From Yamadazyma tenuis (Eukaryota > Ascomycota > Pichiomycetes > Serinales > Debaryomycetaceae): a stretch of 64,000 bases of DNA. Numbering within the stretch: position 1 is the stretch's first letter; each line of letters begins with the position of its first letter. Below the pieces are notes generated by a model, which ran no database searches, had not been told where the DNA came from, and was given only the letters and a program-made list of their open reading frames with translations. The stretch covers positions 1,116,001 to 1,180,000 of the forward strand of contig NC_089462.1 of NCBI RefSeq assembly GCF_029203305.1, in the 5' to 3' direction. This document shows positions 1-64,000 of this stretch, piece after piece. A program made the position numbers and the translations under genes.

Positions 1-2
1 AG

Positions 3-539
3 AAGTTTAGCGTTTTGAACAAATCTCAGATTTCTAATGGTTTGATAATTGCCAAGCAGCTCTTGATCACTCGTATGAAGATTGACCTCAAGAAATTAAT
101 TCACACTTTAGTGAAACTAGGGGATATTGAAGATGAAAGCATTGTTGAGTTTGGATACGCCATAAGCGAAATCTTTGAAGAGGTGTTGAGGTGTAAGTAT
201 CCTTCGGAAGATATTCTCGATGTATTGATGGAAGCCACTGGACATTTGAATGTTGAACACCCCAAAAATAAGATCGTCATGGGGTTTGATCTTTTGTTGA
301 AGTTCTTGATACACTACCCATTAATTGGCCAAAAAAGTGGTCAGAAAATGGCCATATTCTGTAATACCACCTTATATCCATTACTTAGCCATCAAGATAT
401 CGAGGTCAGGCGGATCACGGTACTCAATTACGGAAAGATCTTGAAAAGCTTGCAAGGCGCCAATCTTGACACCAAAATGATCCAAGAGAGCCTCAGTGGC
501 TCCCAGAAAAAGCTCATCGAATATTACAGTAAAACTTAG
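3..539 (+). CDS. STU1: STU1 (CLASP family), C-terminal part; 5' end outside the window
   Basis: The reading frame is open from the first base, so the gene begins to the left of the window; only about the last 178 codons are present. The helical repeat sequence and the very end (EVRR..VLNYGKI and then LSGSQKKLIEYY) match the tail of CLASP proteins, whose last TOG-like repeat ends with a similar S-x-K-L-x-x-x-Y motif. CLASP/Stu1 binds microtubule plus ends and kinetochores and stabilises the mitotic spindle. No internal ATG should be taken as the start, since the homology runs from the edge. It ends convergently with the STE12-like gene, 143 bp away. Identity rests on the tail only. Confidence 0.65.
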   Translation, partial: KFSVLNKSQISNGLIIAKQLLITRMKIDLKKLIHTLVKLGDIEDESIVEFGYAISEIFEEVLRCKYPSEDILDVLMEATGHLNVEHPKNKIVMGFDLLLKFLIHYPLIGQKSGQKMAIFCNTTLYPLLSHQDIEVRRITVLNYGKILKSLQGANLDTKMIQESLSGSQKKLIEYYSKT

Positions 540-682
540 CATAGCATAATCGTAAAATTTGAATAAATAAGATAAGAAAACACACACGATAGAAATAAAA
601 CGTAGAATTACAAAATGCAGATATAGTTACAGACTGGTGATCCGAATACTCTGGGAGTTTCTGCAAGCAGTTAGAGTTAGAG

Positions 683-2275
683 TTATACTCCCTTGTCTGG
701 TGTCTCAACATCATCAAAAATGACATTTTTTTTAACTCGCTCAGTAGGAGGCTTTTTCATTACTGACTGAGGAGATGCAAATGGTTTGGTAACCATTCCC
801 GGAGGTGCCTTCGATAACATTTGCCGTTTCTTCATCATCATATTTGCACTGATATTTTGCTGACGAGCAGAAGGAACAGGGAAATGAATAGCGTATGGCG
901 AATGCGTGTGATGCTGGGGAAACGAGTGTTGGGAGTATGAGTGCTGAGGAAAATGGCCATAAGCAGGTGATTGACCAGGAAGCGGACTCAGTACAGCCAT
1001 TGCAGGAACCGCCTGACTCAAAATAGTGCCAGGATGCGGAGGGTAGGAAACCATAAGATTAGTATGATAACTGGCAGGTTCATCAGGAATTATCATGTAT
1101 CCTGAACTAGGGGCATACGCTTGATGTTCATGGTTTGGCCAGAATTCCTGTTCATGATAAGGGTCTTGTTGGGGTTGATAAAGATGAATGAAATGTGGTT
1201 GGTCTCCTGAAGAAGGAGGAGGTGGAGCGAAAGATTGTTGCAACTTGGCAGAGAGTGGAGGAAATGGGAAGAAATCTTCAGGTCGGGAGGAACGAGGCAA
1301 TGGCACTGGTGTTTTCATAGGCAATGTCTGTTCAATGAGATATTCATCATTAAGGACCACCTGGTTGGCAGGTGAGATCATAGGTAAATGCAGTACAAAG
1401 TCAACGTTTCCTTCGTGATAGTTGGGCCAATTCACATAGTTGGAACTAGAGTCTACCAAAATATATTCGTTACTTTCTTGGACGTAGTCTAATGGGAATT
1501 CATCGTCATCATCGGACTGGTCTTTGTAGTGATCCGGGGTGTCTTGGGGCAAAAGAATAAACCCTTCTGCCTCTGCTCTCTTTTCTCTTTCTTCTTCGTC
1601 ATGGGTTTCGTTGGATGAAAGAGTAGCATCCTTACTATCATCAGTGGTTGTGTCTTCCTTGTTTTGGCTCTTGTAATCAAGGAGGTGATTGTAAAGAATT
1701 TTTTCATCAGAATACTCGAATGAAAGAGCCGGTTCTCTATCTGCAATAGTGGTGGGGACCTGACCAGCATGCTCCTTCCGCAAATCTCGTTCCAAAGCAT
1801 CTGCCATAAGCTTATCATGAGCAACGCTAAACCAGAAGAATACTTTTTGCTTCTTTTGTGTCCTTAGACAGTTGTTCTTATAAAGAAAGTCAAGGAATGC
1901 TGATTTGGGGTGTTCAAGAATAGCATCGGTGCCGGTTTTTAGGTTTCTAAGATCAGAGAAGATCCCTTCTTCAAACTTCTTTCGATCAATGATCTTACGA
2001 CCAAATTGTTGAAATTTGTACACAATGCACCTGACAATATCGGTTCCGGTAATATAGTACAAATTATTCCAGAAAATGCAAGATACAAACCCCTCGTCTG
2101 GATTAAGATAGTACCGACGTATCACTTGATTCTGTTGCCAGTTGGCGGGAGCTGTAGCTAGGAAAAACTTGAGATCTTCTATTAGTCGTAAACTTTCCTT
2201 CACTTCATCACTCTGAATGGCTTTTTTTATCTTCAGTTGAAGATCTGAAGCAGAAGTCGAAGACGTTTCAGCCAT
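683..2275 (-). CDS. STE12: Ste12/Cph1-type transcription factor
   Basis: 530 aa. Residues about 29-170 form the fungus-specific STE homeodomain-like DNA-binding region, with the near-invariant blocks FFLATAPANW, IRRYYLN.DEGFVSC, GTDIVRC, GRKIIDRKKFEEGIFSDLRNLK and LRTQKKQKVFFW. The rest is low-complexity, rich in acidic stretches, then Pro, His, Gln and Tyr, with a short basic MMMKKR block near the end. Ste12 proteins are the nuclear end point of the pheromone/filamentation MAP-kinase cascade and bind TGAAACA; the Candida homologue is Cph1. No C2H2 fingers of the mould type are present. The ATG at 2275 lies just before the conserved domain. Its own promoter carries two perfect TGAAACA sites, suggesting autoregulation. 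Confidence 0.95.
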   Translation of the reverse strand: MAETSSTSASDLQLKIKKAIQSDEVKESLRLIEDLKFFLATAPANWQQNQVIRRYYLNPDEGFVSCIFWNNLYYITGTDIVRCIVYKFQQFGRKIIDRKKFEEGIFSDLRNLKTGTDAILEHPKSAFLDFLYKNNCLRTQKKQKVFFWFSVAHDKLMADALERDLRKEHAGQVPTTIADREPALSFEYSDEKILYNHLLDYKSQNKEDTTTDDSKDATLSSNETHDEEEREKRAEAEGFILLPQDTPDHYKDQSDDDDEFPLDYVQESNEYILVDSSSNYVNWPNYHEGNVDFVLHLPMISPANQVVLNDEYLIEQTLPMKTPVPLPRSSRPEDFFPFPPLSAKLQQSFAPPPPSSGDQPHFIHLYQPQQDPYHEQEFWPNHEHQAYAPSSGYMIIPDEPASYHTNLMVSYPPHPGTILSQAVPAMAVLSPLPGQSPAYGHFPQHSYSQHSFPQHHTHSPYAIHFPVPSARQQNISANMMMKKRQMLSKAPPGMVTKPFASPQSVMKKPPTERVKKNVIFDDVETPDKGV

Positions 2276-2635
2276 TCTTGGTTAAAATGATGCCTGGACT
2301 GTTTTAGATTCACTGTGGAGCTGGCCAATAAGGGAATGGAATTGAGTTTTGAAACCTCTTCAAGTGTCAAGTTAAAACCGGGCAAATGGCTTTTTGTTGT
2401 GTGAGTAAAAGTGTTACCCCAGGCAATTGTAGCACGAAAATATTGATAGACTTTCCTTTTCCCACGCTTGAGATAGGTTCGGATCCAAAAGGCCAACAAC
2501 AGTAAAAGGAATGGATGGAAAATAAATCAAAGTAGTTGAATCAACAAAAGGTGCCTGATTTTGGGTTCCAACAAATTCAAACGTGAAACCTCGTTTCTTA
2601 TATATTTTTTTCGAGGGCGTTTCAGATGGCAATCC

Positions 2636-2642
2636 TGAAACA
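2636..2642 (+). promoter_or_regulatory. Pheromone response element (TGAAACA)
   Basis: Perfect Ste12 binding core, 361 bp upstream of the STE12 start. A second copy lies 52 bp further upstream. Near matches TGAAACC occur at 2350-2356 and 2583-2589. Confidence 0.55.
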
Positions 2643-2687
2643 AATGTTCACAATTATATGGTCAATGCGACTAATTCTTGGAACTCC

Positions 2688-2694
2688 TGAAACA
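2688..2694 (+). promoter_or_regulatory. Pheromone response element (TGAAACA), second copy
   Basis: Second perfect TGAAACA in the STE12 promoter, in the same orientation as the copy at 2636. Paired elements are the usual arrangement in Ste12-driven promoters; function here is inferred. Confidence 0.55.
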
Positions 2695-3212
2695 ATTTAC
2701 GAGCGCAATCAAATACAAACCTTGCCTATTTAGGTTGTGTTTTGCTGCGTGTCCTTCACTATTTTTTTAACGAGTAAAAGTCTAGATTCAATGACGATTA
2801 ACCTTAGGTTTCAACTATATATATATACAAAACAGCAGTTAGTTAGTTCCAGCTTCTGTGCTATCATTATCACCAGCCCATATCGAACGGCGATATGGGA
2901 ATTGGTCAATGGGAAAAAAATCCTTGTATGCTTATTGTGTGTTTTGCTTTTTCTCTCATTCATATTGCTAGTTATTATTTTTTACAACCACAATCGAACG
3001 GGTTTTCATTGTTTATTCAGGGGACTGAGCAGAGATAAAGGGTTCAGATTTGCAGAAACACGAATCCCTATATTGTGTTTGATTGTCTTCCAGAGGGGGA
3101 CTTCAAGGTACTATTGATGACTCCCACGGCACTTTTTTGTGTTTTTGACAGCCAGCACTACAAGCTTAGCGAGCTAATTTTTCAGATAGAGTCGTCAATT
3201 CCTACATATCGG

Positions 3213-5750
3213 TCAATCCCAGTCGCCCTTGTACCAATCATTGGTATTAGAAACCGATGGGATCTGCTGAAGATTTAACTTCAAGTTACTGAAGTTGCCT
3301 TCCAAGTCCTCAAGATTATCATTTAAGTCACTGGCTTGTTTGGACTTTCTCTTTTCCTTATCTTTTCTCTCCATTGAGTGAGACCCTCTTCTAAAAGGAG
3401 GGACATACTTGCCATTCGAACTTGAAGATAATATGGCGGAAATGTCGTTGGTCATTGAGACCGGCCGACCAAGATATCCACCATTACTATGGTTACTATT
3501 CTGGGAAGTACCATAAATATCCATGGCCGAGTATCTTTTGACATCAGTGCTGGTACCAGCACCAGCACTGGTCGACATGGGCTGGGAGTAGGGGCCAGAG
3601 TTGCCATAATAGGGGAACTGGTGGTAGTTCTTATCGATTGGGGTGCTATAAGTGGGTAACTTGAGGCGCTTCTTATCCTTATCCTTATCCTTTTCGGAGC
3701 CTTTATCTTTAGGTGTTTCTGATAGTTCAAAATCATCTTCCAAGTGAAATACTTCATCGTAATCACTATTGTCGAGATGTTCATTCAATGGTTGTATGAT
3801 GGGAGATTGTCTGTAGTTCGGTGACCTCATAAAGGGTGGAACATACTTTTCTGATCCTGGTAAGGCAGCTGAAGGTTGTAATCCTGAAGAACTTAAACCA
3901 TTCATTTGACCAAACGATTGATAGGAAGTACCCAATTGGATATTTCCATTGGAATTCATGCTCGAAGCAATAACAGCACGGGACTTGGAACTAGAAAAGG
4001 AATTTGACTTCCTTCTTTGTTGCATTGGAGTGTTGAAGTTCGAGAAATCGCTTTTGTTTCTGGTATGGTTATTGTTGTTGCTGACATTCGAATGGTAGCT
4101 GTTGTTACCATTGGTCTTGTTCTTCTTAGGTCCACTCTTGTAAGAATTCCTATAGTTCTTTTTCCATGTCCTTGGCTTGTTATTAGTCTTCTTCCAGCTA
4201 CTTAAGCGTTGACTGGTTTTGTCTCTTCCATTGCTGGATTTCTGTTCCTTGTTATCCCCATACTTATTCATGTAATGATTGAAAACAGACTTTGGGGTAA
4301 AGAAATCTTCACGATTAAACTTATTGGTATTCTTCTGGGTATTGAACCGGTTGTAGTAACTACTAGACTGGTTGTAGGAAGCCACACCAATAGGCTTACG
4401 GGTGTTTCTGAAAAACTTGGACCTCCGGTTGTCGAAGTCATCTATAGGTATTGGTTTCAAGCTTGTGCTGTTAGAAAGTAGCGCATCGGCTCTTTCATTG
4501 TAAGGAATCTCATATTTGTCGTCATCCTTAGGTGATTTAGAAATAAGAACTGGACGAGGATGGGGTTCTTGTTTACTGAGAGTGGCATCCGATTTGTCGG
4601 TCTCGCCGGTGTCTTCCATGTAGAAGGTAGAATCACCCTCATCGTCAATGTCTTCTTCTTCTTCAACTGCTTCTTCATGACTTGGAGCTTCAACACCAAT
4701 CTTAATAGATGGTTGTTCAGAAAACTCGGTGTCACTGTCGATAACAGCTTCTGATCCTTGATAAAGAGCATCTTCGTCACTGTAATAGTCATCAAAATCG
4801 CTACTACCAAATTCATCATCAATTGTGAAGTAGTTCAAAATCTCCAATTCAGATTTAACAGATCCTAAATCTCTATTTTCTGGGTCAATGTTTAAGCAGT
4901 ATCTCAACACAGAAAACATATCCCCAGACATAGTGGAGAAAATATCGAACAATGCTTCCCTGTTCCTTGAAAACTGAACAAACCGTTTGTCTGAGTAGTT
5001 TGCGACTTCGAAGGGGTTCTTGTGAAACACTAAAGTTAACAAGATAATACCTACAGACCACAAATCGATTTTAGAAGCGTCATATGAACTTAATTCCGGA
5101 TCAAATAATTCAGGGGCCATGTATCTTTCAGAACCAATGTCAAATTCTGACTTGTCGGATATTATCAAATTGGTGGTTGCCAACCCCCAATCACATAATT
5201 TGATTGACCAGTCCTCACTAATTAAAATGTTTTCTGGTTTTAAGTCTCTATGGTAAACCAGGTGGGAATGGCAATAGTCCAAGGCATCAATAACTTGATT
5301 GAATACATCCTTCATATCCTTTGGAGTAGATGGACCTTGGCCGTTCTGAATAGCCTCGTATAAATCTCCTCTGCCACAGTATTCTAACACCAAATATGAA
5401 TCAAAATGATCATATAAGCTAGCAATGTTCGGATGGGAACCCAAGACTTGGTGCACAGCAATCTCCTTAGCTGCTTCTTCATACAAGCCTCTCAAAATCT
5501 CCTTCGTGTCCTGACGCTTGGATTGAGGATTCTTATCATGGCGTAATTTTGCTGGTGAAGATGAGGCTCGAGAATGATTTCTCTTCTTGTAGTCCAAGGG
5601 ATAGATATACTTGACAGCTACTAACCGACTATCCAACTTCGTATCCTTGGCCAAGGTAACAAGCCCGTAAGACCCTTCACTCAAATCGGCAATTTTGGAG
5701 TATCGATTCTTCAACAAATCGCCGTTGTTGTAGTGTTCATATTCTTCCAT
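3213..5750 (-). CDS. KSP1: Ksp1-type serine/threonine protein kinase
   Basis: 845 aa from the second ATG. I prefer this start because MEEYEHYNNGDLLKNRY aligns with the known Ksp1 N-terminus; an in-frame ATG at 5777 adds nine residues. The kinase domain covers roughly residues 15-320: glycine loop GSYGLV, VAVKYI lysine, catalytic HRDLKPENIL, activation segment GSERYMAPELF. The magnesium motif is DWG rather than DFG, as in yeast Ksp1. A long Ser/Asn-rich tail follows, with the recurring YVPPF and RKPIGV blocks also seen in Ksp1. Ksp1 acts downstream of PKA and TORC1 in nutrient signalling, autophagy repression and filamentous growth. Divergent from UBX5. Confidence 0.9.
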   Translation of the reverse strand: MEEYEHYNNGDLLKNRYSKIADLSEGSYGLVTLAKDTKLDSRLVAVKYIYPLDYKKRNHSRASSSPAKLRHDKNPQSKRQDTKEILRGLYEEAAKEIAVHQVLGSHPNIASLYDHFDSYLVLEYCGRGDLYEAIQNGQGPSTPKDMKDVFNQVIDALDYCHSHLVYHRDLKPENILISEDWSIKLCDWGLATTNLIISDKSEFDIGSERYMAPELFDPELSSYDASKIDLWSVGIILLTLVFHKNPFEVANYSDKRFVQFSRNREALFDIFSTMSGDMFSVLRYCLNIDPENRDLGSVKSELEILNYFTIDDEFGSSDFDDYYSDEDALYQGSEAVIDSDTEFSEQPSIKIGVEAPSHEEAVEEEEDIDDEGDSTFYMEDTGETDKSDATLSKQEPHPRPVLISKSPKDDDKYEIPYNERADALLSNSTSLKPIPIDDFDNRRSKFFRNTRKPIGVASYNQSSSYYNRFNTQKNTNKFNREDFFTPKSVFNHYMNKYGDNKEQKSSNGRDKTSQRLSSWKKTNNKPRTWKKNYRNSYKSGPKKNKTNGNNSYHSNVSNNNNHTRNKSDFSNFNTPMQQRRKSNSFSSSKSRAVIASSMNSNGNIQLGTSYQSFGQMNGLSSSGLQPSAALPGSEKYVPPFMRSPNYRQSPIIQPLNEHLDNSDYDEVFHLEDDFELSETPKDKGSEKDKDKDKKRLKLPTYSTPIDKNYHQFPYYGNSGPYSQPMSTSAGAGTSTDVKRYSAMDIYGTSQNSNHSNGGYLGRPVSMTNDISAILSSSSNGKYVPPFRRGSHSMERKDKEKRKSKQASDLNDNLEDLEGNFSNLKLNLQQIPSVSNTNDWYKGDWD

Positions 5751-6327
5751 TGTTGAGGTGGTGACAAGAAAATACAAGACCTATGAGTGCAATTTGGATC
5801 AGGTTCTCAAGTACCGTGTATAATCCTGTTTCAGGCTGGCCACTTACGAGTAGCAGGAGCGTTGTCGTTTGTGGATGATGTCAAATAAAACCGTTGAACA
5901 ACCTTGTTCCACAATTAGACTGAGCTGGGATACTTCCAATGAAACTCTGGAACCAACAAGAATTCTCAAACCGTAACTAAAAGATTTGAGTCCTAATTGA
6001 AGTCACTAGGACGCTTGAAGTTGTAGATCGACGAAATCAGGTGCCCGAGGTGATGACAACAGTAAAAACTGGTGCAATATGCAAACAAAAGAATGAGTGA
6101 ACAAAAAACTTAGGCTAGAGCCAACAGGGGTTGTGCTCACAATTTGAACTATTTATGAATGGCACTTGATTGTATAGAAACACCGGAATAATAAGAAAAT
6201 GCTGTAACTTCACTGAAGATATGACCTTGATCAGGGAACGAAATGGGATCTGGATGTTCGCAGTTTTTGAGCGGAAGCGCCAAATTCGTGCTTTGCCATT
6301 GTAATATATCCACAAGCAATTAACCCA
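5751..6327. other. Divergent promoter between KSP1 and UBX5
   Basis: About 0.58 kb between two start codons. I see no coding frame, RNA gene or strong repeat; AT-rich tracts only. Confidence 0.5.
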
Positions 6328-7764
6328 ATGGATGAATTAATCAGTTCTTTCCTTGATTTCACTGGAACTCTGGATATAGCAGTCGCCCAGCAGTTTTTAG
6401 AGGTAGCTGGGAATCAACTTGAGTTAGCCGTTCAGCTTTTTTTGGAATCAAATGCTGCTCCACCTAAACCAGCTGATGACGAAGAGTTGGCACAAAAGCT
6501 TCAGCAGGAAGCTTATGGCTCTGGAAGTGATATCGTCAGAGAAGCTGATGCTTCTGTACACCGTCATGAAACATTGGTTGATGGTTATTCTCCTCCGTAT
6601 ACTCAGGCTCCTAGAGCCACAGATATATTTGGTAATGGGAGAATAGGAATCTTCAACCAACGATTTGATGAAGACGAAAACGCTTACTACGAAAGCAGGT
6701 ACGATGAAGAGGATGATGACTTTGATTTTGAAGAACCTGACTCTGGGAGTGAAGGTGATGAAGACCAAGTAGTGGAACTTGATAGTGATGGAGAAGTGGT
6801 GCAATCTAGCACTAGAGAGAGGGGTCCTCCAAGATCAAGGAGGAGAATTAATAGAGCAAACCGCATAAGTGAGTTGACCTCAACCCAAAGGCGATTGGCC
6901 AATCTTTTCCGTCCTCCGTTTGATATCATGGAGAAAGTAGATATCGATGCCGCAAAGATGTTAGGAAGGCAACAGAAGAAGTGGATACTTGTCAACATAC
7001 AAGATGCGACCGAATTTCTGTGTCAAGTATTGAACAGAGACTTTTGGTCAGATCAAAGGGTTAAAAATAGAGTCAAGGAAAGCTTTGTATTCTTGCAATT
7101 CCAACACAACTCCCCCAATGGTGAACAATACGTAAATTTCTATCACGTGAATGGGTACCCTCATATTGCAATTTTGGATCCATTGACTGGAGAAAGAGTG
7201 CATCGGTTTGTGGAAGGAAATGTTCCTGATGTTGAGGAATGGCTTGAACAGGTGGATTCCTTTTTGAGTAGATTCTCCTTATTCGGTGATAGTAATCCAA
7301 CAGTGGAACATGAAGTGAAGTTTGACCCCGACGCTTTAACAGAAGAACAACAAATTGAGTATGCTATGAAACAAAGTATGCAGGCCAATGGTGACCCTGA
7401 TACTGAATCCCATGATAATGCAATTGTGATTGCAGATGAAGAAGAGGAACCCAAAGATTCATTCACTGAGATAACCCCTGTTGATCATAATGTAGACGAC
7501 ACAAGCGACCCAACTACAAGGATCCAGGTACGGTTTCCTAATGGTAAGAGACTTGTGCATAAGTTCAAGTTGGGTGACAAGGTATCGATTATTTACCAAT
7601 GGTTGAAATTCGTGTTAACCAATGAAGATTGTGGTTTGACTGCAGATGATCGCTTTATCATCACCAACACATCTAATAGAGTAGTCAAATTGATTGAATC
7701 GTTGGACTTAACTATAGAAGATGCTGCTTTGAAAAACGCCAGTATTTTGTTAGAGAAGGAATAG
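6328..7764 (+). CDS. UBX5: UBA-UAS-UBX protein, Cdc48 cofactor (Ubx5/UBXN7 type)
   Basis: 478 aa. An N-terminal UBA-like domain (residues about 4-42, FLDFTGT..IAVAQQFLEVAGNQLE) would bind ubiquitin. A UAS thioredoxin-like domain covers about 190-315 (FRPPFDIM, W.LVNIQ, LNRDFWS, GYPHIAILDP). A C-terminal UBX domain at about 395-478 (RIQVRFPNGKRLVHKF) would dock on Cdc48. The middle is strongly acidic. The family helps Cdc48 process ubiquitylated substrates, including stalled RNA polymerase II and cullin targets. Codon 15 is CTG (6370-6372); serine fits the UBA helix start better than leucine, one of the hints for the CTG-Ser code. Converges on the next gene with only 56 bp between. Confidence 0.9.
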   Translation: MDELISSFLDFTGTLDIAVAQQFLEVAGNQLELAVQLFLESNAAPPKPADDEELAQKLQQEAYGSGSDIVREADASVHRHETLVDGYSPPYTQAPRATDIFGNGRIGIFNQRFDEDENAYYESRYDEEDDDFDFEEPDSGSEGDEDQVVELDSDGEVVQSSTRERGPPRSRRRINRANRISELTSTQRRLANLFRPPFDIMEKVDIDAAKMLGRQQKKWILVNIQDATEFLCQVLNRDFWSDQRVKNRVKESFVFLQFQHNSPNGEQYVNFYHVNGYPHIAILDPLTGERVHRFVEGNVPDVEEWLEQVDSFLSRFSLFGDSNPTVEHEVKFDPDALTEEQQIEYAMKQSMQANGDPDTESHDNAIVIADEEEEPKDSFTEITPVDHNVDDTSDPTTRIQVRFPNGKRLVHKFKLGDKVSIIYQWLKFVLTNEDCGLTADDRFIITNTSNRVVKLIESLDLTIEDAALKNASILLEKE

Positions 7765-7820
7765 ACTCCGGTTTGTGTCTCTGCTGTACACTAAATATAC
7801 ATCCAAATTTGTAACTAGTT

Positions 7821-9107
7821 CTACATATTAAGAGGGAAGCACTCTATGGGAGGCAACAATGGCAATTCCACCTTCTGGTTATCTTCTTCAGTTCTCAAAT
7901 TTAAGAGCCTGTCATATTCAGTTTGAAGTTCATCTGCCTTAGGCGTTAACGGGAAGTTACCATCGACGCTTGAATCCTTGTCATTAATCAAATCATAATC
8001 GTGCCCATCTGAGTCATCAACAATCACCTTGTTTTTGATCATAAATAGATCGTCATTGATTTCGTCGTCACCCAATCCCTGACAAACTGATAGTTTAACT
8101 CGCTTGTTGGGGTTGATATAGGGATTGTAATTATTTTGTGAACGGTCAAAACGGTGCTTGTTATTCAAGTTATTTAGCTTGATGTTCGTTAACTCCACAC
8201 GATTCCTTTTCACAAACTTATTTGCAATATAGTTCCTGGTGTCGGAATTAATGCCTTTTGTGCTTGAAACCAAAGAGTTGTGATAATCATCCCACTGGCT
8301 GATTTTATGTTTGCTTGAATTCAATCCTTGTTCTTCCCTCTCTATATCGGCTAACTCTTCGAGACATTTATCAATCAAGTAATATTTGTAATTGATCAAG
8401 TTTGATCGGAATTGCTGCCATATTATGATTCGGCTATTTTCCATATGTGTCTTTATCAAGTCAGTTTGTAAACGATTTTCTTCCGATAAAGTGAACAAAT
8501 CTCTTGCATACCCGGATATTAACTTAGTGAAACTCTCACTGAAAGGAAGAACCTGATCATTTGTTTTTGTCAAATATTTGTCGATATCCATAGGGCTTTG
8601 GGTGTTTTTTAATAACCCTTCAATCTCATCATTCAAAGCCTGGTACAGCTTTAAATTAGTCTTTTCGTTTAAACACACGTTTTCTTGACTATACTTAACT
8701 GATTCAATGGTCTCTGACTCAAACTGCACGACTTTTGTCCACGCCTTCTCGTTCTCTTTGAACTGCTTGATGTGGTCTCCAAAATTTCCTATCATATAGT
8801 TTATTCTGGAAAGACGACCCTTTAAGTAATCTCTGGTAATGTTTCGGAATTCCTTCTGAATCAGGTCTTCCAAGTCCTTCATTTCTCCGTTATTCATGGC
8901 AAGTAACTCGACAATTTGACTAGCGTCAAACTGTTCTGAATTCCTCCTCTTTGTAACCAGTTGCAGGTCACTGGAACCAATATTAGAGGGGTTACTTTCA
9001 GGTTTTTTTGGACTGCTCTCGAGATTTAGTTCTTGACTACTTCCTGTAGAGTTGTCATAGCTTTTGCTCTCTTGTGAACTCCCTCTGGCAGTGTGTCTTT
9101 CAGACAT
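7821..9107 (-). CDS. Unassigned coiled-coil protein
   Basis: 428 aa from the ATG at 9107; a longer frame to 9197 begins with a non-ATG codon and is Cys/His-rich without meaning. The N-terminal 60 residues are Ser/Asn-rich, residues about 60-270 are predicted helical and charged (probable coiled coil), a basic block RNRVE..NKRVKL follows, and the tail is acidic and ends in a Pro-rich LPLLPPIECF. I do not recognise the family with confidence. The layout of long helices followed by a basic patch loosely resembles Sds3/Dep1-type chromatin subunits, but this is a guess. It lies head to tail behind PEX3, 140 bp from the PEX3 stop. Confidence 0.7.
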   Translation of the reverse strand: MSERHTARGSSQESKSYDNSTGSSQELNLESSPKKPESNPSNIGSSDLQLVTKRRNSEQFDASQIVELLAMNNGEMKDLEDLIQKEFRNITRDYLKGRLSRINYMIGNFGDHIKQFKENEKAWTKVVQFESETIESVKYSQENVCLNEKTNLKLYQALNDEIEGLLKNTQSPMDIDKYLTKTNDQVLPFSESFTKLISGYARDLFTLSEENRLQTDLIKTHMENSRIIIWQQFRSNLINYKYYLIDKCLEELADIEREEQGLNSSKHKISQWDDYHNSLVSSTKGINSDTRNYIANKFVKRNRVELTNIKLNNLNNKHRFDRSQNNYNPYINPNKRVKLSVCQGLGDDEINDDLFMIKNKVIVDDSDGHDYDLINDKDSSVDGNFPLTPKADELQTEYDRLLNLRTEEDNQKVELPLLPPIECFPLNM

Positions 9108-9247
9108 AACGGAGTCGGTGGTGGGTTTATTTTCGCTTTGGCAGCATTTTTTTGCGATATTGCAGAGGGTCGTGTGCGAGTCGGTATGCTGCAGCACAAC
9201 AAGCTACCACTTCGAGGAATGGGACTCTATTAACCTAAATAATTTTC

Positions 9248-10471
9248 CTATTCAATATTAGAGTATATACTTGCACTGAAGGCATCAAGGCATTCTAGGT
9301 CATTTATATGGTTAATGTAATCGTTACCAGCCAATTCATTATCGTTAATATTCTCGTTACTGTTGGAGGTGGCGGTACTGTTGTTGCAGAGGATTTCACA
9401 CTGAATTGATAATTGGGCCAACAAATTGGCCAACTTCAAGTTCATGTTACCACTTAATGGAGATAGATTGGAATTCAACGTTTGTAAGCAAGAGTGAACC
9501 ATTTGAGACAAGTTATTGGCGAAAACATCACTGCTGGTAATAAGGTTGGTTTCGTTTATCAACTTCAAAAATTCGTCATTGTACTCATTGATTAATGATG
9601 GGGTTGTGTTGAGTAGCGTCAAGTTTAAATCATCAAAGTTAGGCCAGATCGTGCTTATGACCAATTCTTTATCAGCATTTATGGAGTCAACCGTATCAGC
9701 AAGTAAAACTGAAAAGTCGTTCAAGGACATCTCTGTTCTGGCATTGATCAGACGGAACTTGCTTTCAACTTTACTTTCGATTTCATAATTAAGAGCCACC
9801 CACCCCTTGTTCAAGAGCCACCAACTAAGACTCAAATAGCTCTGTTCAATCAAGTAAATCTCGTTATTGTCTACCGAATCTGGCTTGGATCCATTGGTCA
9901 TCAAAATGGCACTTTGCAAGTAAGACTTTCTGGCCAAGATATTCAATTGTAAACGAGTTAAGAGCAACAATGAGGAAATGGAGTAAATTAATGTCAAGAA
10001 TCTAGTAACAGTTTTGATCTTTAACAACCGCCATAATTCGGTCTTGGACTTATTCAAATACAAAGACAAATCGTTATCATTGGCATTGGAGTGTAAAATC
10101 AAATTGTCGGTGGTTAATAAGCTGTCACTGATTTCCTTGGGGATAGAGCTTGAGGAGGCGCTCAAGTTGGATTTCTTTAATTTCAACGCTTTGGTGATCA
10201 TCTCAGTTGGCGAGTTATCGATGATTGGTGGAACCAATACCGGCAAGAGAGCGATCAACGTGTAGTAACAGTCATTTTGAGTTTGGATGAATCTTCTCTT
10301 AATCTGTTCTTTGATAAATAACTCTTGCCTGAGGGAATCCTGAAAGCTTCTGAGTTTCTTGACAACAAAATGATTAATCAAATAGTATAATGAGACAGAA
10401 AGTGTAGATGCGATTATTATCTTACGCTTGTTTCGATTGAAGAAGCCACTTAAGGACGAAAAAATTGCCAT
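9248..10471 (-). CDS. PEX3: Peroxisome biogenesis factor Pex3
   Basis: 407 aa. The N-terminus has the Pex3 pattern: a short leader, the basic NRNKRKIII, then one membrane segment at about residues 17-34, followed by a long cytosolic part with F.K.QIKRRF..TQ.DC. Conserved stretches include LWRLLKIKTVTRFLTLIYSISSLLLLTRLQLNILARKSYL, matching the family core. Pex3 is the peroxisomal membrane anchor that docks Pex19 with its membrane-protein cargo and, in yeasts, Inp1 and the pexophagy receptor. The C-terminal third is Asn-rich and diverged. About 1.2 kb of intergenic DNA separates it from the divergent SurE gene. Confidence 0.9.
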   Translation of the reverse strand: MAIFSSLSGFFNRNKRKIIIASTLSVSLYYLINHFVVKKLRSFQDSLRQELFIKEQIKRRFIQTQNDCYYTLIALLPVLVPPIIDNSPTEMITKALKLKKSNLSASSSSIPKEISDSLLTTDNLILHSNANDNDLSLYLNKSKTELWRLLKIKTVTRFLTLIYSISSLLLLTRLQLNILARKSYLQSAILMTNGSKPDSVDNNEIYLIEQSYLSLSWWLLNKGWVALNYEIESKVESKFRLINARTEMSLNDFSVLLADTVDSINADKELVISTIWPNFDDLNLTLLNTTPSLINEYNDEFLKLINETNLITSSDVFANNLSQMVHSCLQTLNSNLSPLSGNMNLKLANLLAQLSIQCEILCNNSTATSNSNENINDNELAGNDYINHINDLECLDAFSASIYSNIE

Positions 10472-11249
10472 GACTTAAAGTTATTTAATCTGGGGTATAA
10501 CTTTTTGACTTGAGTTTCGTTGGCGTTGATTGTTTCCGCGGCGCACGTCTTTTCATGTGCGCGCAGGCATGACACAAAGAGGGGCCGATCTTGCGGTATC
10601 GCTGGCGAGCATTTAGGGCGGCCAGCCGGGCAGCTGGCACCAATTTCGTTCTAGCTCCTTGGGAAAAGCATATCAACAGTATAAACTTGTAATTGAGCAA
10701 ACAAGATGGTTTGCACGATATTGCTGATTTAAAGTAAAAAATTACTTATTTGTTAACAAGAAAAACCTTGACTTGTAAATTGTAACACCTTCTTCAACTT
10801 TTGCAAATTTTATAAAATTCATTAAATGAAAGTTAAGATCTCCTGTTCCAAGCTCTCACCATTCTGATATTCTCAACACAGCAGTGCATATAGGATTGAA
10901 TAACTCAATTGACAACCTGTGTACCGGAGAGTGTTACCAAAAGAACTCAACGGTATCAGCCTCCTAAACAAGCAGAAGCCGTTTTGTGTCATAAAATTAA
11001 CGATCCCCTTTCCCCGATATTCAGTACATTGCTTCGTTTATCAAGATCCAGTAACAATAGTCTTACTGGGTGTAAATGGTTCACTCGTATACTTTTCTTT
11101 AGGAAACGAGGCACATGTGCCAACTGGGTGAACGGGATTTGGACTTCGGCATAACTTCGGGTTGTTACGAGAACATATCCTTTGAACAATAGAAGTATAA
11201 TAGGGGAGAACTATAACCCCCTTTACCCAATTAAGTAGAGGTATGGTCT

Positions 11250-11255
11250 AACGTG
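11250..11255 (-). promoter_or_regulatory. Possible Pho4 site (CACGTT)
   Basis: Reads CACGTT on the minus strand, about 400 bp upstream of the SurE-like gene. Weak alone; noted because a stronger copy lies at 11542. Confidence 0.25.
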
Positions 11256-11541
11256 GTTAGGTGGATTTTTAGGCTTAGCCCATGTGGCCAGGCTAGGTAC
11301 AGGTCTGGGATTTTTGAATTGATGAAAAAACTGTGTTTCAAAGCAATTGTAGAGTCCATCACTTCAATTCCCTTGGTCTATGAACCTTCAGTGCTTTGAA
11401 CAACCCCAAATGGGTAGGTGTCACCGGTTTAAGCAAGTCATTCCAGCTGCCATGAGAAAAGATTTACGTTTTGACAGAACGGGGGAATATACAGGACCGT
11501 AATTCACTTTCAGATTGCAGCATTTCACCTCATAACTTTAC

Positions 11542-11550
11542 CACGTTGGG
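11542..11550 (+). promoter_or_regulatory. Possible Pho4 site (CACGTTGGG)
   Basis: CACGTT followed by GGG, about 100 bp upstream of the ATG of the secreted SurE-like phosphatase. The core resembles the Pho4 sites of yeast acid phosphatase promoters. Fits a phosphate-starvation role but is untested. Confidence 0.4.
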
Positions 11551-11595
11551 CAGATGTCTCATCTCCGACACCTATTATTTCGAAATGGCAGAAAC

Positions 11596-11603
11596 TATAA
11601 ATA
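11596..11603 (+). promoter_or_regulatory. TATA box of the SurE-like gene
   Basis: TATAAATA about 50 bp upstream of the ATG at 11651, a typical element for a regulated yeast gene. Confidence 0.5.
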
Positions 11604-11650
11604 TGCATCCATATCCCACATGATTGACACATTTATCAAAATCAAGAACA

Positions 11651-12616
11651 ATGCATTTTACCACATTCTTCTTCTTGTTATCGGCAGTGTTCGCCAAGAA
11701 TATCTTGATGTCTAACGATGATGGTTTCGCAGCAACAAATATTAGAGCCCTTTACAGAGACTTGAAAGCTGATGGTCACAATGTTATCATGGTAGCTCCA
11801 GTTTCCCAGAGATCCGGATGGGGTGGGAAGTTCGATGTTCCTTACACCAAGGACTTGTTGACCGATGGTGAATTTGGTTACAGAGTTAAGGGAGACCCTG
11901 CTTGGGGATACGAGCCCGATGACATGAACATCTGGTACTTCAACGGGACCCCAGCATCTTGCGTTTCTTTCGGGTTGGAATACGTGATTCCAAAGTACTT
12001 CAGCAACTTCACCGTTGACTTGGTTGTCAACGGTCCTAATGAAGGTTTGAACTTGGGTCCAGGTACTTACACTGGCTCTGGTACTATTGGTGCCACTTAC
12101 AATTCGGTTTACCACGGTCTTCCAGCCATCGCAATTTCTGCTTCCAATAGCAACAACTCCTTCTATAAGGACTCTTTGGATGACGACCCAACCAACCCAG
12201 CCAACATCAATTCCAAGGTGTCGGTTAAGTTGATTGACGAACTCTTCAAAGCCCAAGGTGACAATTCCAGAGTGTTACCATTAGGCGTGGGTTTGAACGT
12301 TAACATTCCATTGGTTGGTTCTCAATCCGTCAACGGAAGCTGTACCTCTCCCAAATTTGTTTTCAGCAGAATTACTGGTTTGGACTCTGATGTCTCCAAG
12401 ATTACCTACAACGAAACCACCGGTTTGGTTGGAACCACCTACGTCTATGAAGAAGCCTTAAGAACCTGTTACAATGGTGACTGTTCTTTGCCATCTGAAG
12501 CTGCTGTGTCGCAAGAATGGAACTGTTCCACTGCTGTATCTGTTTTCCAGATTGACTACGATGCTACTTTGGTGTTACAGAGCCAAGTCCAGGGATTGCT
12601 ACACGAACTTTTCTAG
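11651..12616 (+). CDS. Secreted SurE-like acid phosphatase/nucleotidase
   Basis: 321 aa from the first ATG of the frame (the frame is open further up only from a TTG). Residues 1-15 (hydrophobic, ending in VFA) form a signal peptide, so the protein should enter the secretory pathway. The mature part starts directly with the SurE metal motif ILMSNDDGF, followed by VAP...RSG, FNGTPASCV and the glycine-rich NGPNEGLNLG..TYTGSGTIGA block. SurE proteins are metal-dependent phosphatases acting on nucleotides and other phosphate monoesters; secreted versions are known as acid phosphatases in yeasts. Several N-glycosylation sequons and paired cysteines in the C-terminal third fit secretion. Upstream Pho4-like sites suggest phosphate control. 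Confidence 0.85.
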   Translation: MHFTTFFFLLSAVFAKNILMSNDDGFAATNIRALYRDLKADGHNVIMVAPVSQRSGWGGKFDVPYTKDLLTDGEFGYRVKGDPAWGYEPDDMNIWYFNGTPASCVSFGLEYVIPKYFSNFTVDLVVNGPNEGLNLGPGTYTGSGTIGATYNSVYHGLPAIAISASNSNNSFYKDSLDDDPTNPANINSKVSVKLIDELFKAQGDNSRVLPLGVGLNVNIPLVGSQSVNGSCTSPKFVFSRITGLDSDVSKITYNETTGLVGTTYVYEEALRTCYNGDCSLPSEAAVSQEWNCSTAVSVFQIDYDATLVLQSQVQGLLHELF

Positions 12617-12714
12617 ATAGATACCCAAATTACCTAAAAGTTTCCTTTGTTTCCGTTAAACTTTCGAATATTGTAGTTTAATAAAATCTTATTGTCTATT
12701 AGTTCTATAAACCC

Positions 12715-14001
12715 TCACAATTTGGATTTGATGAATTTGATTTCCTCCAAGTTGTAATGAGGCCTTGGGAATCTACTCTTTGTATTAGCACCATTATCAA
12801 AAGATGGATTGGATCTCCACTTCCAGGTCTCAGACAAATCAGCAGGCAACGCACCGTTGACCTTTTGGGAAATATACTTTCCAATCGTTGGCAAAAACTT
12901 GAAAGCATGACTCGAATCACCAGTAGCTACGATAACGTCTTTGTAGTATGGGCACTCATCGATGAGAAAATAAGAGTCACACGAGTCTGCAATCCAACAA
13001 ACTTTGGAATCCACTAATTCGTGGTCTGCGAGCTCAGGTACTACCAAATTCAAAAGCACTTTAATATCTTTCTCGTGTCCCAATGGAAATGTTTCGTTGG
13101 GGTGATCCACGGTGTATCTTGGAGCTCTTAATTTGTTTCCAGCTTCGAATGGGTGATCAATTTCAGCCCAAGCATCACATGTAGTAACTCCGATCTTGAT
13201 CACATGATCAACCTTGTCAGGAGGGAAGAAATAACCATACTCGGCGCTGAAGAAAATAGGCATATCCTTGTATTTTTCATATTCAGCATCTGTTAACTTG
13301 ATGTGGGTGACAAAGGTTCCAAATACTTTTGTCTGGTTGTCCAATGGAATAATCAAACCAGTGCTGGCACCGGCAGTAACAACTATTTTTTTAGCCGTGA
13401 AAATCTTACCAGATTTTACTCTTACCTCATTACTTTTGATGCTAACAGCTCTTCCATCGTCACCAAACACAAATTGAGCACCGGATGTGGTGGCTCGTTC
13501 ATATACAGCTTTCAAAGCATCGGCGGACAACCCGGTTCCACAATCAGCATTATAAGTAGAGTTAAACTTAGCAGGAAGATTATTCTTCTTAAAGTGACTA
13601 ATGGTATCAGCAACTTGTTTAGGAGTAGTAAGCTTTTCGAAGCTTTGCGTCACTCCAAGTTTGGCCAAAATTTCAAGACTTTTGTTTTCATATTGGCTTC
13701 TAATTGAGGTGCTATCACCAGGGGTTAATGTCAATCTGCCACTTTTCACGAAATAAGGTTTATATAGTTCATCATTTTCCCAGCATCTTAAAGCTTCAAC
13801 CGCCAACTTGGCAGATAATTCATCAGGATATTCCACACGAATGATCTTATTGTAATCCTTAGCAGCCGATAATTCAGAAGGTACTGGATAAGCATCAAGT
13901 CCAAGCACTTTATGACCCTGCTTGGATAACTCCAAACAGGTCAGAAGGCCAAAGACTCCACATCCAACCACCAACACATCATAATCGTAATCGTCACTCA
14001 T
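12715..14001 (-). CDS. Peroxisomal FAD-dependent amino-acid oxidase (fructosyl-amino acid / saccharopine / pipecolate oxidase family)
   Basis: 428 aa. Residues 8-37 form the Rossmann FAD site (VLVVGCGVFGLLTCLELSKQG). The C-terminal block CWIADSCDSYFLIDECP..KDVIVATGDSSHAFKFLP.IGKYI is typical of monomeric sarcosine oxidase-like enzymes, especially fructosyl-amino acid, saccharopine and pipecolate oxidases, where the CW cysteine is the usual covalent flavin link. The last three residues are SKL, a perfect PTS1, so the H2O2-forming reaction should occur in peroxisomes. The exact amine substrate cannot be read from sequence. It is transcribed away from an adjacent Zn2Cys6 regulator; the shared promoter contains four GATAAG sites and a CGG-N5-CCG element, pointing to nitrogen-regulated catabolism. 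Confidence 0.85.
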   Translation of the reverse strand: MSDDYDYDVLVVGCGVFGLLTCLELSKQGHKVLGLDAYPVPSELSAAKDYNKIIRVEYPDELSAKLAVEALRCWENDELYKPYFVKSGRLTLTPGDSTSIRSQYENKSLEILAKLGVTQSFEKLTTPKQVADTISHFKKNNLPAKFNSTYNADCGTGLSADALKAVYERATTSGAQFVFGDDGRAVSIKSNEVRVKSGKIFTAKKIVVTAGASTGLIIPLDNQTKVFGTFVTHIKLTDAEYEKYKDMPIFFSAEYGYFFPPDKVDHVIKIGVTTCDAWAEIDHPFEAGNKLRAPRYTVDHPNETFPLGHEKDIKVLLNLVVPELADHELVDSKVCWIADSCDSYFLIDECPYYKDVIVATGDSSHAFKFLPTIGKYISQKVNGALPADLSETWKWRSNPSFDNGANTKSRFPRPHYNLEEIKFIKSKL

Positions 14002-14099
14002 GGGTTATGTCCTACGTAATGCCAACCACAAGGTTATATAGGTGAAAAGATGGGTGCGTACACTAATTCAAGTCCAAAGTGGTGCAACCTGAAAGTTGC

Positions 14100-14562
14100 G
14101 ATAAGATCTGTCGGGAACGCCGCATTCAAACGCGCGGTCGGGATGTCCGACAAAAACCTAATAATCCAGCGGAAATGGAAGTCGATAGTCGGAGTTCAGT
14201 AATTGGCTACTCCAGCTACGATTACCCTCAACGAGACCAAGGTTTCGGGCTTATCTTGGGCGCCTAAAAAATCTAATCAGTCTTATCTAGAGGAGTTCCA
14301 GATAGTGGTTTGAACAATGACGACGGAGAAGAGTTGTACTTCGTTGTGGAGTCAGGCATTTTTTCATACATCTGACACGCCTTAAAAGCCAGCTGCAAAT
14401 TTAACGTCGTATTCCAAGTTTCTAGTTTTCGGGTACGCAGAAGAGGCAAGTATCACCTTATGATATATACATCGGTTCTTGGAATGCTGTAGGGGAACAA
14501 TATTGATTCTGATCTGGTAATATCTCGGCTCTTACGTATTACATCCTTTTATATATCTTATC
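14100..14562. promoter_or_regulatory. Cluster of four GATAAG sites in the oxidase/regulator promoter
   Basis: GATAAG occurs at 14100-14105 (+) and, on the minus strand, at 14250-14255, 14282-14287 and 14557-14562, all inside the 652-bp divergent promoter. Such clusters are binding sites of the Gln3/Gat1/Gzf3/Dal80 GATA factors that impose nitrogen catabolite repression. A GATA factor of this type is encoded at 55677 in this window. Confidence 0.5.
14139..14149. promoter_or_regulatory. CGG-N5-CCG inverted repeat, likely Zn2Cys6 binding site
   Basis: CGG-GATGT-CCG, extended to a TCGG...CCGA palindrome (14138-14150). Inverted CGG triplets are the classic target of dimeric zinc-cluster factors. 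The same arrangement recurs in the permease/OXP1 promoter at 18563. A further GTCGGAG half-site is at 14188-14194. Confidence 0.5.
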
Positions 14563-14653
14563 AGATCGTGTGCGCGGCCTGCATCTCTCTCCATTCGGTG
14601 ACTTTTTTGGAGTGGGCATCATATAATTTACTTTCAAGAGTATTTCGCATACA

Positions 14654-16594
14654 ATGGAACCTGAAGGGCAGACTAAAAAGCGTAGAGTGTTAGCTGCTTG
14701 TGTCAAGTGTAAACTGAGAAAGAAAAAAGTATGTGAATTTGCGGCTTGATGCATTATCATATCTCTATTTACTAACGGCTTATAGTGTGATGGGAAGCTT
14801 CCTTCCTGTTCGGTATGTCAGTCCTTGGGAATACCCTGTGTGTACTCGGAAACGAACCTCCAAGTATATCAAACTAGTATGATTCAGCAGATCGACAAGA
14901 TAAATCAACTCGAGGACCTGATGAGAAGTTTGAACGAAGAGTTAGCGATGTTGAAATCAGGCATTTTGAACTCTCAAGTTAACGAGTCTACAAACTACCA
15001 GGAAAAGCTACAGGCACAAGCATTCGTGGATCCTTTGTTGGCTCTTGTAAAGCATCCTCCCAGCGAAAGCTTGTACATTGGGCCATCTGCTGTTATCTCT
15101 AAAGTTCATGCCATTCGGAAGATTCTCACCAATGACAAGGATATCATCAAGAATCCATTGTACCAAATCAAACACAAGCCCATTGAAGAGGTACGTGAAT
15201 ATCCCCCCGCAAAGGGCACAGAAGACTTATTTGTTGAATGTTATTTGACATTTTCTAGAAACAGATACCATTTCATTGAAAAATCAGATGTCACAAAGAT
15301 ATTCAGTAAGACACCCTTGACAAGAGACAAGTGGGAAACATTTGTGACCTATATTGTTTTGGCCAATGGGTGTAGGATGGCAGAATTGGCCAAATTAGCC
15401 ATGCTGCCCTCTCCAAAATTCTATTTTGAAAAGGCGTTTGAGATGCTTGGTCAGCTACCAGTTTTGAATCCAATGCAACAGATCCAAGTTTGTATGTCCC
15501 TTGCGTTGTATCTACATTACAGCTATGATTATCTCAACCCATTTGTCATGAATGTATGGGAGCTTTCCGGGATGGCCATAAGAAAAATGGTTCAATTGGG
15601 TTATCATAAAGCCAGACCCATAGATTTGAAAACATGTATACAAGTGGAGCTTGAAAAGAGACTCTTTTGGTCTGTGTATGCGTTTGACCGACTTCTTACT
15701 CTTTCTTTGGGTCGTCCAGCTTCCCTTCCTGATTCAGAAATAGAAGTACCCTTCCCATTGAGTCTCGAGAGTGTGGATGAATTCTCAAATGAACTAATAC
15801 TTCAATGGCAACAACAACAAGAATCGGAAGCTGACTTTAAGCTTCCTGTAACTTCTATAACATACCTCGTTGAAACATGCCGAGTCAGGGCCATTGAGAG
15901 CAGGATTAATAATTTTGCCTATGGGGAAAAATCACAGGATCAGGAAGATTTCAATACGATAAACAACTCATTGGAAGCGTGGATTTCCAACGTTCCATCT
16001 AGAAAGGAGTTTAGTGAAGGATTAAGAAACGAAGTGCCGTTTGACTACTTGCTTCTTCTATACCACAGAGCCAAGTTGTTCTTGCTATTACCCAAGATTA
16101 CATCTTCGGTAAAGACTGATGTTGCAAACAGACACTCAATATTGTTGCAGACACTAACAGCTTCAGGAGGCATTTGTAAGGCATTCAAGAAGATTCAAAG
16201 GGACTCCATTTTTGGATTCAGTACGTTTTCTTTGCACACGATTTTCTTGGCCGGTGTGACATTAATATACTGTATTTGGGCAATGGAAAGACCTCCATAC
16301 ATTAAAGCTCACAACGATTTGAGGGCATGTTCCAATCTTCTCTATTCTTTCTCCGAAAGAGCCAGTGAAGCAGAAATATATCGGGTGTTGTTCGAAAACT
16401 TGGCTGAAAGCATCTTGTACAATGCTGATGTTGAAGAGCCAACACACGAAGAAGAACAGTTGAGCAACGATAACTTGGATATACAGCTTATAACAGAAGA
16501 CTTGTTTGATGATAGTAGACTTGATCTCAACTTCACATTTGACGAGGATTTCTGGACGAAGTTAGATTCAAAACTCACTACTAAGCTAACGTGA
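14654..16594 (+). CDS. Zn2Cys6 transcription factor, two exons (14654-14728, 14786-16594)
   Basis: 627 aa after removing one intron. The zinc cluster spans the splice junction: C16, C19, C26, C33, C36, C43 (spacing 2-6-6-2-6), with C26 the first codon of exon 2. Residue 21 is a CTG codon; serine fits the usual C..C.S.K.KCDG pattern. A short coiled coil follows (residues about 55-80), and the middle has the fungal-specific factor domain (KRLFWSVYAFDRLLTLSLGRPASLPD). Acidic residues dominate the C-terminus, a likely activation region. It lies between an amino-acid oxidase and a DAL5-type permease/oxoprolinase pair and is a good candidate for their pathway-specific activator. Unspliced RNA stops after seven intron codons. 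Confidence 0.85.
14729..14785 (+). other. Intron within the zinc-cluster gene
   Basis: 57 bp, phase 0: 5' GTATGT, branch sequence TACTAAC at 14770-14776 and 3' TATAG. All three match the yeast consensus. Its removal joins K25 to C26 of the zinc cluster; without it the reading frame hits TGA. Confidence 0.95.
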
Positions 16595-16738
16595 ATTATC
16601 TTGTTTTGTGTATTGAATATTTAATAGATACATATTGGAAAGTTGGCTACACACCAGGGAACTTGAGGTTGATTCACCTCTTGTACCCTATGAAGAATTG
16701 AAATCGCATGTTCTATCAAAGACAGGGACTAGATCTAA

Positions 16739-18331
16739 TCACCAGGTGTATCTGAAATCTTTGTTTTCTCTATCAGTCATGTCAATAAAAGCTGAATTTT
16801 CAACCTTCTTGTAGGCGTCTCCCAAAGCATCTCTTTCACTATCTCTTTTTTTGTTGACGGAATAGTTGTAGTACCCAAGGATTGCAATAGTGAACATAGC
16901 ACCAATGTAGAATCCCACTAAACAGTATTTAGCGGTTGGGTAGTTTGGAGCTTCAGATGCAAGGAATGTTTGTGGACCCACAGCAGAAGAGAAACAGAAT
17001 CCAACCAAATAAATACCGTTACAAACGACTTTTTTGGTTCTTCCAGCGATATCAGCAGATAAACCAGTAAGAGCTGTGACCATGGAAATTGGCGAGAAAC
17101 CAATGAGATAGAAACCGGCCAAAGCAGCGTACTTATTCTTGGAAAAACATAACATACACCCACCCATCAAGGCGAAGCAAAGACCGATTAAAGCAACAAT
17201 TGTTGGGTGTTTAATCAACCTTTTGGAGTTGAGGATACCGATTAGAGACAATCCAAAGAGTTGAACCACCCCAGTTGGAGCTTTCATCAACAATGCCTTT
17301 TCAGTATCAAATTCAAATTCTGTATTCAACAAAATGGATCCATAAGCAGTGATACCCGAGTTAGGAAGTTCAATACAAATTGCAAGCATGGCAAACAAGT
17401 AAGCTCTTGGTTCCAAAAATGCTTCTTTAACCTGATGCCATTTAAAATCTTTGGTACCAAACCCTTGTTCATTATCTCTGATCCTTTCTACTGTCAACAA
17501 CTTATCCTCTTCACTTAACCACCAGGCTTGTGTCGGAAGATCTGGAACAACCAAAACCATTGCCACTGCCAACACCATAGTGACTACTCCAAGAATCAAA
17601 AAAAGAGATCTCCATGAGGTCAAAACCCAGTTGGTAGCATCCTTTTCAATTCCATAAGCTACCACCGACCCGAGAATGTTACCAAAACCAGTTCCAGCGT
17701 AGATAAATGCCATCCTCTTGAACTGTTCATCCTTACGGTAGAAGTTGTTACCCATCAAAGACAATCCGGTAAGAAGGGGAGCTTCAAAGATACCGAGAAA
17801 AAGACGACATACCATAATGGCTGGGTATGTGAACACTGCAGCATGCATAGCCAATACAAATCCCCAAAGGAAAATATAGGCACATAATGTCTTCACCAAT
17901 GGGAATTTTTGCAAGGTCCAAGAACCAGGGAAAGCCCAAGCTAAATAAGCAATGTAGAAACCAGTGGTAAGCCAACTGTACATGGTACCTACCATGGGAC
18001 CAATATCTTTAACACCCATAATAGCCGAATAACCAAGGGTACTACGATCCATAAACTGAACCCCATACATAACTGTCATAAATGGCAAGACAATCATGTC
18101 AACTTTTCTAAGAATACGTTTTTCAGCTTCAGGCGTCAATACCATATCCTTGGTAATATCAGCATATTTCATGGCGAAATCGACCTTTTTGAGGTTAACA
18201 GCCTCTTGCTCTTCTAAAGAAAAGGCTTCCACAGTAACACCTCCATTTTTTTCATTCGAATCTGATACTCCCATGTTGGTAGAACTAGAGTCAGAAGTTG
18301 CAACTACAGAGGAAATAATTTTGTCACTCAT
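16739..18331 (-). CDS. MFS permease of the allantoate/anion:cation symporter (DAL5) family
   Basis: 530 aa with about 12 hydrophobic segments between residues 75 and 500 and a soluble N-terminal tail. Family features include the early RKVDMIVLPFMTVMYGVQFMDRSTLGYSAIMG block in and after the first segment, CRLFLGIFEAPLLTG, and the ending WWLSEEDK in the central loop, all typical of Dal5-like anion symporters. These transport allantoate, ureidosuccinate, nicotinate, dipeptides and other carboxylates across the plasma membrane. It is divergently paired, 333 bp apart, with 5-oxoprolinase, so 5-oxoproline (pyroglutamate) is the most economical guess for the substrate. Convergent with the zinc-cluster regulator. 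Confidence 0.85.
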   Translation of the reverse strand: MSDKIISSVVATSDSSSTNMGVSDSNEKNGGVTVEAFSLEEQEAVNLKKVDFAMKYADITKDMVLTPEAEKRILRKVDMIVLPFMTVMYGVQFMDRSTLGYSAIMGVKDIGPMVGTMYSWLTTGFYIAYLAWAFPGSWTLQKFPLVKTLCAYIFLWGFVLAMHAAVFTYPAIMVCRLFLGIFEAPLLTGLSLMGNNFYRKDEQFKRMAFIYAGTGFGNILGSVVAYGIEKDATNWVLTSWRSLFLILGVVTMVLAVAMVLVVPDLPTQAWWLSEEDKLLTVERIRDNEQGFGTKDFKWHQVKEAFLEPRAYLFAMLAICIELPNSGITAYGSILLNTEFEFDTEKALLMKAPTGVVQLFGLSLIGILNSKRLIKHPTIVALIGLCFALMGGCMLCFSKNKYAALAGFYLIGFSPISMVTALTGLSADIAGRTKKVVCNGIYLVGFCFSSAVGPQTFLASEAPNYPTAKYCLVGFYIGAMFTIAILGYYNYSVNKKRDSERDALGDAYKKVENSAFIDMTDRENKDFRYTW

Positions 18332-18453
18332 AATGGGGAGATGTAGTTTACCAGCCAGAACTATTATAAATATTTATCCATATGGAAAATCTGCTTCTTA
18401 AATGTTTCTACTTTGTGCCGGCATCAACCGTTTTTCGCGATCGCCTTCAGGCA

Positions 18454-18538
18454 CTTATCTGACTTCTGCTAATTTAGGCAGGATGCAGATCTGCCATCTT
18501 TTGTCGGAGAAAGCGCTTTCGCAGTTCCCGACCTTATC
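18454..18538 (-). promoter_or_regulatory. Two GATAAG sites in the permease/OXP1 promoter
   Basis: CTTATC at 18454-18459 and 18533-18538 (GATAAG on the minus strand) within the 333-bp divergent promoter. They support control by nitrogen-responsive GATA factors. Confidence 0.45.
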
Positions 18539-18562
18539 TAGAAACTTTCCTGTTTGGTCAGT

Positions 18563-18573
18563 CGGAGATTCCG
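18563..18573. promoter_or_regulatory. CGG-N5-CCG inverted repeat shared with the oxidase/regulator promoter
   Basis: CGG-AGATT-CCG, about 90 bp upstream of OXP1. It overlaps a GTCGGAG half-site (18561-18567); another lies at 18503-18509. The same spacing occurs at 14139, suggesting one zinc-cluster factor for both promoters. Confidence 0.5.
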
Positions 18574-18664
18574 TAGGTATGAGGTATTCGATAAATGGCT
18601 TCTAAGGTGATTGAATCATATATAGCTTTTAAAACCTCTTACCTAATAACTCAAGAATTCTACC

Positions 18665-21600
18665 ATGACAGTGGGTAACATTAAAATTGCTATTGATCGT
18701 GGTGGAACGTTCACCGACGTGTTGGCCATCATTCCAGGTCAGCCTGATTTCATGTTCAAGTTACTTTCAGTAGATCCAAGCAACTACAAGGATGCTAATA
18801 TCGAAGGTATCAGAAGGGTTTTAGAACACATCCAGAACAGAAAAATAAGCAAGGGAGAACTATTGGACACTAGTTGCATTTCTTCCATCCGATTGGGAAC
18901 AACGGTTGCAACCAATGCATTGTTAGAAAGAAAAGGGGAAAGAATGGCATTTCTTGTCACCAAAGGTTTCAAGGACTTGTTGAAAATTGGTGACCAGACC
19001 AGACCAGATTTGTTTGCTTTGAGGATTATCAAGCCTGAGCCATTGTATGAAGAGGTGGTTGAAATCGACGAAAAAGTCACGATTCCAGGAGCTACTGAAG
19101 ATCCTGAAAGAGTGAACTTTTCATCCAAAGTGGATGGTAAGGAATACATCCTCGGGGCCAGTAGGGATGTATTTAAGGTATTGAAAGATCTTGATGAAAG
19201 TGATTCAAGACTTAAATTGGAACAATTAAGGGCTAAAGGTATCAAGTCAGTTGCCATTTGTTTAGTCCATGGATACAGTTTTCAAGATCACGAAAGAAAG
19301 TTGAAGCAGATTGCTGAGGAAGTAGGATTCGAACATATTTCTGTTTCACATGAGCTTATACCTATGATCAGTGCCATCCCTAGAGCCCAATCAACTGTTT
19401 GTGACGGTTACCTTACACCGGTAGTGAAAGAGTATATTCAAAATCTTCTCGCAGGTTTTGCAAAGGGAACAGAGAACACTACCAGAATTGAATTCATGCA
19501 ATCTGATGGTGGTTTATGTTCTTGGAAGGGGTTCACTGGGTTAAAGGCTTTACTCTCTGGACCTGCTGGTGGTGTTGTCGGTGAAGCCGAAACATGTTAC
19601 GATGAAGACGAAGGAACCCCAATCGTGGGTTTTGATATGGGTGGAACTTCAACAGATGTCTCCAGGTACGCTGGGAACTACGAATTAGTATTCAAGAGCA
19701 CCACTGCGGGTGTTCAAATTGCTGCTCCTCAATTAGATATCAACACGGTTGCGGCTGGTGGTGGATCCATTTTGACTTATAGACACGGGGTGTTCAAAGT
19801 TGGACCTGAATCAGCTGGTGCCCATCCAGGTCCTGCTTGTTATCGAAAAGGTGGCCCATTAACCATCACCGATGCCAACTTGATAACCGGGAGAATCTTG
19901 CCCCAGTTTTTCCCCAAGATCTTTGGTCCTACTGAAGACCAGCCTTTGGACTTTGATATTGTCGAGGAAAAGTTTAAACAGTTGACCAAACAGATCAACC
20001 AAGAAAACCCCGATAAACAATTAACTCCTTACGAAGTTGCGTTGGGGTTCTTGAAAGTGGCTAACTTTTCCATGGCCAAACCGATAAGAGTCTTAACTGA
20101 TTCCAGAGGGTTTGATGTTTCCAGTCATAACCTTGCTTCTTTTGGAGGTGCTGGAGGTCAGCATGCTGTGTCTATTGCCCAAATCTTGAAAATGAAGAGA
20201 GTAGTCATCCACAGATATTCCTCCGTTTTGTCTGCTTATGGTATTGCTTTGGCCGATGTTGTGCAAGAGAATCAAAAACCTTGTCACGAAAAGTACACGG
20301 AACAGAGTAGAGACCAGCTTTTGATCGATTGCGAGAACTTAGTTACCACTGTCAAAGCTAAGTTGATAGAACAGTCGATCGAGGAGAATAGCATTGACGT
20401 GGAGATCTTCTTCAATATGGGATACGCTGGTTCTGATACATTTTTGATGATTTCGCAGCCAAAGGATGGCAATTTCTACAAATCATTTACTGAAGTGCAT
20501 GAACGGGAATTCTCTTTTGTGGACCGGGAAAGAGATGTGATTGTCCATGATATTCGTGTTAGAGCCTCTGGTAGCTTGTCCAAAATTAAGGAAATTTCCC
20601 CATACAAGGATTTGGCATCTTTAGAGGCTTCTGGTAGAATCACTGCCATTGAACGGGGGATCGAAGTTGCAACCACTAAAATCCACTTTGATGAAGGTGT
20701 TTTAGACACCGAGATATTTCAATTGAGTGATATCCCAGTGGGTTCTCTTGTAGCTGGACCAGCATTGATTTTAGATACAACCCAAACCATCTTGGTAACT
20801 CCAGCTTCCAAGGCCACTATTTTGAATCGACACATTCTTGTGGACTTGGAAGAGGGTGGGCATTCCCAATTTTCCACAGACTACGTTGACCCAATTCTTT
20901 TGTCAGTTTTTGCCAATAGATTCACCTCAATTGCCGAAGACATGGGGAGAACCTTACAAAAGATCAGCATCAGTGCCAATATCAAAGAAAGACTCGACTT
21001 TTCTTGTGCACTTTTTGATGAAGAAGGTGATTTAGTAGCTAACGCTCCTCATGTACCTGTTCACTTGGGATCTATGTCTAATAGTATTAGATATGCTAAA
21101 AAGTACTGGGCAGAGAACATTCATCCCGGTGATATCTTAGCTACTAACCACCCTATTGCTGGTGGAACTCATTTGCCAGATATCACGTTGATTTCTCCCG
21201 TTTTCATTAATGGTAAGATTGTATTCTTTACAGCTTCTAGGGCCCATCATGCTGAGATTGGTGGTTCAGTTCCAGGTTCATGTGCTGCTGATGCTACTTC
21301 TCTTTACGAAGAAGGTGCCCAGTTCGTTGCATGGAAGATTGTTAGTAATGGGAAGTTCGATTATGATGGTGTACAAAAACACTTTATTGACGAACCCGCT
21401 CAATACCCAGGCTGCTCTGGGAGTAGAAAAATCGAAGATAACATTTCAGACTTGAAGGCACAAATTGCTTCCAACCAAAGAGGGGTCAACTTGTTGCTTG
21501 AGCTCTTCAAAGAGTATGGTACTGAAACGGTTTTATTCTACATGAAGGGTGTTGAAAACACTGCTGAAAATGCCGTAAGAAGTTTCTTGAGGAGAGTTGC

Positions 21601-22588
21601 TATTGAAAAGAAGGGCTTGCTTCCGTTGAAGGCAGAAGAGATCTTGGATGATGGTTCTAAGATTACTGTTAGTATCGATATCAAGGAAGATGGTTCTGCA
21701 GTCTACGATTTCACTGGAACTAGTGAAGAAGCTTTCAACTGTGGTAACGCTCCAATTGCAATTACTTATGCTTGTATTATTTACTGCTTGCGTTTGATGG
21801 TGAACTCGGACATTCCATTGAACGAGGGATGTCTTAAGCCCATCACTCCAATCATTCCAGAAGGAAGTCTTTTGAATCCTTCACCATACGCAGCAGTTTC
21901 GGCTGCGAACTCTGCAACTGCCCAAAGATTAACTGATACTATCTTAAAAGCATATGAGATATCTGGAGCTTGTTCTGGTTCGAACAACACCTTGGCCTTT
22001 GGTAAAGGTGGAATTGAAGCTGGTGTCATGAAACAAGGATTTGCTATGGTCGAAACCATTGGTGGCGGTATTGGTGCTATTGATGGGTACGACGGATTTT
22101 CCGGTGTTCAATGTCATATGACCAATACCAAGATTACTGATCCTGAAGTGTTGGAATTGAGATACCCGGTTGTACTTCACGAGTTTAGTATTAGAGAGAA
22201 TTCGGGTGGCGATGGTAAGTACAAAGGAGGTGATGGCTTGGAAAGACTTTATGAGTTTACTTCTCCCTTGTCATGCACCATGAGAACCCAAAGAAGGGTG
22301 AACGCTCCTTACGGTATGAAAGGTGGAAAAGAAGCTCTTAGAGGTGAAAACAGATTGGGAAGAAGGAGAGACAACAAAGTACAATGGATCTTACTTCCTT
22401 CATTTGCTCAGTTTAAAGTTGAAGCAGGTGACTTTGTCAGAATTAGAACACCTGGTGGAGGTGGGTTTGGTGCTCCAGAAGAAGTATCTCTGGTTACGAC
22501 TTCAAAAGGTCCAACTCCTAAGGTCCATATTCCTCTAGCTGGAGGAACCATTACCCAATTGACTAATCTCAGCAACAGTTCTCAATAG
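18665..22588 (+). CDS. OXP1: ATP-dependent 5-oxoprolinase
   Basis: 1307 aa, close to yeast Oxp1 (about 1286). It has both halves of the family in one chain: an N-terminal hydantoinase A-like ATP-binding part (IDRGGTFTDVLA at residue 9, GFDMGGTSTDVSRY near 325, GGGSIL, GPESAGAHPGPACYR, SFGGAGGQHA) and a hydantoinase B-like part from about residue 740 (DFSCALFD, HVPVHLGSM, DILATNHP..GGTHLPDIT, GGGGFG at the end). The enzyme opens 5-oxo-L-proline to L-glutamate with ATP hydrolysis in the cytosol, closing the gamma-glutamyl/glutathione salvage route or feeding external pyroglutamate into nitrogen metabolism. Divergent partner is a DAL5-type permease. Intact, no frame breaks. Confidence 0.97.
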   Translation: MTVGNIKIAIDRGGTFTDVLAIIPGQPDFMFKLLSVDPSNYKDANIEGIRRVLEHIQNRKISKGELLDTSCISSIRLGTTVATNALLERKGERMAFLVTKGFKDLLKIGDQTRPDLFALRIIKPEPLYEEVVEIDEKVTIPGATEDPERVNFSSKVDGKEYILGASRDVFKVLKDLDESDSRLKLEQLRAKGIKSVAICLVHGYSFQDHERKLKQIAEEVGFEHISVSHELIPMISAIPRAQSTVCDGYLTPVVKEYIQNLLAGFAKGTENTTRIEFMQSDGGLCSWKGFTGLKALLSGPAGGVVGEAETCYDEDEGTPIVGFDMGGTSTDVSRYAGNYELVFKSTTAGVQIAAPQLDINTVAAGGGSILTYRHGVFKVGPESAGAHPGPACYRKGGPLTITDANLITGRILPQFFPKIFGPTEDQPLDFDIVEEKFKQLTKQINQENPDKQLTPYEVALGFLKVANFSMAKPIRVLTDSRGFDVSSHNLASFGGAGGQHAVSIAQILKMKRVVIHRYSSVLSAYGIALADVVQENQKPCHEKYTEQSRDQLLIDCENLVTTVKAKLIEQSIEENSIDVEIFFNMGYAGSDTFLMISQPKDGNFYKSFTEVHEREFSFVDRERDVIVHDIRVRASGSLSKIKEISPYKDLASLEASGRITAIERGIEVATTKIHFDEGVLDTEIFQLSDIPVGSLVAGPALILDTTQTILVTPASKATILNRHILVDLEEGGHSQFSTDYVDPILLSVFANRFTSIAEDMGRTLQKISISANIKERLDFSCALFDEEGDLVANAPHVPVHLGSMSNSIRYAKKYWAENIHPGDILATNHPIAGGTHLPDITLISPVFINGKIVFFTASRAHHAEIGGSVPGSCAADATSLYEEGAQFVAWKIVSNGKFDYDGVQKHFIDEPAQYPGCSGSRKIEDNISDLKAQIASNQRGVNLLLELFKEYGTETVLFYMKGVENTAENAVRSFLRRVAIEKKGLLPLKAEEILDDGSKITVSIDIKEDGSAVYDFTGTSEEAFNCGNAPIAITYACIIYCLRLMVNSDIPLNEGCLKPITPIIPEGSLLNPSPYAAVSAANSATAQRLTDTILKAYEISGACSGSNNTLAFGKGGIEAGVMKQGFAMVETIGGGIGAIDGYDGFSGVQCHMTNTKITDPEVLELRYPVVLHEFSIRENSGGDGKYKGGDGLERLYEFTSPLSCTMRTQRRVNAPYGMKGGKEALRGENRLGRRRDNKVQWILLPSFAQFKVEAGDFVRIRTPGGGGFGAPEEVSLVTTSKGPTPKVHIPLAGGTITQLTNLSNSSQ

Positions 22589-22804
22589 ATAATTCAAATA
22601 TATATCATCATTTATGAATGGTACTAGAACAAGTATCCTTTTAAGTTATAAATTCTTGTTACTGCCGTACCTAGGAGAAAAAGCTCTTTTCTGTTGGACA
22701 AATAGTAGTTAAACTGAAACTAGTAGCGCAAATTTGCAACAAACACAGATTAAATCTTACGAAATCTTCATTATGGTGTCTATACATATACTTTTAGTAC
22801 GTCC

Positions 22805-25108
22805 TTATTCTATCCACGACCTTCCAGCGGGAAAGTTCTCTACCTTAAGATCTGCTCTCTTGACCACAGAGTTGGAATTTTCAAGACCTTGTCTTTTCTT
22901 TTGCGATCTCAAGGCACTATTGAAGTTTCCACCATTACCAATGACAGAATTCAATACCGAGTCAACTGGCATAGGTCTTAACTTTTGGTCATTAGCATCC
23001 TGTTTAATTACCAAAGACTGGTTCACCCTTTTCCCTTCGTTGAACAAACCAGTCTTATCAATAATATGAATAGTGTAGCTTAATCCTTCATGGGTGTACT
23101 GGTCTACGAAAAGATCCAACCTGTCCCCATCAAATATCTGGATCTTATTCCCCTTACCAATCTTTCCACCATTGAGAAAGCAAGAATTGGTGCTAAAATC
23201 AAGAAGCCATATATCTTCAAGACAATGAGCGGGACTTTCATAAATGCTGAGCTCCATCACCGGATGCCTTCTTCTATTTAACAAACAGTGTATTTTCGAC
23301 ATTCTGTCATCGTTGATGTAAGTGTCACAGGTTTCATTTCTGCCTATTGCGTATGGGTTGATACCTTGTCGTATGACAATAGGCTTATCAAGCATCAGGT
23401 CTTTAGTAGGTTCTAGCATGATAAATGTATCAAGAGGCAAGTTTGTGAATTTTTTCTGGGGGCCCTCCATGGGTTGTCCACTTACTGCTTGAGTAGTTGA
23501 TTGTTTGATAAAACCATTGACTTTCGTGAAATCATCGTTATCTCGCTTGACTGGCTGACTTTGTGGTAAAGGAACCACTCTTTTGGGAACCTTGAATTCT
23601 TCTTTCTTTAATGGCCTCATCATCATATCTTGGTCTTGATCATCGATTTGATTGTTGGAGGTGATTGAAATGCCGTTGTCAATCTTTCGTAGTTGCTGAG
23701 ATTGTGATTGTGATAAACTGAGTCTTTGGGACTGCGAGCCTCCATTGGCGGGAAACTCAAGGTCATCTCCCATGCCATCATCAATAGACTTAATCCATTC
23801 GTGGTTCAATGCTTGTTCAGTGGTGAATCTATCTTCTGGTTTTACAATAAGGCAGTTTTTGATGAAGTCAAGTCCGAGCTCACTAACTTTGTACATGTTC
23901 AAAGGACTAGTATGGTACTGTCCAGATTTGATTTTAGAAAACATTTGGTTTTGTGTTTTGCCATTAAATGGTAAGTGAGATGTTAACAAAACATAAACCA
24001 AACAGCCCAATGACCATATGTCCACCGAATTGTCGTACAATGTATTTGGGGATTGTGATTGGGTCTGTGTCTGCGTGGGTTGTGAGGCTCCATATTTCCC
24101 CGTGATTATCTCGGGTGCAACATAGGCTAAAGTACCACAAAATGTTTTCATGAAGGTTGAATTATCACTGATCTTGGCCAAACCAAAATCACTGATTTTC
24201 ACCACAATTGGATCATCACTCATGATGAGGATGTTGTCAGGTTTCAAGTCCCGGTGACTTATTCCTTTACTATGCACATAATGAATCCCTTTCAATATTT
24301 GCTTGGTTATAACTCTGGTGGCCTCTTCACCGATAGCCCCATTTGCTGCCACAAAATCCATGAGGTCTCCACCGGGAACAAACTCCATCACAAGATAGTA
24401 GTTATCCAAATCCTCATAAAAGGACTTAAGTTTGACGATATTGGGATGATTCAACTTGCGTAAAATGCTCAACTCTCTCTCTACTTCAACCATACCTCCG
24501 CCTGTATTCAAAGCCTTCCGCTTGTTGATAATCTTGACAGCATACGCATCGCCGGTAGCCCTCTCTATAACTTTTTTTACGGTAGCAAACGCTCCCTGAC
24601 CGATGGTTTCATTATGAACAATAAAATCCTTATATATGCCTTCGTCTTTGATGGTTGAATTGTGGTTACTGGGATTGAACAAGTCAGAGAATAACACCAC
24701 GAACTTCAATTCATCTTTTCTGACACCATTCCCCACTGATACCTCATCACCTTGGTTGAGCATATAATTAGACCCCTTCACTAGTCGATTATTGTTCAAA
24801 TAAGTACCATTTGTAGACGTGTCTTGAACCCACAACGTCTTACCGTCGATGTTGAACCAGAACTTGAAGTGTTTGTTCAGATATCGCGTGCTGTTATTTA
24901 GTATAAAATCGTTTTCCTGGTTTCTTCCAAAGCTCCAACTCTTCTTGCCGCCGCTTATATTAAAGTCAAAAAAAGTGTATTGCCCAGTGGTACAGATTAG
25001 ACGGCACAAATGATTAGGATCCGTCGAGGGAGCCTGAGTGCTAGGTGACTGCTGTGTAGGCTGGGTGGCCTGGGTCGGCTCCATCGTTTGTGAGGGTTGA
25101 GTTCTCAT
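22805..25108 (-). CDS. RAD53: Rad53/Chk2 checkpoint kinase
   Basis: 767 aa with the full Rad53 order. N-terminal SQ/TQ cluster (residues 3-25), first FHA domain about 35-150 (FGRN at 60-63, STNGTYLN), kinase domain about 170-450 (GQGAFATVKK, AVKIINK, HRDLKPDN, DFGLA, FCGTLAYVAPE), second FHA domain about 570-690 (YAIGRNETCDTYI.DDRMSKIHC), basic C-terminus. Two FHA domains separate it from Dun1. Rad53 is phosphorylated by Mec1/Tel1 and, through Rad9 and Mrc1, transmits DNA-damage and replication-stress signals. The segment after the APE motif carries an unusual TQ/SQ-rich insert. An MluI box lies about 50 bp upstream of the ATG. Confidence 0.97.
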   Translation of the reverse strand: MRTQPSQTMEPTQATQPTQQSPSTQAPSTDPNHLCRLICTTGQYTFFDFNISGGKKSWSFGRNQENDFILNNSTRYLNKHFKFWFNIDGKTLWVQDTSTNGTYLNNNRLVKGSNYMLNQGDEVSVGNGVRKDELKFVVLFSDLFNPSNHNSTIKDEGIYKDFIVHNETIGQGAFATVKKVIERATGDAYAVKIINKRKALNTGGGMVEVERELSILRKLNHPNIVKLKSFYEDLDNYYLVMEFVPGGDLMDFVAANGAIGEEATRVITKQILKGIHYVHSKGISHRDLKPDNILIMSDDPIVVKISDFGLAKISDNSTFMKTFCGTLAYVAPEIITGKYGASQPTQTQTQSQSPNTLYDNSVDIWSLGCLVYVLLTSHLPFNGKTQNQMFSKIKSGQYHTSPLNMYKVSELGLDFIKNCLIVKPEDRFTTEQALNHEWIKSIDDGMGDDLEFPANGGSQSQRLSLSQSQSQQLRKIDNGISITSNNQIDDQDQDMMMRPLKKEEFKVPKRVVPLPQSQPVKRDNDDFTKVNGFIKQSTTQAVSGQPMEGPQKKFTNLPLDTFIMLEPTKDLMLDKPIVIRQGINPYAIGRNETCDTYINDDRMSKIHCLLNRRRHPVMELSIYESPAHCLEDIWLLDFSTNSCFLNGGKIGKGNKIQIFDGDRLDLFVDQYTHEGLSYTIHIIDKTGLFNEGKRVNQSLVIKQDANDQKLRPMPVDSVLNSVIGNGGNFNSALRSQKKRQGLENSNSVVKRADLKVENFPAGRSWIE

Positions 25109-25155
25109 GCAGTTACAGCCTTTGACTAAGCTTTAGAGGAATCGATTTTCTCTGA

Positions 25156-25161
25156 ACGCGT
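25156..25161. promoter_or_regulatory. MluI cell-cycle box (ACGCGT) upstream of RAD53
   Basis: Perfect MBF core ACGCGT 48 bp upstream of the RAD53 start, in the short gap after PTR2. Consistent with G1/S expression of DNA-damage and replication genes. Confidence 0.5.
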
Positions 25162-25233
25162 CTTACAATGTGCGACTCAACTTTTTTTTGGATACGTTTA
25201 CTTGTACAGATATTCTATATGACATAAAGAGCT

Positions 25234-26976
25234 TCATACGTTTCTTAATGAATGGGAAATGGAAGCCACAGGGATCAAGTCTTCGGATGGATCTTTGTCG
25301 TAGTCTAATTGATTTAATTCTTCTTCTTTATCATTGTAGTGGTGGAAGATAAGCCAAAACAAACATCCAGCAATAAAACAGGCAACGGCTAACCCAGTAT
25401 AAGACCACACAAATTTAGGGTTTTTAGATGTTGGTGACAAGGCAATTCCAATGGCAGAACCAAAGGCATTGGTCAACAAGTATAAGGAAGTGATAAACGA
25501 TTTCATTGATACTGGGGCTTTAGTATAAGCATATTCCAATCCAGTGATGTTAGCAAAGATTTCAGATAATCCAATTAATACATAAGCTGGAGTTTGGAGA
25601 GCAATATGAATGTGGTTTGGAGTGTTAGCATACTTGGAATTACAGGCCTTTGGCATGTCATAACATGGACCGGCTTTGTAAACGTAGTATTGTAAGACGG
25701 CTGCGTATACCATGGCACCAGTTGCCCACATGAATCCAAAGAAGATTCTGGTGATCGATTTGAAAGGAGTGAACTTTCTGATTAATGGGTAGAACACTCT
25801 GTCACAAAGTGGCACAAACACAATAATAGCAAGGGAGTTGATGACACTCAAAATATCGTTTGGTAAACCATGCAATTCCATCATACCAGCTTGGGACACA
25901 AAATTGTTGGTCATTTGGCCGTAAACAAGCCAGTAAATTGGATAGAAACAAAACAATTTGCAAGCAAAGAAAGCTCTTCTGACTTCGTCCACAAAGTGGT
26001 CACTCCAAGGGTAGTTGGCTTCTGGTTTCACAGAAGGTTTAACAGTTTCAAAGTTGAGCCTGTTCTTCAAGGCAATGAAGAGAATCCTGAAACATTTGGC
26101 GATGATTTTGTCACCTACAGGAACTTTCACATATTGGTTTCTTCCGAGTACCAAGGCGATGACGGCAAGAAAGAAGAAGCAGAATGGTAACAAATAAGCA
26201 GCCCAAAATCCCACATGTTTTTCCAATTGCGTAGTAGCCACAACCGACAAGGAGCCGATGTTGATCATGAAATAAAAAATCATAAACACATTTTGAATGG
26301 TTAAAGCTGGGTCAACTACCACTCTTTCTCCCGACTCCATAATCTTGATGTAAGGTTTCTCTTTTGGAACTTGATCAGCAATCAAAGGAGAGACATTAGA
26401 CTTGACACCACCGGTTGCAATGCCGATGATGATAATTGCAGTGACAAATCCACCCAATGAGGTATTTTTATCAGCCACAGAAGGTATGGAGGTGATGAAT
26501 AAGATGAAAATACCCACAATGTAGATACCACAAAACACACTAATAGATTTGAACTTTCCCAAGTAGGTGTCGGCAATCCAAGCCCCAAAAATTGGTGTAA
26601 CGTAACACCAAAACTGGAAAAAGTATGATAAAGCAGTGGCAGAAGAGTTACCTAAGCTCAATACACCAGCCGGAGAATCAGAAGGAGTGTTTTGCATATA
26701 GTTTTGGAATGGTGTAGACAATCCATAATAACTGAATCTCTCAGCCAATTCCACTATTGCTACTAACCAGCACCTTATGGGGATTGAGCCAGATATATGT
26801 CTTAAAGTCTTCAACTCTTCAGTGGTAGCCTCAACCTTTTCCTCAGTTGACAGTGACTGTGAATCTTCATCAGCCAAAGCCTTCAAGGAACCTGATGAAG
26901 CATATTTCTTTTCTTCTTTAAGAGCCGTTTCGTTGACTCTGGGTTCGACAATTTTAGATTCGGACACAGCAGACAT
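25234..26976 (-). CDS. PTR2: Di/tripeptide:proton symporter (Ptr2, POT family)
   Basis: 580 aa from the ATG at 26976; the frame upstream opens only at a TTG. The POT/PTR signatures are present: ELAERFSYYGLSTPFQNYMQ in the first membrane region, AWIADTYLGKFKSI (loop 2-3), GIATGGVKSNVSPLIADQ, and FYFMINIGSL in the fifth segment. About 12 membrane segments are visible, with the fungal central loop and soluble ends. Ptr2 imports di- and tripeptides with protons at the plasma membrane as a nitrogen source; in yeasts it is induced by peptides and repressed by good nitrogen sources. A 1.6-kb gene-free region upstream probably carries its control sequences. Confidence 0.92.
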   Translation of the reverse strand: MSAVSESKIVEPRVNETALKEEKKYASSGSLKALADEDSQSLSTEEKVEATTEELKTLRHISGSIPIRCWLVAIVELAERFSYYGLSTPFQNYMQNTPSDSPAGVLSLGNSSATALSYFFQFWCYVTPIFGAWIADTYLGKFKSISVFCGIYIVGIFILFITSIPSVADKNTSLGGFVTAIIIIGIATGGVKSNVSPLIADQVPKEKPYIKIMESGERVVVDPALTIQNVFMIFYFMINIGSLSVVATTQLEKHVGFWAAYLLPFCFFFLAVIALVLGRNQYVKVPVGDKIIAKCFRILFIALKNRLNFETVKPSVKPEANYPWSDHFVDEVRRAFFACKLFCFYPIYWLVYGQMTNNFVSQAGMMELHGLPNDILSVINSLAIIVFVPLCDRVFYPLIRKFTPFKSITRIFFGFMWATGAMVYAAVLQYYVYKAGPCYDMPKACNSKYANTPNHIHIALQTPAYVLIGLSEIFANITGLEYAYTKAPVSMKSFITSLYLLTNAFGSAIGIALSPTSKNPKFVWSYTGLAVACFIAGCLFWLIFHHYNDKEEELNQLDYDKDPSEDLIPVASISHSLRNV

Positions 26977-28618
26977 TTGAACGAGGAACAAAAATTAAAA
27001 TTGGTCAAGCTCTGGGGATTATAAATAATTGTGAATTCCGGCACAAGAGCTTGAATATGTCTAATCTGTATCCAATGTGGCAGACTGGGAACCGGAAAAA
27101 AGAAAGTACAGTGGCACCTTACTGAAGAAAAACCGCTCTAACGTGAGCTTCCACGTTCCGGGCACATACCGTGACTAAGTAATTGCCGTAATAAAAGGTT
27201 GCAATTTCTTACATGTCATGCAATATCTCCGTTTAGGGTTCTATGGGTTTACACGGTATGTCCACAAATAAGCTTTGTCTTCCCCGTCTTTTCGAGGGGT
27301 TTTATTATACTCTTGCTTGGTTACGGGTGTGCCATCCAAGTCGCGGCATGAATAACAGCTTCCTCCAAAAAAATGTATGCTCTAAAATGCTTGTAAGTAG
27401 TATTAGGTGTGCGCAATTTCTAGCCTGTATAAACGCATAGCGTGCATGCGATGCGATGAGACGGCTGCTTCAACAAGCGCATCAAGGAAACCAATGACGA
27501 GTGGGAGGCATCTTCCCACCACAAAATATAGCATCCTACCCTACCACAACTGCCACCTAGCTGACAGGAAATCACAAATTGCCATCAGGATCTTCGGATC
27601 TCCGGTCGAGTTGTGGTCGGGCTGAATTAAGGGGTATACTTTGTAGCACAATATGCTATACCGGTACATTGCACACGGCGAAAATGGACCGCCATAGTGC
27701 CGTAGGAATGTATGGCATAACTTGAATAGCGTTAGCGTTTTCGCCAATGCCAAAACTCAAACCTAGCAGGTAGGGAAATTCTTAACCTTCTAATTCACTC
27801 TGGGCTTTGTTGTTGATCCACTACTAACCAATACCCAGGAATATTATTACGGTGGTGTTAGAAACTTGGCGTGTTTGCCATTAAACTTAGTATGTTTCAA
27901 GGCACTCCACAAATTAGGCTTTCGGGCTCATAAGTTCTCAAACCGGGTATGTAATATACAACCAGTGGCATGTTGCGATTGTGGGTAAGTGTTACCCTTG
28001 GGCTTGTGATCCCACGATGTAACTGAAAGAATCTGAATCTTTGAAAATTTGGAAATTGTGTCAATTGTGTCGGATGCAGCTCCATTTATATTCGCCATAT
28101 TTTTGGTGCCGCAATTGATGCTTATCAGAATCGGGGCAAAATTTCACGATTACCGGATAAGAGTCAATGCATGCCACTGAAGCTGGGTAAGGCGGGACCA
28201 CACTTGGGGCTTTCTGAATAGGGACATCGTAATTTTGTGCATGTTGGTTTACGTTTTACTCTGATTTTCGGTGAATGTAGAGACAACCGTTTGAATGTCT
28301 TTTTCGGTGGGTGTTTGAATGCCTTTTTCGGTGGGTTTTTGAATATCTTTTTCTGTGGGTGTATGGGTCAGAAATGCTGCTACATTTGTGTGCATGGGTT
28401 CAACCTGAACTTGTGTGTTTTCCATTTTGATATGTGTTCCCTCTTCTTGATGCCTGCGATGGACGGCTGCAATGTATTATGCTTCGTCACATGACCTGTG
28501 AACACCTCAAGACACAAACGCAGCAGCTTTTTAAGAGTACTCCGACCTCCATATAAAGCATAGTATGTGTTTTCTAGATCTTTGAACTTCTCTCTACATA
28601 TCTTAATATATAAGTTGT
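26977..28618. other. Gene-free region upstream of PTR2
   Basis: 1.64 kb between the PTR2 start and the MEU1 stop. I find no plausible gene or tRNA. An 86-codon frame at 28237-28494 begins at GTG and consists largely of a translated tandem repeat, so I do not call it. The region holds a 3 x 24 bp direct repeat (listed separately) and is probably an extended PTR2 regulatory region. Confidence 0.5.
28290..28361 (+). repeat. Three tandem copies of a 24-bp unit
   Basis: Units at 28290-28313, 28314-28337 and 28338-28361, each beginning TTTGAAT and ending GTGGGTG or GTGGGTT. The first two differ at 2 positions and the third at a few more. The 24-bp length keeps an open frame, but no gene is evident. 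Confidence 0.85.
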
Positions 28619-29620
28619 CTACTGAATAGGCCAGTAGCCAGGAAACAAAAAGTGCATCTTCTCCAAAAGTTCCTTCTTCACGGCCTTAGGGTTTGTGCTA
28701 ACAGAAAACTTCATTGATCCCTTCAAGTCTTCGCCAATTTCCAGTTTACCAGTTTCAAACTCCTTGGAAATCACTTCAATCAATTTCTCAGCCATTTTAC
28801 AGGCATTGGCACTATTAGCCTTCAAGTTTCCAACCACAGTTTCTACAGTAACAGGATCTTCATCAACGTTCCAAGAATCATAGTCAGTAGACATGCAAAC
28901 CATTTGGTACGCTATTTCAGCTTCCCTGGCCAATTTGGCTTCCGGTAAACATGACATATTGATGACCGAGCCTCCAAAAGATCTGTACATTTGAGACTCG
29001 GCTCTTGTACTAAACTGAGGACCTTCCATACAAATCAACGTCAAGTCTTCCTTGTCCTTGGTGTGGAATGTTGGTTCTAAGTTTTCCTTGTCAAAGCCTT
29101 CCAAGAAACCTTGAGCAGGAATAGCTTCCTTAATAAGCTTATAAAGCTTTAAATCGAAGGGTTCACCGAACATGGCGTGAGCCACGAAACCCTTCTCAAA
29201 GAATGTCGATGGACGAATTCCCTTGGTTCTGTCAATAACTTGAGTTGGCAATACGAAATCTCTGGGTTTGATTTCTTGTCTCAAAGATCCCACGGCAGAG
29301 AAAGCGACTATAGCCTTAACACCAAGTGACTTTAAGGCAGCCATGTTAGCCCGGCTGGGAACGTCTGTAGGCAAAAGATCATGATGTTGGCCGTGTCTAG
29401 CCAAGAAGGCCACGGGGAAGCCATCAGCCATTTCACTAATGGTGATGGGAGAAGAAGGGAAGCCCCAAGGCGTAGAAACGGTCAACCTGGCCACTGGCTT
29501 TAAGTTGGGCAAATCATACAAGCCCGTACCACCAATAATAGCCAACTCAACTGGTTTGGAGTATGAGTGAGGTAATTGGGATAATTCAGACATAAGTTTA
29601 GGGAATACTTTCTTGACCAT
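28619..29620 (-). CDS. MEU1: 5'-methylthioadenosine phosphorylase
   Basis: 333 aa (324 if the second in-frame ATG at 29593 is used). Purine nucleoside phosphorylase family 2 features: AIIGGTGLYD phosphate loop, RHGQHH, INMSCLPEAKLAREAEIAYQ.VCMSTDYDSW in the substrate pocket, and an N-terminal TPWGFPSSPI. The enzyme splits methylthioadenosine, a by-product of polyamine synthesis, into adenine and methylthioribose-1-phosphate, the first step of the methionine salvage pathway. Length is as expected for Meu1 (337 in S. cerevisiae). It shares a 134-bp divergent promoter with the next gene. A C-terminal stretch of about 60 residues is helical and charged. Confidence 0.95.
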   Translation of the reverse strand: MVKKVFPKLMSELSQLPHSYSKPVELAIIGGTGLYDLPNLKPVARLTVSTPWGFPSSPITISEMADGFPVAFLARHGQHHDLLPTDVPSRANMAALKSLGVKAIVAFSAVGSLRQEIKPRDFVLPTQVIDRTKGIRPSTFFEKGFVAHAMFGEPFDLKLYKLIKEAIPAQGFLEGFDKENLEPTFHTKDKEDLTLICMEGPQFSTRAESQMYRSFGGSVINMSCLPEAKLAREAEIAYQMVCMSTDYDSWNVDEDPVTVETVVGNLKANSANACKMAEKLIEVISKEFETGKLEIGEDLKGSMKFSVSTNPKAVKKELLEKMHFLFPGYWPIQ

Positions 29621-29754
29621 TTGAATTCAAGAATCAATTTTTCATTTGTAATAAACATGCGCACGAGTCGTGCTAACCGTTCGCGAAAAAGCGTCCACAG
29701 TTTTTCTTCCTTCACTCAAAGGTCATAGGAACAACCTCAAATACACTACGCATA

Positions 29755-30621
29755 ATGTATAAGAGTGGCGTCAAAGCGTTGGTGCGCAATGCCTCCAAGA
29801 GAAGACCAGGATTGTCCCAGCTTCGAGCCCAAAGAGATACTTTCAAACCCCCACAGCTGGTGGCTTCTTCTTCCACATCCTCGCCTCCGTTAAAATACGT
29901 ATCAGTTAAGGAGTTCCCTAAAGCCCCTTCCCATGTGACGTCTATGGATACCAAGGACTTATTTGAAAGTGTCAACATAAGCATAGAGCCGGAAAAAGAA
30001 GATCTTTCGGTGAATTTTGAAATTCCTAGAAAGTTCAGCAAGCAGTACCAGTCATCCATATTAAATCAGAGAGACTTGGCTATGATGAAGCAGCTCGACG
30101 TGATGATGAACACAGACGACGACAAGGTTATTATGGAAAGCCAAATCATTTTGGGAAACCTCTATAGCGATAGAGACTCATTCTCCAGTTATATCCCCGA
30201 GCATCCACTCAAAAAGTCCTTGAGTGGCATGATAAACTTAAACCCTCATTTGAACGATATTGATGACGAATACTTGTGGGATTTGATTCCTCCAGATAAA
30301 TTCTTTGGGTCTAAATTTTACGAGAAAGAGGGCACATTCAAAGAATGGGAGAAGGAAGTAATGGAGGAAAAGAACAAACTTATTGACCACTTGAAAGTGC
30401 ACGAAGCCGAAATATCTGATTTTTTACAAAAATACGGGAAGAACAAAAGCTTCTTGGAGAAGAGAAATGGGAGGCTCAGACTCAACAAGTCTTTGATCAA
30501 AGCTTACAAGCTTCTCAAATCCAAAAACTTGCACGTAAAGAAAATGGATGGAAATGATGGTGAAGACCTTGAGTTTGAATTTGTTATTGATGATTTTGAC
30601 ATCAAGGATAACAAAAACTAG
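29755..30621 (+). CDS. Unassigned protein with a mitochondrial-type N-terminus
   Basis: 288 aa. The first 30 residues are basic, hydroxylated and nearly free of acid (K, R, S, with an RR at 16-17), as expected of a mitochondrial presequence; after that the protein is hydrophilic, with helical charged stretches (EWEKEVMEEKNKLIDHL) and a basic segment near residue 240 followed by an acidic tail. There is no membrane segment. I do not recognise the family. A role in mitochondrial gene expression would fit a basic/acidic soluble mitochondrial protein but is only a guess. Convergent with DGA1. Confidence 0.75.
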   Translation: MYKSGVKALVRNASKRRPGLSQLRAQRDTFKPPQLVASSSTSSPPLKYVSVKEFPKAPSHVTSMDTKDLFESVNISIEPEKEDLSVNFEIPRKFSKQYQSSILNQRDLAMMKQLDVMMNTDDDKVIMESQIILGNLYSDRDSFSSYIPEHPLKKSLSGMINLNPHLNDIDDEYLWDLIPPDKFFGSKFYEKEGTFKEWEKEVMEEKNKLIDHLKVHEAEISDFLQKYGKNKSFLEKRNGRLRLNKSLIKAYKLLKSKNLHVKKMDGNDGEDLEFEFVIDDFDIKDNKN

Positions 30622-30751
30622 ACCCATACTGTAGCATGATTTAATGACACCACTAACCTCACATACTGTAAATAGCAATTTCGGTATTTTCAGTGTATAC
30701 ACATACTTACCTATATAGTACTAAATGCATAATAATGCCATAATTGTTAAT

Positions 30752-32395
30752 TTATTCTACAATGTTCAACACGACATTTTCGTAGCCAAACTTGCACTTG
30801 TTTTCCTCAAAGACCCGCTTCAACTCATCCACATACAATTTGTGGTAGTGATCCAATAGTTCTTGCGGTACTTTGGATCTCTTGAATGACTTCTTCTTGC
30901 CGAATAAGTTTTGAAATGATTGCAGTCGTTTCATATGATTTTCTGTTCGTTCTTTTTCACGTTCTGGTTCATACTCCAGCTCGAATTCAGGATGGTCTCT
31001 TTTATAATCTTGCACCAAGTTCGGTGGTACATATATAGGCCTTCCGATACACACATTTATAGGATTTCTGTAAGGCAAGAATCCAAAATCGTATATGAAG
31101 ATGCCTCGGGCACTGAAGAATGGAAGTGTGAAGGAAAAGTTCTTTTTGAGCCACTTCTGGAACGTGTCACCAATGGTTCCCGGTTTCGGCTGTATAATGT
31201 TGTAAATATCTGCCTCTCCAAACCCGAAAATTGGTACAAGACTGATGTTTCCAAGCTCAATAGCCAACTTCACAAATCCTTTCCTTTTGTTTAGCACCAA
31301 TTTGATTTCTTTCGACACATTGCGTTCATTATTCTCCTTAATTATTTCGTCCTCCTGACTTTGTTTTTCTGCTAGTTTCTTGTATCCTATCCCAACGGTC
31401 GGATGGTTAGTCACTCCAGAGTTCAATAACGATTCCTGCGCTCCACCAACCACAATACAAACTGAGTTGTCACCATTGTTGATCAAGCTTTTGATGTTTA
31501 CGGCTGATGCACTTGTCAACCCCAAACTCAACAAGTAATCTCTGTAGAATGGCAAAGTGAATTGGGTATTCAAGGTTAACGGGAAGATATTCCCAATGTT
31601 AGGGAGTAATGGTTTGTGCTTTGAAGGATCGTAGAACAAGAACCGAAGAAACCGTGCAGGAGGTTCAAACGCCTCATTACGGAGGATGTTCGTGGCAAAC
31701 AATCCCATAACTCCCATAGATATAACTCCATGCGGATGGTACCCAAACACGTATCTAGGACCATTGGAAACCGTTCTATACTTGACATTATCGACTTTGT
31801 TCAAGCGCTTACCGAGCCCTAAGGACTGGAATACCTTGTCCACTATGGTGGTGGAGTTTTCGTTGATCAAATCCTCTTCGTCGTCATCATCCAAATTGTC
31901 TTCGTCCTCAACCACCTCCGAGAAGGTGGGTTCAAATTCACAGGACTTGTGCACACGGATGGGAAAGTAATTAACAAACCATTCCCAAACTATTAGGTTC
32001 TTCACCCAGTTTCGGACTCTGTAATTGGCCTTTCCATTTGTAGGGGTATGTAAATCAAATCCGTACCACCAGATAAAATAAGGAAGTATGATTAGCAACC
32101 ATGAGACCCACCCAAGATACACTAGAAACAAACACAAGGTGAAGAAAAACGGAATGGAAACAGTATGCCAAATGATTCCTATAGTCTCCAAACGTCTGCT
32201 CATGGGAATGTTCAATGGGGCGATATTCAAATATCTTTTACTTTTTCTGTTCCTGTTGAAATATAACTCTGATTTGCTTTTGGTCTCAGATGATTCTGTG
32301 GAGGAGCTAGAAATGGGTGTGGATGGTAGTGAGATAGGGGTGGCGGACAGGGTTGATTTCTCTCCCAGAGGCACATTCCGTTGCCGCAAAGACAT
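30752..32395 (-). CDS. DGA1: Diacylglycerol O-acyltransferase, DGAT2 type
   Basis: 547 aa. Two neighbouring hydrophobic segments at about residues 70-112 insert the protein in the ER/lipid-droplet membrane. The catalytic motif YVFGYHPHG lies near residue 215, followed by the family blocks RFLRFLFYDP, VGGAQESLL, LNKRKGFVKLAIELG, LVPIFGFGEADIY and GRGIF-like SARGIFIYDFG. DGAT2 enzymes make triacylglycerol from diacylglycerol and acyl-CoA. The chain is longer than S. cerevisiae Dga1 (418) because of an acidic insert (residues about 160-185) and a charged loop (about 325-350), as in other CTG-clade versions. Its start lies only 163 bp from the divergent ORC3 start. Confidence 0.95.
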   Translation of the reverse strand: MSLRQRNVPLGEKSTLSATPISLPSTPISSSSTESSETKSKSELYFNRNRKSKRYLNIAPLNIPMSRRLETIGIIWHTVSIPFFFTLCLFLVYLGWVSWLLIILPYFIWWYGFDLHTPTNGKANYRVRNWVKNLIVWEWFVNYFPIRVHKSCEFEPTFSEVVEDEDNLDDDDEEDLINENSTTIVDKVFQSLGLGKRLNKVDNVKYRTVSNGPRYVFGYHPHGVISMGVMGLFATNILRNEAFEPPARFLRFLFYDPSKHKPLLPNIGNIFPLTLNTQFTLPFYRDYLLSLGLTSASAVNIKSLINNGDNSVCIVVGGAQESLLNSGVTNHPTVGIGYKKLAEKQSQEDEIIKENNERNVSKEIKLVLNKRKGFVKLAIELGNISLVPIFGFGEADIYNIIQPKPGTIGDTFQKWLKKNFSFTLPFFSARGIFIYDFGFLPYRNPINVCIGRPIYVPPNLVQDYKRDHPEFELEYEPEREKERTENHMKRLQSFQNLFGKKKSFKRSKVPQELLDHYHKLYVDELKRVFEENKCKFGYENVVLNIVE

Positions 32396-32558
32396 TAGTT
32401 CTGATGGTGGATATCAAAATTTCAAATGTTCAAGGAGGAACCCCAATTTTTTGGTATGTGGGATTGATGAGGCAAATCTTACTAGATTGGGAAGTTTTTT
32501 TTGTATGTGTTTGCGCACACGCGGGACCAGTCTCGCACTAGCCTACCACCAATATATC

Positions 32559-34463
32559 ATGAAGCGACGGTTGGATGATTTGGATCCTAATCACCAGAAA
32601 GCCTTCTACTTTCTTGAGCCCAAGGACTGTAGTATAAATGGCGATGTTCCGTTCTGTCGGCTCAACGCTGGTCTGGAAACGGTACTGGAAGTCGATACTC
32701 GATTTGCACTTTTCAAGACCCAGATGGATAACGTATCGAGAGTAATAGAAAACATCCTCCAAAACACCAATAACGAATTGTTCGAAGACTTGCTTCGGTT
32801 CGTACGAACTCCGCCCTTACTTCCCACTGCATCCAACTTGTTGATCAAACCCATGCATAAATTGCCAGTTGGGTTTTTACCATTGACTACGAACGCGAGC
32901 AGAATATTGCACGATTTCTATGGAATGACTAAAAATGAACCTGTGAAGTTGGTAATTTTGAACAATAAGCTGGGATTTACCAGTATCAAAATGTTTCTTC
33001 GGATCCTTGTTAAACAATTAGAAGAGGAAGAAGAAGAAGAAAAACAAAGTGATGAAGACGACAACAATGAGGAAGACGAAAATAACCAAGAAGAAAACAA
33101 TCAAGAAGATGAGCAGAACGATGAAGAAGATGTGGAGGATATGCCACAAAACAAACTCAACTACAATTTGGATGTCCTCGAGGAGTGGGTCTCTCAGGAC
33201 AAAAACAAAAACGTGACATTGGTTATTGTCATTGAACAAGGTGACACTATAGATCCACAAATATTTAATCAGTTCATCCAGAACATTTATAACTACGGCA
33301 AGAAAGTGCCTATAAAAATACTCATAGGTACTGGAACAAATAACATCCAGCAGTGGGTTTCGAGTAACATAACTACCGAGTTCCGTTTGTTGCTTGACAC
33401 TTATAAGTTTAGAACTGTCACCAACGAACAGCTATTCAGAGACATATTGTATGCAGTGGTGATTCGGGGTAAGCTAGTGTTGGATGATCAGCTTATGACC
33501 ATTATATTGGCTAGATTTCATACCGGTAATAATTCGATCCACGCATTGATAAATGCGTTTAAGATGAGTGTAATGGCCCATTTCTATCAGAATCCCTTTT
33601 CAAGACTTGCAGTAGATACAGTACAGGAGAAAGATGTGAAGATGCTCAGGCATTTACCGTCTTTCAAGAAGTACATTGAATTGCTTCTCCAAAAGCATAA
33701 GCAGGGACTCTGCGAGAAGTCCGAGATCAAGATGTTATTAACCGATGACCATTACTTGATGAAAACATTCAATAATGTCAAGGACCAGTTTGTGCTGTTC
33801 CAATCACTGATAGGAGCTACAATCGAAGAAATCCAACATTTGAGCCCGAATACTGATAAGTTTGAATTATACAATCTTATTCTCCTGGACCGGTTCCATA
33901 ATTCCAAATTGAGCAAGGCCAATAAATACAAGATCAGCAATAATTTTACAACCAACACTGTTTTCAACGAAGTGTTTATCATTTCGTTCCATCAGTGTGG
34001 CCAGCTTCCTAAATTGGAAGAAAACTATGATAACTTGGTGCTTCAGCTATTAAGACCAAATATGAGGAGAATTTTAGAACAGAACATGACTGATTCAGCT
34101 CCATATTTGGATAATGAGCTCACACGATGTTCAGGATCTGGAAATTCGGAGCTAGTAATGCCGAAACTTTTCAATTTACTAGTAGAAGCTCCATCTACCG
34201 TCAACCACTATGAATTCTTCATGGCTTTCAAGCAATCACTCAACAAAGACAAGGTGATCAAGGAATTGAAGGAAAGTATCGGTAAGGAAGCTTCTTCTCG
34301 GCTCACACAAATCCTAGATAACTGCGCTGAGGATGATAAAGAGTGGGAAAAGTTGATCTACTCTTGGTTCTTGCTGACTTGCAATGAGCTCATTATGGTC
34401 GGGTTGTTCAGAGAAAAGCCCAGAGGCGACCATTTCGAGAAGAACATCTGGAAGGGTTTATAA
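32559..34463 (+). CDS. ORC3: Origin recognition complex subunit 3
   Basis: 634 aa from the ATG at 32559 (MKRRLDD). The frame stays open another 157 codons upstream, but that stretch is antisense to DGA1 and reads as meaningless sequence. The protein shows the Orc3 pattern: an N-terminal AAA+-like part (KAFYFLEPKD.., LPVGFLPLT.NASR at about 100-120, FR...HALINAFKMSVMAHFYQNP near 330-350) and a C-terminal winged-helix region (SSRLTQI..., WEKLIYSWFLLTCNELIMVGLFRE). A Glu/Asn/Gln-rich acidic insert sits at about 150-195. Orc3 is part of the six-subunit complex that marks replication origins and loads Mcm2-7. Confidence 0.88.
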   Translation: MKRRLDDLDPNHQKAFYFLEPKDCSINGDVPFCRLNAGLETVLEVDTRFALFKTQMDNVSRVIENILQNTNNELFEDLLRFVRTPPLLPTASNLLIKPMHKLPVGFLPLTTNASRILHDFYGMTKNEPVKLVILNNKLGFTSIKMFLRILVKQLEEEEEEEKQSDEDDNNEEDENNQEENNQEDEQNDEEDVEDMPQNKLNYNLDVLEEWVSQDKNKNVTLVIVIEQGDTIDPQIFNQFIQNIYNYGKKVPIKILIGTGTNNIQQWVSSNITTEFRLLLDTYKFRTVTNEQLFRDILYAVVIRGKLVLDDQLMTIILARFHTGNNSIHALINAFKMSVMAHFYQNPFSRLAVDTVQEKDVKMLRHLPSFKKYIELLLQKHKQGLCEKSEIKMLLTDDHYLMKTFNNVKDQFVLFQSLIGATIEEIQHLSPNTDKFELYNLILLDRFHNSKLSKANKYKISNNFTTNTVFNEVFIISFHQCGQLPKLEENYDNLVLQLLRPNMRRILEQNMTDSAPYLDNELTRCSGSGNSELVMPKLFNLLVEAPSTVNHYEFFMAFKQSLNKDKVIKELKESIGKEASSRLTQILDNCAEDDKEWEKLIYSWFLLTCNELIMVGLFREKPRGDHFEKNIWKGL

Positions 34464-34548
34464 CCCCAAATACGCATATAGTGTGTACATTACTTAAATA
34501 CACGTCGAAAACTTGCCCAGCAAGGTGTAGCTAGGGAATCTGACTTTC

Positions 34549-34890
34549 CTAATCCTTTTCCTTTTCACCAATCAAAGCATTCATTTCTTCATTCAACTGT
34601 TTGGCAGCACCTTCACCATCACCAGGATGGAGTTTCTCTTGCACTTGGTCGGGAATTTGTGCCTCAGTTTCCAAGACATCTTCAGGCTTGCCAACATTGT
34701 CTTTGATATCACTGTAGTAGCTCTTTAACTTTTCATTTGTTTGCTTGAATAACTCAGTATTCTTCAAATGCTCGTGGGACGACACAGATAAAATGACTAA
34801 AAACACAATCAAAACAGCAAGAATGCCGGCAGTGATGAGCTTCTGCGTCCGGAAGAGTTTCTTGCTTATGTTTGTGGAGTTTGCAACCAT
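34549..34890 (-). CDS. Small type II membrane protein, unassigned
   Basis: 113 aa. A short basic N-terminus (KKLFRTQK) precedes one clear membrane segment at about residues 18-37 (ITAGILAVLIVFLVILSV), followed by a charged, helical, acidic luminal or external part. This is the topology of the stem of Golgi glycosyltransferases, but no catalytic domain follows and only 85 bp separate the stop from the ORC3 stop. It may be a true small protein or a truncated relic; the clean ATG, intact frame and typical composition favour a real gene. Family not recognised. Confidence 0.6.
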   Translation of the reverse strand: MVANSTNISKKLFRTQKLITAGILAVLIVFLVILSVSSHEHLKNTELFKQTNEKLKSYYSDIKDNVGKPEDVLETEAQIPDQVQEKLHPGDGEGAAKQLNEEMNALIGEKEKD

Positions 34891-35436
34891 GGTTGAGAAA
34901 GGTTAATTAGGAACGGGTTGAAGCGGAACAGTGAGAATCCGACAGGTGATGAGAAATGCGACTGCGATAAACCTCCGGCGTGTCTGAACAGATATATAGC
35001 CTTGCCTACTAAAATTGGCGCCAAGGCCACCACTTTGGTAGTTCACGGGCCCTTGGTGCTGTCAATGCAAGGCGCGTCTATTAGAATCAGTTAAATCCGG
35101 TCGACCTGATACTATGAGAGATTGAAACTACTAAGCCAGTGTCCGTTGAATTTGGTACACTCATAGCACCACTCATATTCATGACCAAAGCCCTCAAGCA
35201 ATCTAACAGCTACTCCAAGTGACAATTAAGGGACTTGTATATATTATTTTCCCAGGTGTGAGCGGAAATGTGGTTATCTCTGAGTGATGATCTCGACTGC
35301 ATGCCTAGAATGATTTATCCTGGCACAGGAATCGTTGTATGCTTCATTCTTGATGACTTCGGTACTGAAACATTTGCACAGAGACAACGAAGAAAGGAGA
35401 GAAGGGGAAGGGGAGGGGAAGTTGAGAAATGAGAAG

Positions 35437-35544
35437 AACGGAAGAAAGAAGAAGAGCGGAAGAAAGAAGAAGAACGGAAGAAAGAAGAAGAACGGAAGAA
35501 AGAAGAAGAACGGAAGAAAGAAGAAGAACGGAAGAAAGAAGAAG
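35437..35544 (+). repeat. Minisatellite, six tandem copies of an 18-bp purine-rich unit
   Basis: Unit AACGGAAGAAAGAAGAAG repeated six times without interruption; the second copy begins AGC instead of AAC. The + strand is almost purely purine, and the flanks (35390-35436) are also purine-rich. On the + strand it would encode N-G-R-K-K-K repeats. Likely variable in copy number between strains. Confidence 0.95.
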
Positions 35545-36401
35545 GAAACGAAAGAAGCTTTAAGGAATAATCATGTGACTACGGTCTAACAGGATATTTT
35601 TGCTAAATGTGGCAATAAGCACCCGAGGGCTCTATTTTTCACCATTCATATCTGAACTAAACCCAATCGAAAAGCTCTAATTACAATTCAACAGTAGAGA
35701 GATATTAAGCTCTAGGCGGCAATTCAACTCCTGTAGTCAATGTATAAAATAGTCTTAACTATTCCGCCAATCCTTAATTTGCCAATTAAGACAACCTCTA
35801 ATTTAACAGTGGTGTAAAGTTATTTACCGTACATCTCTGGTAGGATCGGATTTGGTCCTGCTTTGGGGATATGAGCGCACGGCGCTTACCACTCCCCATT
35901 CCACAAACTAGACGGAGAAACGAGGAAGGAAAACGCCGAACGATTGCTTGACATGTATGCAGTTGTGAGCCCTGTAAGAGGTACTTGAATTGAACCAAGC
36001 CTTACTCATCCCACCATGTATGACAGGTGGGTAAGACCTGCCTAATTGAACTAAAGGTACATAGGCACTTGCTTTTATTTTAACAATTATTGGCTGAATA
36101 AGTTTTTCCATTGAAACGAAAATGCAATAAGAATTAGAAACTAAAATTCCCCAGTACTTCCCCATGTAGAAAACCTCGTTTCCTATCAACGTTGCTACAC
36201 CAATCAACGTTCTCGCAGTCTAACTTGTAAGTCGATCGGTGCGCATGCAGAAAATTGAAGCCAAGGAGTGAAATTTGATAGGGTGATGGTGGGAGCACCA
36301 GTATGGTTAACGAGATGCTGCGGCAAATAGTACGATGCATAGGCTATTGTTGGATATAAATGACCGGGGTACCGGAGCCTAACACGGTATGTTTATTAGC
36401 A

Positions 36402-36409
36402 CACGTTTT
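36402..36409 (+). promoter_or_regulatory. Possible Pho4 site (CACGTTTT)
   Basis: CACGTTTT, the core of the classical PHO5 UASp1, 189 bp before the start of the glycerophosphodiester permease. GIT permeases are phosphate-starvation genes in yeasts, so the site is plausible. Confidence 0.45.
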
Positions 36410-36597
36410 ATTACGCACGGCAAAAAGCCCTATGCTACAGGAAATGATTGTCCTAATTGAGGCATGAGGCGGACGTGCCATACCCAAAAGACGTGGCTAA
36501 ATGTTCCTGATAGCGATAAAGCTTGAATGCCCCAACCTACAAATTGATGCCAGTTCCCCATTCTGACCAAAACTGTAACTGAAATTTTCTCTTTAAC

Positions 36598-38184
36598 ATG
36601 GCGACTAGAGATCTTCCAAAATCGTTTAAACAGTTATCGACTGGCTGGATCCAACACTTGGATAACGAGATTACCTTCAATAGGAAGACACCATCCCAAA
36701 TAAAAGAGGAAGAAGATCCCAATTATGTGCGTAAGGTTAAGATGAAAAATTTATGGCCAGCCTTTTGTGCTGGTGCCGGTTTATTCTCTGAAGGTTATGT
36801 GAATAATTCCATTTCCACCGTGTCTACCATTTTGTCCAGAATTTATGGAACAGCCTATTCTGAGTCCAATGCTATTTCTAACGTCTCGTCCATTGCCTTT
36901 GTGGGTATCGTTCTCGGACAATTAGGTTTTGGGTATGTTTCTGATCATATCCACAGAAAAGGAGGTATGTTAGTTGCCAACGTCATGTTGATTTTCTTCA
37001 CCTTGTTGACAGCCGTTGGTACTTGGGGAGCTCATGGGTCTCCTGGTGGTCTTTTTGCCGCATTGACCACTTTCAGATTTTTCTTAGGTATTGCTATTGG
37101 TGCTGAATACCCCACGTCTTCTGTGATCGCTTCTGAGTTTGCCAACCAATTGCCTTCTGGTCATAGAAACAGATACTTTGTGTGGTTCACCGATTTCATG
37201 ATTGATTTTGGATTTGTGGTTTCTGCTTTTGTACCTTTGGTGTTGTTATGGATCTTTTCAACTCGTCACTTGACAGCAGTCTGGAGATTGACCTTGGGTT
37301 TGGGGGTCTTCCCTCCTCTTGCTTTGTTTTTTATGAGATTGAAAGTAGCAGACTCCGATGCGTTCAAGAAAATGAACATTAAACGGGTCAAGAAAGTTCC
37401 ATTCCTCTTGATTGCCAAATTCTACTGGTTCAGATTGTTCATTGTTTCCTTTATCTGGTTCTTGTACAACTTCTCTGTCTACTCATTTGGTACCTATTCC
37501 AGTTATATTTTTGCTCAAATCATCCCTACTGACGCTGATGGGAATGCTGACTTGTACAAGACGTTTGGTTGGAACGTTGTATTTAACTTATTCTACATCC
37601 CAGGTTCATTTTTGGGTGGTTTGATGGCTGATTACTTTGGTCCCAGGTTGACATTGGCTATCGGAGTGGGATTACAAGCTGTTGTCGGGTTCATCATGGC
37701 TGGTTGTTATGATTCTTTAGCCAAGCATATTGCTGCCTTTATTGTGGTTTTCGGAATTTTCTCTGCTTTGGGAGAAGTTGGTCCTGGTGATAACATTGGT
37801 TTATTGGCATCCAAAACTTCAGCCACTGCCATTAGAGGAGAGTATTATGGGATTGCTGCTGCTTGGGGTAAAATCGGTGCTTTCGTTGGTACCTGGGTGT
37901 TCCCTGTTATCATTTCCCACACTGACGGTGTTAAGACCCCAATTTTCATTTCTTCTGGTTTCTGTGTCATTTCTTGTATTTTGGCGCTTTTCTTTGTCCC
38001 ACCTGTTGGTCAGGATGCCATTAACAAGGAAGATGATGACTTCCTCAACTACTTGGTTGACAACGGTTTCGATGTTTCTCAATTGGGAGAAAGCGTTGAA
38101 ATCGATGAGCAAGCTCAAAAAGAATCCGAAGGCGACAGTGATGTACAAACAGTCAACGAGATTCTTGATACCAAAAAGCAGTAA
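36598..38184 (+). CDS. GIT-type glycerophosphodiester (glycerophosphoinositol/-choline) permease
   Basis: 528 aa MFS protein with about 12 membrane segments. The signature region LGQLGFGYVSDHIHRKGGM between segments 2 and 3, GIAIGAEYPTSSVIASEFANQ in segment 4, and LFEYVNNS-like SEGYVNNSISTVSTIL at the first segment match the Git1/phosphate:H+ symporter branch. Related CTG-clade genes occur in families (GIT1-GIT4) for glycerophosphoinositol, glycerophosphocholine and phosphate; which one this is cannot be decided. Long cytosolic central loop is short here, and the C-terminus is acidic. A CACGTTTT element upstream suggests phosphate-starvation control. Convergent with a zinc-cluster factor, 86 bp apart. 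Confidence 0.88.
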   Translation: MATRDLPKSFKQLSTGWIQHLDNEITFNRKTPSQIKEEEDPNYVRKVKMKNLWPAFCAGAGLFSEGYVNNSISTVSTILSRIYGTAYSESNAISNVSSIAFVGIVLGQLGFGYVSDHIHRKGGMLVANVMLIFFTLLTAVGTWGAHGSPGGLFAALTTFRFFLGIAIGAEYPTSSVIASEFANQLPSGHRNRYFVWFTDFMIDFGFVVSAFVPLVLLWIFSTRHLTAVWRLTLGLGVFPPLALFFMRLKVADSDAFKKMNIKRVKKVPFLLIAKFYWFRLFIVSFIWFLYNFSVYSFGTYSSYIFAQIIPTDADGNADLYKTFGWNVVFNLFYIPGSFLGGLMADYFGPRLTLAIGVGLQAVVGFIMAGCYDSLAKHIAAFIVVFGIFSALGEVGPGDNIGLLASKTSATAIRGEYYGIAAAWGKIGAFVGTWVFPVIISHTDGVKTPIFISSGFCVISCILALFFVPPVGQDAINKEDDDFLNYLVDNGFDVSQLGESVEIDEQAQKESEGDSDVQTVNEILDTKKQ

Positions 38185-38270
38185 CTGTTCAGCAATCATT
38201 TCTAATATTATCATATGTACAGGTATAAACTTAATTCAATTCAACTGTGTCTATATATTTCTCTCAAACG

Positions 38271-40538
38271 TTATACCTCTTGCAGTGGGGTTAAATCGAA
38301 GTTAAAAAGATCATTTGGAGCTTCTCCTTCGTGTTTTACGTATTCTTCGTCATAATACATGTCAATGAGGGTCCTCGCTATCCAAAGTTTATCGTACTTG
38401 ATGAAAACAGCCAATTTCAGATCACTGTCACAATCACAATCGGACTTGAGTATGTCAGATACTGTAAATACATCCAAATTAGCTAAATAGTCAGCTTCAT
38501 GCATGACTTCTGGAGGTTGGAAACTACTCATCATTCGTTCTACATCGGCTAAACATAGTTTGAGCCGGCAACGCTTGGCCTTCTCCGAATCCACTGGGAG
38601 AGTCTTCCCTACTCCCAATGTCAGGTTCAAATTTTTCAATGTAATCTTTACCAACATGTTGGCCATAGCATATTCCTTACTGAAACTGATCAAGCTTTTG
38701 ACTCTTTTAAGCATTACCACCTTAATCATTCTGAACCACTGCTTCATTCGAAGGTACAATATATCATTGTCTTTTCCATGTTCCTCCATTGTTAACATAC
38801 TATACTTGATTCTGATGAGTAAGCTTAATGAAATGCAAATGATCATATAAAGCAATTTGATAATCCAGGGATTGTAGACCAGGGTGAACATTTCAAGGTA
38901 GAGAGCACTTTTGGGTTTGAAAGAGTCACCATCTACTTTACCTAGTTCGTCGAACGTTGTAAAAACACAGCCTATTAAAGACTCTTTAGACTCTTCAAGG
39001 CTACCTTCTTCTTCAAGTTTGAGGTAAGCACTGAACTGGAGTAGAGCAGTAAGCATCCTGCCTAGTATGAAGGATCTGACTTTTAAAAAGGTAAAGCTCC
39101 CAGACACGTCGGAATCATGAATAGATTCGTAAGATCCCAGGTAATTCCAAAAGAAAATCTTCAACAGATTGGCGTATTCATACAAGGTTACACCTCTGAA
39201 TTCAGAGTTCACCCGTTGAGCAGGTTTAAGCAGTTCATTAACTACTTTTGTGATTATTTTGGCATACCCCATCCCATCAATACCTTTCTTCTCATTAGTG
39301 GCATTTCTGACATTCATGCAGTCAGCTTTGAACCTGGGGAACTTTGTGTCATAGTCGTAGATCAAAGGTTTCAGTACTCTCCAGTACATCATAGAATCGC
39401 ATGCAATTGAATAATATGTAAAAAACCATATTTTTCTACGCAAATGAACGGTTTTTGCATCCATATGCTCCATCGTATAAACCTCTGGGTCTCTGTTCAA
39501 GCCTAAAGTGTAACATAATTCCAAAATTTGGTTCTTGAGGGTTTGATCTACCAAAAAGGAATCTTGTATCTCAGGTGATATGTCCCTACAGAAATGATAA
39601 AGAAGAAGTGCTTGAAGCAATGGTAGTGATGGTCGTTTAATAATGCCGTGAAGATTGAAACATTCTTCAACAACTTCCATTATCTCCACGCACACATGCT
39701 CATCAAGATCTGGATCAAAATGCTTGCAGATTATTGAATCAAGGTAGGTGTATCGAAGCATTAAAAGTGACAGGGCAATAACTGCGTAATCTGTTTTTGA
39801 TGTTATGGTCACCTCCACAATCTTATTCTTGGTGGCATTCTCTAAATTGAAGATTCTTTTAGTAGCCTCTTCAAGACTGACCTCATCAAAAATAGGTATT
39901 AGAATATGAGTCTTAGCGAAGAATATGCTTTGGTACTTCATCAATTGTGCCTGAGAAGGTACCACTTTTTTCAATCGTTCAAGGAAACTATATGTTCTCA
40001 ATAGCGGATCCGGGTGATATGTTACGCCTCTTTGCAACGCCTGTGGATGCACTTTTTGCTTTGTTTCATAAATGCTTATTAAGCCAGATTCCACCTCGCA
40101 GTAATCAAGACTGTTATTCATGTTGTAATTCATTTCCAAGTGTTTTCGGGAAAGTGAGTTGAGTCCTATAAAAGACAGTGAAATCAAGGTTTGGTTAAAT
40201 TTCTCTATACCAAATTTGTAAGCCCAGTACTGGCTTATTATTGTGGCAGTGGGGTCTTTGGGATCAAGTATTTGAAATGGGTAAAGATTGGACAGAACCA
40301 AAACTGAAGCCAATGCTGTCGGCTCAGGGACAGGATCTTGCTTGAGGTAGATAGTACCGTAGAAGACTTCGGGATTCAGAGAAATAGAAAACTCATCCAC
40401 GACATAGGAACAACTATCATGTAATCCTAGTTTAATACATGAAGTGCACGGCCTCCTTCTATCGCATTTATTTTTCCGTTTCCGACAACTTAAACAAACA
40501 ACAACTTTTCTGTTTCTTTTCCTAGCCGGCTGACTCAT
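38271..40538 (-). CDS. Zn2Cys6 transcription factor
   Basis: 755 aa. The zinc cluster lies at residues 15-43 (VCLSCRKRKNKCDRRRPCTSCIKLGLHDSC) with spacing typical of the family and a basic leader KRNRK. A fungal transcription factor middle region is visible at about 200-420 (KVVPSQAQ, LCYTLGLNRDPEVY..., RRKIWFFTYYSIACDSMMYWR). The rest is helical with many leucines and some long hydrophobic stretches. The architecture resembles the large CTG-clade family of zinc-cluster regulators; I cannot name the orthologue. Neighbours do not indicate a pathway, though it converges on the GIT-type permease. Confidence 0.85.
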   Translation of the reverse strand: MSQPARKRNRKVVVCLSCRKRKNKCDRRRPCTSCIKLGLHDSCSYVVDEFSISLNPEVFYGTIYLKQDPVPEPTALASVLVLSNLYPFQILDPKDPTATIISQYWAYKFGIEKFNQTLISLSFIGLNSLSRKHLEMNYNMNNSLDYCEVESGLISIYETKQKVHPQALQRGVTYHPDPLLRTYSFLERLKKVVPSQAQLMKYQSIFFAKTHILIPIFDEVSLEEATKRIFNLENATKNKIVEVTITSKTDYAVIALSLLMLRYTYLDSIICKHFDPDLDEHVCVEIMEVVEECFNLHGIIKRPSLPLLQALLLYHFCRDISPEIQDSFLVDQTLKNQILELCYTLGLNRDPEVYTMEHMDAKTVHLRRKIWFFTYYSIACDSMMYWRVLKPLIYDYDTKFPRFKADCMNVRNATNEKKGIDGMGYAKIITKVVNELLKPAQRVNSEFRGVTLYEYANLLKIFFWNYLGSYESIHDSDVSGSFTFLKVRSFILGRMLTALLQFSAYLKLEEEGSLEESKESLIGCVFTTFDELGKVDGDSFKPKSALYLEMFTLVYNPWIIKLLYMIICISLSLLIRIKYSMLTMEEHGKDNDILYLRMKQWFRMIKVVMLKRVKSLISFSKEYAMANMLVKITLKNLNLTLGVGKTLPVDSEKAKRCRLKLCLADVERMMSSFQPPEVMHEADYLANLDVFTVSDILKSDCDCDSDLKLAVFIKYDKLWIARTLIDMYYDEEYVKHEGEAPNDLFNFDLTPLQEV

Positions 40539-40767
40539 GTGAACAGTGATGTGTATAGTGATTCTATGCGTGCCTTATCTGCGTGAGGAATTTCTCGCGA
40601 TCAAAATTTCCCTGTCAGAACTCCGATGGGTGTATGGGTCAGAACTTTTTGCAGCTAAGTTCAAGTGTAGAATTAAGCCTATACGTATTGAAGAAGATGA
40701 GAACAAGATATTTAATTCAAGAAATTCCTATAGACCAAAAGACCAGAAACAAAAAGATGTTTTGGTC

Positions 40768-41634
40768 TTATGTGAAGTCTCTTAGCTTGACAAGAGGATG
40801 TGTAGAAATGGATTTCAAGTCCGCATCGGTGTCACCTGACGTACTGTCAGATGGTGCAGCTGTCTCGATGATATTGCTGAGCACCAAGTTGTTCACTAGC
40901 TCTCGGCGCACGGTATCCAATTCTCGAATATCGATATACTGACCAGAAGTGGAGTTTTCAATCAATAAGTCTACAAATTCCGCCAACCACTCCACTTCTT
41001 CGGTTCCAGCAACAGCGTCAGAAAAGGAGAAATACTTCACAATAATTCTGTGCAACGACGTGCGAAGAAGTGTCAATATGTCTTTGCACTCTTTTCTTTT
41101 GGCATCCAACTGGAGTCTCACTTTGTCTTTTATATCACTTTCTTGATGTAGTGACTGCTGCTGTAGCAGTAAGAGTTCCGTCTTCTTTGTAGATATCACT
41201 TCGTCTATGCGTTCTAGTAGCTCGCGGTAGGATCTTTCTTGGGCTTGCAATTGTCCTATCGCTTCCGTTTGGTATTTATTCTCGTTCACGAGCGCGTTAT
41301 GACTTCTGATTTGATCTGTTACCAACTCATCCAAAATCGTATTGGTGGCACTCTCGTTGATGATATCGGACTTATCACTGAAGAACAACACTTTATTGTA
41401 GGTTCTATAACGTGCAATAACCTCTCGTTTTCGTTCGTATTCAGCAAACTCAATGTGGTACGGTTGGGTGGACACTAGTGATTTCTGAAGCTTTTCGATC
41501 TGCTCAGTGGCCTGTTCTTGGAATCTGTCTATAATGTCCATACTGTCTTCAACTCGTCGTTGGTAGGTGTCATTGACTATGGGATCAAAGTGATCCACAT
41601 CTTTGAACAATTCTCGTAGCTTTTCTAGTTTCAT
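40768..41634 (-). CDS. Coiled-coil protein, possible CENP-K/Mcm22-type kinetochore subunit
   Basis: 288 aa from the ATG at 41634; the frame continues to a GTG at 41661. Residues about 20-190 are heptad-like and highly charged (coiled coil), interrupted near 80-115. The C-terminal part (LLRTSLHRIIVKYFSFS..., EWLAEFVDLLIENSTSGQYIDIRELD) resembles the end of CENP-K proteins, in which a similar helix and a Y-I/V-K/D-I motif occur. CENP-K/Mcm22 belongs to the constitutive centromere-associated network. The match is by pattern only and could also reflect another coiled-coil family. It lies behind the ARM-type gene in tandem, 154 bp from its stop. Confidence 0.55.
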   Translation of the reverse strand: MKLEKLRELFKDVDHFDPIVNDTYQRRVEDSMDIIDRFQEQATEQIEKLQKSLVSTQPYHIEFAEYERKREVIARYRTYNKVLFFSDKSDIINESATNTILDELVTDQIRSHNALVNENKYQTEAIGQLQAQERSYRELLERIDEVISTKKTELLLLQQQSLHQESDIKDKVRLQLDAKRKECKDILTLLRTSLHRIIVKYFSFSDAVAGTEEVEWLAEFVDLLIENSTSGQYIDIRELDTVRRELVNNLVLSNIIETAAPSDSTSGDTDADLKSISTHPLVKLRDFT

Positions 41635-41788
41635 GGAGTGAGATGTATTTTTCGCATTCACAAAGACGTGAATAATAAATATTATGCTATTATGCTATGT
41701 ATAACTGGCCAAGGTGAACACAAAAGCTAAAAGCCGAGACCTCCCGCTTCTATAAAGTTATGCTTCTGGTTGTGCTTTAAGAGACACT

Positions 41789-42841
41789 CTAGATTATCTC
41801 CAACTCACAGTTCAACTCTCTAGATATCTCACCCAACTTCTCCATTTGCTTCGATACGTTTGTCTCTGAGCGACGCAGCAATACTGACCACGCTGCAAGA
41901 AGGTCGAACCTGTACTCAAAAACAAGTTGTTTTGCCTCTGTCTCTGCCTCATCAAATGCACTTAGAATGGTGTATTGTAACTCTAGAACCTTCTGTACTG
42001 TCAATGGGCTTGTCTCTAGTAAATATGGACTTGTGATCATCTGATTGAGTATGAAGTTGAGCCTATTCAATCCCACGAGTATTTGAGGCCCAAGTATGTT
42101 TGTGAGCTCAAAGAGCATTTGTAGTACGACCTTTAAGTGATGAGATTCGCCATTTCTATTGAACTTTTTATCCAAAGAGAGCACCATTGTCCCTAGGAGA
42201 TCGACCAAGCCGTCAAACTCCAGCTTTAAGGATAAAAATAATGCAAACGAGATTCTTATTAATTGGTCGACTTCTTCTCCCTCATTGTTAACAAGTGATA
42301 GATATATCTTCAAATTATCCATGAAAAGTTCAGTTAACCCTGTAGACTTAAAGTCTATTCCTTTATCTACCGCCTTTTGAAGTAACTCGCATGCCATAAC
42401 CTTGACAGCCACCAAATGGTGGTCCATTAAATTGAGAATCTGAGCAGTTATTATACTCCAGTTGCGATGATGAGGATACATCTCGATCAATGTGTACACC
42501 ACCGATATGACTCTCAAGTCGGTGTGTTCCTCCTCCATACCCACCTTCACATTCAATCCTCCTATCAGGTTCTTCTCTATGGGCTTTAAGTGCCTAATTA
42601 ATTCTGAAACATACTCTGGATGGGCCTGGATTAACGGCAAGAGTGATTTGCTGATTTGTAAAGAAGACCATGGTGTATGGGGATTTAAGTGATAGCTGGC
42701 AACAGCAAACAGGTTAAAGGTGGGATTTGTTTTGAGAATAGTTCTTGTATCTTCAAGCGCCCCAAATATCTCTGAACTATTCTGTGGTTCAATGGTATAT
42801 CGTATATTCACCATAGTTATTCTTGCAGAAAATATTCGCAT
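41789..42841 (-). CDS. Helical-repeat (ARM-like) protein, possibly Tti2-like
   Basis: 350 aa from the ATG at 42841 (341 aa from the ATG at 42814, which gives MVNIRYTIEP). The whole chain is alpha-helical with repeated amphipathic helices (LLPLIQAHPEYVSELIRHLKP, VYTLIEMYPHHRNWSIITAQILNLMDHHLVAVKVMACELLQKAVDKG), as in ARM/HEAT solenoids. Pattern and length resemble Tti2, a partner of Tel2 and Tti1 that helps mature PI3K-like kinases such as Tor, Mec1 and Tel1, but I could not confirm this. Its start is only 29 or 56 bp from the divergent start of the PsuG-PsuK gene, one of the tightest divergent pairs here. Confidence 0.6.
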   Translation of the reverse strand: MRIFSARITMVNIRYTIEPQNSSEIFGALEDTRTILKTNPTFNLFAVASYHLNPHTPWSSLQISKSLLPLIQAHPEYVSELIRHLKPIEKNLIGGLNVKVGMEEEHTDLRVISVVYTLIEMYPHHRNWSIITAQILNLMDHHLVAVKVMACELLQKAVDKGIDFKSTGLTELFMDNLKIYLSLVNNEGEEVDQLIRISFALFLSLKLEFDGLVDLLGTMVLSLDKKFNRNGESHHLKVVLQMLFELTNILGPQILVGLNRLNFILNQMITSPYLLETSPLTVQKVLELQYTILSAFDEAETEAKQLVFEYRFDLLAAWSVLLRRSETNVSKQMEKLGEISRELNCELEII

Positions 42842-42870
42842 TCTGAAGTTGATTAGATTCAACTAAACTG

Positions 42871-45045
42871 ATGATGAAAACCATTCACCACCAGAAACTA
42901 GCTCACATTACGACTAGAGCATTGTCAAAGACTCCCAGCAGTTCGCTTCCTTTGATTGTATCCGAAGAAGTACAACAGGCCTTGGCTCAAAACAAGCCGG
43001 TGGTATCTCTAGAATCAACCATTCTCACTCATGGGTTCCCCTACCCAGAAAACCTTTCATTAGGCGAACAGTTTGAGAAGGCCGTACGCCAAGAAGGAGG
43101 GGTGCCGGCAACCATTGCATTTTTGAAAGGGGTGCCGCACGTTGGACTTAGTTCTCTGCAATTGATAGAATTAACAGAGAATTCCAAAACGGCTGTTAAA
43201 GTTTCTCGCCGTGATATAGGCCATGTTATGGCCAAAAAATTATATGGTGCTACCACAATTGCTTCAACAAGCATTTTGTCATGTATGGCTGGGATCAGTG
43301 TTTTTGGTACTGGTGGTCTTGGAGGAGTTCACAAAGAAGGTCAATTCACCATGGATGTTTCCAACGATTTGGTAGAGTTGGGAAGAAACCCAATCACAGT
43401 AGTATGTGCCGGGCCAAAGTCTATCTTGGATATTGGACTCACTATGGAGTACTTAGAAACTCAAGGGGTGTACGTCACTACTTATAACGAGTTTAAGGAT
43501 CCAATTGACACCGTTGAAATTCCTGGGTTCTACGCTCGTAAATCAGGAATAAAGTCACCTAATGCATTTGAGTCATTTGGTGAGATAGCTGATATCATTC
43601 GCCATCAGAGGCTAATGAACTTGGAGTCTGGAAACTTGGTGTGTATTCCACCCCCTCTGGATTTTGCCATGGACTCTGGAGTCATAGGCAAGATCATTGA
43701 GGATGCCTACGAAGAAGCAAAACACTTGGGTATCAAGGGGAAAGAGATTACACCATTCTTGTTGTTGAAGATCGGAGAAATGACTAAAGGAAAGTCCCTT
43801 GACTCGAACAAGCACTTTGTGTTGAATAATATCAAGTGTGCTACTAAAATCGCTCTGGAGTTGACTAACGTAAGTACCAATTGAAATTTTGTTTATGAAT
43901 TTATACTGATGTTTCCACAGCTAAAAGATGATTATATGTCAGCTCACCAGCCAGCTCCTCCGGTGGATTTTCAAAAGCCTGTCAAAAAAGTGTTGCATTC
44001 CCGTGTGGATACTATTGTAGTCGGATCTGTTGCTGTAGACACAATCTCAAAACTTGAACCAAACCACCATCTTGAAGATTCAAATCCGGGGGACACTATG
44101 ACTTCAATTGGGGGAGTTGGACACAACGTGGCTCTCGCGAGTTATTATTCTGGAGGTAGAACTCTACTTGTTCTGTCTGTTGGAAATGACCAGATGGGAA
44201 AAATGGTTCAGAATGATATGCAAATTGATACTTCAGGACTACGCGTGGAAGTTGATAATAGAACTGCTAGCTATACATCTGTTCATTCTCTGGATGGTGA
44301 ACTAATAATTGCTTGCAGTGATATGACAATTGTGGAAGAAGACCTCACAGACCATGCCCTCAAACATATAGAGGCATTCAAGCCTAGTACAGTAGTTTTG
44401 GACTGCAATCTATCGTTGAAGACTATTAATAACGTATTGGCACACGTCCAAATATCCAGTGGTCGAATCATAATAGAGCCAACCTCTTTGGTCAAATCAA
44501 GAAAAATTGGAAGCTTGAACCATCCTGTTGACTTGATTACCCCCACAGTCAATGAAATGAACGCTATTTATGAGTCAATTGACCAAAACGGCAGGTTTAA
44601 CGACGATTGGTTTGAAGTTATAGACACTTTGAAACTCGATGATATCCAAAGATTCATTCTAAAAGGTAAGCTTTTAGAGCTCTACAATGAAGGTATAATA
44701 CAAAAATGCTTCAGAATCCTTCCATTTGCAAGAAATATCCTATTGAAGCTCGGAAAGCATGGCGTTTTGACACTTGGCCAAACAAAAGAGAGTATATTTA
44801 TGGCTGCAAGAAAATCGCAAATTCAAACCGCAAACTTCTACATTGACTACTATCCAGTTCCTCCAGAGAATGAAAACTTAGAAATCGTCAACATGACAGG
44901 TGCGGGAGATTCAATGCTTGGATACCTCATCAGCCACTACCGGACTTTGGATAAAGAAAAGCTTATGAGGAACTGCCAGCTTGCCAGTGGTCTCTCCATT
45001 TCGCACGCTGAAGCCATCAATCCTCACCTTAAAAATATCCAATGA
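42871..45045 (+). CDS. Bifunctional pseudouridine-5'-phosphate glycosidase / pseudouridine kinase, two exons (42871-43869, 43921-45045)
   Basis: 707 aa after splicing. The first 25 residues are basic and hydroxylated and may target mitochondria. The PsuG part (about 28-330) has ESTILTHGFPYPENL, VPATIAFLKG, SRRDIGHVMA, GTGGLGGVHK and AGPKSILDIG with the catalytic lysine. The PfkB kinase part (about 362-700) has VVGSVAVDTI, SIGGVGHNVA and MTGAGDSMLG. Together they phosphorylate pseudouridine and split it to uracil and ribose-5-phosphate, recycling modified RNA bases. Separate bacterial genes psuK and psuG correspond; fused forms are known in several fungi, and S. cerevisiae lacks the pathway. 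The intron falls exactly between the two domains. Confidence 0.93.
43870..43920 (+). other. Intron between PsuG and PsuK domains
   Basis: 51 bp, phase 0: 5' GTAAGT, branch-like TACTGAT at 43904-43910 and 3' CACAG. If retained, translation adds V-S-T-N and stops at TGA (43882-43884), giving the glycosidase alone. An in-frame ATG (43909) inside the intron precedes exon 2. Confidence 0.9.
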
Positions 45046-45179
45046 ACAAGCACCACTGAAGTGGAATAACGTGTAGCATATAATAGAAAGAAACAGGGAA
45101 TGGTTCAATTCTTGCAAAGCTTAAAATAAAGTGAAAACTCTTTTCGGTGCGACAAATAGGAACTGGCGATTTGATAATC

Positions 45180-45908
45180 ATGTTCAAGGCATTCAGAAGC
45201 TTCAATACGAATGTCAAGGTCTTTACTGGCGTTGCCGGTGCTTTGGTGGGTGTACAGGCCCTTAGTGTATACAATCCTATATACTTAGAAAACTTAAAGT
45301 CCGTTTTGGTTGATAACAGTATCGATCCGTTTCCTACGAAGCTCTCCAATTATCTGATGTTAGGCCACGGTGTGAGATCAGTTACATTCATCGGCTTCAA
45401 AGTGTATGGTGCTGCTATTTACGTCAAGGACTCGGACAAATCAAAGGTCAAAAGTATTGTCAGTGAAAGAGGTTTTGAAAAATTAGAAGATGTTGAAGAG
45501 TCAACCGAATTGATCTCAAAAATATGTGACAGTGTTGACTTCAAAGTACGTATTTGTCCTGTCAGAAACACTGATTTCAACCACTTGAGAGACGGATTTG
45601 TTAAGCTGATTTTGTCGAACCCATTATCGAAGAATAATGCTGCTGTTGGAGCTGGTTTAGACGAGTTGAGAACTCTTTTCAAAGGATTCAAAGGATCTGT
45701 ACCTAAAAATCACATTTTGTTGTTACAAACAGATAAAGGCAAGTTAACCTTCACTTACGAAAATACCAAGACTGGAGAGATCAAGGTCTTGGGAACGGTC
45801 AACGAGCCATTGGTGAGTAAATTGTTACTCATTAGTTATCTTTCCAGTAGAAAGCCTCTTAGTGAACCTTTGAGAAAGAGTTGTGTGGAAGGAATCAAGA
45901 ATTTGTAA
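45180..45908 (+). CDS. AIM18/AIM46-type mitochondrial chalcone-isomerase-like protein
   Basis: 242 aa from the ATG at 45180; upstream codons start from GTG. N-terminus basic then hydrophobic (VKVFTGVAGALVGVQALSVY, about 12-32), fitting a mitochondrial presequence with one membrane anchor. The rest has the chalcone isomerase fold pattern: LMLGHGVRSVTFIGFKVYGAAIYV, FKVRICPVRNTDFNHLRDGFVKLI, then a C-terminal VLGTVNEPLVSKLLLISYLSSRKPLSEPLRKS. S. cerevisiae has two such paralogues, Aim18 and Aim46, recently described as haem-binding matrix proteins without isomerase activity; which one corresponds cannot be told from one copy. Confidence 0.85.
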   Translation: MFKAFRSFNTNVKVFTGVAGALVGVQALSVYNPIYLENLKSVLVDNSIDPFPTKLSNYLMLGHGVRSVTFIGFKVYGAAIYVKDSDKSKVKSIVSERGFEKLEDVEESTELISKICDSVDFKVRICPVRNTDFNHLRDGFVKLILSNPLSKNNAAVGAGLDELRTLFKGFKGSVPKNHILLLQTDKGKLTFTYENTKTGEIKVLGTVNEPLVSKLLLISYLSSRKPLSEPLRKSCVEGIKNL

Positions 45909-45992
45909 ATAGTAACTTAAACCGTTCATCCAAAATGTATTTATTGTAAAAAGCTAATGTACGGAAAAAAATGTATGTGGAATGTCAAGGGT

Positions 45993-47081
45993 TTACATAA
46001 TAATGGCCTCCTTTTCAACGTTAGAACTAATAGACTTGTGAGGCAAGACCTTGGCACCGTTGACATAGATTCCTTCTTTCACTTCAACGTCATCACCCAA
46101 GACAGTAACACCTTCAGTTCTGGCCCATTTACCGATTCTGGAGTTCCATCCAACAATGGTGGACTTAACCCAAGCATGGCCATGGACAACTGAGTTAGCC
46201 AATAATACGGATCTTTGAATTCTGGCACCCTCACCAACAACTACATTTGGCCCAATAGTGACATTAGGACCGATTAAAGCAGATGGGTGGATCTTGGCAG
46301 TTGGGTCAATCAAAACATTTCCTCCGTAGACAAACTTCTCGTTAGATAACTTTTCTGGTTGTCTCTTAGACAACGAGTTCAAGTAGAGACAAGTACCGGA
46401 CAAAAAGTCCTTTGGTTGACCGACATCCATCCAGTAACCTTCCAAATCGAAAGAGTATAATTGTTTCTCTTCAACCAAGATTGGGAAAGTTTCCTTTTCG
46501 ATAGAAGTTGGCTTCAAGTCAATCAAATCGATGACTTCTGGGTTCAAGATGTACAAACCAGCATTAATTCTGTTACCAACAAATTCGACTGGCTTTTCAA
46601 CAAATCTGTCAATCAAGTTAGGAGTATCTCTGTCATGAACAATAACCCCGTATTTAGAAGGTTCATCGACTTTGGTAGCGACAATAGTACCTTTACCACC
46701 GTGGTTTTTGTGGAATTCAGCCAACTCCTTAAATGGGTAGTCACAAATGACGTCAGAGTTCAACACAAAGAATGGAGAATCATCTTTCTTCAAAGTCTTT
46801 TCAGCCAACTTCAATGGACCAGCAGTACCCATTGGTTCTTCTTCAAGAGAAAATTCAATGGTGACACCGTATTCTTTCTCATATTTCTTTAAAGTACCAA
46901 CCATAACTTCAGGCTTGTAGTTAACAGCCAAAACGATATCAGTGACACCAGCAGCGGCCAAAGCTTCAATTTGGTGCAAGATCATGGGTCTGTTGGCAAA
47001 TTCAACCAAAGGTTTTGGGGTGGTCAAGGTTAAAGGTCTCAAACGAGTACCATATCCACCGACTAAAATTAATCCTTTCAT
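45993..47081 (-). CDS. MPG1: GDP-mannose pyrophosphorylase (mannose-1-phosphate guanylyltransferase)
   Basis: 362 aa, the family length. Nucleotidyltransferase signature [21 protein letters not shown] at residues 8-28, [43 protein letters not shown]; the C-terminal left-handed beta-helix repeats ([31 protein letters not shown]) follow from about residue 260. Mpg1/Psa1/Srb1 makes GDP-mannose from GTP and mannose-1-phosphate in the cytosol, the donor for N- and O-mannosylation, GPI anchors and cell-wall mannan. The sequence avoids CTG codons and uses a small set of codons, as in highly expressed yeast genes. Its promoter lies in the 1.5-kb gap to the right. Confidence 0.97.
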
Positions 47082-48560
47082 TATTATATGTGGGTATCAA
47101 AAAAAATTAGTGTAAACTAAAGTCAAAGAGATTGAAAACAAAAGGGCGAAGTCAACGACTATTTATATTTACAGCAAAGCGAAAAATGCGTTGGCGAACG
47201 GACGCCAATTTGAAAATTTTTGAGGTTGTAGAAAATCCCTAATGCGTTGGGGAAGGCTGGCTGCTACTTAAGCGAGCTGTTAGAAGCTGGGGACCTGTCA
47301 AAGATATTTCAATCAACTAGATATAGCCACAACTATAAAAGCAGTTCAGCCCGTTCACTCACCAATGACTTCCTCGAGTATTTACCTCAACTACCTGGTC
47401 TGCTATAAACGCAAACACGGGATTCAAAAATAGGAACCACAACACCTAATTTAGCTGGCCGCGCACGTTTGTACTGCTACGTGGTATTTTGGCCCAGGTT
47501 GTCCCATCCCCAGTACCAACGTCTCGTCAAGGACGCGCCAAAAAATTGTTCCCATCCACTCCACCCTGTATGAACGCTGGAGCCGCTGGTACCTAACCCG
47601 CTACGTGTTCAGAATCTGATACACAAACTAGTTGAAATATCCCGTTAGTAAGTACAATAATACGCCATTTGAAAGTAGAGTTTTACTGGTTGTGATTGGA
47701 ATAGGGCTACCATTATGGTGAGGCATCTATGATGCTGATTACCACGTCAGAGTGGTGTTTGGCACTTGAATAACCTCATCTAGGCGAAGCTGTGGTTGGA
47801 ACGTGTGTGCAGTCTGTTCGACTATGGTCAAAGATAAGTGGACATGGCTCCTGTGCAGCGGTTTCGGAATAACTCAATACGCGGTGTATCTATTACGAGG
47901 GACGGGTGTACCCCTTTATTCATGCAGCTGACTGGTGTGTTAGTATTGTGGTTGGAGAAACGCGTCCAGATGTGCGGAGCCTAGTTTTCCTGTGGTGATA
48001 ATGATGAAGAAGATGTAAGTCTTTTTTGCGGCAGTCGGACCATATGTGGCTAAGAACCGGGTGAAATTCTGGTTTGAATCAAATGAAATCCATCGGTTTA
48101 CGTTGTTGTGAAATACACGACCCTATCGACGGTGGATTTAAAGCTGGTCGAGCTGTACGTGCGTGGCACATATGGTACTCAACGTTGTAGATTTTTAGAA
48201 TTTGGGGTTTGAGGTATTTTTGGGCTTAGTCTGACACGCTCAAATGTGTGAATCTTCAAACGCCATCACTATTTGGCAAAATGTGACCCAGTCATAGTTT
48301 TAACCAATTGGTGACTTTGGCACGAAAATAGGCACTACGTCTTTATGCATGTTACCCTGTCAGCATGCTCTTTCCTGTGATCAGGACTGACCCCCCTATA
48401 TTTTGTAGTGATCGTCAGTTTTGTATGCGGAGTCTCACTGAACTTAATTCATTGAGGACCAATGGTTGATCACCATGCTTGTGCAGGCCCAAAGGGTCTC
48501 GTAAATTAATTTTATAAAAAGCCTCATCGACCCCAGATGCTCGTCAACTAACAACTAACA
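47082..48560. other. Divergent intergenic region MPG1 / Ser-rich protein gene
   Basis: 1.48 kb without a credible gene. Possible G1/S elements: ACGCGT at 47960-47965 and CACGAAAA (Swi4/6-type) at 48321-48328. A TATA element lies at 48513. No repeat structure or tRNA recognised. Confidence 0.5.
48513..48520 (+). promoter_or_regulatory. TATA box of the Ser-rich protein gene
   Basis: TATAAAAA 41 bp upstream of the ATG at 48561. The short distance leaves no room for an upstream signal-peptide exon transcribed from this box. Confidence 0.5.
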
Positions 48561-49187
48561 ATGTCTGGACTTTTTCAAGGAAATGACTTTTCTCTGATGA
48601 TTAATGCTTTTTCCAGCGAAATGCATAAGATTGGTGCCTCTTCAGCTTTGGTATCTGAATACTCAGATATTCTAAAGTTCTATACTTTGCTTCCTGAAAG
48701 CTTGGCCACGGTGGACTCAGAGTATTGGACCAACTATGAGGAAATCACCACTGAGGCCTGGTTCAAGTCCTTTACCAAAGTATACACCAATACGGCATTC
48801 TTGGCATTCGCCACAGAGTATCCTGCAGCTTTGGCATCTGCCGTTTCTGATGGTAAGTTTGGAACTTACGCTGAGGCGCTTGGTACTGTTTTGGACCAAG
48901 GCTTGAGTATAACTGATTCTGTGTCTGACATAGCTATTAGTACTTCTGTTGAAGCCTCGTCCATTGGTAGTGCAGCTGCTGTGACCAGCAGCGATGCTTC
49001 CTCTGAGGAAACCGAAGCATCGTCCAAAGCCGTTACTGCGAAGAAGTCTTCTACCTCCACCGCTTCTACTACCACTGATGAGTCCAGCTCCGAGTCAGGA
49101 TCTGATTCTGCCAGTAGTGGTAACTTGGCCGCTATGCTTACCCCTCCTTTGGGTGCGGTGGGTCTTTTGTTACTCTCGTTGATCTAA
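48561..49187 (+). CDS. Ser/Thr-rich protein with GPI-type C-terminus but no visible signal peptide
   Basis: 208 aa. Residues 1-120 are a mildly hydrophobic, helical domain rich in aromatic residues (YSDILKFYTLLPESLATVDSEYWTNYEEI, WFKSFTKVYTNTAFLAFATEYPAAL), about 130-185 is a Ser/Thr/Ala linker, and the end is a hydrophobic tail (LTPPLGAVGLLLLSLI) preceded by SASSGNLAA, the pattern of a GPI attachment signal. The N-terminus MSGLFQGNDFSLMINAF is not a typical signal peptide. The TATA box is only 41 bp away. The architecture suggests a cell-surface protein, but export is not supported by the start. No family recognised; a similar small protein is at 51169. Confidence 0.7.
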   Translation: MSGLFQGNDFSLMINAFSSEMHKIGASSALVSEYSDILKFYTLLPESLATVDSEYWTNYEEITTEAWFKSFTKVYTNTAFLAFATEYPAALASAVSDGKFGTYAEALGTVLDQGLSITDSVSDIAISTSVEASSIGSAAAVTSSDASSEETEASSKAVTAKKSSTSTASTTTDESSSESGSDSASSGNLAAMLTPPLGAVGLLLLSLI

Positions 49188-49295
49188 AATATATGTGTTT
49201 CCTCTGGAATCGGTAGCATCATATTTTTGCAACTCTTGTGCGCGCAAGTCTTGACTCACAAATATATGTTTCTGGAGAACTGACCCTTTGCACAA

Positions 49296-50603
49296 ATGAT
49301 AAATAGGGTGTCAATAAAAATCCGGAACACTGCCGAGAAATATGTGTCTGGGGGAGTGGTAAAACAGATCTCTTTTGGGATCTCCCTTTTATCATGTTTA
49401 CTCCTTGGCTCCGTGTTAATCTTCTCTTTGGTGGCGGAGAACTTAATCCTTGAGTTGGACTTTAAAATCTTCCACGTTAACTTGATAAGCTCCTTTACCG
49501 TTATTGGCATGTACTTATGTTTACCGATCTTAGGGTATCTCTCTGATGTTTATGGGAACAACTTACTTTCATTCATCGCCATTTTCACGTTGGTACCAAG
49601 CTATATTCTCAACTACTTTGCTGTATTTCAGTTTTCCAATAAACTTGCCTGGTTTTGCTTCACATACTGCTTGATTGGTCTTGGAACTTCTTCCTTGTAC
49701 TTCCTGAGTTTGCTCACATGTTCCAAGATTTACCCTGAAAAAAAAGGATTGTCAATATCGTTACCCGTGACCAGTTACGGGGTTTCAGCATTAATATCCA
49801 CTCAGATCTTGAAACTTTCATATTTTCAACAAAATCACCACCTTGACTTACTTCGTGTCTTTAAGTTTTTTGCCATTCTCTACTTGGTAATGGGTGTGCT
49901 AAACTTTATGGCCACATCTATAATCATCGAACGTACACATAAGATTGATGAAAATACTGAATTAATTCCGATAAGCTCAATTGAACCACCCAGTCACAAA
50001 GCCAAGTTTATTAGGTTTCTCAAGAGTCCGCTGATGTACATTTTGTTGGGGTCATTGTTTTTGAATCTTGGTCCTTTGGAAACATATCAGAATAACTTGA
50101 ACTCTATTGCATGGGAAATAAATAGGAAAGGATCAGGGTCGATTGATTTAAACTCCCAAATTATACTACTTTCCATATTCTCAACCATTACCCGACTTGT
50201 TGTGGGAGTTATGTCCGATCACATGAATAAAAGAGATATCTTGATCGGACTTTTGGCACTTGGCCTGATTAACCAAGCCATTTCCTGGATGAAGTTAACT
50301 CCTGATACAATGAATTTCATTACCGTGATAGACGGTATTACGTATGGGGGGGTGTTTACAATATACCCTACAATTATTGCCGAGATATGGGGTATCGAGA
50401 TGTTAGGGTCGACATGGGGACTATTCATGATAGCACCGGCTATTTCTACTAGTTTGTTTTCGTTGGTCTATGGGTCGCTTCTCGATAACTTCGGTGATTT
50501 AGTGGTCTACTTTAAAATCTGCTTCTTCAGCTTTGTTACCAGCACGGCATTGGTGGTGTGTATTCGGAACGTCAAGCCCGTTGGACACCATATAGCACTT
50601 TAG
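49296..50603 (+). CDS. MCH1: Mch1-type MFS transporter (monocarboxylate transporter homologue)
   Basis: 435 aa, about 12 membrane segments. The nodulin-like pattern of Mch1 is visible: ISLLSCLLLGSVLIFSLVAE in the first segment, LGYLSDVYGNN after the second, GLGTSSLYFLSLLTCSKIYPEKKGLSISLPVTSYGVSALI in the fourth to sixth, then NLGPLETYQNNLNSIAWE and SIFSTITRLVVGVMSDHMNKR in the second half. S. cerevisiae Mch1 (486 aa) is vacuolar, and despite the name no monocarboxylate uptake has been shown for it. The version here is a little shorter in the central loop. It is framed by two Ser-rich GPI-tail proteins; 108 bp separate it from the left one. Confidence 0.85.
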   Translation: MINRVSIKIRNTAEKYVSGGVVKQISFGISLLSCLLLGSVLIFSLVAENLILELDFKIFHVNLISSFTVIGMYLCLPILGYLSDVYGNNLLSFIAIFTLVPSYILNYFAVFQFSNKLAWFCFTYCLIGLGTSSLYFLSLLTCSKIYPEKKGLSISLPVTSYGVSALISTQILKLSYFQQNHHLDLLRVFKFFAILYLVMGVLNFMATSIIIERTHKIDENTELIPISSIEPPSHKAKFIRFLKSPLMYILLGSLFLNLGPLETYQNNLNSIAWEINRKGSGSIDLNSQIILLSIFSTITRLVVGVMSDHMNKRDILIGLLALGLINQAISWMKLTPDTMNFITVIDGITYGGVFTIYPTIIAEIWGIEMLGSTWGLFMIAPAISTSLFSLVYGSLLDNFGDLVVYFKICFFSFVTSTALVVCIRNVKPVGHHIAL

Positions 50604-51168
50604 TCTTGTCTAAATACACGATTTTTCATAGTTAGCTAATAACCATTATTTTTGTACGACCGACGGATTATAAGAGAGGTTATAGTTGTCATCTACACTT
50701 CTCCATGTTCATAAGGGCTATTTCATCTTTTGCATATTTCATCTTTTGCACAAAATAAATCCTCAAGATCTTGTTATTGATTCACTTTTTGTGAATTTCG
50801 CATTATGTATTATTTGGCTATTGGAAGATTTGCAACCATTATCAGTCGCCCACTCTTTATATGCGCTGACTATTTGATATTCGAGTGAACATCGCCCAGT
50901 CGAGTATGATCACCTGTATCTTTCAGTTCTCTCACTATATTACCAAAACTAGCTTCGCCCCATGTGAGGCCATCACTGGAAATCTTACACGACATGCGCT
51001 GGGCTACAGTGCAGCAAGCAATCTCGGAGAATTTGAAAAACCTTTAAATAGCCTCAGCCTCCTCACGACGACTGATGCCACCCTAAATAAAGTTTACGCT
51101 TCGATGCAGGTTGCCCCACATTGTGTCAAACAAACAAATTTATTCAAAACATACTTTTACAAGCACCT
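50604..51168. other. Convergent intergenic region
   Basis: 0.57 kb between the MCH1 stop and the stop of the minus-strand Ser-rich gene. A 111-codon frame (50885-51220) overlaps the neighbour and has no family look; nothing else seen. Confidence 0.45.
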
Positions 51169-51624
51169 TTACAACAAAGCAAGAGCAATAACTGCCAATG
51201 AGCCAAACACTGGAGCTTGAACCGTAGCACCAAAACCCCCACTGGTTTCAGAACCCGATGTAGAACTACCAGAAGAAGACTTGGACTTGGATCCAGCAGT
51301 CTTTGAAGAGGCACTGTCAGAAACTTCGAGACTGGTCTCGGCAACAGCACTTCCAGAACCGAGGTCACTGGCATCTTCACTCAAAGAAGCTAAGGCTTTA
51401 CTGGCAGCCTTACTGGCACTGCTAAAATCATCTGTGATGGATCCACCTTTGCTGATACTGTCTATCAAAGATTCAACATCAGAAGAAGCCTCTGCGCCAA
51501 CAGAACTGACATGGGCAGAAGCATGAGAACCAGCATGAAGCGAGCTACCAAAGTTGCTGGTGGCACCGGCGACAGAGCTAGCTCCATCAGCAATTGAACT
51601 GTATAAACTTAAAGCATCAGACAT
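51169..51624 (-). CDS. Small Ser/Ala-rich protein with GPI-type C-terminus but no visible signal peptide
   Basis: 151 aa, about a third serine. The start MSDALSLYSSIADGASSVAG is not hydrophobic, so no signal peptide is seen. The middle is Ser/Ala/Gly-rich, and the end SETSGGFGATVQAPVFGSLAVIALALL fits a GPI signal: small residues, spacer and a hydrophobic end without charge. A TATATAAG box lies about 57 bp upstream (51681-51688, minus strand). Composition and architecture parallel the 208-aa protein at 48561 on the other side of MCH1. A surface protein would be expected, but the missing signal peptide makes this uncertain. Confidence 0.65.
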   Translation of the reverse strand: MSDALSLYSSIADGASSVAGATSNFGSSLHAGSHASAHVSSVGAEASSDVESLIDSISKGGSITDDFSSASKAASKALASLSEDASDLGSGSAVAETSLEVSDSASSKTAGSKSKSSSGSSTSGSETSGGFGATVQAPVFGSLAVIALALL

Positions 51625-51680
51625 TATTAAAGTATTTGTTCTCGTTGAGATGTGAATAAATTTGTGGAAGTTTGGCAGGT

Positions 51681-51688
51681 CTTATATA
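51681..51688 (-). promoter_or_regulatory. TATA box of the small Ser-rich gene
   Basis: TATATAAG on the minus strand about 57 bp upstream of the ATG at 51624. Confidence 0.45.
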
Positions 51689-51905
51689 GACAATCTTGGA
51701 GGAAGGAAAACAAGTAACACCATTGCTTAGTTCCGGTCTAAGCCTCTCAATTCAGGCATATTGCAGAGAATAGCAATTCGTTGTTGAGCAAGAACCTTAT
51801 TGTGGTGGGCACAACCGTCGTGTAATCGTGGCTGTAAGCAGATGATAATGGCTGCAACATGCGCATTTTGAAATTTGTTGTGGTTTGCTGCTTCACGTGT
51901 ATCAC

Positions 51906-53987
51906 TTAGCTGAATTCGGGAAACAATTTTTTGAATTGGTGCTTCAAGCTGATTTTGAATTTAGTGATGATATCACTGTCATTGACTTCAAGGTTATTAA
52001 TATTGTTGAACTTGGAAATTAAGGTTTTGATATTCCCAAGGGAATTCATATCATTCACGTCCGATAGGTCCACAAGCCGAAGATTATCCTCCGACCTGAG
52101 AATATACAAGAACTTCAATAGGAACAACCCTGCAAAGTAGAAGCAGAACTGGAGCTGGTCCGATAAATGGGCAAAATATGAATCATTGTTGATGAGATTG
52201 ATAAATGTCATAATGTTGTTGGAATACTCAAACATCTTAACTTTGTCATGTGGAGAACTAATATTCATGATGAATTTGAGATTATCTTCGTTGAACATAT
52301 CGGAGGTCGCATTAAGATTTCTGAGGTTGTTTAAGATCAAATGCTTTTGATAATTGTAGGTGTAGTAGATCAAAAGATTACAGAAGTTGTAGCATACTTC
52401 CACAAATTGTAAGGCCGGTTGCTGTAATAAATATTCCCATTGATCGTACCAAGCTTGTATTTCTCGAATTGTTGCACCCAAGTTGAGGTTCAACTCTTCC
52501 AAAGACATGATTCCCATATTGGTATTGAGCTGAATAAAGTTGTACGTTATCAATAAAATGCTGATTTCCAGTACCATTCTCCCGTCGAAGTTGGTAGACG
52601 ATGGCAAGCCCAAGGTCATGTTACAGTTATTAAGTCTGATCTCATCCACAATGCACATTCTGCCACTGAAGACACAATTTATAATGTGTACCAACACTAG
52701 GTGATTGTAAATACGCATGAGGGTAAGAATCTGATACTCATTGGAGTCCAACTCTTCATCGTATAAAATAGTGAAGGGAGAGTTGAGGGAAGCATTCAAG
52801 TCTATGTTTTCCTTCGGGATCAAGCTACCAAAGGTCACCTTTGATACGAACAAATTCAAGCCCAATCCACTTAGAAACCACGGATCAAGATTGAAATCAT
52901 TTAAACTCAAATTGAATTCCTTCAAGTTCATACTGCTGTTATTTCCCGAGGCTTTCACCAACGCTTGACAATTCGACAGAATAATTGACGTCAACGATGA
53001 AGAGTAAATTGCTAAAATCACCAAACTTTGCAACAATTCTATATCTCCCGACACACCCTTGAAACAGTTTACCCTCATCAAGTTCAAGTTCATTTCTTTG
53101 GCTAACTGTTTCACCAACGAATTGAACACCAATCGCTTACGTACCAAATTGTTAATGTCTCCAGGATTAATGTTGTTGAACAGATATCTCAACGAGAGAA
53201 CACAACAAGTGGTGAGTAATAAAGGAGACTTGTTGGTCAATCTCTCGATGAGAATCTCGGTGGGTAAGTTTGAAGGGAAAGAAATCCACCGGCCATAGTT
53301 TCTCCTAAAATCGTTCATCAAGTGGATGACCTCGTTAAATGGTATGAGATTAAGTGAAATAATATTCCCAGTTCCAGGTGGTGTAGGATTCTGTTTGAAT
53401 GATGAAAGAGACAAAAGATTCTCGATATTCTTGGGAACATGCTCCGGCTTGAGTTGGTTATTGACAATTTGGAACGGAGCTATTTCAAGTGAATTGGTTG
53501 GAGATTGGAATGTCGACTGGTTCTCCAAATCAATAGGGTTGGTAACCATCTTTTCATGATCAGGCTCTTCGCCATTGTTTCCTGGAGGTATAGAAGTATC
53601 CTTCATAGTATTGGCGGCCTCAAGAAGAAGCCTGGCATCATTGTCATTAACAACTCCAGGGCCCTTACTTTTGATTAGTCTAAGGATCTCGTTGACTCCG
53701 CTGTAAATCAAGTCCAATTTTTTAGTGTCGCTAGCACCCGATATTCCAGGATCACCATCAAGCCTGAACCCGCCAGCGGTTATGGCAAAAGAACACGGTT
53801 TATTTAAAAAGGAACATCTCAAGCATGAGTTTGAGTTTTCGTCAACCCGAAAACATCTTGTCTTTTGTTTTCTACAAAGATCACAGGCACGCAAAGTTCG
53901 AGTGGCCTGAGCATTTCTTCTGGTTTTATTCACCTTCTTGGCGATAGGAGGCGTCTTCTTTCTCTTAGTAACGTTAGGGTCTTCCAT
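51906..53987 (-). CDS. Zn2Cys6 transcription factor
   Basis: 693 aa. The zinc cluster at about residues 35-65 (ACDLCRKQKTRCFRVDENSNSCLRCSFLNKPCSF) has six cysteines with an extended central loop, preceded by a strongly basic leader (KRKKTPP.AKKVNKTRR). The remaining 600 residues are helical, Asn/Leu-rich, with a short acidic stretch near the middle; no middle homology block stands out. The wide loop between the third and fourth cysteine resembles factors for amino-acid or uracil metabolism, but I cannot assign an orthologue. It is oriented tandem behind the AIM-like gene at 54104. Confidence 0.85.
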   Translation of the reverse strand: MEDPNVTKRKKTPPIAKKVNKTRRNAQATRTLRACDLCRKQKTRCFRVDENSNSCLRCSFLNKPCSFAITAGGFRLDGDPGISGASDTKKLDLIYSGVNEILRLIKSKGPGVVNDNDARLLLEAANTMKDTSIPPGNNGEEPDHEKMVTNPIDLENQSTFQSPTNSLEIAPFQIVNNQLKPEHVPKNIENLLSLSSFKQNPTPPGTGNIISLNLIPFNEVIHLMNDFRRNYGRWISFPSNLPTEILIERLTNKSPLLLTTCCVLSLRYLFNNINPGDINNLVRKRLVFNSLVKQLAKEMNLNLMRVNCFKGVSGDIELLQSLVILAIYSSSLTSIILSNCQALVKASGNNSSMNLKEFNLSLNDFNLDPWFLSGLGLNLFVSKVTFGSLIPKENIDLNASLNSPFTILYDEELDSNEYQILTLMRIYNHLVLVHIINCVFSGRMCIVDEIRLNNCNMTLGLPSSTNFDGRMVLEISILLITYNFIQLNTNMGIMSLEELNLNLGATIREIQAWYDQWEYLLQQPALQFVEVCYNFCNLLIYYTYNYQKHLILNNLRNLNATSDMFNEDNLKFIMNISSPHDKVKMFEYSNNIMTFINLINNDSYFAHLSDQLQFCFYFAGLFLLKFLYILRSEDNLRLVDLSDVNDMNSLGNIKTLISKFNNINNLEVNDSDIITKFKISLKHQFKKLFPEFS

Positions 53988-54103
53988 CGGTGTTTTCCAG
54001 AGGATTTGTGAAATGTTTTAGAGGTTTTGTAGTTTTGTATGTATTGGAGAAAACCGCGGAGACCCGCGGCCCCACAGCGCCGAGCACGTGACCGGCATCT
54101 ATC

Positions 54104-54886
54104 TCATATCACCTTATATTCGATTTCCTGATTATTTTTGTGGAGAACCAACAGTACGTTCCGGAACTTGATGTCGTTGTTCTCAACAATCCCATCCACC
54201 TTGACTTTACCCACATGCGTATCCTCGAACACGTCATACTCTCCTACAAACAGATATGAGATATCCGTAAATTGTAAAGTAGGTTGGTTGAGTAAGAAAA
54301 ACCGGAGATTGATGAGTTTTATGGCCCAGTTGGTGGTGACTTCCAACTCAGTGATGCTGCAGTTGTCAATGGGTTTAGTGGCCACAAACTTGAGACCTGA
54401 GATGCTGGGGCAGTTAACCTGGAATCGATAACTTGTGTTGTGATTGACGAGCTCGACATTGGCCCAATGTAAAAGATGTCTAAATGCAATAGTCTTGTTG
54501 TTGACGAGCAAATTTAGGATTTTGAATTTGATTCGCTTATTAACTGACTGAGTGTCAAACGAAAAGTTCTCTATATCCAAGTACTTGAGGTTGGACTCGC
54601 TGTAGGAGCTTTTGAAGAAATAGTTGAAGTTAATCCAGAGAGGGAGGAAGATGCTTCTGGAGGTCTCGTCGGAGAGGAAAAAATCTCCGAGCTGGTAGGC
54701 CAGATAGTAGCCCATAGTGAAGGTTGATGAAAACACGATAAGACCAAAGATTGTCGGGAGTTGAAGGGGTTTAGGCCTCAAGTTAATCCGGGGATTTGGT
54801 GGTAGGGGATGTGGACCATTTGATGAGAGCCACCTGGTTAGAAACCTGGGACGATACGTTCTGAACATATTCATTCGACTAAACAT
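54104..54886 (-). CDS. Probable mitochondrial membrane protein, possibly Aim39-like
   Basis: 260 aa. The first 40 residues are Arg-rich and free of acid (FRTYRPRFLTRWLSS), a strong mitochondrial presequence, followed by one membrane segment at about 44-66 (LPTIFGLIVFSSTFTMGYYLAYQL). A soluble domain of about 190 residues follows, ending in a beta-rich region (VGEYDVFEDTHVGKVKVDG...FRNVLLVLHKNNQEIEYKVI). Layout and C-terminal pattern recall Aim39 of S. cerevisiae (395 aa), which is longer. This is a resemblance only. The gap to the zinc-cluster gene is 116 bp. Confidence 0.65.
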   Translation of the reverse strand: MFSRMNMFRTYRPRFLTRWLSSNGPHPLPPNPRINLRPKPLQLPTIFGLIVFSSTFTMGYYLAYQLGDFFLSDETSRSIFLPLWINFNYFFKSSYSESNLKYLDIENFSFDTQSVNKRIKFKILNLLVNNKTIAFRHLLHWANVELVNHNTSYRFQVNCPSISGLKFVATKPIDNCSITELEVTTNWAIKLINLRFFLLNQPTLQFTDISYLFVGEYDVFEDTHVGKVKVDGIVENNDIKFRNVLLVLHKNNQEIEYKVI

Positions 54887-55676
54887 CTTGTGATGGTGAT
54901 CACAGTGGTGGTGTGCGAAAGGTAGTCAGCTACTAATGTCGCAGATTGCGTGTCGCGTTTGTGTCTTGGCCCATTAGTTGTCGCCTGATTCCCAGACCCT
55001 TATAACGGCGTGCGACATTTACGGCGGCTCCAATGTCGTGTCTACCGCACAATCTGATACGACCTTTATCAGAGCCGATGATAGGAGTACAGGGTGTTCG
55101 ACTAATTAAAGTGAAACAATTATCTTCAACTGTCTTTCATTGAAATTCTATAGTGTCAAAAATCTAATTGATGATTTATTTGACACGCTTTTTGCCCATC
55201 TCCGACTCGATATACGTATTCAAACCTTACTTGTCTCATCGTGCCAGCACCAAAAAAAAGTTTTTTTATCAAATGAGAAAAATCTCACAGGATTAAAAAT
55301 TTTTCCAGTTGATAAAAGATATATCTGATTAAATAAGAACAAGTGATTACTTATCGCTAGTTGTTTAGGAAACTTGAATTATCCCGATCGTATCAAAAAG
55401 TCACTAACTTAAGTATCGACGTTTCTACACCCTTTGTGATCTACAATCCACTTTGTTTGTCTGACTGTTCCCCATAAATACCGAGTACCCTTATCGTACC
55501 CGTCCTATCAACAATTGACATTCGTAAAACTTTGTTACTTGTGATTCCTCCATATTTATATCACGATTCATCAACATCACCAAGTACATCCATTTGCTTG
55601 ATCTTTGAATCTTGAGTTACATTCACTTTGTGTGCTGGTCTGTTATCTATTTTACACCCATCAACTAATTCCAAAT
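54887..55676. promoter_or_regulatory. GZF3 promoter with six GATAA sites
   Basis: 0.79 kb. GATAA cores occur at 55066-55070, 55120-55124, 55266-55270, 55311-55315, 55350-55355 (GATAAG) and 55490-55495 (GATAAG), all minus strand except 55311. Such clustering before a GATA factor gene is expected for cross- and autoregulation among Gln3, Gat1, Gzf3 and Dal80. Confidence 0.55.
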
Positions 55677-57248
55677 ATGAGTGAGATCCAACGGTTACCT
55701 CCCACCGCTGCCCACTTGAACACATCTGCACCAGGGGAGCCTGGTAATGTTCCACAAGCAGGTAGCGGTCCAGCCCCATCCTTATCGGCCGCTCCTGTTG
55801 ATAGCAAAACAGCTTCAGCTACTTCCACTTCTTTAAGTAATTCAGTTACTTCGACAAGTAGCATAGCTTCCAGCAACAACGCTAGCCCAGCCCCTGGTCA
55901 GCATACGATTCAACCCGCTGGAGCTGGTACCAACTTGATTCCAGTTCATCCTAATGCCAAGACCACTACCCAGGTGAATAATGGTACCACTACCACAAAG
56001 ACAAATATTTCATCTCCTGTGTGTCATAACTGTAAGACGCAGACAACTCCGTTGTGGAGAAGGGATGAAACTGGTCAGGTGTTGTGTAATGCCTGTGGGT
56101 TATTTCTTAAGCTTCATGGAAGACCACGTCCTAGTTCTTTAAAGACCGATACGATCAAATCGAGGAACAGAGTGAAACAATCGGGCAGCAACTCCACCAA
56201 GTCATCGGCTCCTAACACCCCTAAGTTGGAGTCTAAAGATCATGGAACCACTCCAAAGCCTTCTATCAAGAAATCTCCTAAACTTTCTAAGAAGATGGAC
56301 GCTTCTCAAACTCATGCTTCGGGAACCCCTCAAGTATACACCCACCAGTTCAATAGTCCAACATTGCACTTGCAAAATCACCATTTGTCTCACACAGTGC
56401 AACCGTTACATTATCCATCTTCAACTCCTACGAACTTTGCTCCGGGTTTACAGAGAATTACTTCTCCGTTGTTGCTTTCCAATACTTCTTCGATCTCCAA
56501 CACCAGAAACAGTAACGCTGCTAGTGCCGCAAACAACTCTATTCACCAAGCCGCAGGTGCTTTGGAAAACATGTCCAACGAATTGGGTCCAAGTGCTACT
56601 TTCCAGATGAACAAAGTGTCGACTCCAATATCCTTGATTAATAATAATAAGGCCCAAATAAAGAGAGAACAAAGTCCAGTTTTTTCCACACCTTCACTGG
56701 CTCTTAATTACCTGAAGCCTTTGACGCCAACCACAGAAAGAACGACGATAAACTCTCCTAGCTTTGGTCCTCAGTATCATTTATCACAGACCAACCCAAG
56801 TCATCTTTCAATGGGGGCATCCAGTACACCGGAAACTTTACCTCCTATCCAACAAGTGGCTTCTTTAGGTAAACCCAGCTTGCCACACATTTCTAACCTA
56901 GCACCACATCAACCTCCGGTTCAAGGAAGTAATAATGGTGGACATAACAACGGTAACAACAACAACAATAATAATCACAACCAAAGCAACAATGAGAATA
57001 GCGACAGCTCAGGAAACCGAGATGGAGGCAATGACGGCGAAAGGAAGAAGGACGAGGAAATCACGATTTTGAAGACGAGAATCAGTGAGTTGGAACTTGT
57101 AAATGATTTATACAGAACCAGAATAATGGAGCTTGAAGCCATGGAGCAAGCTGCAAGACTCAGAGAAAACTCTATGAGAAGAAGATTAGATGAGATTGTG
57201 AGTTTGCAAGAAGGAGGAGATGCAAAGAGAGCAAAGTATGATGTGTGA
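55677..57248 (+). CDS. GZF3: GATA-type zinc finger transcription factor, Gzf3/Dal80 type
   Basis: 523 aa from the ATG at 55677; a longer frame starts at TTG. One GATA finger, C116-X2-C119-X17-C137-X2-C140, with [31 protein letters not shown] as basic tail, the Dal80/Gzf3 form. Low-complexity Ser/Thr/Pro and Asn stretches follow, then a C-terminal leucine-zipper-like coiled coil at about 455-515 ([29 protein letters not shown]), which in Dal80/Gzf3 mediates dimerisation. These are the negative GATA factors of nitrogen catabolite repression. GATAAG clusters in the oxidase, permease/OXP1 and its own promoter make it a likely regulator of genes in this window. Confidence 0.92.
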
Positions 57249-57333
57249 ATAGACGACATTTAGATGATTTTCTTGACGTATATATATTTAAGTAGACAAT
57301 TTAATGATTTGATTTTAACGCTCGAAGGTTTGA

Positions 57334-58977
57334 CTAGGTTTTAACATCAGGTTCTTCCCTACCAATGAATTGTTTGAACTTCAACAACTCAATGATATAT
57401 TTGACGTCTTCAGCCAAGTATTCATCGACTTTTTGACTCTTCTTTGATCTATCATCACTATATTTCTCAAAGTACAATCTTATGGTTGCACCTGAAGAGC
57501 CGGTACCAGATAATCTCAAGACAACTCTCAACCCGCTGATGAACTTGATGAATAAACCTTGGTTAGAAGATACAGAACCATCTAAATCGGTGTAGCTAAA
57601 GTTGCCCGATTCTTTGATTTCGTAACCAGGCAAGCTTGACTTGGTTTCAATAATTTTTGTCAATATGTTTATGATGCTGTTGGCTCCGTCAGAATCCACA
57701 TTTTCGTAGTCATACCTTGTGAAAAAGGTTCTACCATACTTTTCCCAAAACTTGTCTTGCACCGACTTGATACTTGGTTCCTCATCAGGGTATAACTTGT
57801 TAAATCCTGCCAAAACGTTCAACCAAGCAATAATGGCCCATAAACCATCCTTTTCTCTGATATGGTTAGAACCGGTACCAAAACTTTCTTCACCACAGAT
57901 ACTCAACTTCTTAGAGTCGAATAAGGAGCAGAAAAACTTCCAGCCTGTAGGGACCTCGTAGCAGTTCAAGCCCTTGGCTTTGGCAACCAAGTCAATAGCT
58001 GCTGAAGTCGGCATTGATCTTGCCAATCCATAAATACCCTGTTCCTTGAAGTAAGGAATGAAATCGGCATACTCCGAGATAATTGCTACAGAGTCTCCAG
58101 GAGAAACAAAGGTCTTGGCCCCATAAATCATGTTTCTATCACCGTCACCATCAGAAGCAGCACCGAAAGAAATGTCATCACTATCAACTTTCGACACTAA
58201 TGTCTTTGCATAAGTCAAGTTAGGATCTGGATGTAAACCACCAAAATCAGGCAAAGGTACGAAGTTCTGAATCGAAGACTCAGGCAATCCCAACTCTTTG
58301 ACAAAAATTTCGTATCCGTAAGGGCCAGTGACACCGTTCAAAGCATCAAATAAAACGGTGAACTTTGGGTTGGCAGAGATGAACAGTTTGATCAAGGAGA
58401 AATCGAAAATTGCCTTTAACATGTCCACATAGTCTCTGGTAGAATCAATGATTTCCACTTCCAAGCTACCTGCCTTGAATACCCCAATTTTGGAGAGATC
58501 TAATTCCTCCACCTCGTCGATTTTAATCTCCGAGATCTTCTTGGACACTTCGAAGATTTTGTTGGTCACCAGTTCGGGAGCGGGTCCCCCATTCTCCAAG
58601 TTGTACTTTATTCCCAAGTCATTCGTGGGCCCACCCGGATTATGTGAAGCCGTCAAGATTATTCCTCCAGTGGCCCCTTTAATACGTATAACATGGGAGG
58701 TAGCAGGAGTAGATAAGATACCGTTTTGACCGACAATTAACTTTCTAACACCGTTGGCAGACCCGATCCTGATGATGAGCTGGATGATATGGTCGTTGTA
58801 GTAGCGGCCATCGCCACCAATCACCAAAGTAGCATCCTGAGCACCTTGTGGAATCGCATCCAAGATGGCTTGAATGAAGTTTTCACTATAGTGCTTTTGT
58901 TTGAAAACAGTGACTTTCTTTCTTAAGCCTGATGTTCCAGGCTTCTGGTCCAAGTATGGACTGGTTTGGACGATCAT
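57334..58977 (-). CDS. PGM2: Phosphoglucomutase
   Basis: 547 aa, slightly shorter than yeast Pgm2 (569). N-terminal KPGTSGLRKKV, the phosphoserine loop TASHNPGGPTNDLGIKYN (serine 111), the metal loop DGDGDRNM, the sugar-binding GEESFGTGSNHIREKDG and the phosphate-binding RLSGTGSSGATIRLY are all present and intact. The enzyme interconverts glucose-1-phosphate and glucose-6-phosphate in the cytosol, linking glycolysis with glycogen, trehalose, UDP-glucose and galactose use. Codon 198 is CTG (58384-58386 on the minus strand), where the family varies. It is convergent with GZF3. Confidence 0.95.
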   Translation of the reverse strand: MIVQTSPYLDQKPGTSGLRKKVTVFKQKHYSENFIQAILDAIPQGAQDATLVIGGDGRYYNDHIIQLIIRIGSANGVRKLIVGQNGILSTPATSHVIRIKGATGGIILTASHNPGGPTNDLGIKYNLENGGPAPELVTNKIFEVSKKISEIKIDEVEELDLSKIGVFKAGSLEVEIIDSTRDYVDMLKAIFDFSLIKLFISANPKFTVLFDALNGVTGPYGYEIFVKELGLPESSIQNFVPLPDFGGLHPDPNLTYAKTLVSKVDSDDISFGAASDGDGDRNMIYGAKTFVSPGDSVAIISEYADFIPYFKEQGIYGLARSMPTSAAIDLVAKAKGLNCYEVPTGWKFFCSLFDSKKLSICGEESFGTGSNHIREKDGLWAIIAWLNVLAGFNKLYPDEEPSIKSVQDKFWEKYGRTFFTRYDYENVDSDGANSIINILTKIIETKSSLPGYEIKESGNFSYTDLDGSVSSNQGLFIKFISGLRVVLRLSGTGSSGATIRLYFEKYSDDRSKKSQKVDEYLAEDVKYIIELLKFKQFIGREEPDVKT

Positions 58978-59432
58978 AGCAATTGAGTAAACAAAATCTT
59001 TGAAATTGGTTTACTTTTAAGAAGAAAGTTGTGTGACGGGTTTGAGAATCCAAAATAGTGGAGTGTAATGATGTTGATCGCGGTGTGCGCCGACAAAGTT
59101 TGTTGGGCAACCCCGTGACGCCAGTGGGGTATGAGATATGAGATGATTACAAGATTAAAAAGAGAACAGTGATTATAGTAATTATGGGGTCATAAAGAGT
59201 ATTTCGCTTTTTTGTACCCCGAACTGTAATAAGACATTCGTAGAGTTAGAGGGATCTTTCACTGTTTGGTTACTGAAACTTCATTGCAGATCGCATTGAG
59301 ATTCAAATTTTGTGCCTACGCCAGCTTAGCGAGGAAGATCTGAGATAAGGCAGCGATAAAAGGCCAGTAGCGTCACCCTACAAGATACTAATAGCTCATA
59401 TATTATATTTTTTGAACCCCCAGAAACTCGGA
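58978..59432. other. Gene-free promoter region of PGM2
   Basis: 0.45 kb between the PGM2 start and the AAT1 stop. AT-rich, no frame or RNA gene seen. Confidence 0.45.
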
Positions 59433-60728
59433 TTAACCTCTAATGACTTTGTTCATAGCATCTGCCAAGTAGTCGACATTGGCATCATTGACACCAGAGA
59501 TAGAGAATCTTCCGTCTTCCGTAGCATAAACAGAGTATTCTTCCCTCAACTTGATAACTTGTTCCTTGCTCAAACCAGTGTAGATAAACATACCTCTTTG
59601 CTGATTCAAGTGGTCCCAGTTATAGATCAGCTTGTCCAATTTCTCGTACAATTTAGTTCTGACGGCATTCAATCTTCCCACCACATCATTCAAGTCACTC
59701 AACCAGTCTTGCAACAATTCTGGGTTTGACATGATTGTTTCTACAATCTTGGAACCGTGGATTGGAGGAGAAGAGTACATTGGTCTGATCAACTTCTTCA
59801 ATTGGGACTCAACTGACTTTGAGTGTTCCTGAGATTCAGTGATAATGGAAATAGAGCCGGTTCTTTCACCGTACAATCCCATGTTCTTGGCAAATGATTG
59901 ACACAAAGAGTAGGATTTGATCTTACCCTCAACCACCAACTTGTTCAACTTTCTAATCAGCTCAATGTCCTTGAATGGGTCACCCGAAGCGAATCCTTGG
60001 TAGGCCATGTCGACCATTGGGAACAAATTCTTTTTGACCACCAATTCCAACACTTGATCCCACTGTTCAGGAGTTAAGTCCATACCGGTGGGGTTGTGAC
60101 AACAAGCGTGTAACAAAATGACAGACTCATCTTCAGCCTTAGAGATCGAGTCCAACAAGTTGTCAAAGTCCAAGCCATTGACTTCGGTGTTGTAATAAGC
60201 GTAGAAGCTTGGGTTCAAGCCAGCATCGGCCAAGACTGCCACATGGTTGGCCCAGGTTGGCTTTGGCACAATAACGTTTTTGCTGGAGTAGAATCTGTTC
60301 AAGAAATCAGCAATGACTCTCAACGAACCGGTTCCACTAATGGTTTGGGCAGTGACGATTCTGCCCGAACTGATCAATTCTTCTCCGGCGGCATCTTTTC
60401 CACTGTTGTTGAAAATGAAGTTCTTGACAAGTGACTGGTAATTCTTGTTACCAGTAATACCGGTGTACTCTTTTTCGGTTTCAGTTTCTAACAACACCAA
60501 TTCAGCCTTCTTGACTGATGGGAAAATAATTGGCTTACCGCTGTTGTTTCTGTAGGCACCAACTCCCAAGTTAATTTTGTTAGAGTTTGAATCTTTCACG
60601 TAAGCTTCACTGATCCCCAAGATTTTGTCTGGGGGAGCCAAAGGAATATCATTCCATTTGTGAAAAGAAGCAGATAAGCTAAAGGCTCTGACAGGTCTGA
60701 CGGTGGCAATTCTGGAACTTCTCAACAT
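59433..60728 (-). CDS. AAT1: Mitochondrial aspartate aminotransferase
   Basis: 431 aa. The first 20 residues are basic with serines (RSSRIATVRPVRAFSLSAS), a mitochondrial presequence ending near the SF/HKW start of the mature part. Family features include LGVGAYRNNSGKP, GTGSLRV, WANH, HNPTGMDLTPEQW, DMAYQGFASGD and SYSLCQSFAKNMGLYGER with the PLP lysine K281. The C-terminus R.GRFSISG holds the substrate arginine region. The enzyme transfers the amino group between aspartate/2-oxoglutarate and oxaloacetate/glutamate in the matrix, part of the malate-aspartate shuttle. Two perfect Gcn4 sites lie about 370 bp upstream. Confidence 0.95.
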   Translation of the reverse strand: MLRSSRIATVRPVRAFSLSASFHKWNDIPLAPPDKILGISEAYVKDSNSNKINLGVGAYRNNSGKPIIFPSVKKAELVLLETETEKEYTGITGNKNYQSLVKNFIFNNSGKDAAGEELISSGRIVTAQTISGTGSLRVIADFLNRFYSSKNVIVPKPTWANHVAVLADAGLNPSFYAYYNTEVNGLDFDNLLDSISKAEDESVILLHACCHNPTGMDLTPEQWDQVLELVVKKNLFPMVDMAYQGFASGDPFKDIELIRKLNKLVVEGKIKSYSLCQSFAKNMGLYGERTGSISIITESQEHSKSVESQLKKLIRPMYSSPPIHGSKIVETIMSNPELLQDWLSDLNDVVGRLNAVRTKLYEKLDKLIYNWDHLNQQRGMFIYTGLSKEQVIKLREEYSVYATEDGRFSISGVNDANVDYLADAMNKVIRG

Positions 60729-61318
60729 GTTTAAAGCGGTGGATATATAGAAACCTTAAAAAAGTCTGTTGGGTTAGAAGAAAGAAAAAAATCAATTGGT
60801 GGAGATTGACCGGTTTATATGGGTCGAGGGCCGTTGACGGACAATGCGCGGTGAAAAAAAAATGATTTTCACCTGGAGGAAAGGAAGAAAGGAAATATGA
60901 ATTTTCCGACATAATTAGCGGCCTTTAGAGCCTTGACCGAGGAGTGGCACGTGATGTCCTTGTGGGGGTGGTACGCTTTTCGGTACTAGAGTTCGTCTTG
61001 TAGATGCAACGCTATTGAAGGTGGGATTGTGATTTATTTACAATTTTACGACGTTTCCTCTATATAGGACAACCCCCGGTATTGAAATCACTATGACTCA
61101 GATGACTCACGCCTTTGATAGTATTAGACAGTAGAAGCTGGTGGCAGCTTCCGAAACGTATCAGTAGTGGGTTAGGTGTGTAACGGCAAGTTCGGCATTA
61201 AACTCACATACAGTTTATGAACCATGGCTCCGGCTCCAGTGGACGCATACATGAGGGGTAACGGATTGGCACAAGCTGAGAAGACTAAACGGCTAGGACC
61301 GGAGCGCGCATTGAGCTG
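60729..61318. other. Gene-free region upstream of AAT1
   Basis: 0.59 kb containing the paired Gcn4 sites (61094-61109); otherwise nothing recognised. The right end is the MLH3 3' flank. Confidence 0.45.
61094..61109 (+). promoter_or_regulatory. Two adjacent Gcn4 sites (TGACTCA x2)
   Basis: TGACTCA at 61094-61100 and 61103-61109, two bases apart, 366 bp upstream of AAT1. Perfect Gcn4 consensus, same orientation. Fits general amino-acid control of an aminotransferase. Confidence 0.6.
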
Positions 61319-63004
61319 CTAAATTTGAGCAACTGGCACGATCGTAGGCCGCCCGTGAGCGCACGCGAACGGCACCTGGCACCGCCCTAGGTCCAGTACT
61401 AGCTGCGACATCGCATCGTGGGAAAGTTTGCAGCCAAATTTGATGGCTTGTCGACATGCAATTGAATTGACACTTGAAATGATGAATCCGGGGATATTTC
61501 GAATATCTTCAATCCACAGACATTTACCGATGACGGTTTTGGAACCACGACGAATATCAGCCACATATTCGAGAAGATCTTGTTCCAAGCTTGTTTTTCC
61601 ACTCACAGCTGCTGCTATTTGGCAGACATTCCCATGGGGGTCGAACTGTACGAAAGGGCGTAGATACTCTGCGTGGGATGAAACTTCATGTTTTTCTGAT
61701 GGAGTCAAGTTCAACGGAATGTTGCATGCAACTAGAGTACTGCTAGTTAATAGCTGGTGCTGAAGTGCTTCAAGTCGAATACGCTCATCTGCTGCGTGTT
61801 GATCCACCATTGCCAATACAGAGCCCGTTCGTACGAGTATGAATTTTTTCTCGATTTGCGAGATAACATGTATGCTGTGGAGGTCTGCTCGTGTTAGACT
61901 TTGAGGGTAGTTGAAGCAAGTTTTAATTGATAAAGATTTCTTGGTAGGTGACAACTTATTATTGGTTACGCTCAGTGATGCTTTCCTGGGACTCTTGACG
62001 GGTGAACGCTTCATGGGTGATGATGTTGGAATGCGTACCACTTGCTCACCAAAATACTCGAGAAACATCTTCTGCAAGATAGCCACCACATTACCCTCAT
62101 GACAACTTGTATATATAGCCTTCGAAGGATCCTGAACCAACTCTGACTCTGAGACAGCGCACGAGAATCGAAGTACAAATACCGGCAGCTTTTTATACTG
62201 TAGTTTCAAATTGTACAAGCGATTGTTAAGGAGAATAAACTGATACCCCTTTCTGCATTGGTGAGATAGCAAGCCTGTTACAGTGTATGCTCCCGAGCGG
62301 CATCTTATGCGATCAAACCAACAACTAATCCCAAGAACGCTATTCACAGTTGTAGGACCTCTATCAGTGACGATTCGAACCTCTCCATCTACTAACACCT
62401 TCAATTTAGGAAGATCAAGCACCACCAACCGACGCCGAAGAGCTGCCATAAATTTTTCCACTCCATCTTCAAGTATGTTTCTTCGCCTCACTGGAATGTT
62501 GGCAAACATGTCGTACGCCAACACCATACAACCATGTTCAAACAGTGGAATATAAAACATATTATGGTTTGGGGGGTTGGCAAGCTCATTATCTTGGTCA
62601 AATGAACTAACCTTGCAACAATTGCCATTGATATCACTGTAGACATACCAGGGCAGCTTATCGTTCCGGCACCGCAGTACTATTACCATTTTGTTGCTGA
62701 TTTGCCGGAGGCTCGCGAGAGCTTCTCCTCGAAATCCATAGGTCTTGCAATTCACCAAATCTTCCCAGGTACTCAACTTCAGCGTCATGTGTGGTCCCAA
62801 AGCGGCCAAGGACTCACGCGACATCCCGTTTCCATTATCCATTACTGCCGTGCTGAGGGTTTTCCAGTCAACTTTCACAGTGATAGAGTTGGCTCCCGCA
62901 TCAATGCTATTTTGAACCAACTCTGCAACCGCTTGATCCATCGAGGCTACTGCGGTTGCTGAACTAATCCTTTCGACCACGCTGGAACTGAGTTTCTTGA
63001 TCAT
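61319..63004 (-). CDS. MLH3: DNA mismatch repair protein Mlh3 (MutL family)
   Basis: 561 aa from the ATG at 63004 (MIKKLSSSVV); upstream codons begin with GTG. The N-terminal GHKL ATPase region is visible: AVAELVQNSIDAGA, DNGNGMS, TYGFRGEALASL. The C-terminal endonuclease motif DQHAADERIRLE starts at residue 401 and fits DQHA-X2-E-X4-E, and the end ...CRQAIKFGCKLS..., FACAHGRPTIVP is the classic MutL metal site block. Mlh3 pairs with Mlh1 and resolves meiotic double Holliday junctions as crossovers, with a minor role in mismatch repair. It is shorter than S. cerevisiae Mlh3 (715 aa) because the linker is small. Confidence 0.92.
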   Translation of the reverse strand: MIKKLSSSVVERISSATAVASMDQAVAELVQNSIDAGANSITVKVDWKTLSTAVMDNGNGMSRESLAALGPHMTLKLSTWEDLVNCKTYGFRGEALASLRQISNKMVIVLRCRNDKLPWYVYSDINGNCCKVSSFDQDNELANPPNHNMFYIPLFEHGCMVLAYDMFANIPVRRRNILEDGVEKFMAALRRRLVVLDLPKLKVLVDGEVRIVTDRGPTTVNSVLGISCWFDRIRCRSGAYTVTGLLSHQCRKGYQFILLNNRLYNLKLQYKKLPVFVLRFSCAVSESELVQDPSKAIYTSCHEGNVVAILQKMFLEYFGEQVVRIPTSSPMKRSPVKSPRKASLSVTNNKLSPTKKSLSIKTCFNYPQSLTRADLHSIHVISQIEKKFILVRTGSVLAMVDQHAADERIRLEALQHQLLTSSTLVACNIPLNLTPSEKHEVSSHAEYLRPFVQFDPHGNVCQIAAAVSGKTSLEQDLLEYVADIRRGSKTVIGKCLWIEDIRNIPGFIISSVNSIACRQAIKFGCKLSHDAMSQLVLDLGRCQVPFACAHGRPTIVPVAQI

Positions 63005-63694
63005 TGGATTACAAATACATGCACTCACTAGTTGGTTGATGTGAAAGAGTGTAAACTATAAGATCAATATTTGCAACAGTGCGACAAGTCTTACCCGGCC
63101 CTCATCTCTAGGTATAAAAGGGCATCGAAAAACTTTGCGAACAAGTTTAACGCAAATTCACAGTTCTGCTTGCAGTGATAGGAAAGTTTCTCTTTGAGGT
63201 TAGATGAGAATCGGACCCATGACCTTGAGATATTTCGTTGCCCTAATGGTTATTGAAGGCGAACTGGAGAATAAATCGGTCGATCTTGGGTGCAGCGTTC
63301 CTTGGTCTTTATTGACCTAGAGACTGCCTTCGTGCGTTTCGTCTGGGGAATGGTGCAAGGATTGACTGGACATATTTGGAACATGAAGTTTTGTTTCATT
63401 GGGGTTACTTTTTTGTATGGTGTTGCGGTGCTTTGTGTGCTCAACGAATGGTAATTCTTTTCTCTACGTATTTGTCTCTGACTCTTTGAGGGGATACTAT
63501 TGACCTTGTCATTAGGAGCGATCAGTCGTATACACTTCCAGGTGGTAATTGAACCAGACTTTAAAGGTCTGTTGCAATAAATACCGTGTTCGAGTCATGC
63601 TGAAAACTGTTGCAAAATTTTATCACGAAGCAAATGCCTTTAGTGCTAACATTCTCTGGTTTTTTTGTCGCGATCATCTGCTATCGTTCCTACT
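63005..63694. other. Divergent intergenic region MLH3 / exchanger gene
   Basis: 0.69 kb. A stretch at about 63526-63606 resembles a degenerate tRNA-Leu(TAA) with D-arm, a 5-bp anticodon stem and a B-box (GTTCGAGTC), but no pairing acceptor stem; see findings. No gene recognised. Confidence 0.45.
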
Positions 63695-64000
63695 ATGACA
63701 CCACACTTACTTACACTTATGGTGCTATTTGCAGCTCCTCTGACCACTTTGGGGGCTCTAATATCACAAATGGGGTCTGAGGTACAAAACTGTAGCCTTA
63801 TTGAGTACATTGGCACTCTCAATGGCCAACAACAGTGTCTGCTTGTTAAACTGTGCACGGACGATATAGTGCTAGGACACATCAACTTCCTCCTGCTTTA
63901 CTACTGCCGCTGGCTCGGATCCTTAAGTCTCGTGATGGCATTGATTCTCCTTGTGCTATTGTTCTTTTTGTTGGGACTCACGGCGTCGGATTGTTTGACT
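63695..64000 (+). CDS. Sodium/calcium (cation/Ca2+) exchanger, NCLX/YDL206W-like, N-terminal part; 3' end outside the window
   Basis: Open from the ATG at 63695 to the window edge, 102 codons without a stop. A hydrophobic leader (MTPHLLTLMVLFAAP) is followed by a Cys-containing loop and then QQC.LVK.CTDD..LGHINFL.LYYC, with the typical paired Cys pattern before the first membrane segment; next comes SLVMALILLVLLFFLLGLTASD. This is the N-terminus of NCKX/NCLX-type cation/Ca2+ exchangers, including yeast YDL206W. In this family the catalytic alpha repeats follow later and lie outside the window. Five of the 102 codons are CTG, where serine (as in N-F-L-S-L-Y-Y-C) reads naturally. Membrane location (vacuole or other) cannot be judged. 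Confidence 0.75.
   Translation, partial: MTPHLLTLMVLFAAPLTTLGALISQMGSEVQNCSLIEYIGTLNGQQQCLLVKLCTDDIVLGHINFLLLYYCRWLGSLSLVMALILLVLLFFLLGLTASDCLT

Follow-up and report, generated by a model that had tools for sequence, protein, structure and literature searches.

A conserved gene cluster of Yamadazyma tenuis linking a peroxisomal-type amine oxidase to a 5-oxoprolinase-family enzyme, with a possible role in the use of N-substituted 5-oxoproline

Organization of the gene cluster

We analyzed a stretch of 64,000 nucleotides of the genome of the CUG-Ser yeast Yamadazyma tenuis (NC_089462.1, positions 1,116,001 to 1,180,000; hereafter the window, whose own numbering is used unless a contig is named). 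One paralogous protein matches a protein of Y. tenuis ATCC 10573 without any difference. Four predicted genes, found at the coordinates that a previous sequence-only reading had given them, form two divergent pairs. The first pair consists of a putative FAD-dependent secondary-amine oxidase of the DAO family (12715-14001, minus strand; 428 aa, PF01266) and a Zn2Cys6 regulator (14654-16594, plus strand; 627 aa), which share a promoter at 14002..14653. The second consists of an MFS permease of the DAL5/allantoate-permease family (16739-18331, minus strand; 530 aa) and a HyuA-HyuB fusion protein of the 5-oxoprolinase family of ATP-dependent lactamases (18665-22588, plus strand; 1307 aa), with a shared promoter at 18332..18664. 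The oxidase and the HyuA-HyuB enzyme are thus encoded inside one 10-kb cluster, yet not adjacent to each other.

Features of the oxidase

The closest solved relatives of the oxidase were FAOX/FPOX (E 1e-55), and the flavin and catalytic residues of FAOX/MSOX were kept: C335, D49, N51, K52 and K269 correspond to C343, D54, N56, K57 and K274 of 5t1e (the covalent-FAD Cys and the active-site Asp/Asn/Lys/Lys), with D, N, K and K present in all 120 oxidases among the matches listed. The protein therefore resembles fructosyl amine/peptide oxidases and fungal saccharopine/pipecolate oxidases in its DAO domain, covalent-FAD cysteine and active-site lysines; unlike the fructosyl amine/peptide oxidases, it lacks the fructosyl site. 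W235, E278 and G372 of FPOX are replaced by T229, T273 and S364. Among the 120 listed family members, none had W or E at the aligned columns, 102 had the G, and six had an E a few columns further on. A separate FAOX-like paralog in the genome (L032) has W, E and G at these columns. At the R415 column, within a poorly aligned tail, the window oxidase has F411 and L032 has I. Since all three confidently aligned recognition residues are changed, an identity as fructosyl-amino-acid oxidase was rejected, and the fructosyl amino acid that the sequence-only reading had offered as a possible substrate appears unlikely on sequence grounds. Catabolism of fructosyl amino acids (Amadori compounds) with FAOX as the key enzyme would agree with the best solved relatives and with the name fructosyl amino acid oxidase that relatives bear elsewhere, but the altered site, both here and across the listed family, makes such a role very improbable.

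The oxidase ends in SKL, a PTS1 that points to a peroxisomal location. Among 120 listed relatives, 42 carried a strict signal ([SAC][KRH][LM]), 41 looser forms and 37 none. Saccharopine oxidase occurred purely as an annotation name, on the C. jaroonii orthologue and on one S. osmophilus relative, the latter lying on a long branch of the oxidase tree (30 of the 120 listed matches plus one own sequence). Plasmid-borne relatives (37 records, 21-30% identity) were, where named, N-methyltryptophan oxidase, sarcosine oxidase or FAD-dependent oxidoreductase.

HyuA-HyuB enzyme and permease

The HyuA-HyuB enzyme combines the Hydant_A_N, Hydantoinase_A and Hydantoinase_B domains in one fused protein, which is the architecture of 5-oxoprolinase. 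Its Asp-His-Asp-His tetrad (D778/H836/D839/H861), corresponding to the metal site of ATP-dependent lactamases (PMC8453981), was kept in 120 of 120 listed matches and in the four own paralogs. Thus, it is similar to the ATP-dependent lactamases (5-oxoprolinase, the caprolactamase CapAB and N-methylhydantoinase) in HyuA+HyuB architecture and metal site, whereas at three mapped pocket positions the window group has residues of its own (C873/S1083/R1207). The name OXP1 given earlier was too firm, because the genome contains four oxoprolinase-type genes and the window group differs in its pocket. S. cerevisiae OXP1 was not among the 120 matches listed (of 7993); the oxoprolinase tree included 37 of these 120 and the four own sequences.

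The closest solved relative of this enzyme was the N-methylhydantoinase 7hk5 (E 9e-114), and the relatives of the oxidase include monomeric sarcosine oxidase (E 5e-19). Both observations would suit a hydantoin-type route, in which the HyuA-HyuB enzyme opens N-methylhydantoin or a similar ring and the flavoenzyme later oxidizes a sarcosine-like amine. However, the oxidase is far nearer to FAOX-type enzymes than to sarcosine oxidase, and none of the seven genes between 11651 and 26976 encodes a carbamoyl-amide hydrolase, so this route seems improbable.

With regard to the permease, a DAL5-named protein of C. metapsilosis was closer to the products of two paralogs, C2:1596705 (51%) and C4:93148 (47%), than to the window permease (41%). 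A plain DAL5 identity was therefore rejected, and the earlier label of a DAL5-type permease is appropriate for the family and not for an orthologue of DAL5. Permease genes next to DAO genes were frequent across the genome in general (6 of 15 DAO genes, a set made up of 14 of the 31 candidates scored and one further gene).

Shared promoters and the regulator

The two promoters together contain three CGG-N5-CCG sites, at 14112 and 14139 in the first and at 18563 in the second, each directly preceded by GT. The sequence-only reading had reported the sites at 14139 and 18563 and overlooked that at 14112; its counts of GTCGGA (two in each promoter) and GATAAG (four and two) were borne out. CGG-N5-CCG occurs 955 times in 10.86 Mb, so that the two promoters, 985 bp in all, would hold 0.087 sites by chance, against the three observed (Poisson 1e-4). 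The shorter GTCGG occurred seven times (four and three; 0.99 expected) and GATAAG six times (0.57 expected), with both expectations taken from 13.9 kb of intergenic DNA elsewhere in the window. All of these enrichment tests were post hoc.

The regulator has a six-cysteine cluster (CX2CX6CX6CX2CX6C, residues 16-43) and the fungal transcription factor domain PF04082, as expected of a Zn2Cys6 protein. Its two exons (14654-14728 and 14786-16594) flank a single 57-nt intron (14729-14785, GTATGT...TACTAAC...TAG). It is possible that the local factor activates the cluster, as had been suggested; but CGG-N5-CCG was also present upstream of two further oxoprolinase paralogs, those on C3 and C7. The regulator on C7 was a distant match to that of the window (28%), and that of a second cluster on C3 (see below) was absent among its matches in the genome. 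Its nearest paralog is located between an amidase gene and a polysaccharide-deacetylase-family gene.

Conservation of the enzyme linkage

To examine the linkage in other genomes, we compared the best 120 of 179 oxidases, 70 of the 120 listed oxoprolinases (7993 in all) and 41 of 62 permeases, inferring co-location from identical contig sizes, which within large scaffolds does not by itself demonstrate closeness. Oxidase and oxoprolinase-like matches gave 17 same-contig pairs on 14 contigs, compared with 0.057 per offset in a control of 1000 offsets; one of the 14 contigs is the window's own, one carries the C3 cluster of the same species, and three of the 17 pairs are additional oxidases on a scaffold already counted. 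Three common contigs were observed for oxidase and permease (0.082 expected) and three for oxoprolinase and permease (0.016 expected), and all three genes occurred on two contigs. In Priceomyces carsonii, the locus tags of oxidase and oxoprolinase were PRCAT00002159/2161 and 4260/4259. Conservation in relatives had been named beforehand as one point on which the sequence-only reading might fail; the common contigs and the P. carsonii tags indicate that the neighbourhood is conserved.

The second cluster in the same genome (C3, 1313960-1327122) has an oxidase split across two frames and a permease 30% identical to that of the window and not its nearest paralog. Because its regulator is unmatched and its permease so divergent, the conserved core is the enzyme pair. 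Matching signatures in both enzymes were found in 12 of 14 linked pairs (4/4 window-type and 8/8 C3-type), while in the two mixed pairs (contigs 309628 and 1678882) the oxidase is C3-type and the oxoprolinase belongs to a different group. Linkage to an oxidase was observed for 12 of 26 oxoprolinases with window or C3 signatures, compared with 1 of 39 in the third group. This comparison (Fisher 2.4e-5) covers 65 of the 70 rows; the other five, one of them linked, fit neither group.

Zinc-cluster and MFS genes are numerous in this genome (18 matches to the regulator and 32 to the permease), as would be expected if the four genes were chance neighbours without a common function. Against this, the conserved linkage, the second cluster and the matching enzyme groups render such a coincidence barely credible, and the genes form, as far as comparison of sequences can tell, a real and conserved association.

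Related gene combinations

Parts of the combination have been described before. Region B of wine yeast, a 17-kb segment of S. cerevisiae EC1118 that derives from Zygosaccharomyces bailii, contains two fungal regulators along with an OXP1-like 5-oxoprolinase and a TNA1-type MFS permease (PMC7212421, PMC3053389). Its trio of regulator, oxoprolinase and DAL5/TNA1-family permease is also present in the window, as compared by gene list alone. In contrast to the window cluster, the five genes listed for region B include a FLO11-like gene and no flavin oxidase, and the source calls the role of the region undetermined (PMC3053389). An oxidase, an allantoate permease and a 5-oxoprolinase are among five genes at the ochrindole A cluster of Aspergillus steynii that are missing from A. 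affinis; unlike our proposal, these genes, compared here by description, were cited only as possible biosynthetic genes, without mention of a regulator or of a role in catabolism. Thus, the earlier statement that this exact combination had not been described stands, within the literature searched, for the four genes together, but three-gene parts of it are in print. Oxoprolinase and DAL5/nicotinate-permease genes also bear neighbouring names in Pichia sorbitophila, and in Cryptococcus neoformans the oxoprolinases CNAG_06872/06873 and the DAL5-like CNAG_06875 are all raised in one lineage.

On the octopine Ti plasmid (NC_002377, 82856-87913), genes for a DAO oxidase, HyuA and HyuB lie directly in a row, and we take this block to be the opine-catabolic aga genes. 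The aga enzymes open the lactam of agropinic acid and, in the next step, cleave mannopinic acid. Both systems pair a DAO-family oxidase with HyuA/HyuB; the Ti block differs in being bacterial, in having separate HyuA and HyuB, in using ABC transporters in place of an MFS permease, and in that the oxidase gene adjoins HyuA/HyuB. The literature searched yielded nothing useful on agropinate hydantoinases or N-methylpyrrolidone degradation.

Proposed pathway

We tentatively propose, at somewhat less than an even chance, that the four genes form a single cluster for the breakdown of an N-substituted 5-oxoproline or of a closely related compound. An N-alkyl glutamate in its lactam form would serve as the substrate, for example the lactam of an opine or of saccharopine. 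After import by the permease, the HyuA-HyuB enzyme would open the ring with ATP to yield an N-substituted glutamate, a secondary amine, whose C-N bond the peroxisomal FAD oxidase would cleave, releasing glutamate together with H2O2 and a fragment of aldehyde or keto type, with the Zn2Cys6 factor and GATA factors controlling both divergent promoters. Gene families, catalytic residues, PTS1, enzyme linkage, the shared divergence of the two enzymes and motif enrichment are all read from the sequences; from them we infer the substrate, the order of steps, the regulation and that one enzyme acts on what the other produces. Several observations weigh against the proposal: the C3 cluster has a regulator absent from the matches of the window regulator and a divergent permease, its oxidase is split, two linked pairs are mixed, DAO genes often neighbour permease genes in this genome anyway, 37 of the 120 listed oxidases lack a PTS1, and in bacteria the two enzymes are seldom neighbours (see below).

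A somewhat unlikely alternative, close to the earlier reading, is that two parallel nitrogen-scavenging steps share one control, a plain 5-oxoprolinase converting pyroglutamate to glutamate and an oxidase acting on a separate secondary amine (saccharopine, pipecolate or sarcosine). It agrees with the intact metal-site residues and with relatives annotated as 5-oxoprolinase and L-saccharopine oxidase, and oxoprolinase-permease pairs without any listed oxidase (the region B and P. sorbitophila gene lists) fit plain 5-oxoproline use equally well. On the other hand, linkage to the oxidase is seen for two of the oxoprolinase groups and hardly ever for the third, and signatures match in 12 of 14 linked pairs; for these reasons a single pathway fits better. 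With regard to the co-regulated nitrogen-catabolic unit suggested previously, the association is conserved and a nitrogen-catabolic role fits; a fructosyl-amino-acid substrate is not supported.

A broader and rather doubtful extension of the single-pathway proposal is that yeasts may possess a pathway of two enzymes, conserved, duplicated and dedicated to N-substituted 5-oxoprolines resembling opine lactams, in which ATP drives the opening of the ring and glutamate is then released by oxidation in the peroxisome. It would be a eukaryotic counterpart of the Ti-plasmid agropinate module, with the window- and C3-type clusters each adapted to N-substituents of their own. The linkage described here unites, in a single conserved unit, enzymes of two families whose annotations are normally separate, making a substrate predictable, and could offer a role for the unexplained wine-yeast oxoprolinase and permease genes and for the oxidase, permease and oxoprolinase genes at the Aspergillus biosynthetic cluster. 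The names 5-oxoprolinase and fructosyl amino acid oxidase should be treated with caution in fungi, as proteins that bear them may use other substrates.

Among bacteria, a fused oxoprolinase lay beside a DAO oxidase in 4 of 80 loci, and a general bacterial rule of this kind was rejected. At one inspected Agrobacterium plasmid oxoprolinase locus, the adjoining gene encoded a Glu/Leu/Phe/Val dehydrogenase.

Gene organization and conservation of the cluster

In this study, the 10.86 Mb genome of Yamadazyma tenuis (8 contigs) was analyzed with CTG translated as serine (table 12), and the locus in the window (C2:1116001-1180000) is a genuine catabolic cluster that is conserved, duplicated in part, and related to clusters in other fungi. 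The four gene calls of the sequence-only reading hold at their coordinates: a flavin oxidase of the DAO family (12715-14001, minus strand), a regulator (starting at 14654, plus strand; a single intron of 57 bases, branch site TACTAAC) that contains a Zn2Cys6 cluster once spliced, a DAL5-family permease (16739-18331, minus strand) and an oxoprolinase-like gene (18665-22588, plus strand). The flanking genes are SurE-like (11651) and an FHA protein kinase (22805), the latter separating the cluster from a PTR2 peptide transporter (25234-26976) two genes past it.

The neighbourhood, whose absence from relatives would have spoken against that reading, was found to be conserved on 14 contigs sharing oxidase and oxoprolinase genes, where we inferred a common contig from protein-search rows with an identical size of the listed longest contig. 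Comparison of 120 oxidase rows with 70 of the 120 listed oxoprolinase rows gave 17 identical-size pairs on these contigs; each of 1000 length offsets gave 0.057 pairs on average (maximum 2). One of the 14 was the window's own contig and another carried a second cluster of the same species; five were shorter than 52 kb, and the rest were larger, so that the closeness of the enzyme genes there is not established. Priceomyces carsonii has a window-type pair (PRCAT00002159/PRCAT00002161 in the source names) and another pair (PRCAT00004260/PRCAT00004259). Permease relatives joined both enzymes on two contigs (29536 bases; 281015 bases, [Candida] jaroonii). In yeasts, the oxidase and the oxoprolinase-like enzyme together form the conserved core.

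The second Y. tenuis cluster, on contig C3 (C3:1313960-1327122, L005-L007), comprises a Zn2Cys6 regulator (1313960-1315393), two oxoprolinase paralogs (59% and 50% identity to the window protein), an oxidase paralog (41% identity; last residues SHL) and a DAL5-family permease (30% identity). One of these oxoprolinases is identical to protein P0162 of Yamadazyma tenuis ATCC 10573. The C3 oxidase spans two reading frames, the shift falling near 1320096, and the Y. tenuis reference protein P0116 (342 aa), whose listed contig has the same length as that of P0162, matches the first 323 residues of its first piece; thus, both records carry the break, and this may be a broken gene. A fourth oxoprolinase paralog (48% identity) lies on C7, where its neighbours (C7:711000-732144; L008, L009 and L012) include membrane-dipeptidase-family, FMO-like and 2-hydroxyacid dehydrogenase genes, a Zn2Cys6 regulator and several MFS genes; this region is perhaps another nitrogen-catabolic cluster.

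Phylogenetic analysis separated window-type, C3-type and third-group oxoprolinases (41 rows, quick method), as well as window-type (100/100) and C3-type (100/98) oxidases (31 rows). Among 14 linked pairs examined, the window-type oxoprolinase signature accompanied the window-type oxidase motif in 4 of 4 cases and the C3-type signature the C3-type motif in 8 of 8, while the remaining two (contigs 309628 and 1678882) combined a C3-type oxidase with another kind of oxoprolinase. An oxidase link was observed for 12 of 26 oxoprolinases with window or C3 signatures versus 1 of 39 in the third group (p 2.4e-5, an optimistic value as the rows are related to each other; 5 of 70 rows fit neither group).

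Similar combinations appear in several publications. Regulators, an oxoprolinase and a TNA1-type permease are listed for wine-yeast region B (PMC7212421), whose role was given as undetermined (PMC3053389). Of the 17 genes in the ochrindole A cluster, five are described as missing from Aspergillus affinis, including those named fructosyl amino acid oxidase, allantoate permease and 5-oxoprolinase (PMC8709101). In Cryptococcus neoformans, the oxoprolinases CNAG_06872/06873 and the DAL5-like CNAG_06875 were raised together in one lineage; CNAG_06875 also features in PMC5484541. Pichia sorbitophila has OXP1 genes PISO0I02648g, PISO0J04431g, PISO0J03595g and PISO0E04690g and nicotinate-/allantoate-permease genes PISO0I02626g, PISO0J04409g, PISO0J03617g and PISO0E04646g (PMC3284337). 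Within the portions of the literature searched, no proposal of a common catabolic pathway for these genes was found. Assuming the naming scheme follows gene order, P. sorbitophila names stepping by 22 suggest that OXP1 and permease genes adjoin.

Active-site residues and a possible pathway

The metal-binding tetrad described for the lactamase caprolactamase (PMC8453981) corresponds to D778, H836, D839 and H861 of the window oxoprolinase-like protein and was kept in all 120 listed matches. Three pocket positions, mapped by a weak alignment to the caprolactamase subunit CapB (E 6e-39), were jointly C, S and R in 8 of the first 70 matches, the window protein included. In the oxidase family, D, N, K and K were present in 120 of 120 listed members and the flavin cysteine in 113.

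The sequence-only reading had included a fructosyl amino acid among the possible substrates, which the residues argue against. Fructose binding in fructosyl peptide oxidase (FPOX) involves W235, E278, G372 and R415 (PMC5459902); at the first three columns the window oxidase has T, T and S, whereas a separate paralog, L032, retains W, E and G. None of the 120 listed family members had W or E at the aligned columns, and six had E a few columns beyond the aligned E278 position. R415 was uninformative because the FAOX-like L032 also lacks it in the same alignment.

ATP-dependent lactamases of the HyuA-HyuB family convert a lactam to an amino acid. If the lactam carried an N-substituent, ring opening would yield a secondary amine, and compounds of this class are the substrates of the oxidase family. 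Oxidative cleavage would then complete a route to glutamate, with peroxide formed in the peroxisome. Thus, it makes chemical sense for the two enzymes to act as successive steps toward glutamate. The same pairing occurs in a row (DAO, HyuA, HyuB) on the octopine Ti plasmid; we take these genes to be agaE, agaF and agaG, whose products delactamise agropinic acid and then cleave mannopinic acid. This precedent is not general, as a DAO-type frame lay near 4 of 80 bacterial fused-oxoprolinase loci.

Within the Y. tenuis genome, 6 of 15 DAO-family genes in an incomplete list had a permease from the genome's 32 MFS matches at a distance of 5 kb or less (0.037 expected per gene), and 4 of 13 did so after removal of the window and C3 clusters (P 0.001, same list). 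This frequency is in keeping with a general arrangement in which a permease and a flavin oxidase together serve the use of nitrogen compounds. DAO-family genes adjoin such MFS permeases at C4:91386/93148, C2:92115/90288, C3:12810/9753 and C2:2164714/2163024.

Promoter motifs and regulation

Both CGG-N5-CCG sites reported earlier in the shared promoters exist, and a third was found at 14112; with 955 sites genome-wide, chance would place 0.087 in the two promoters. Each of the three has the form GTCGG-N5-CCG (131 oriented matches genome-wide), and their occurrence at three places within 985 bp greatly exceeds chance (Poisson 2.8e-7, for a pattern picked after the sites were seen). GATAAG (6) and GTCGG (7) were likewise enriched.

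CGG-N5-CCG precedes three of the four oxoprolinase paralogs of the genome, with single sites at C3:1322957 and C7:722000, upstream of C3b and the C7 gene, and none upstream of C3a. Of the 18 matches to the window regulator, the fourth is the C7 regulator (PF04082 plus Zn cluster; 28% over part of its length), and none is the C3 regulator, which has a different domain (PF11951). Considering both the sites and the regulators' relationships, it is possible that a regulator acts more widely on oxoprolinase-type genes, as opposed to a purely local one. The window regulator's nearest paralog, L037 (C1:784074), lies between an amidase gene and a polysaccharide-deacetylase-family gene, which we take to be PuuE-like. 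Separately, four oriented GTCGG-N5-CCG matches (three places) occur within 191 bp at C4:1172005-1172195, with an MFS match (1173060) downstream of them.
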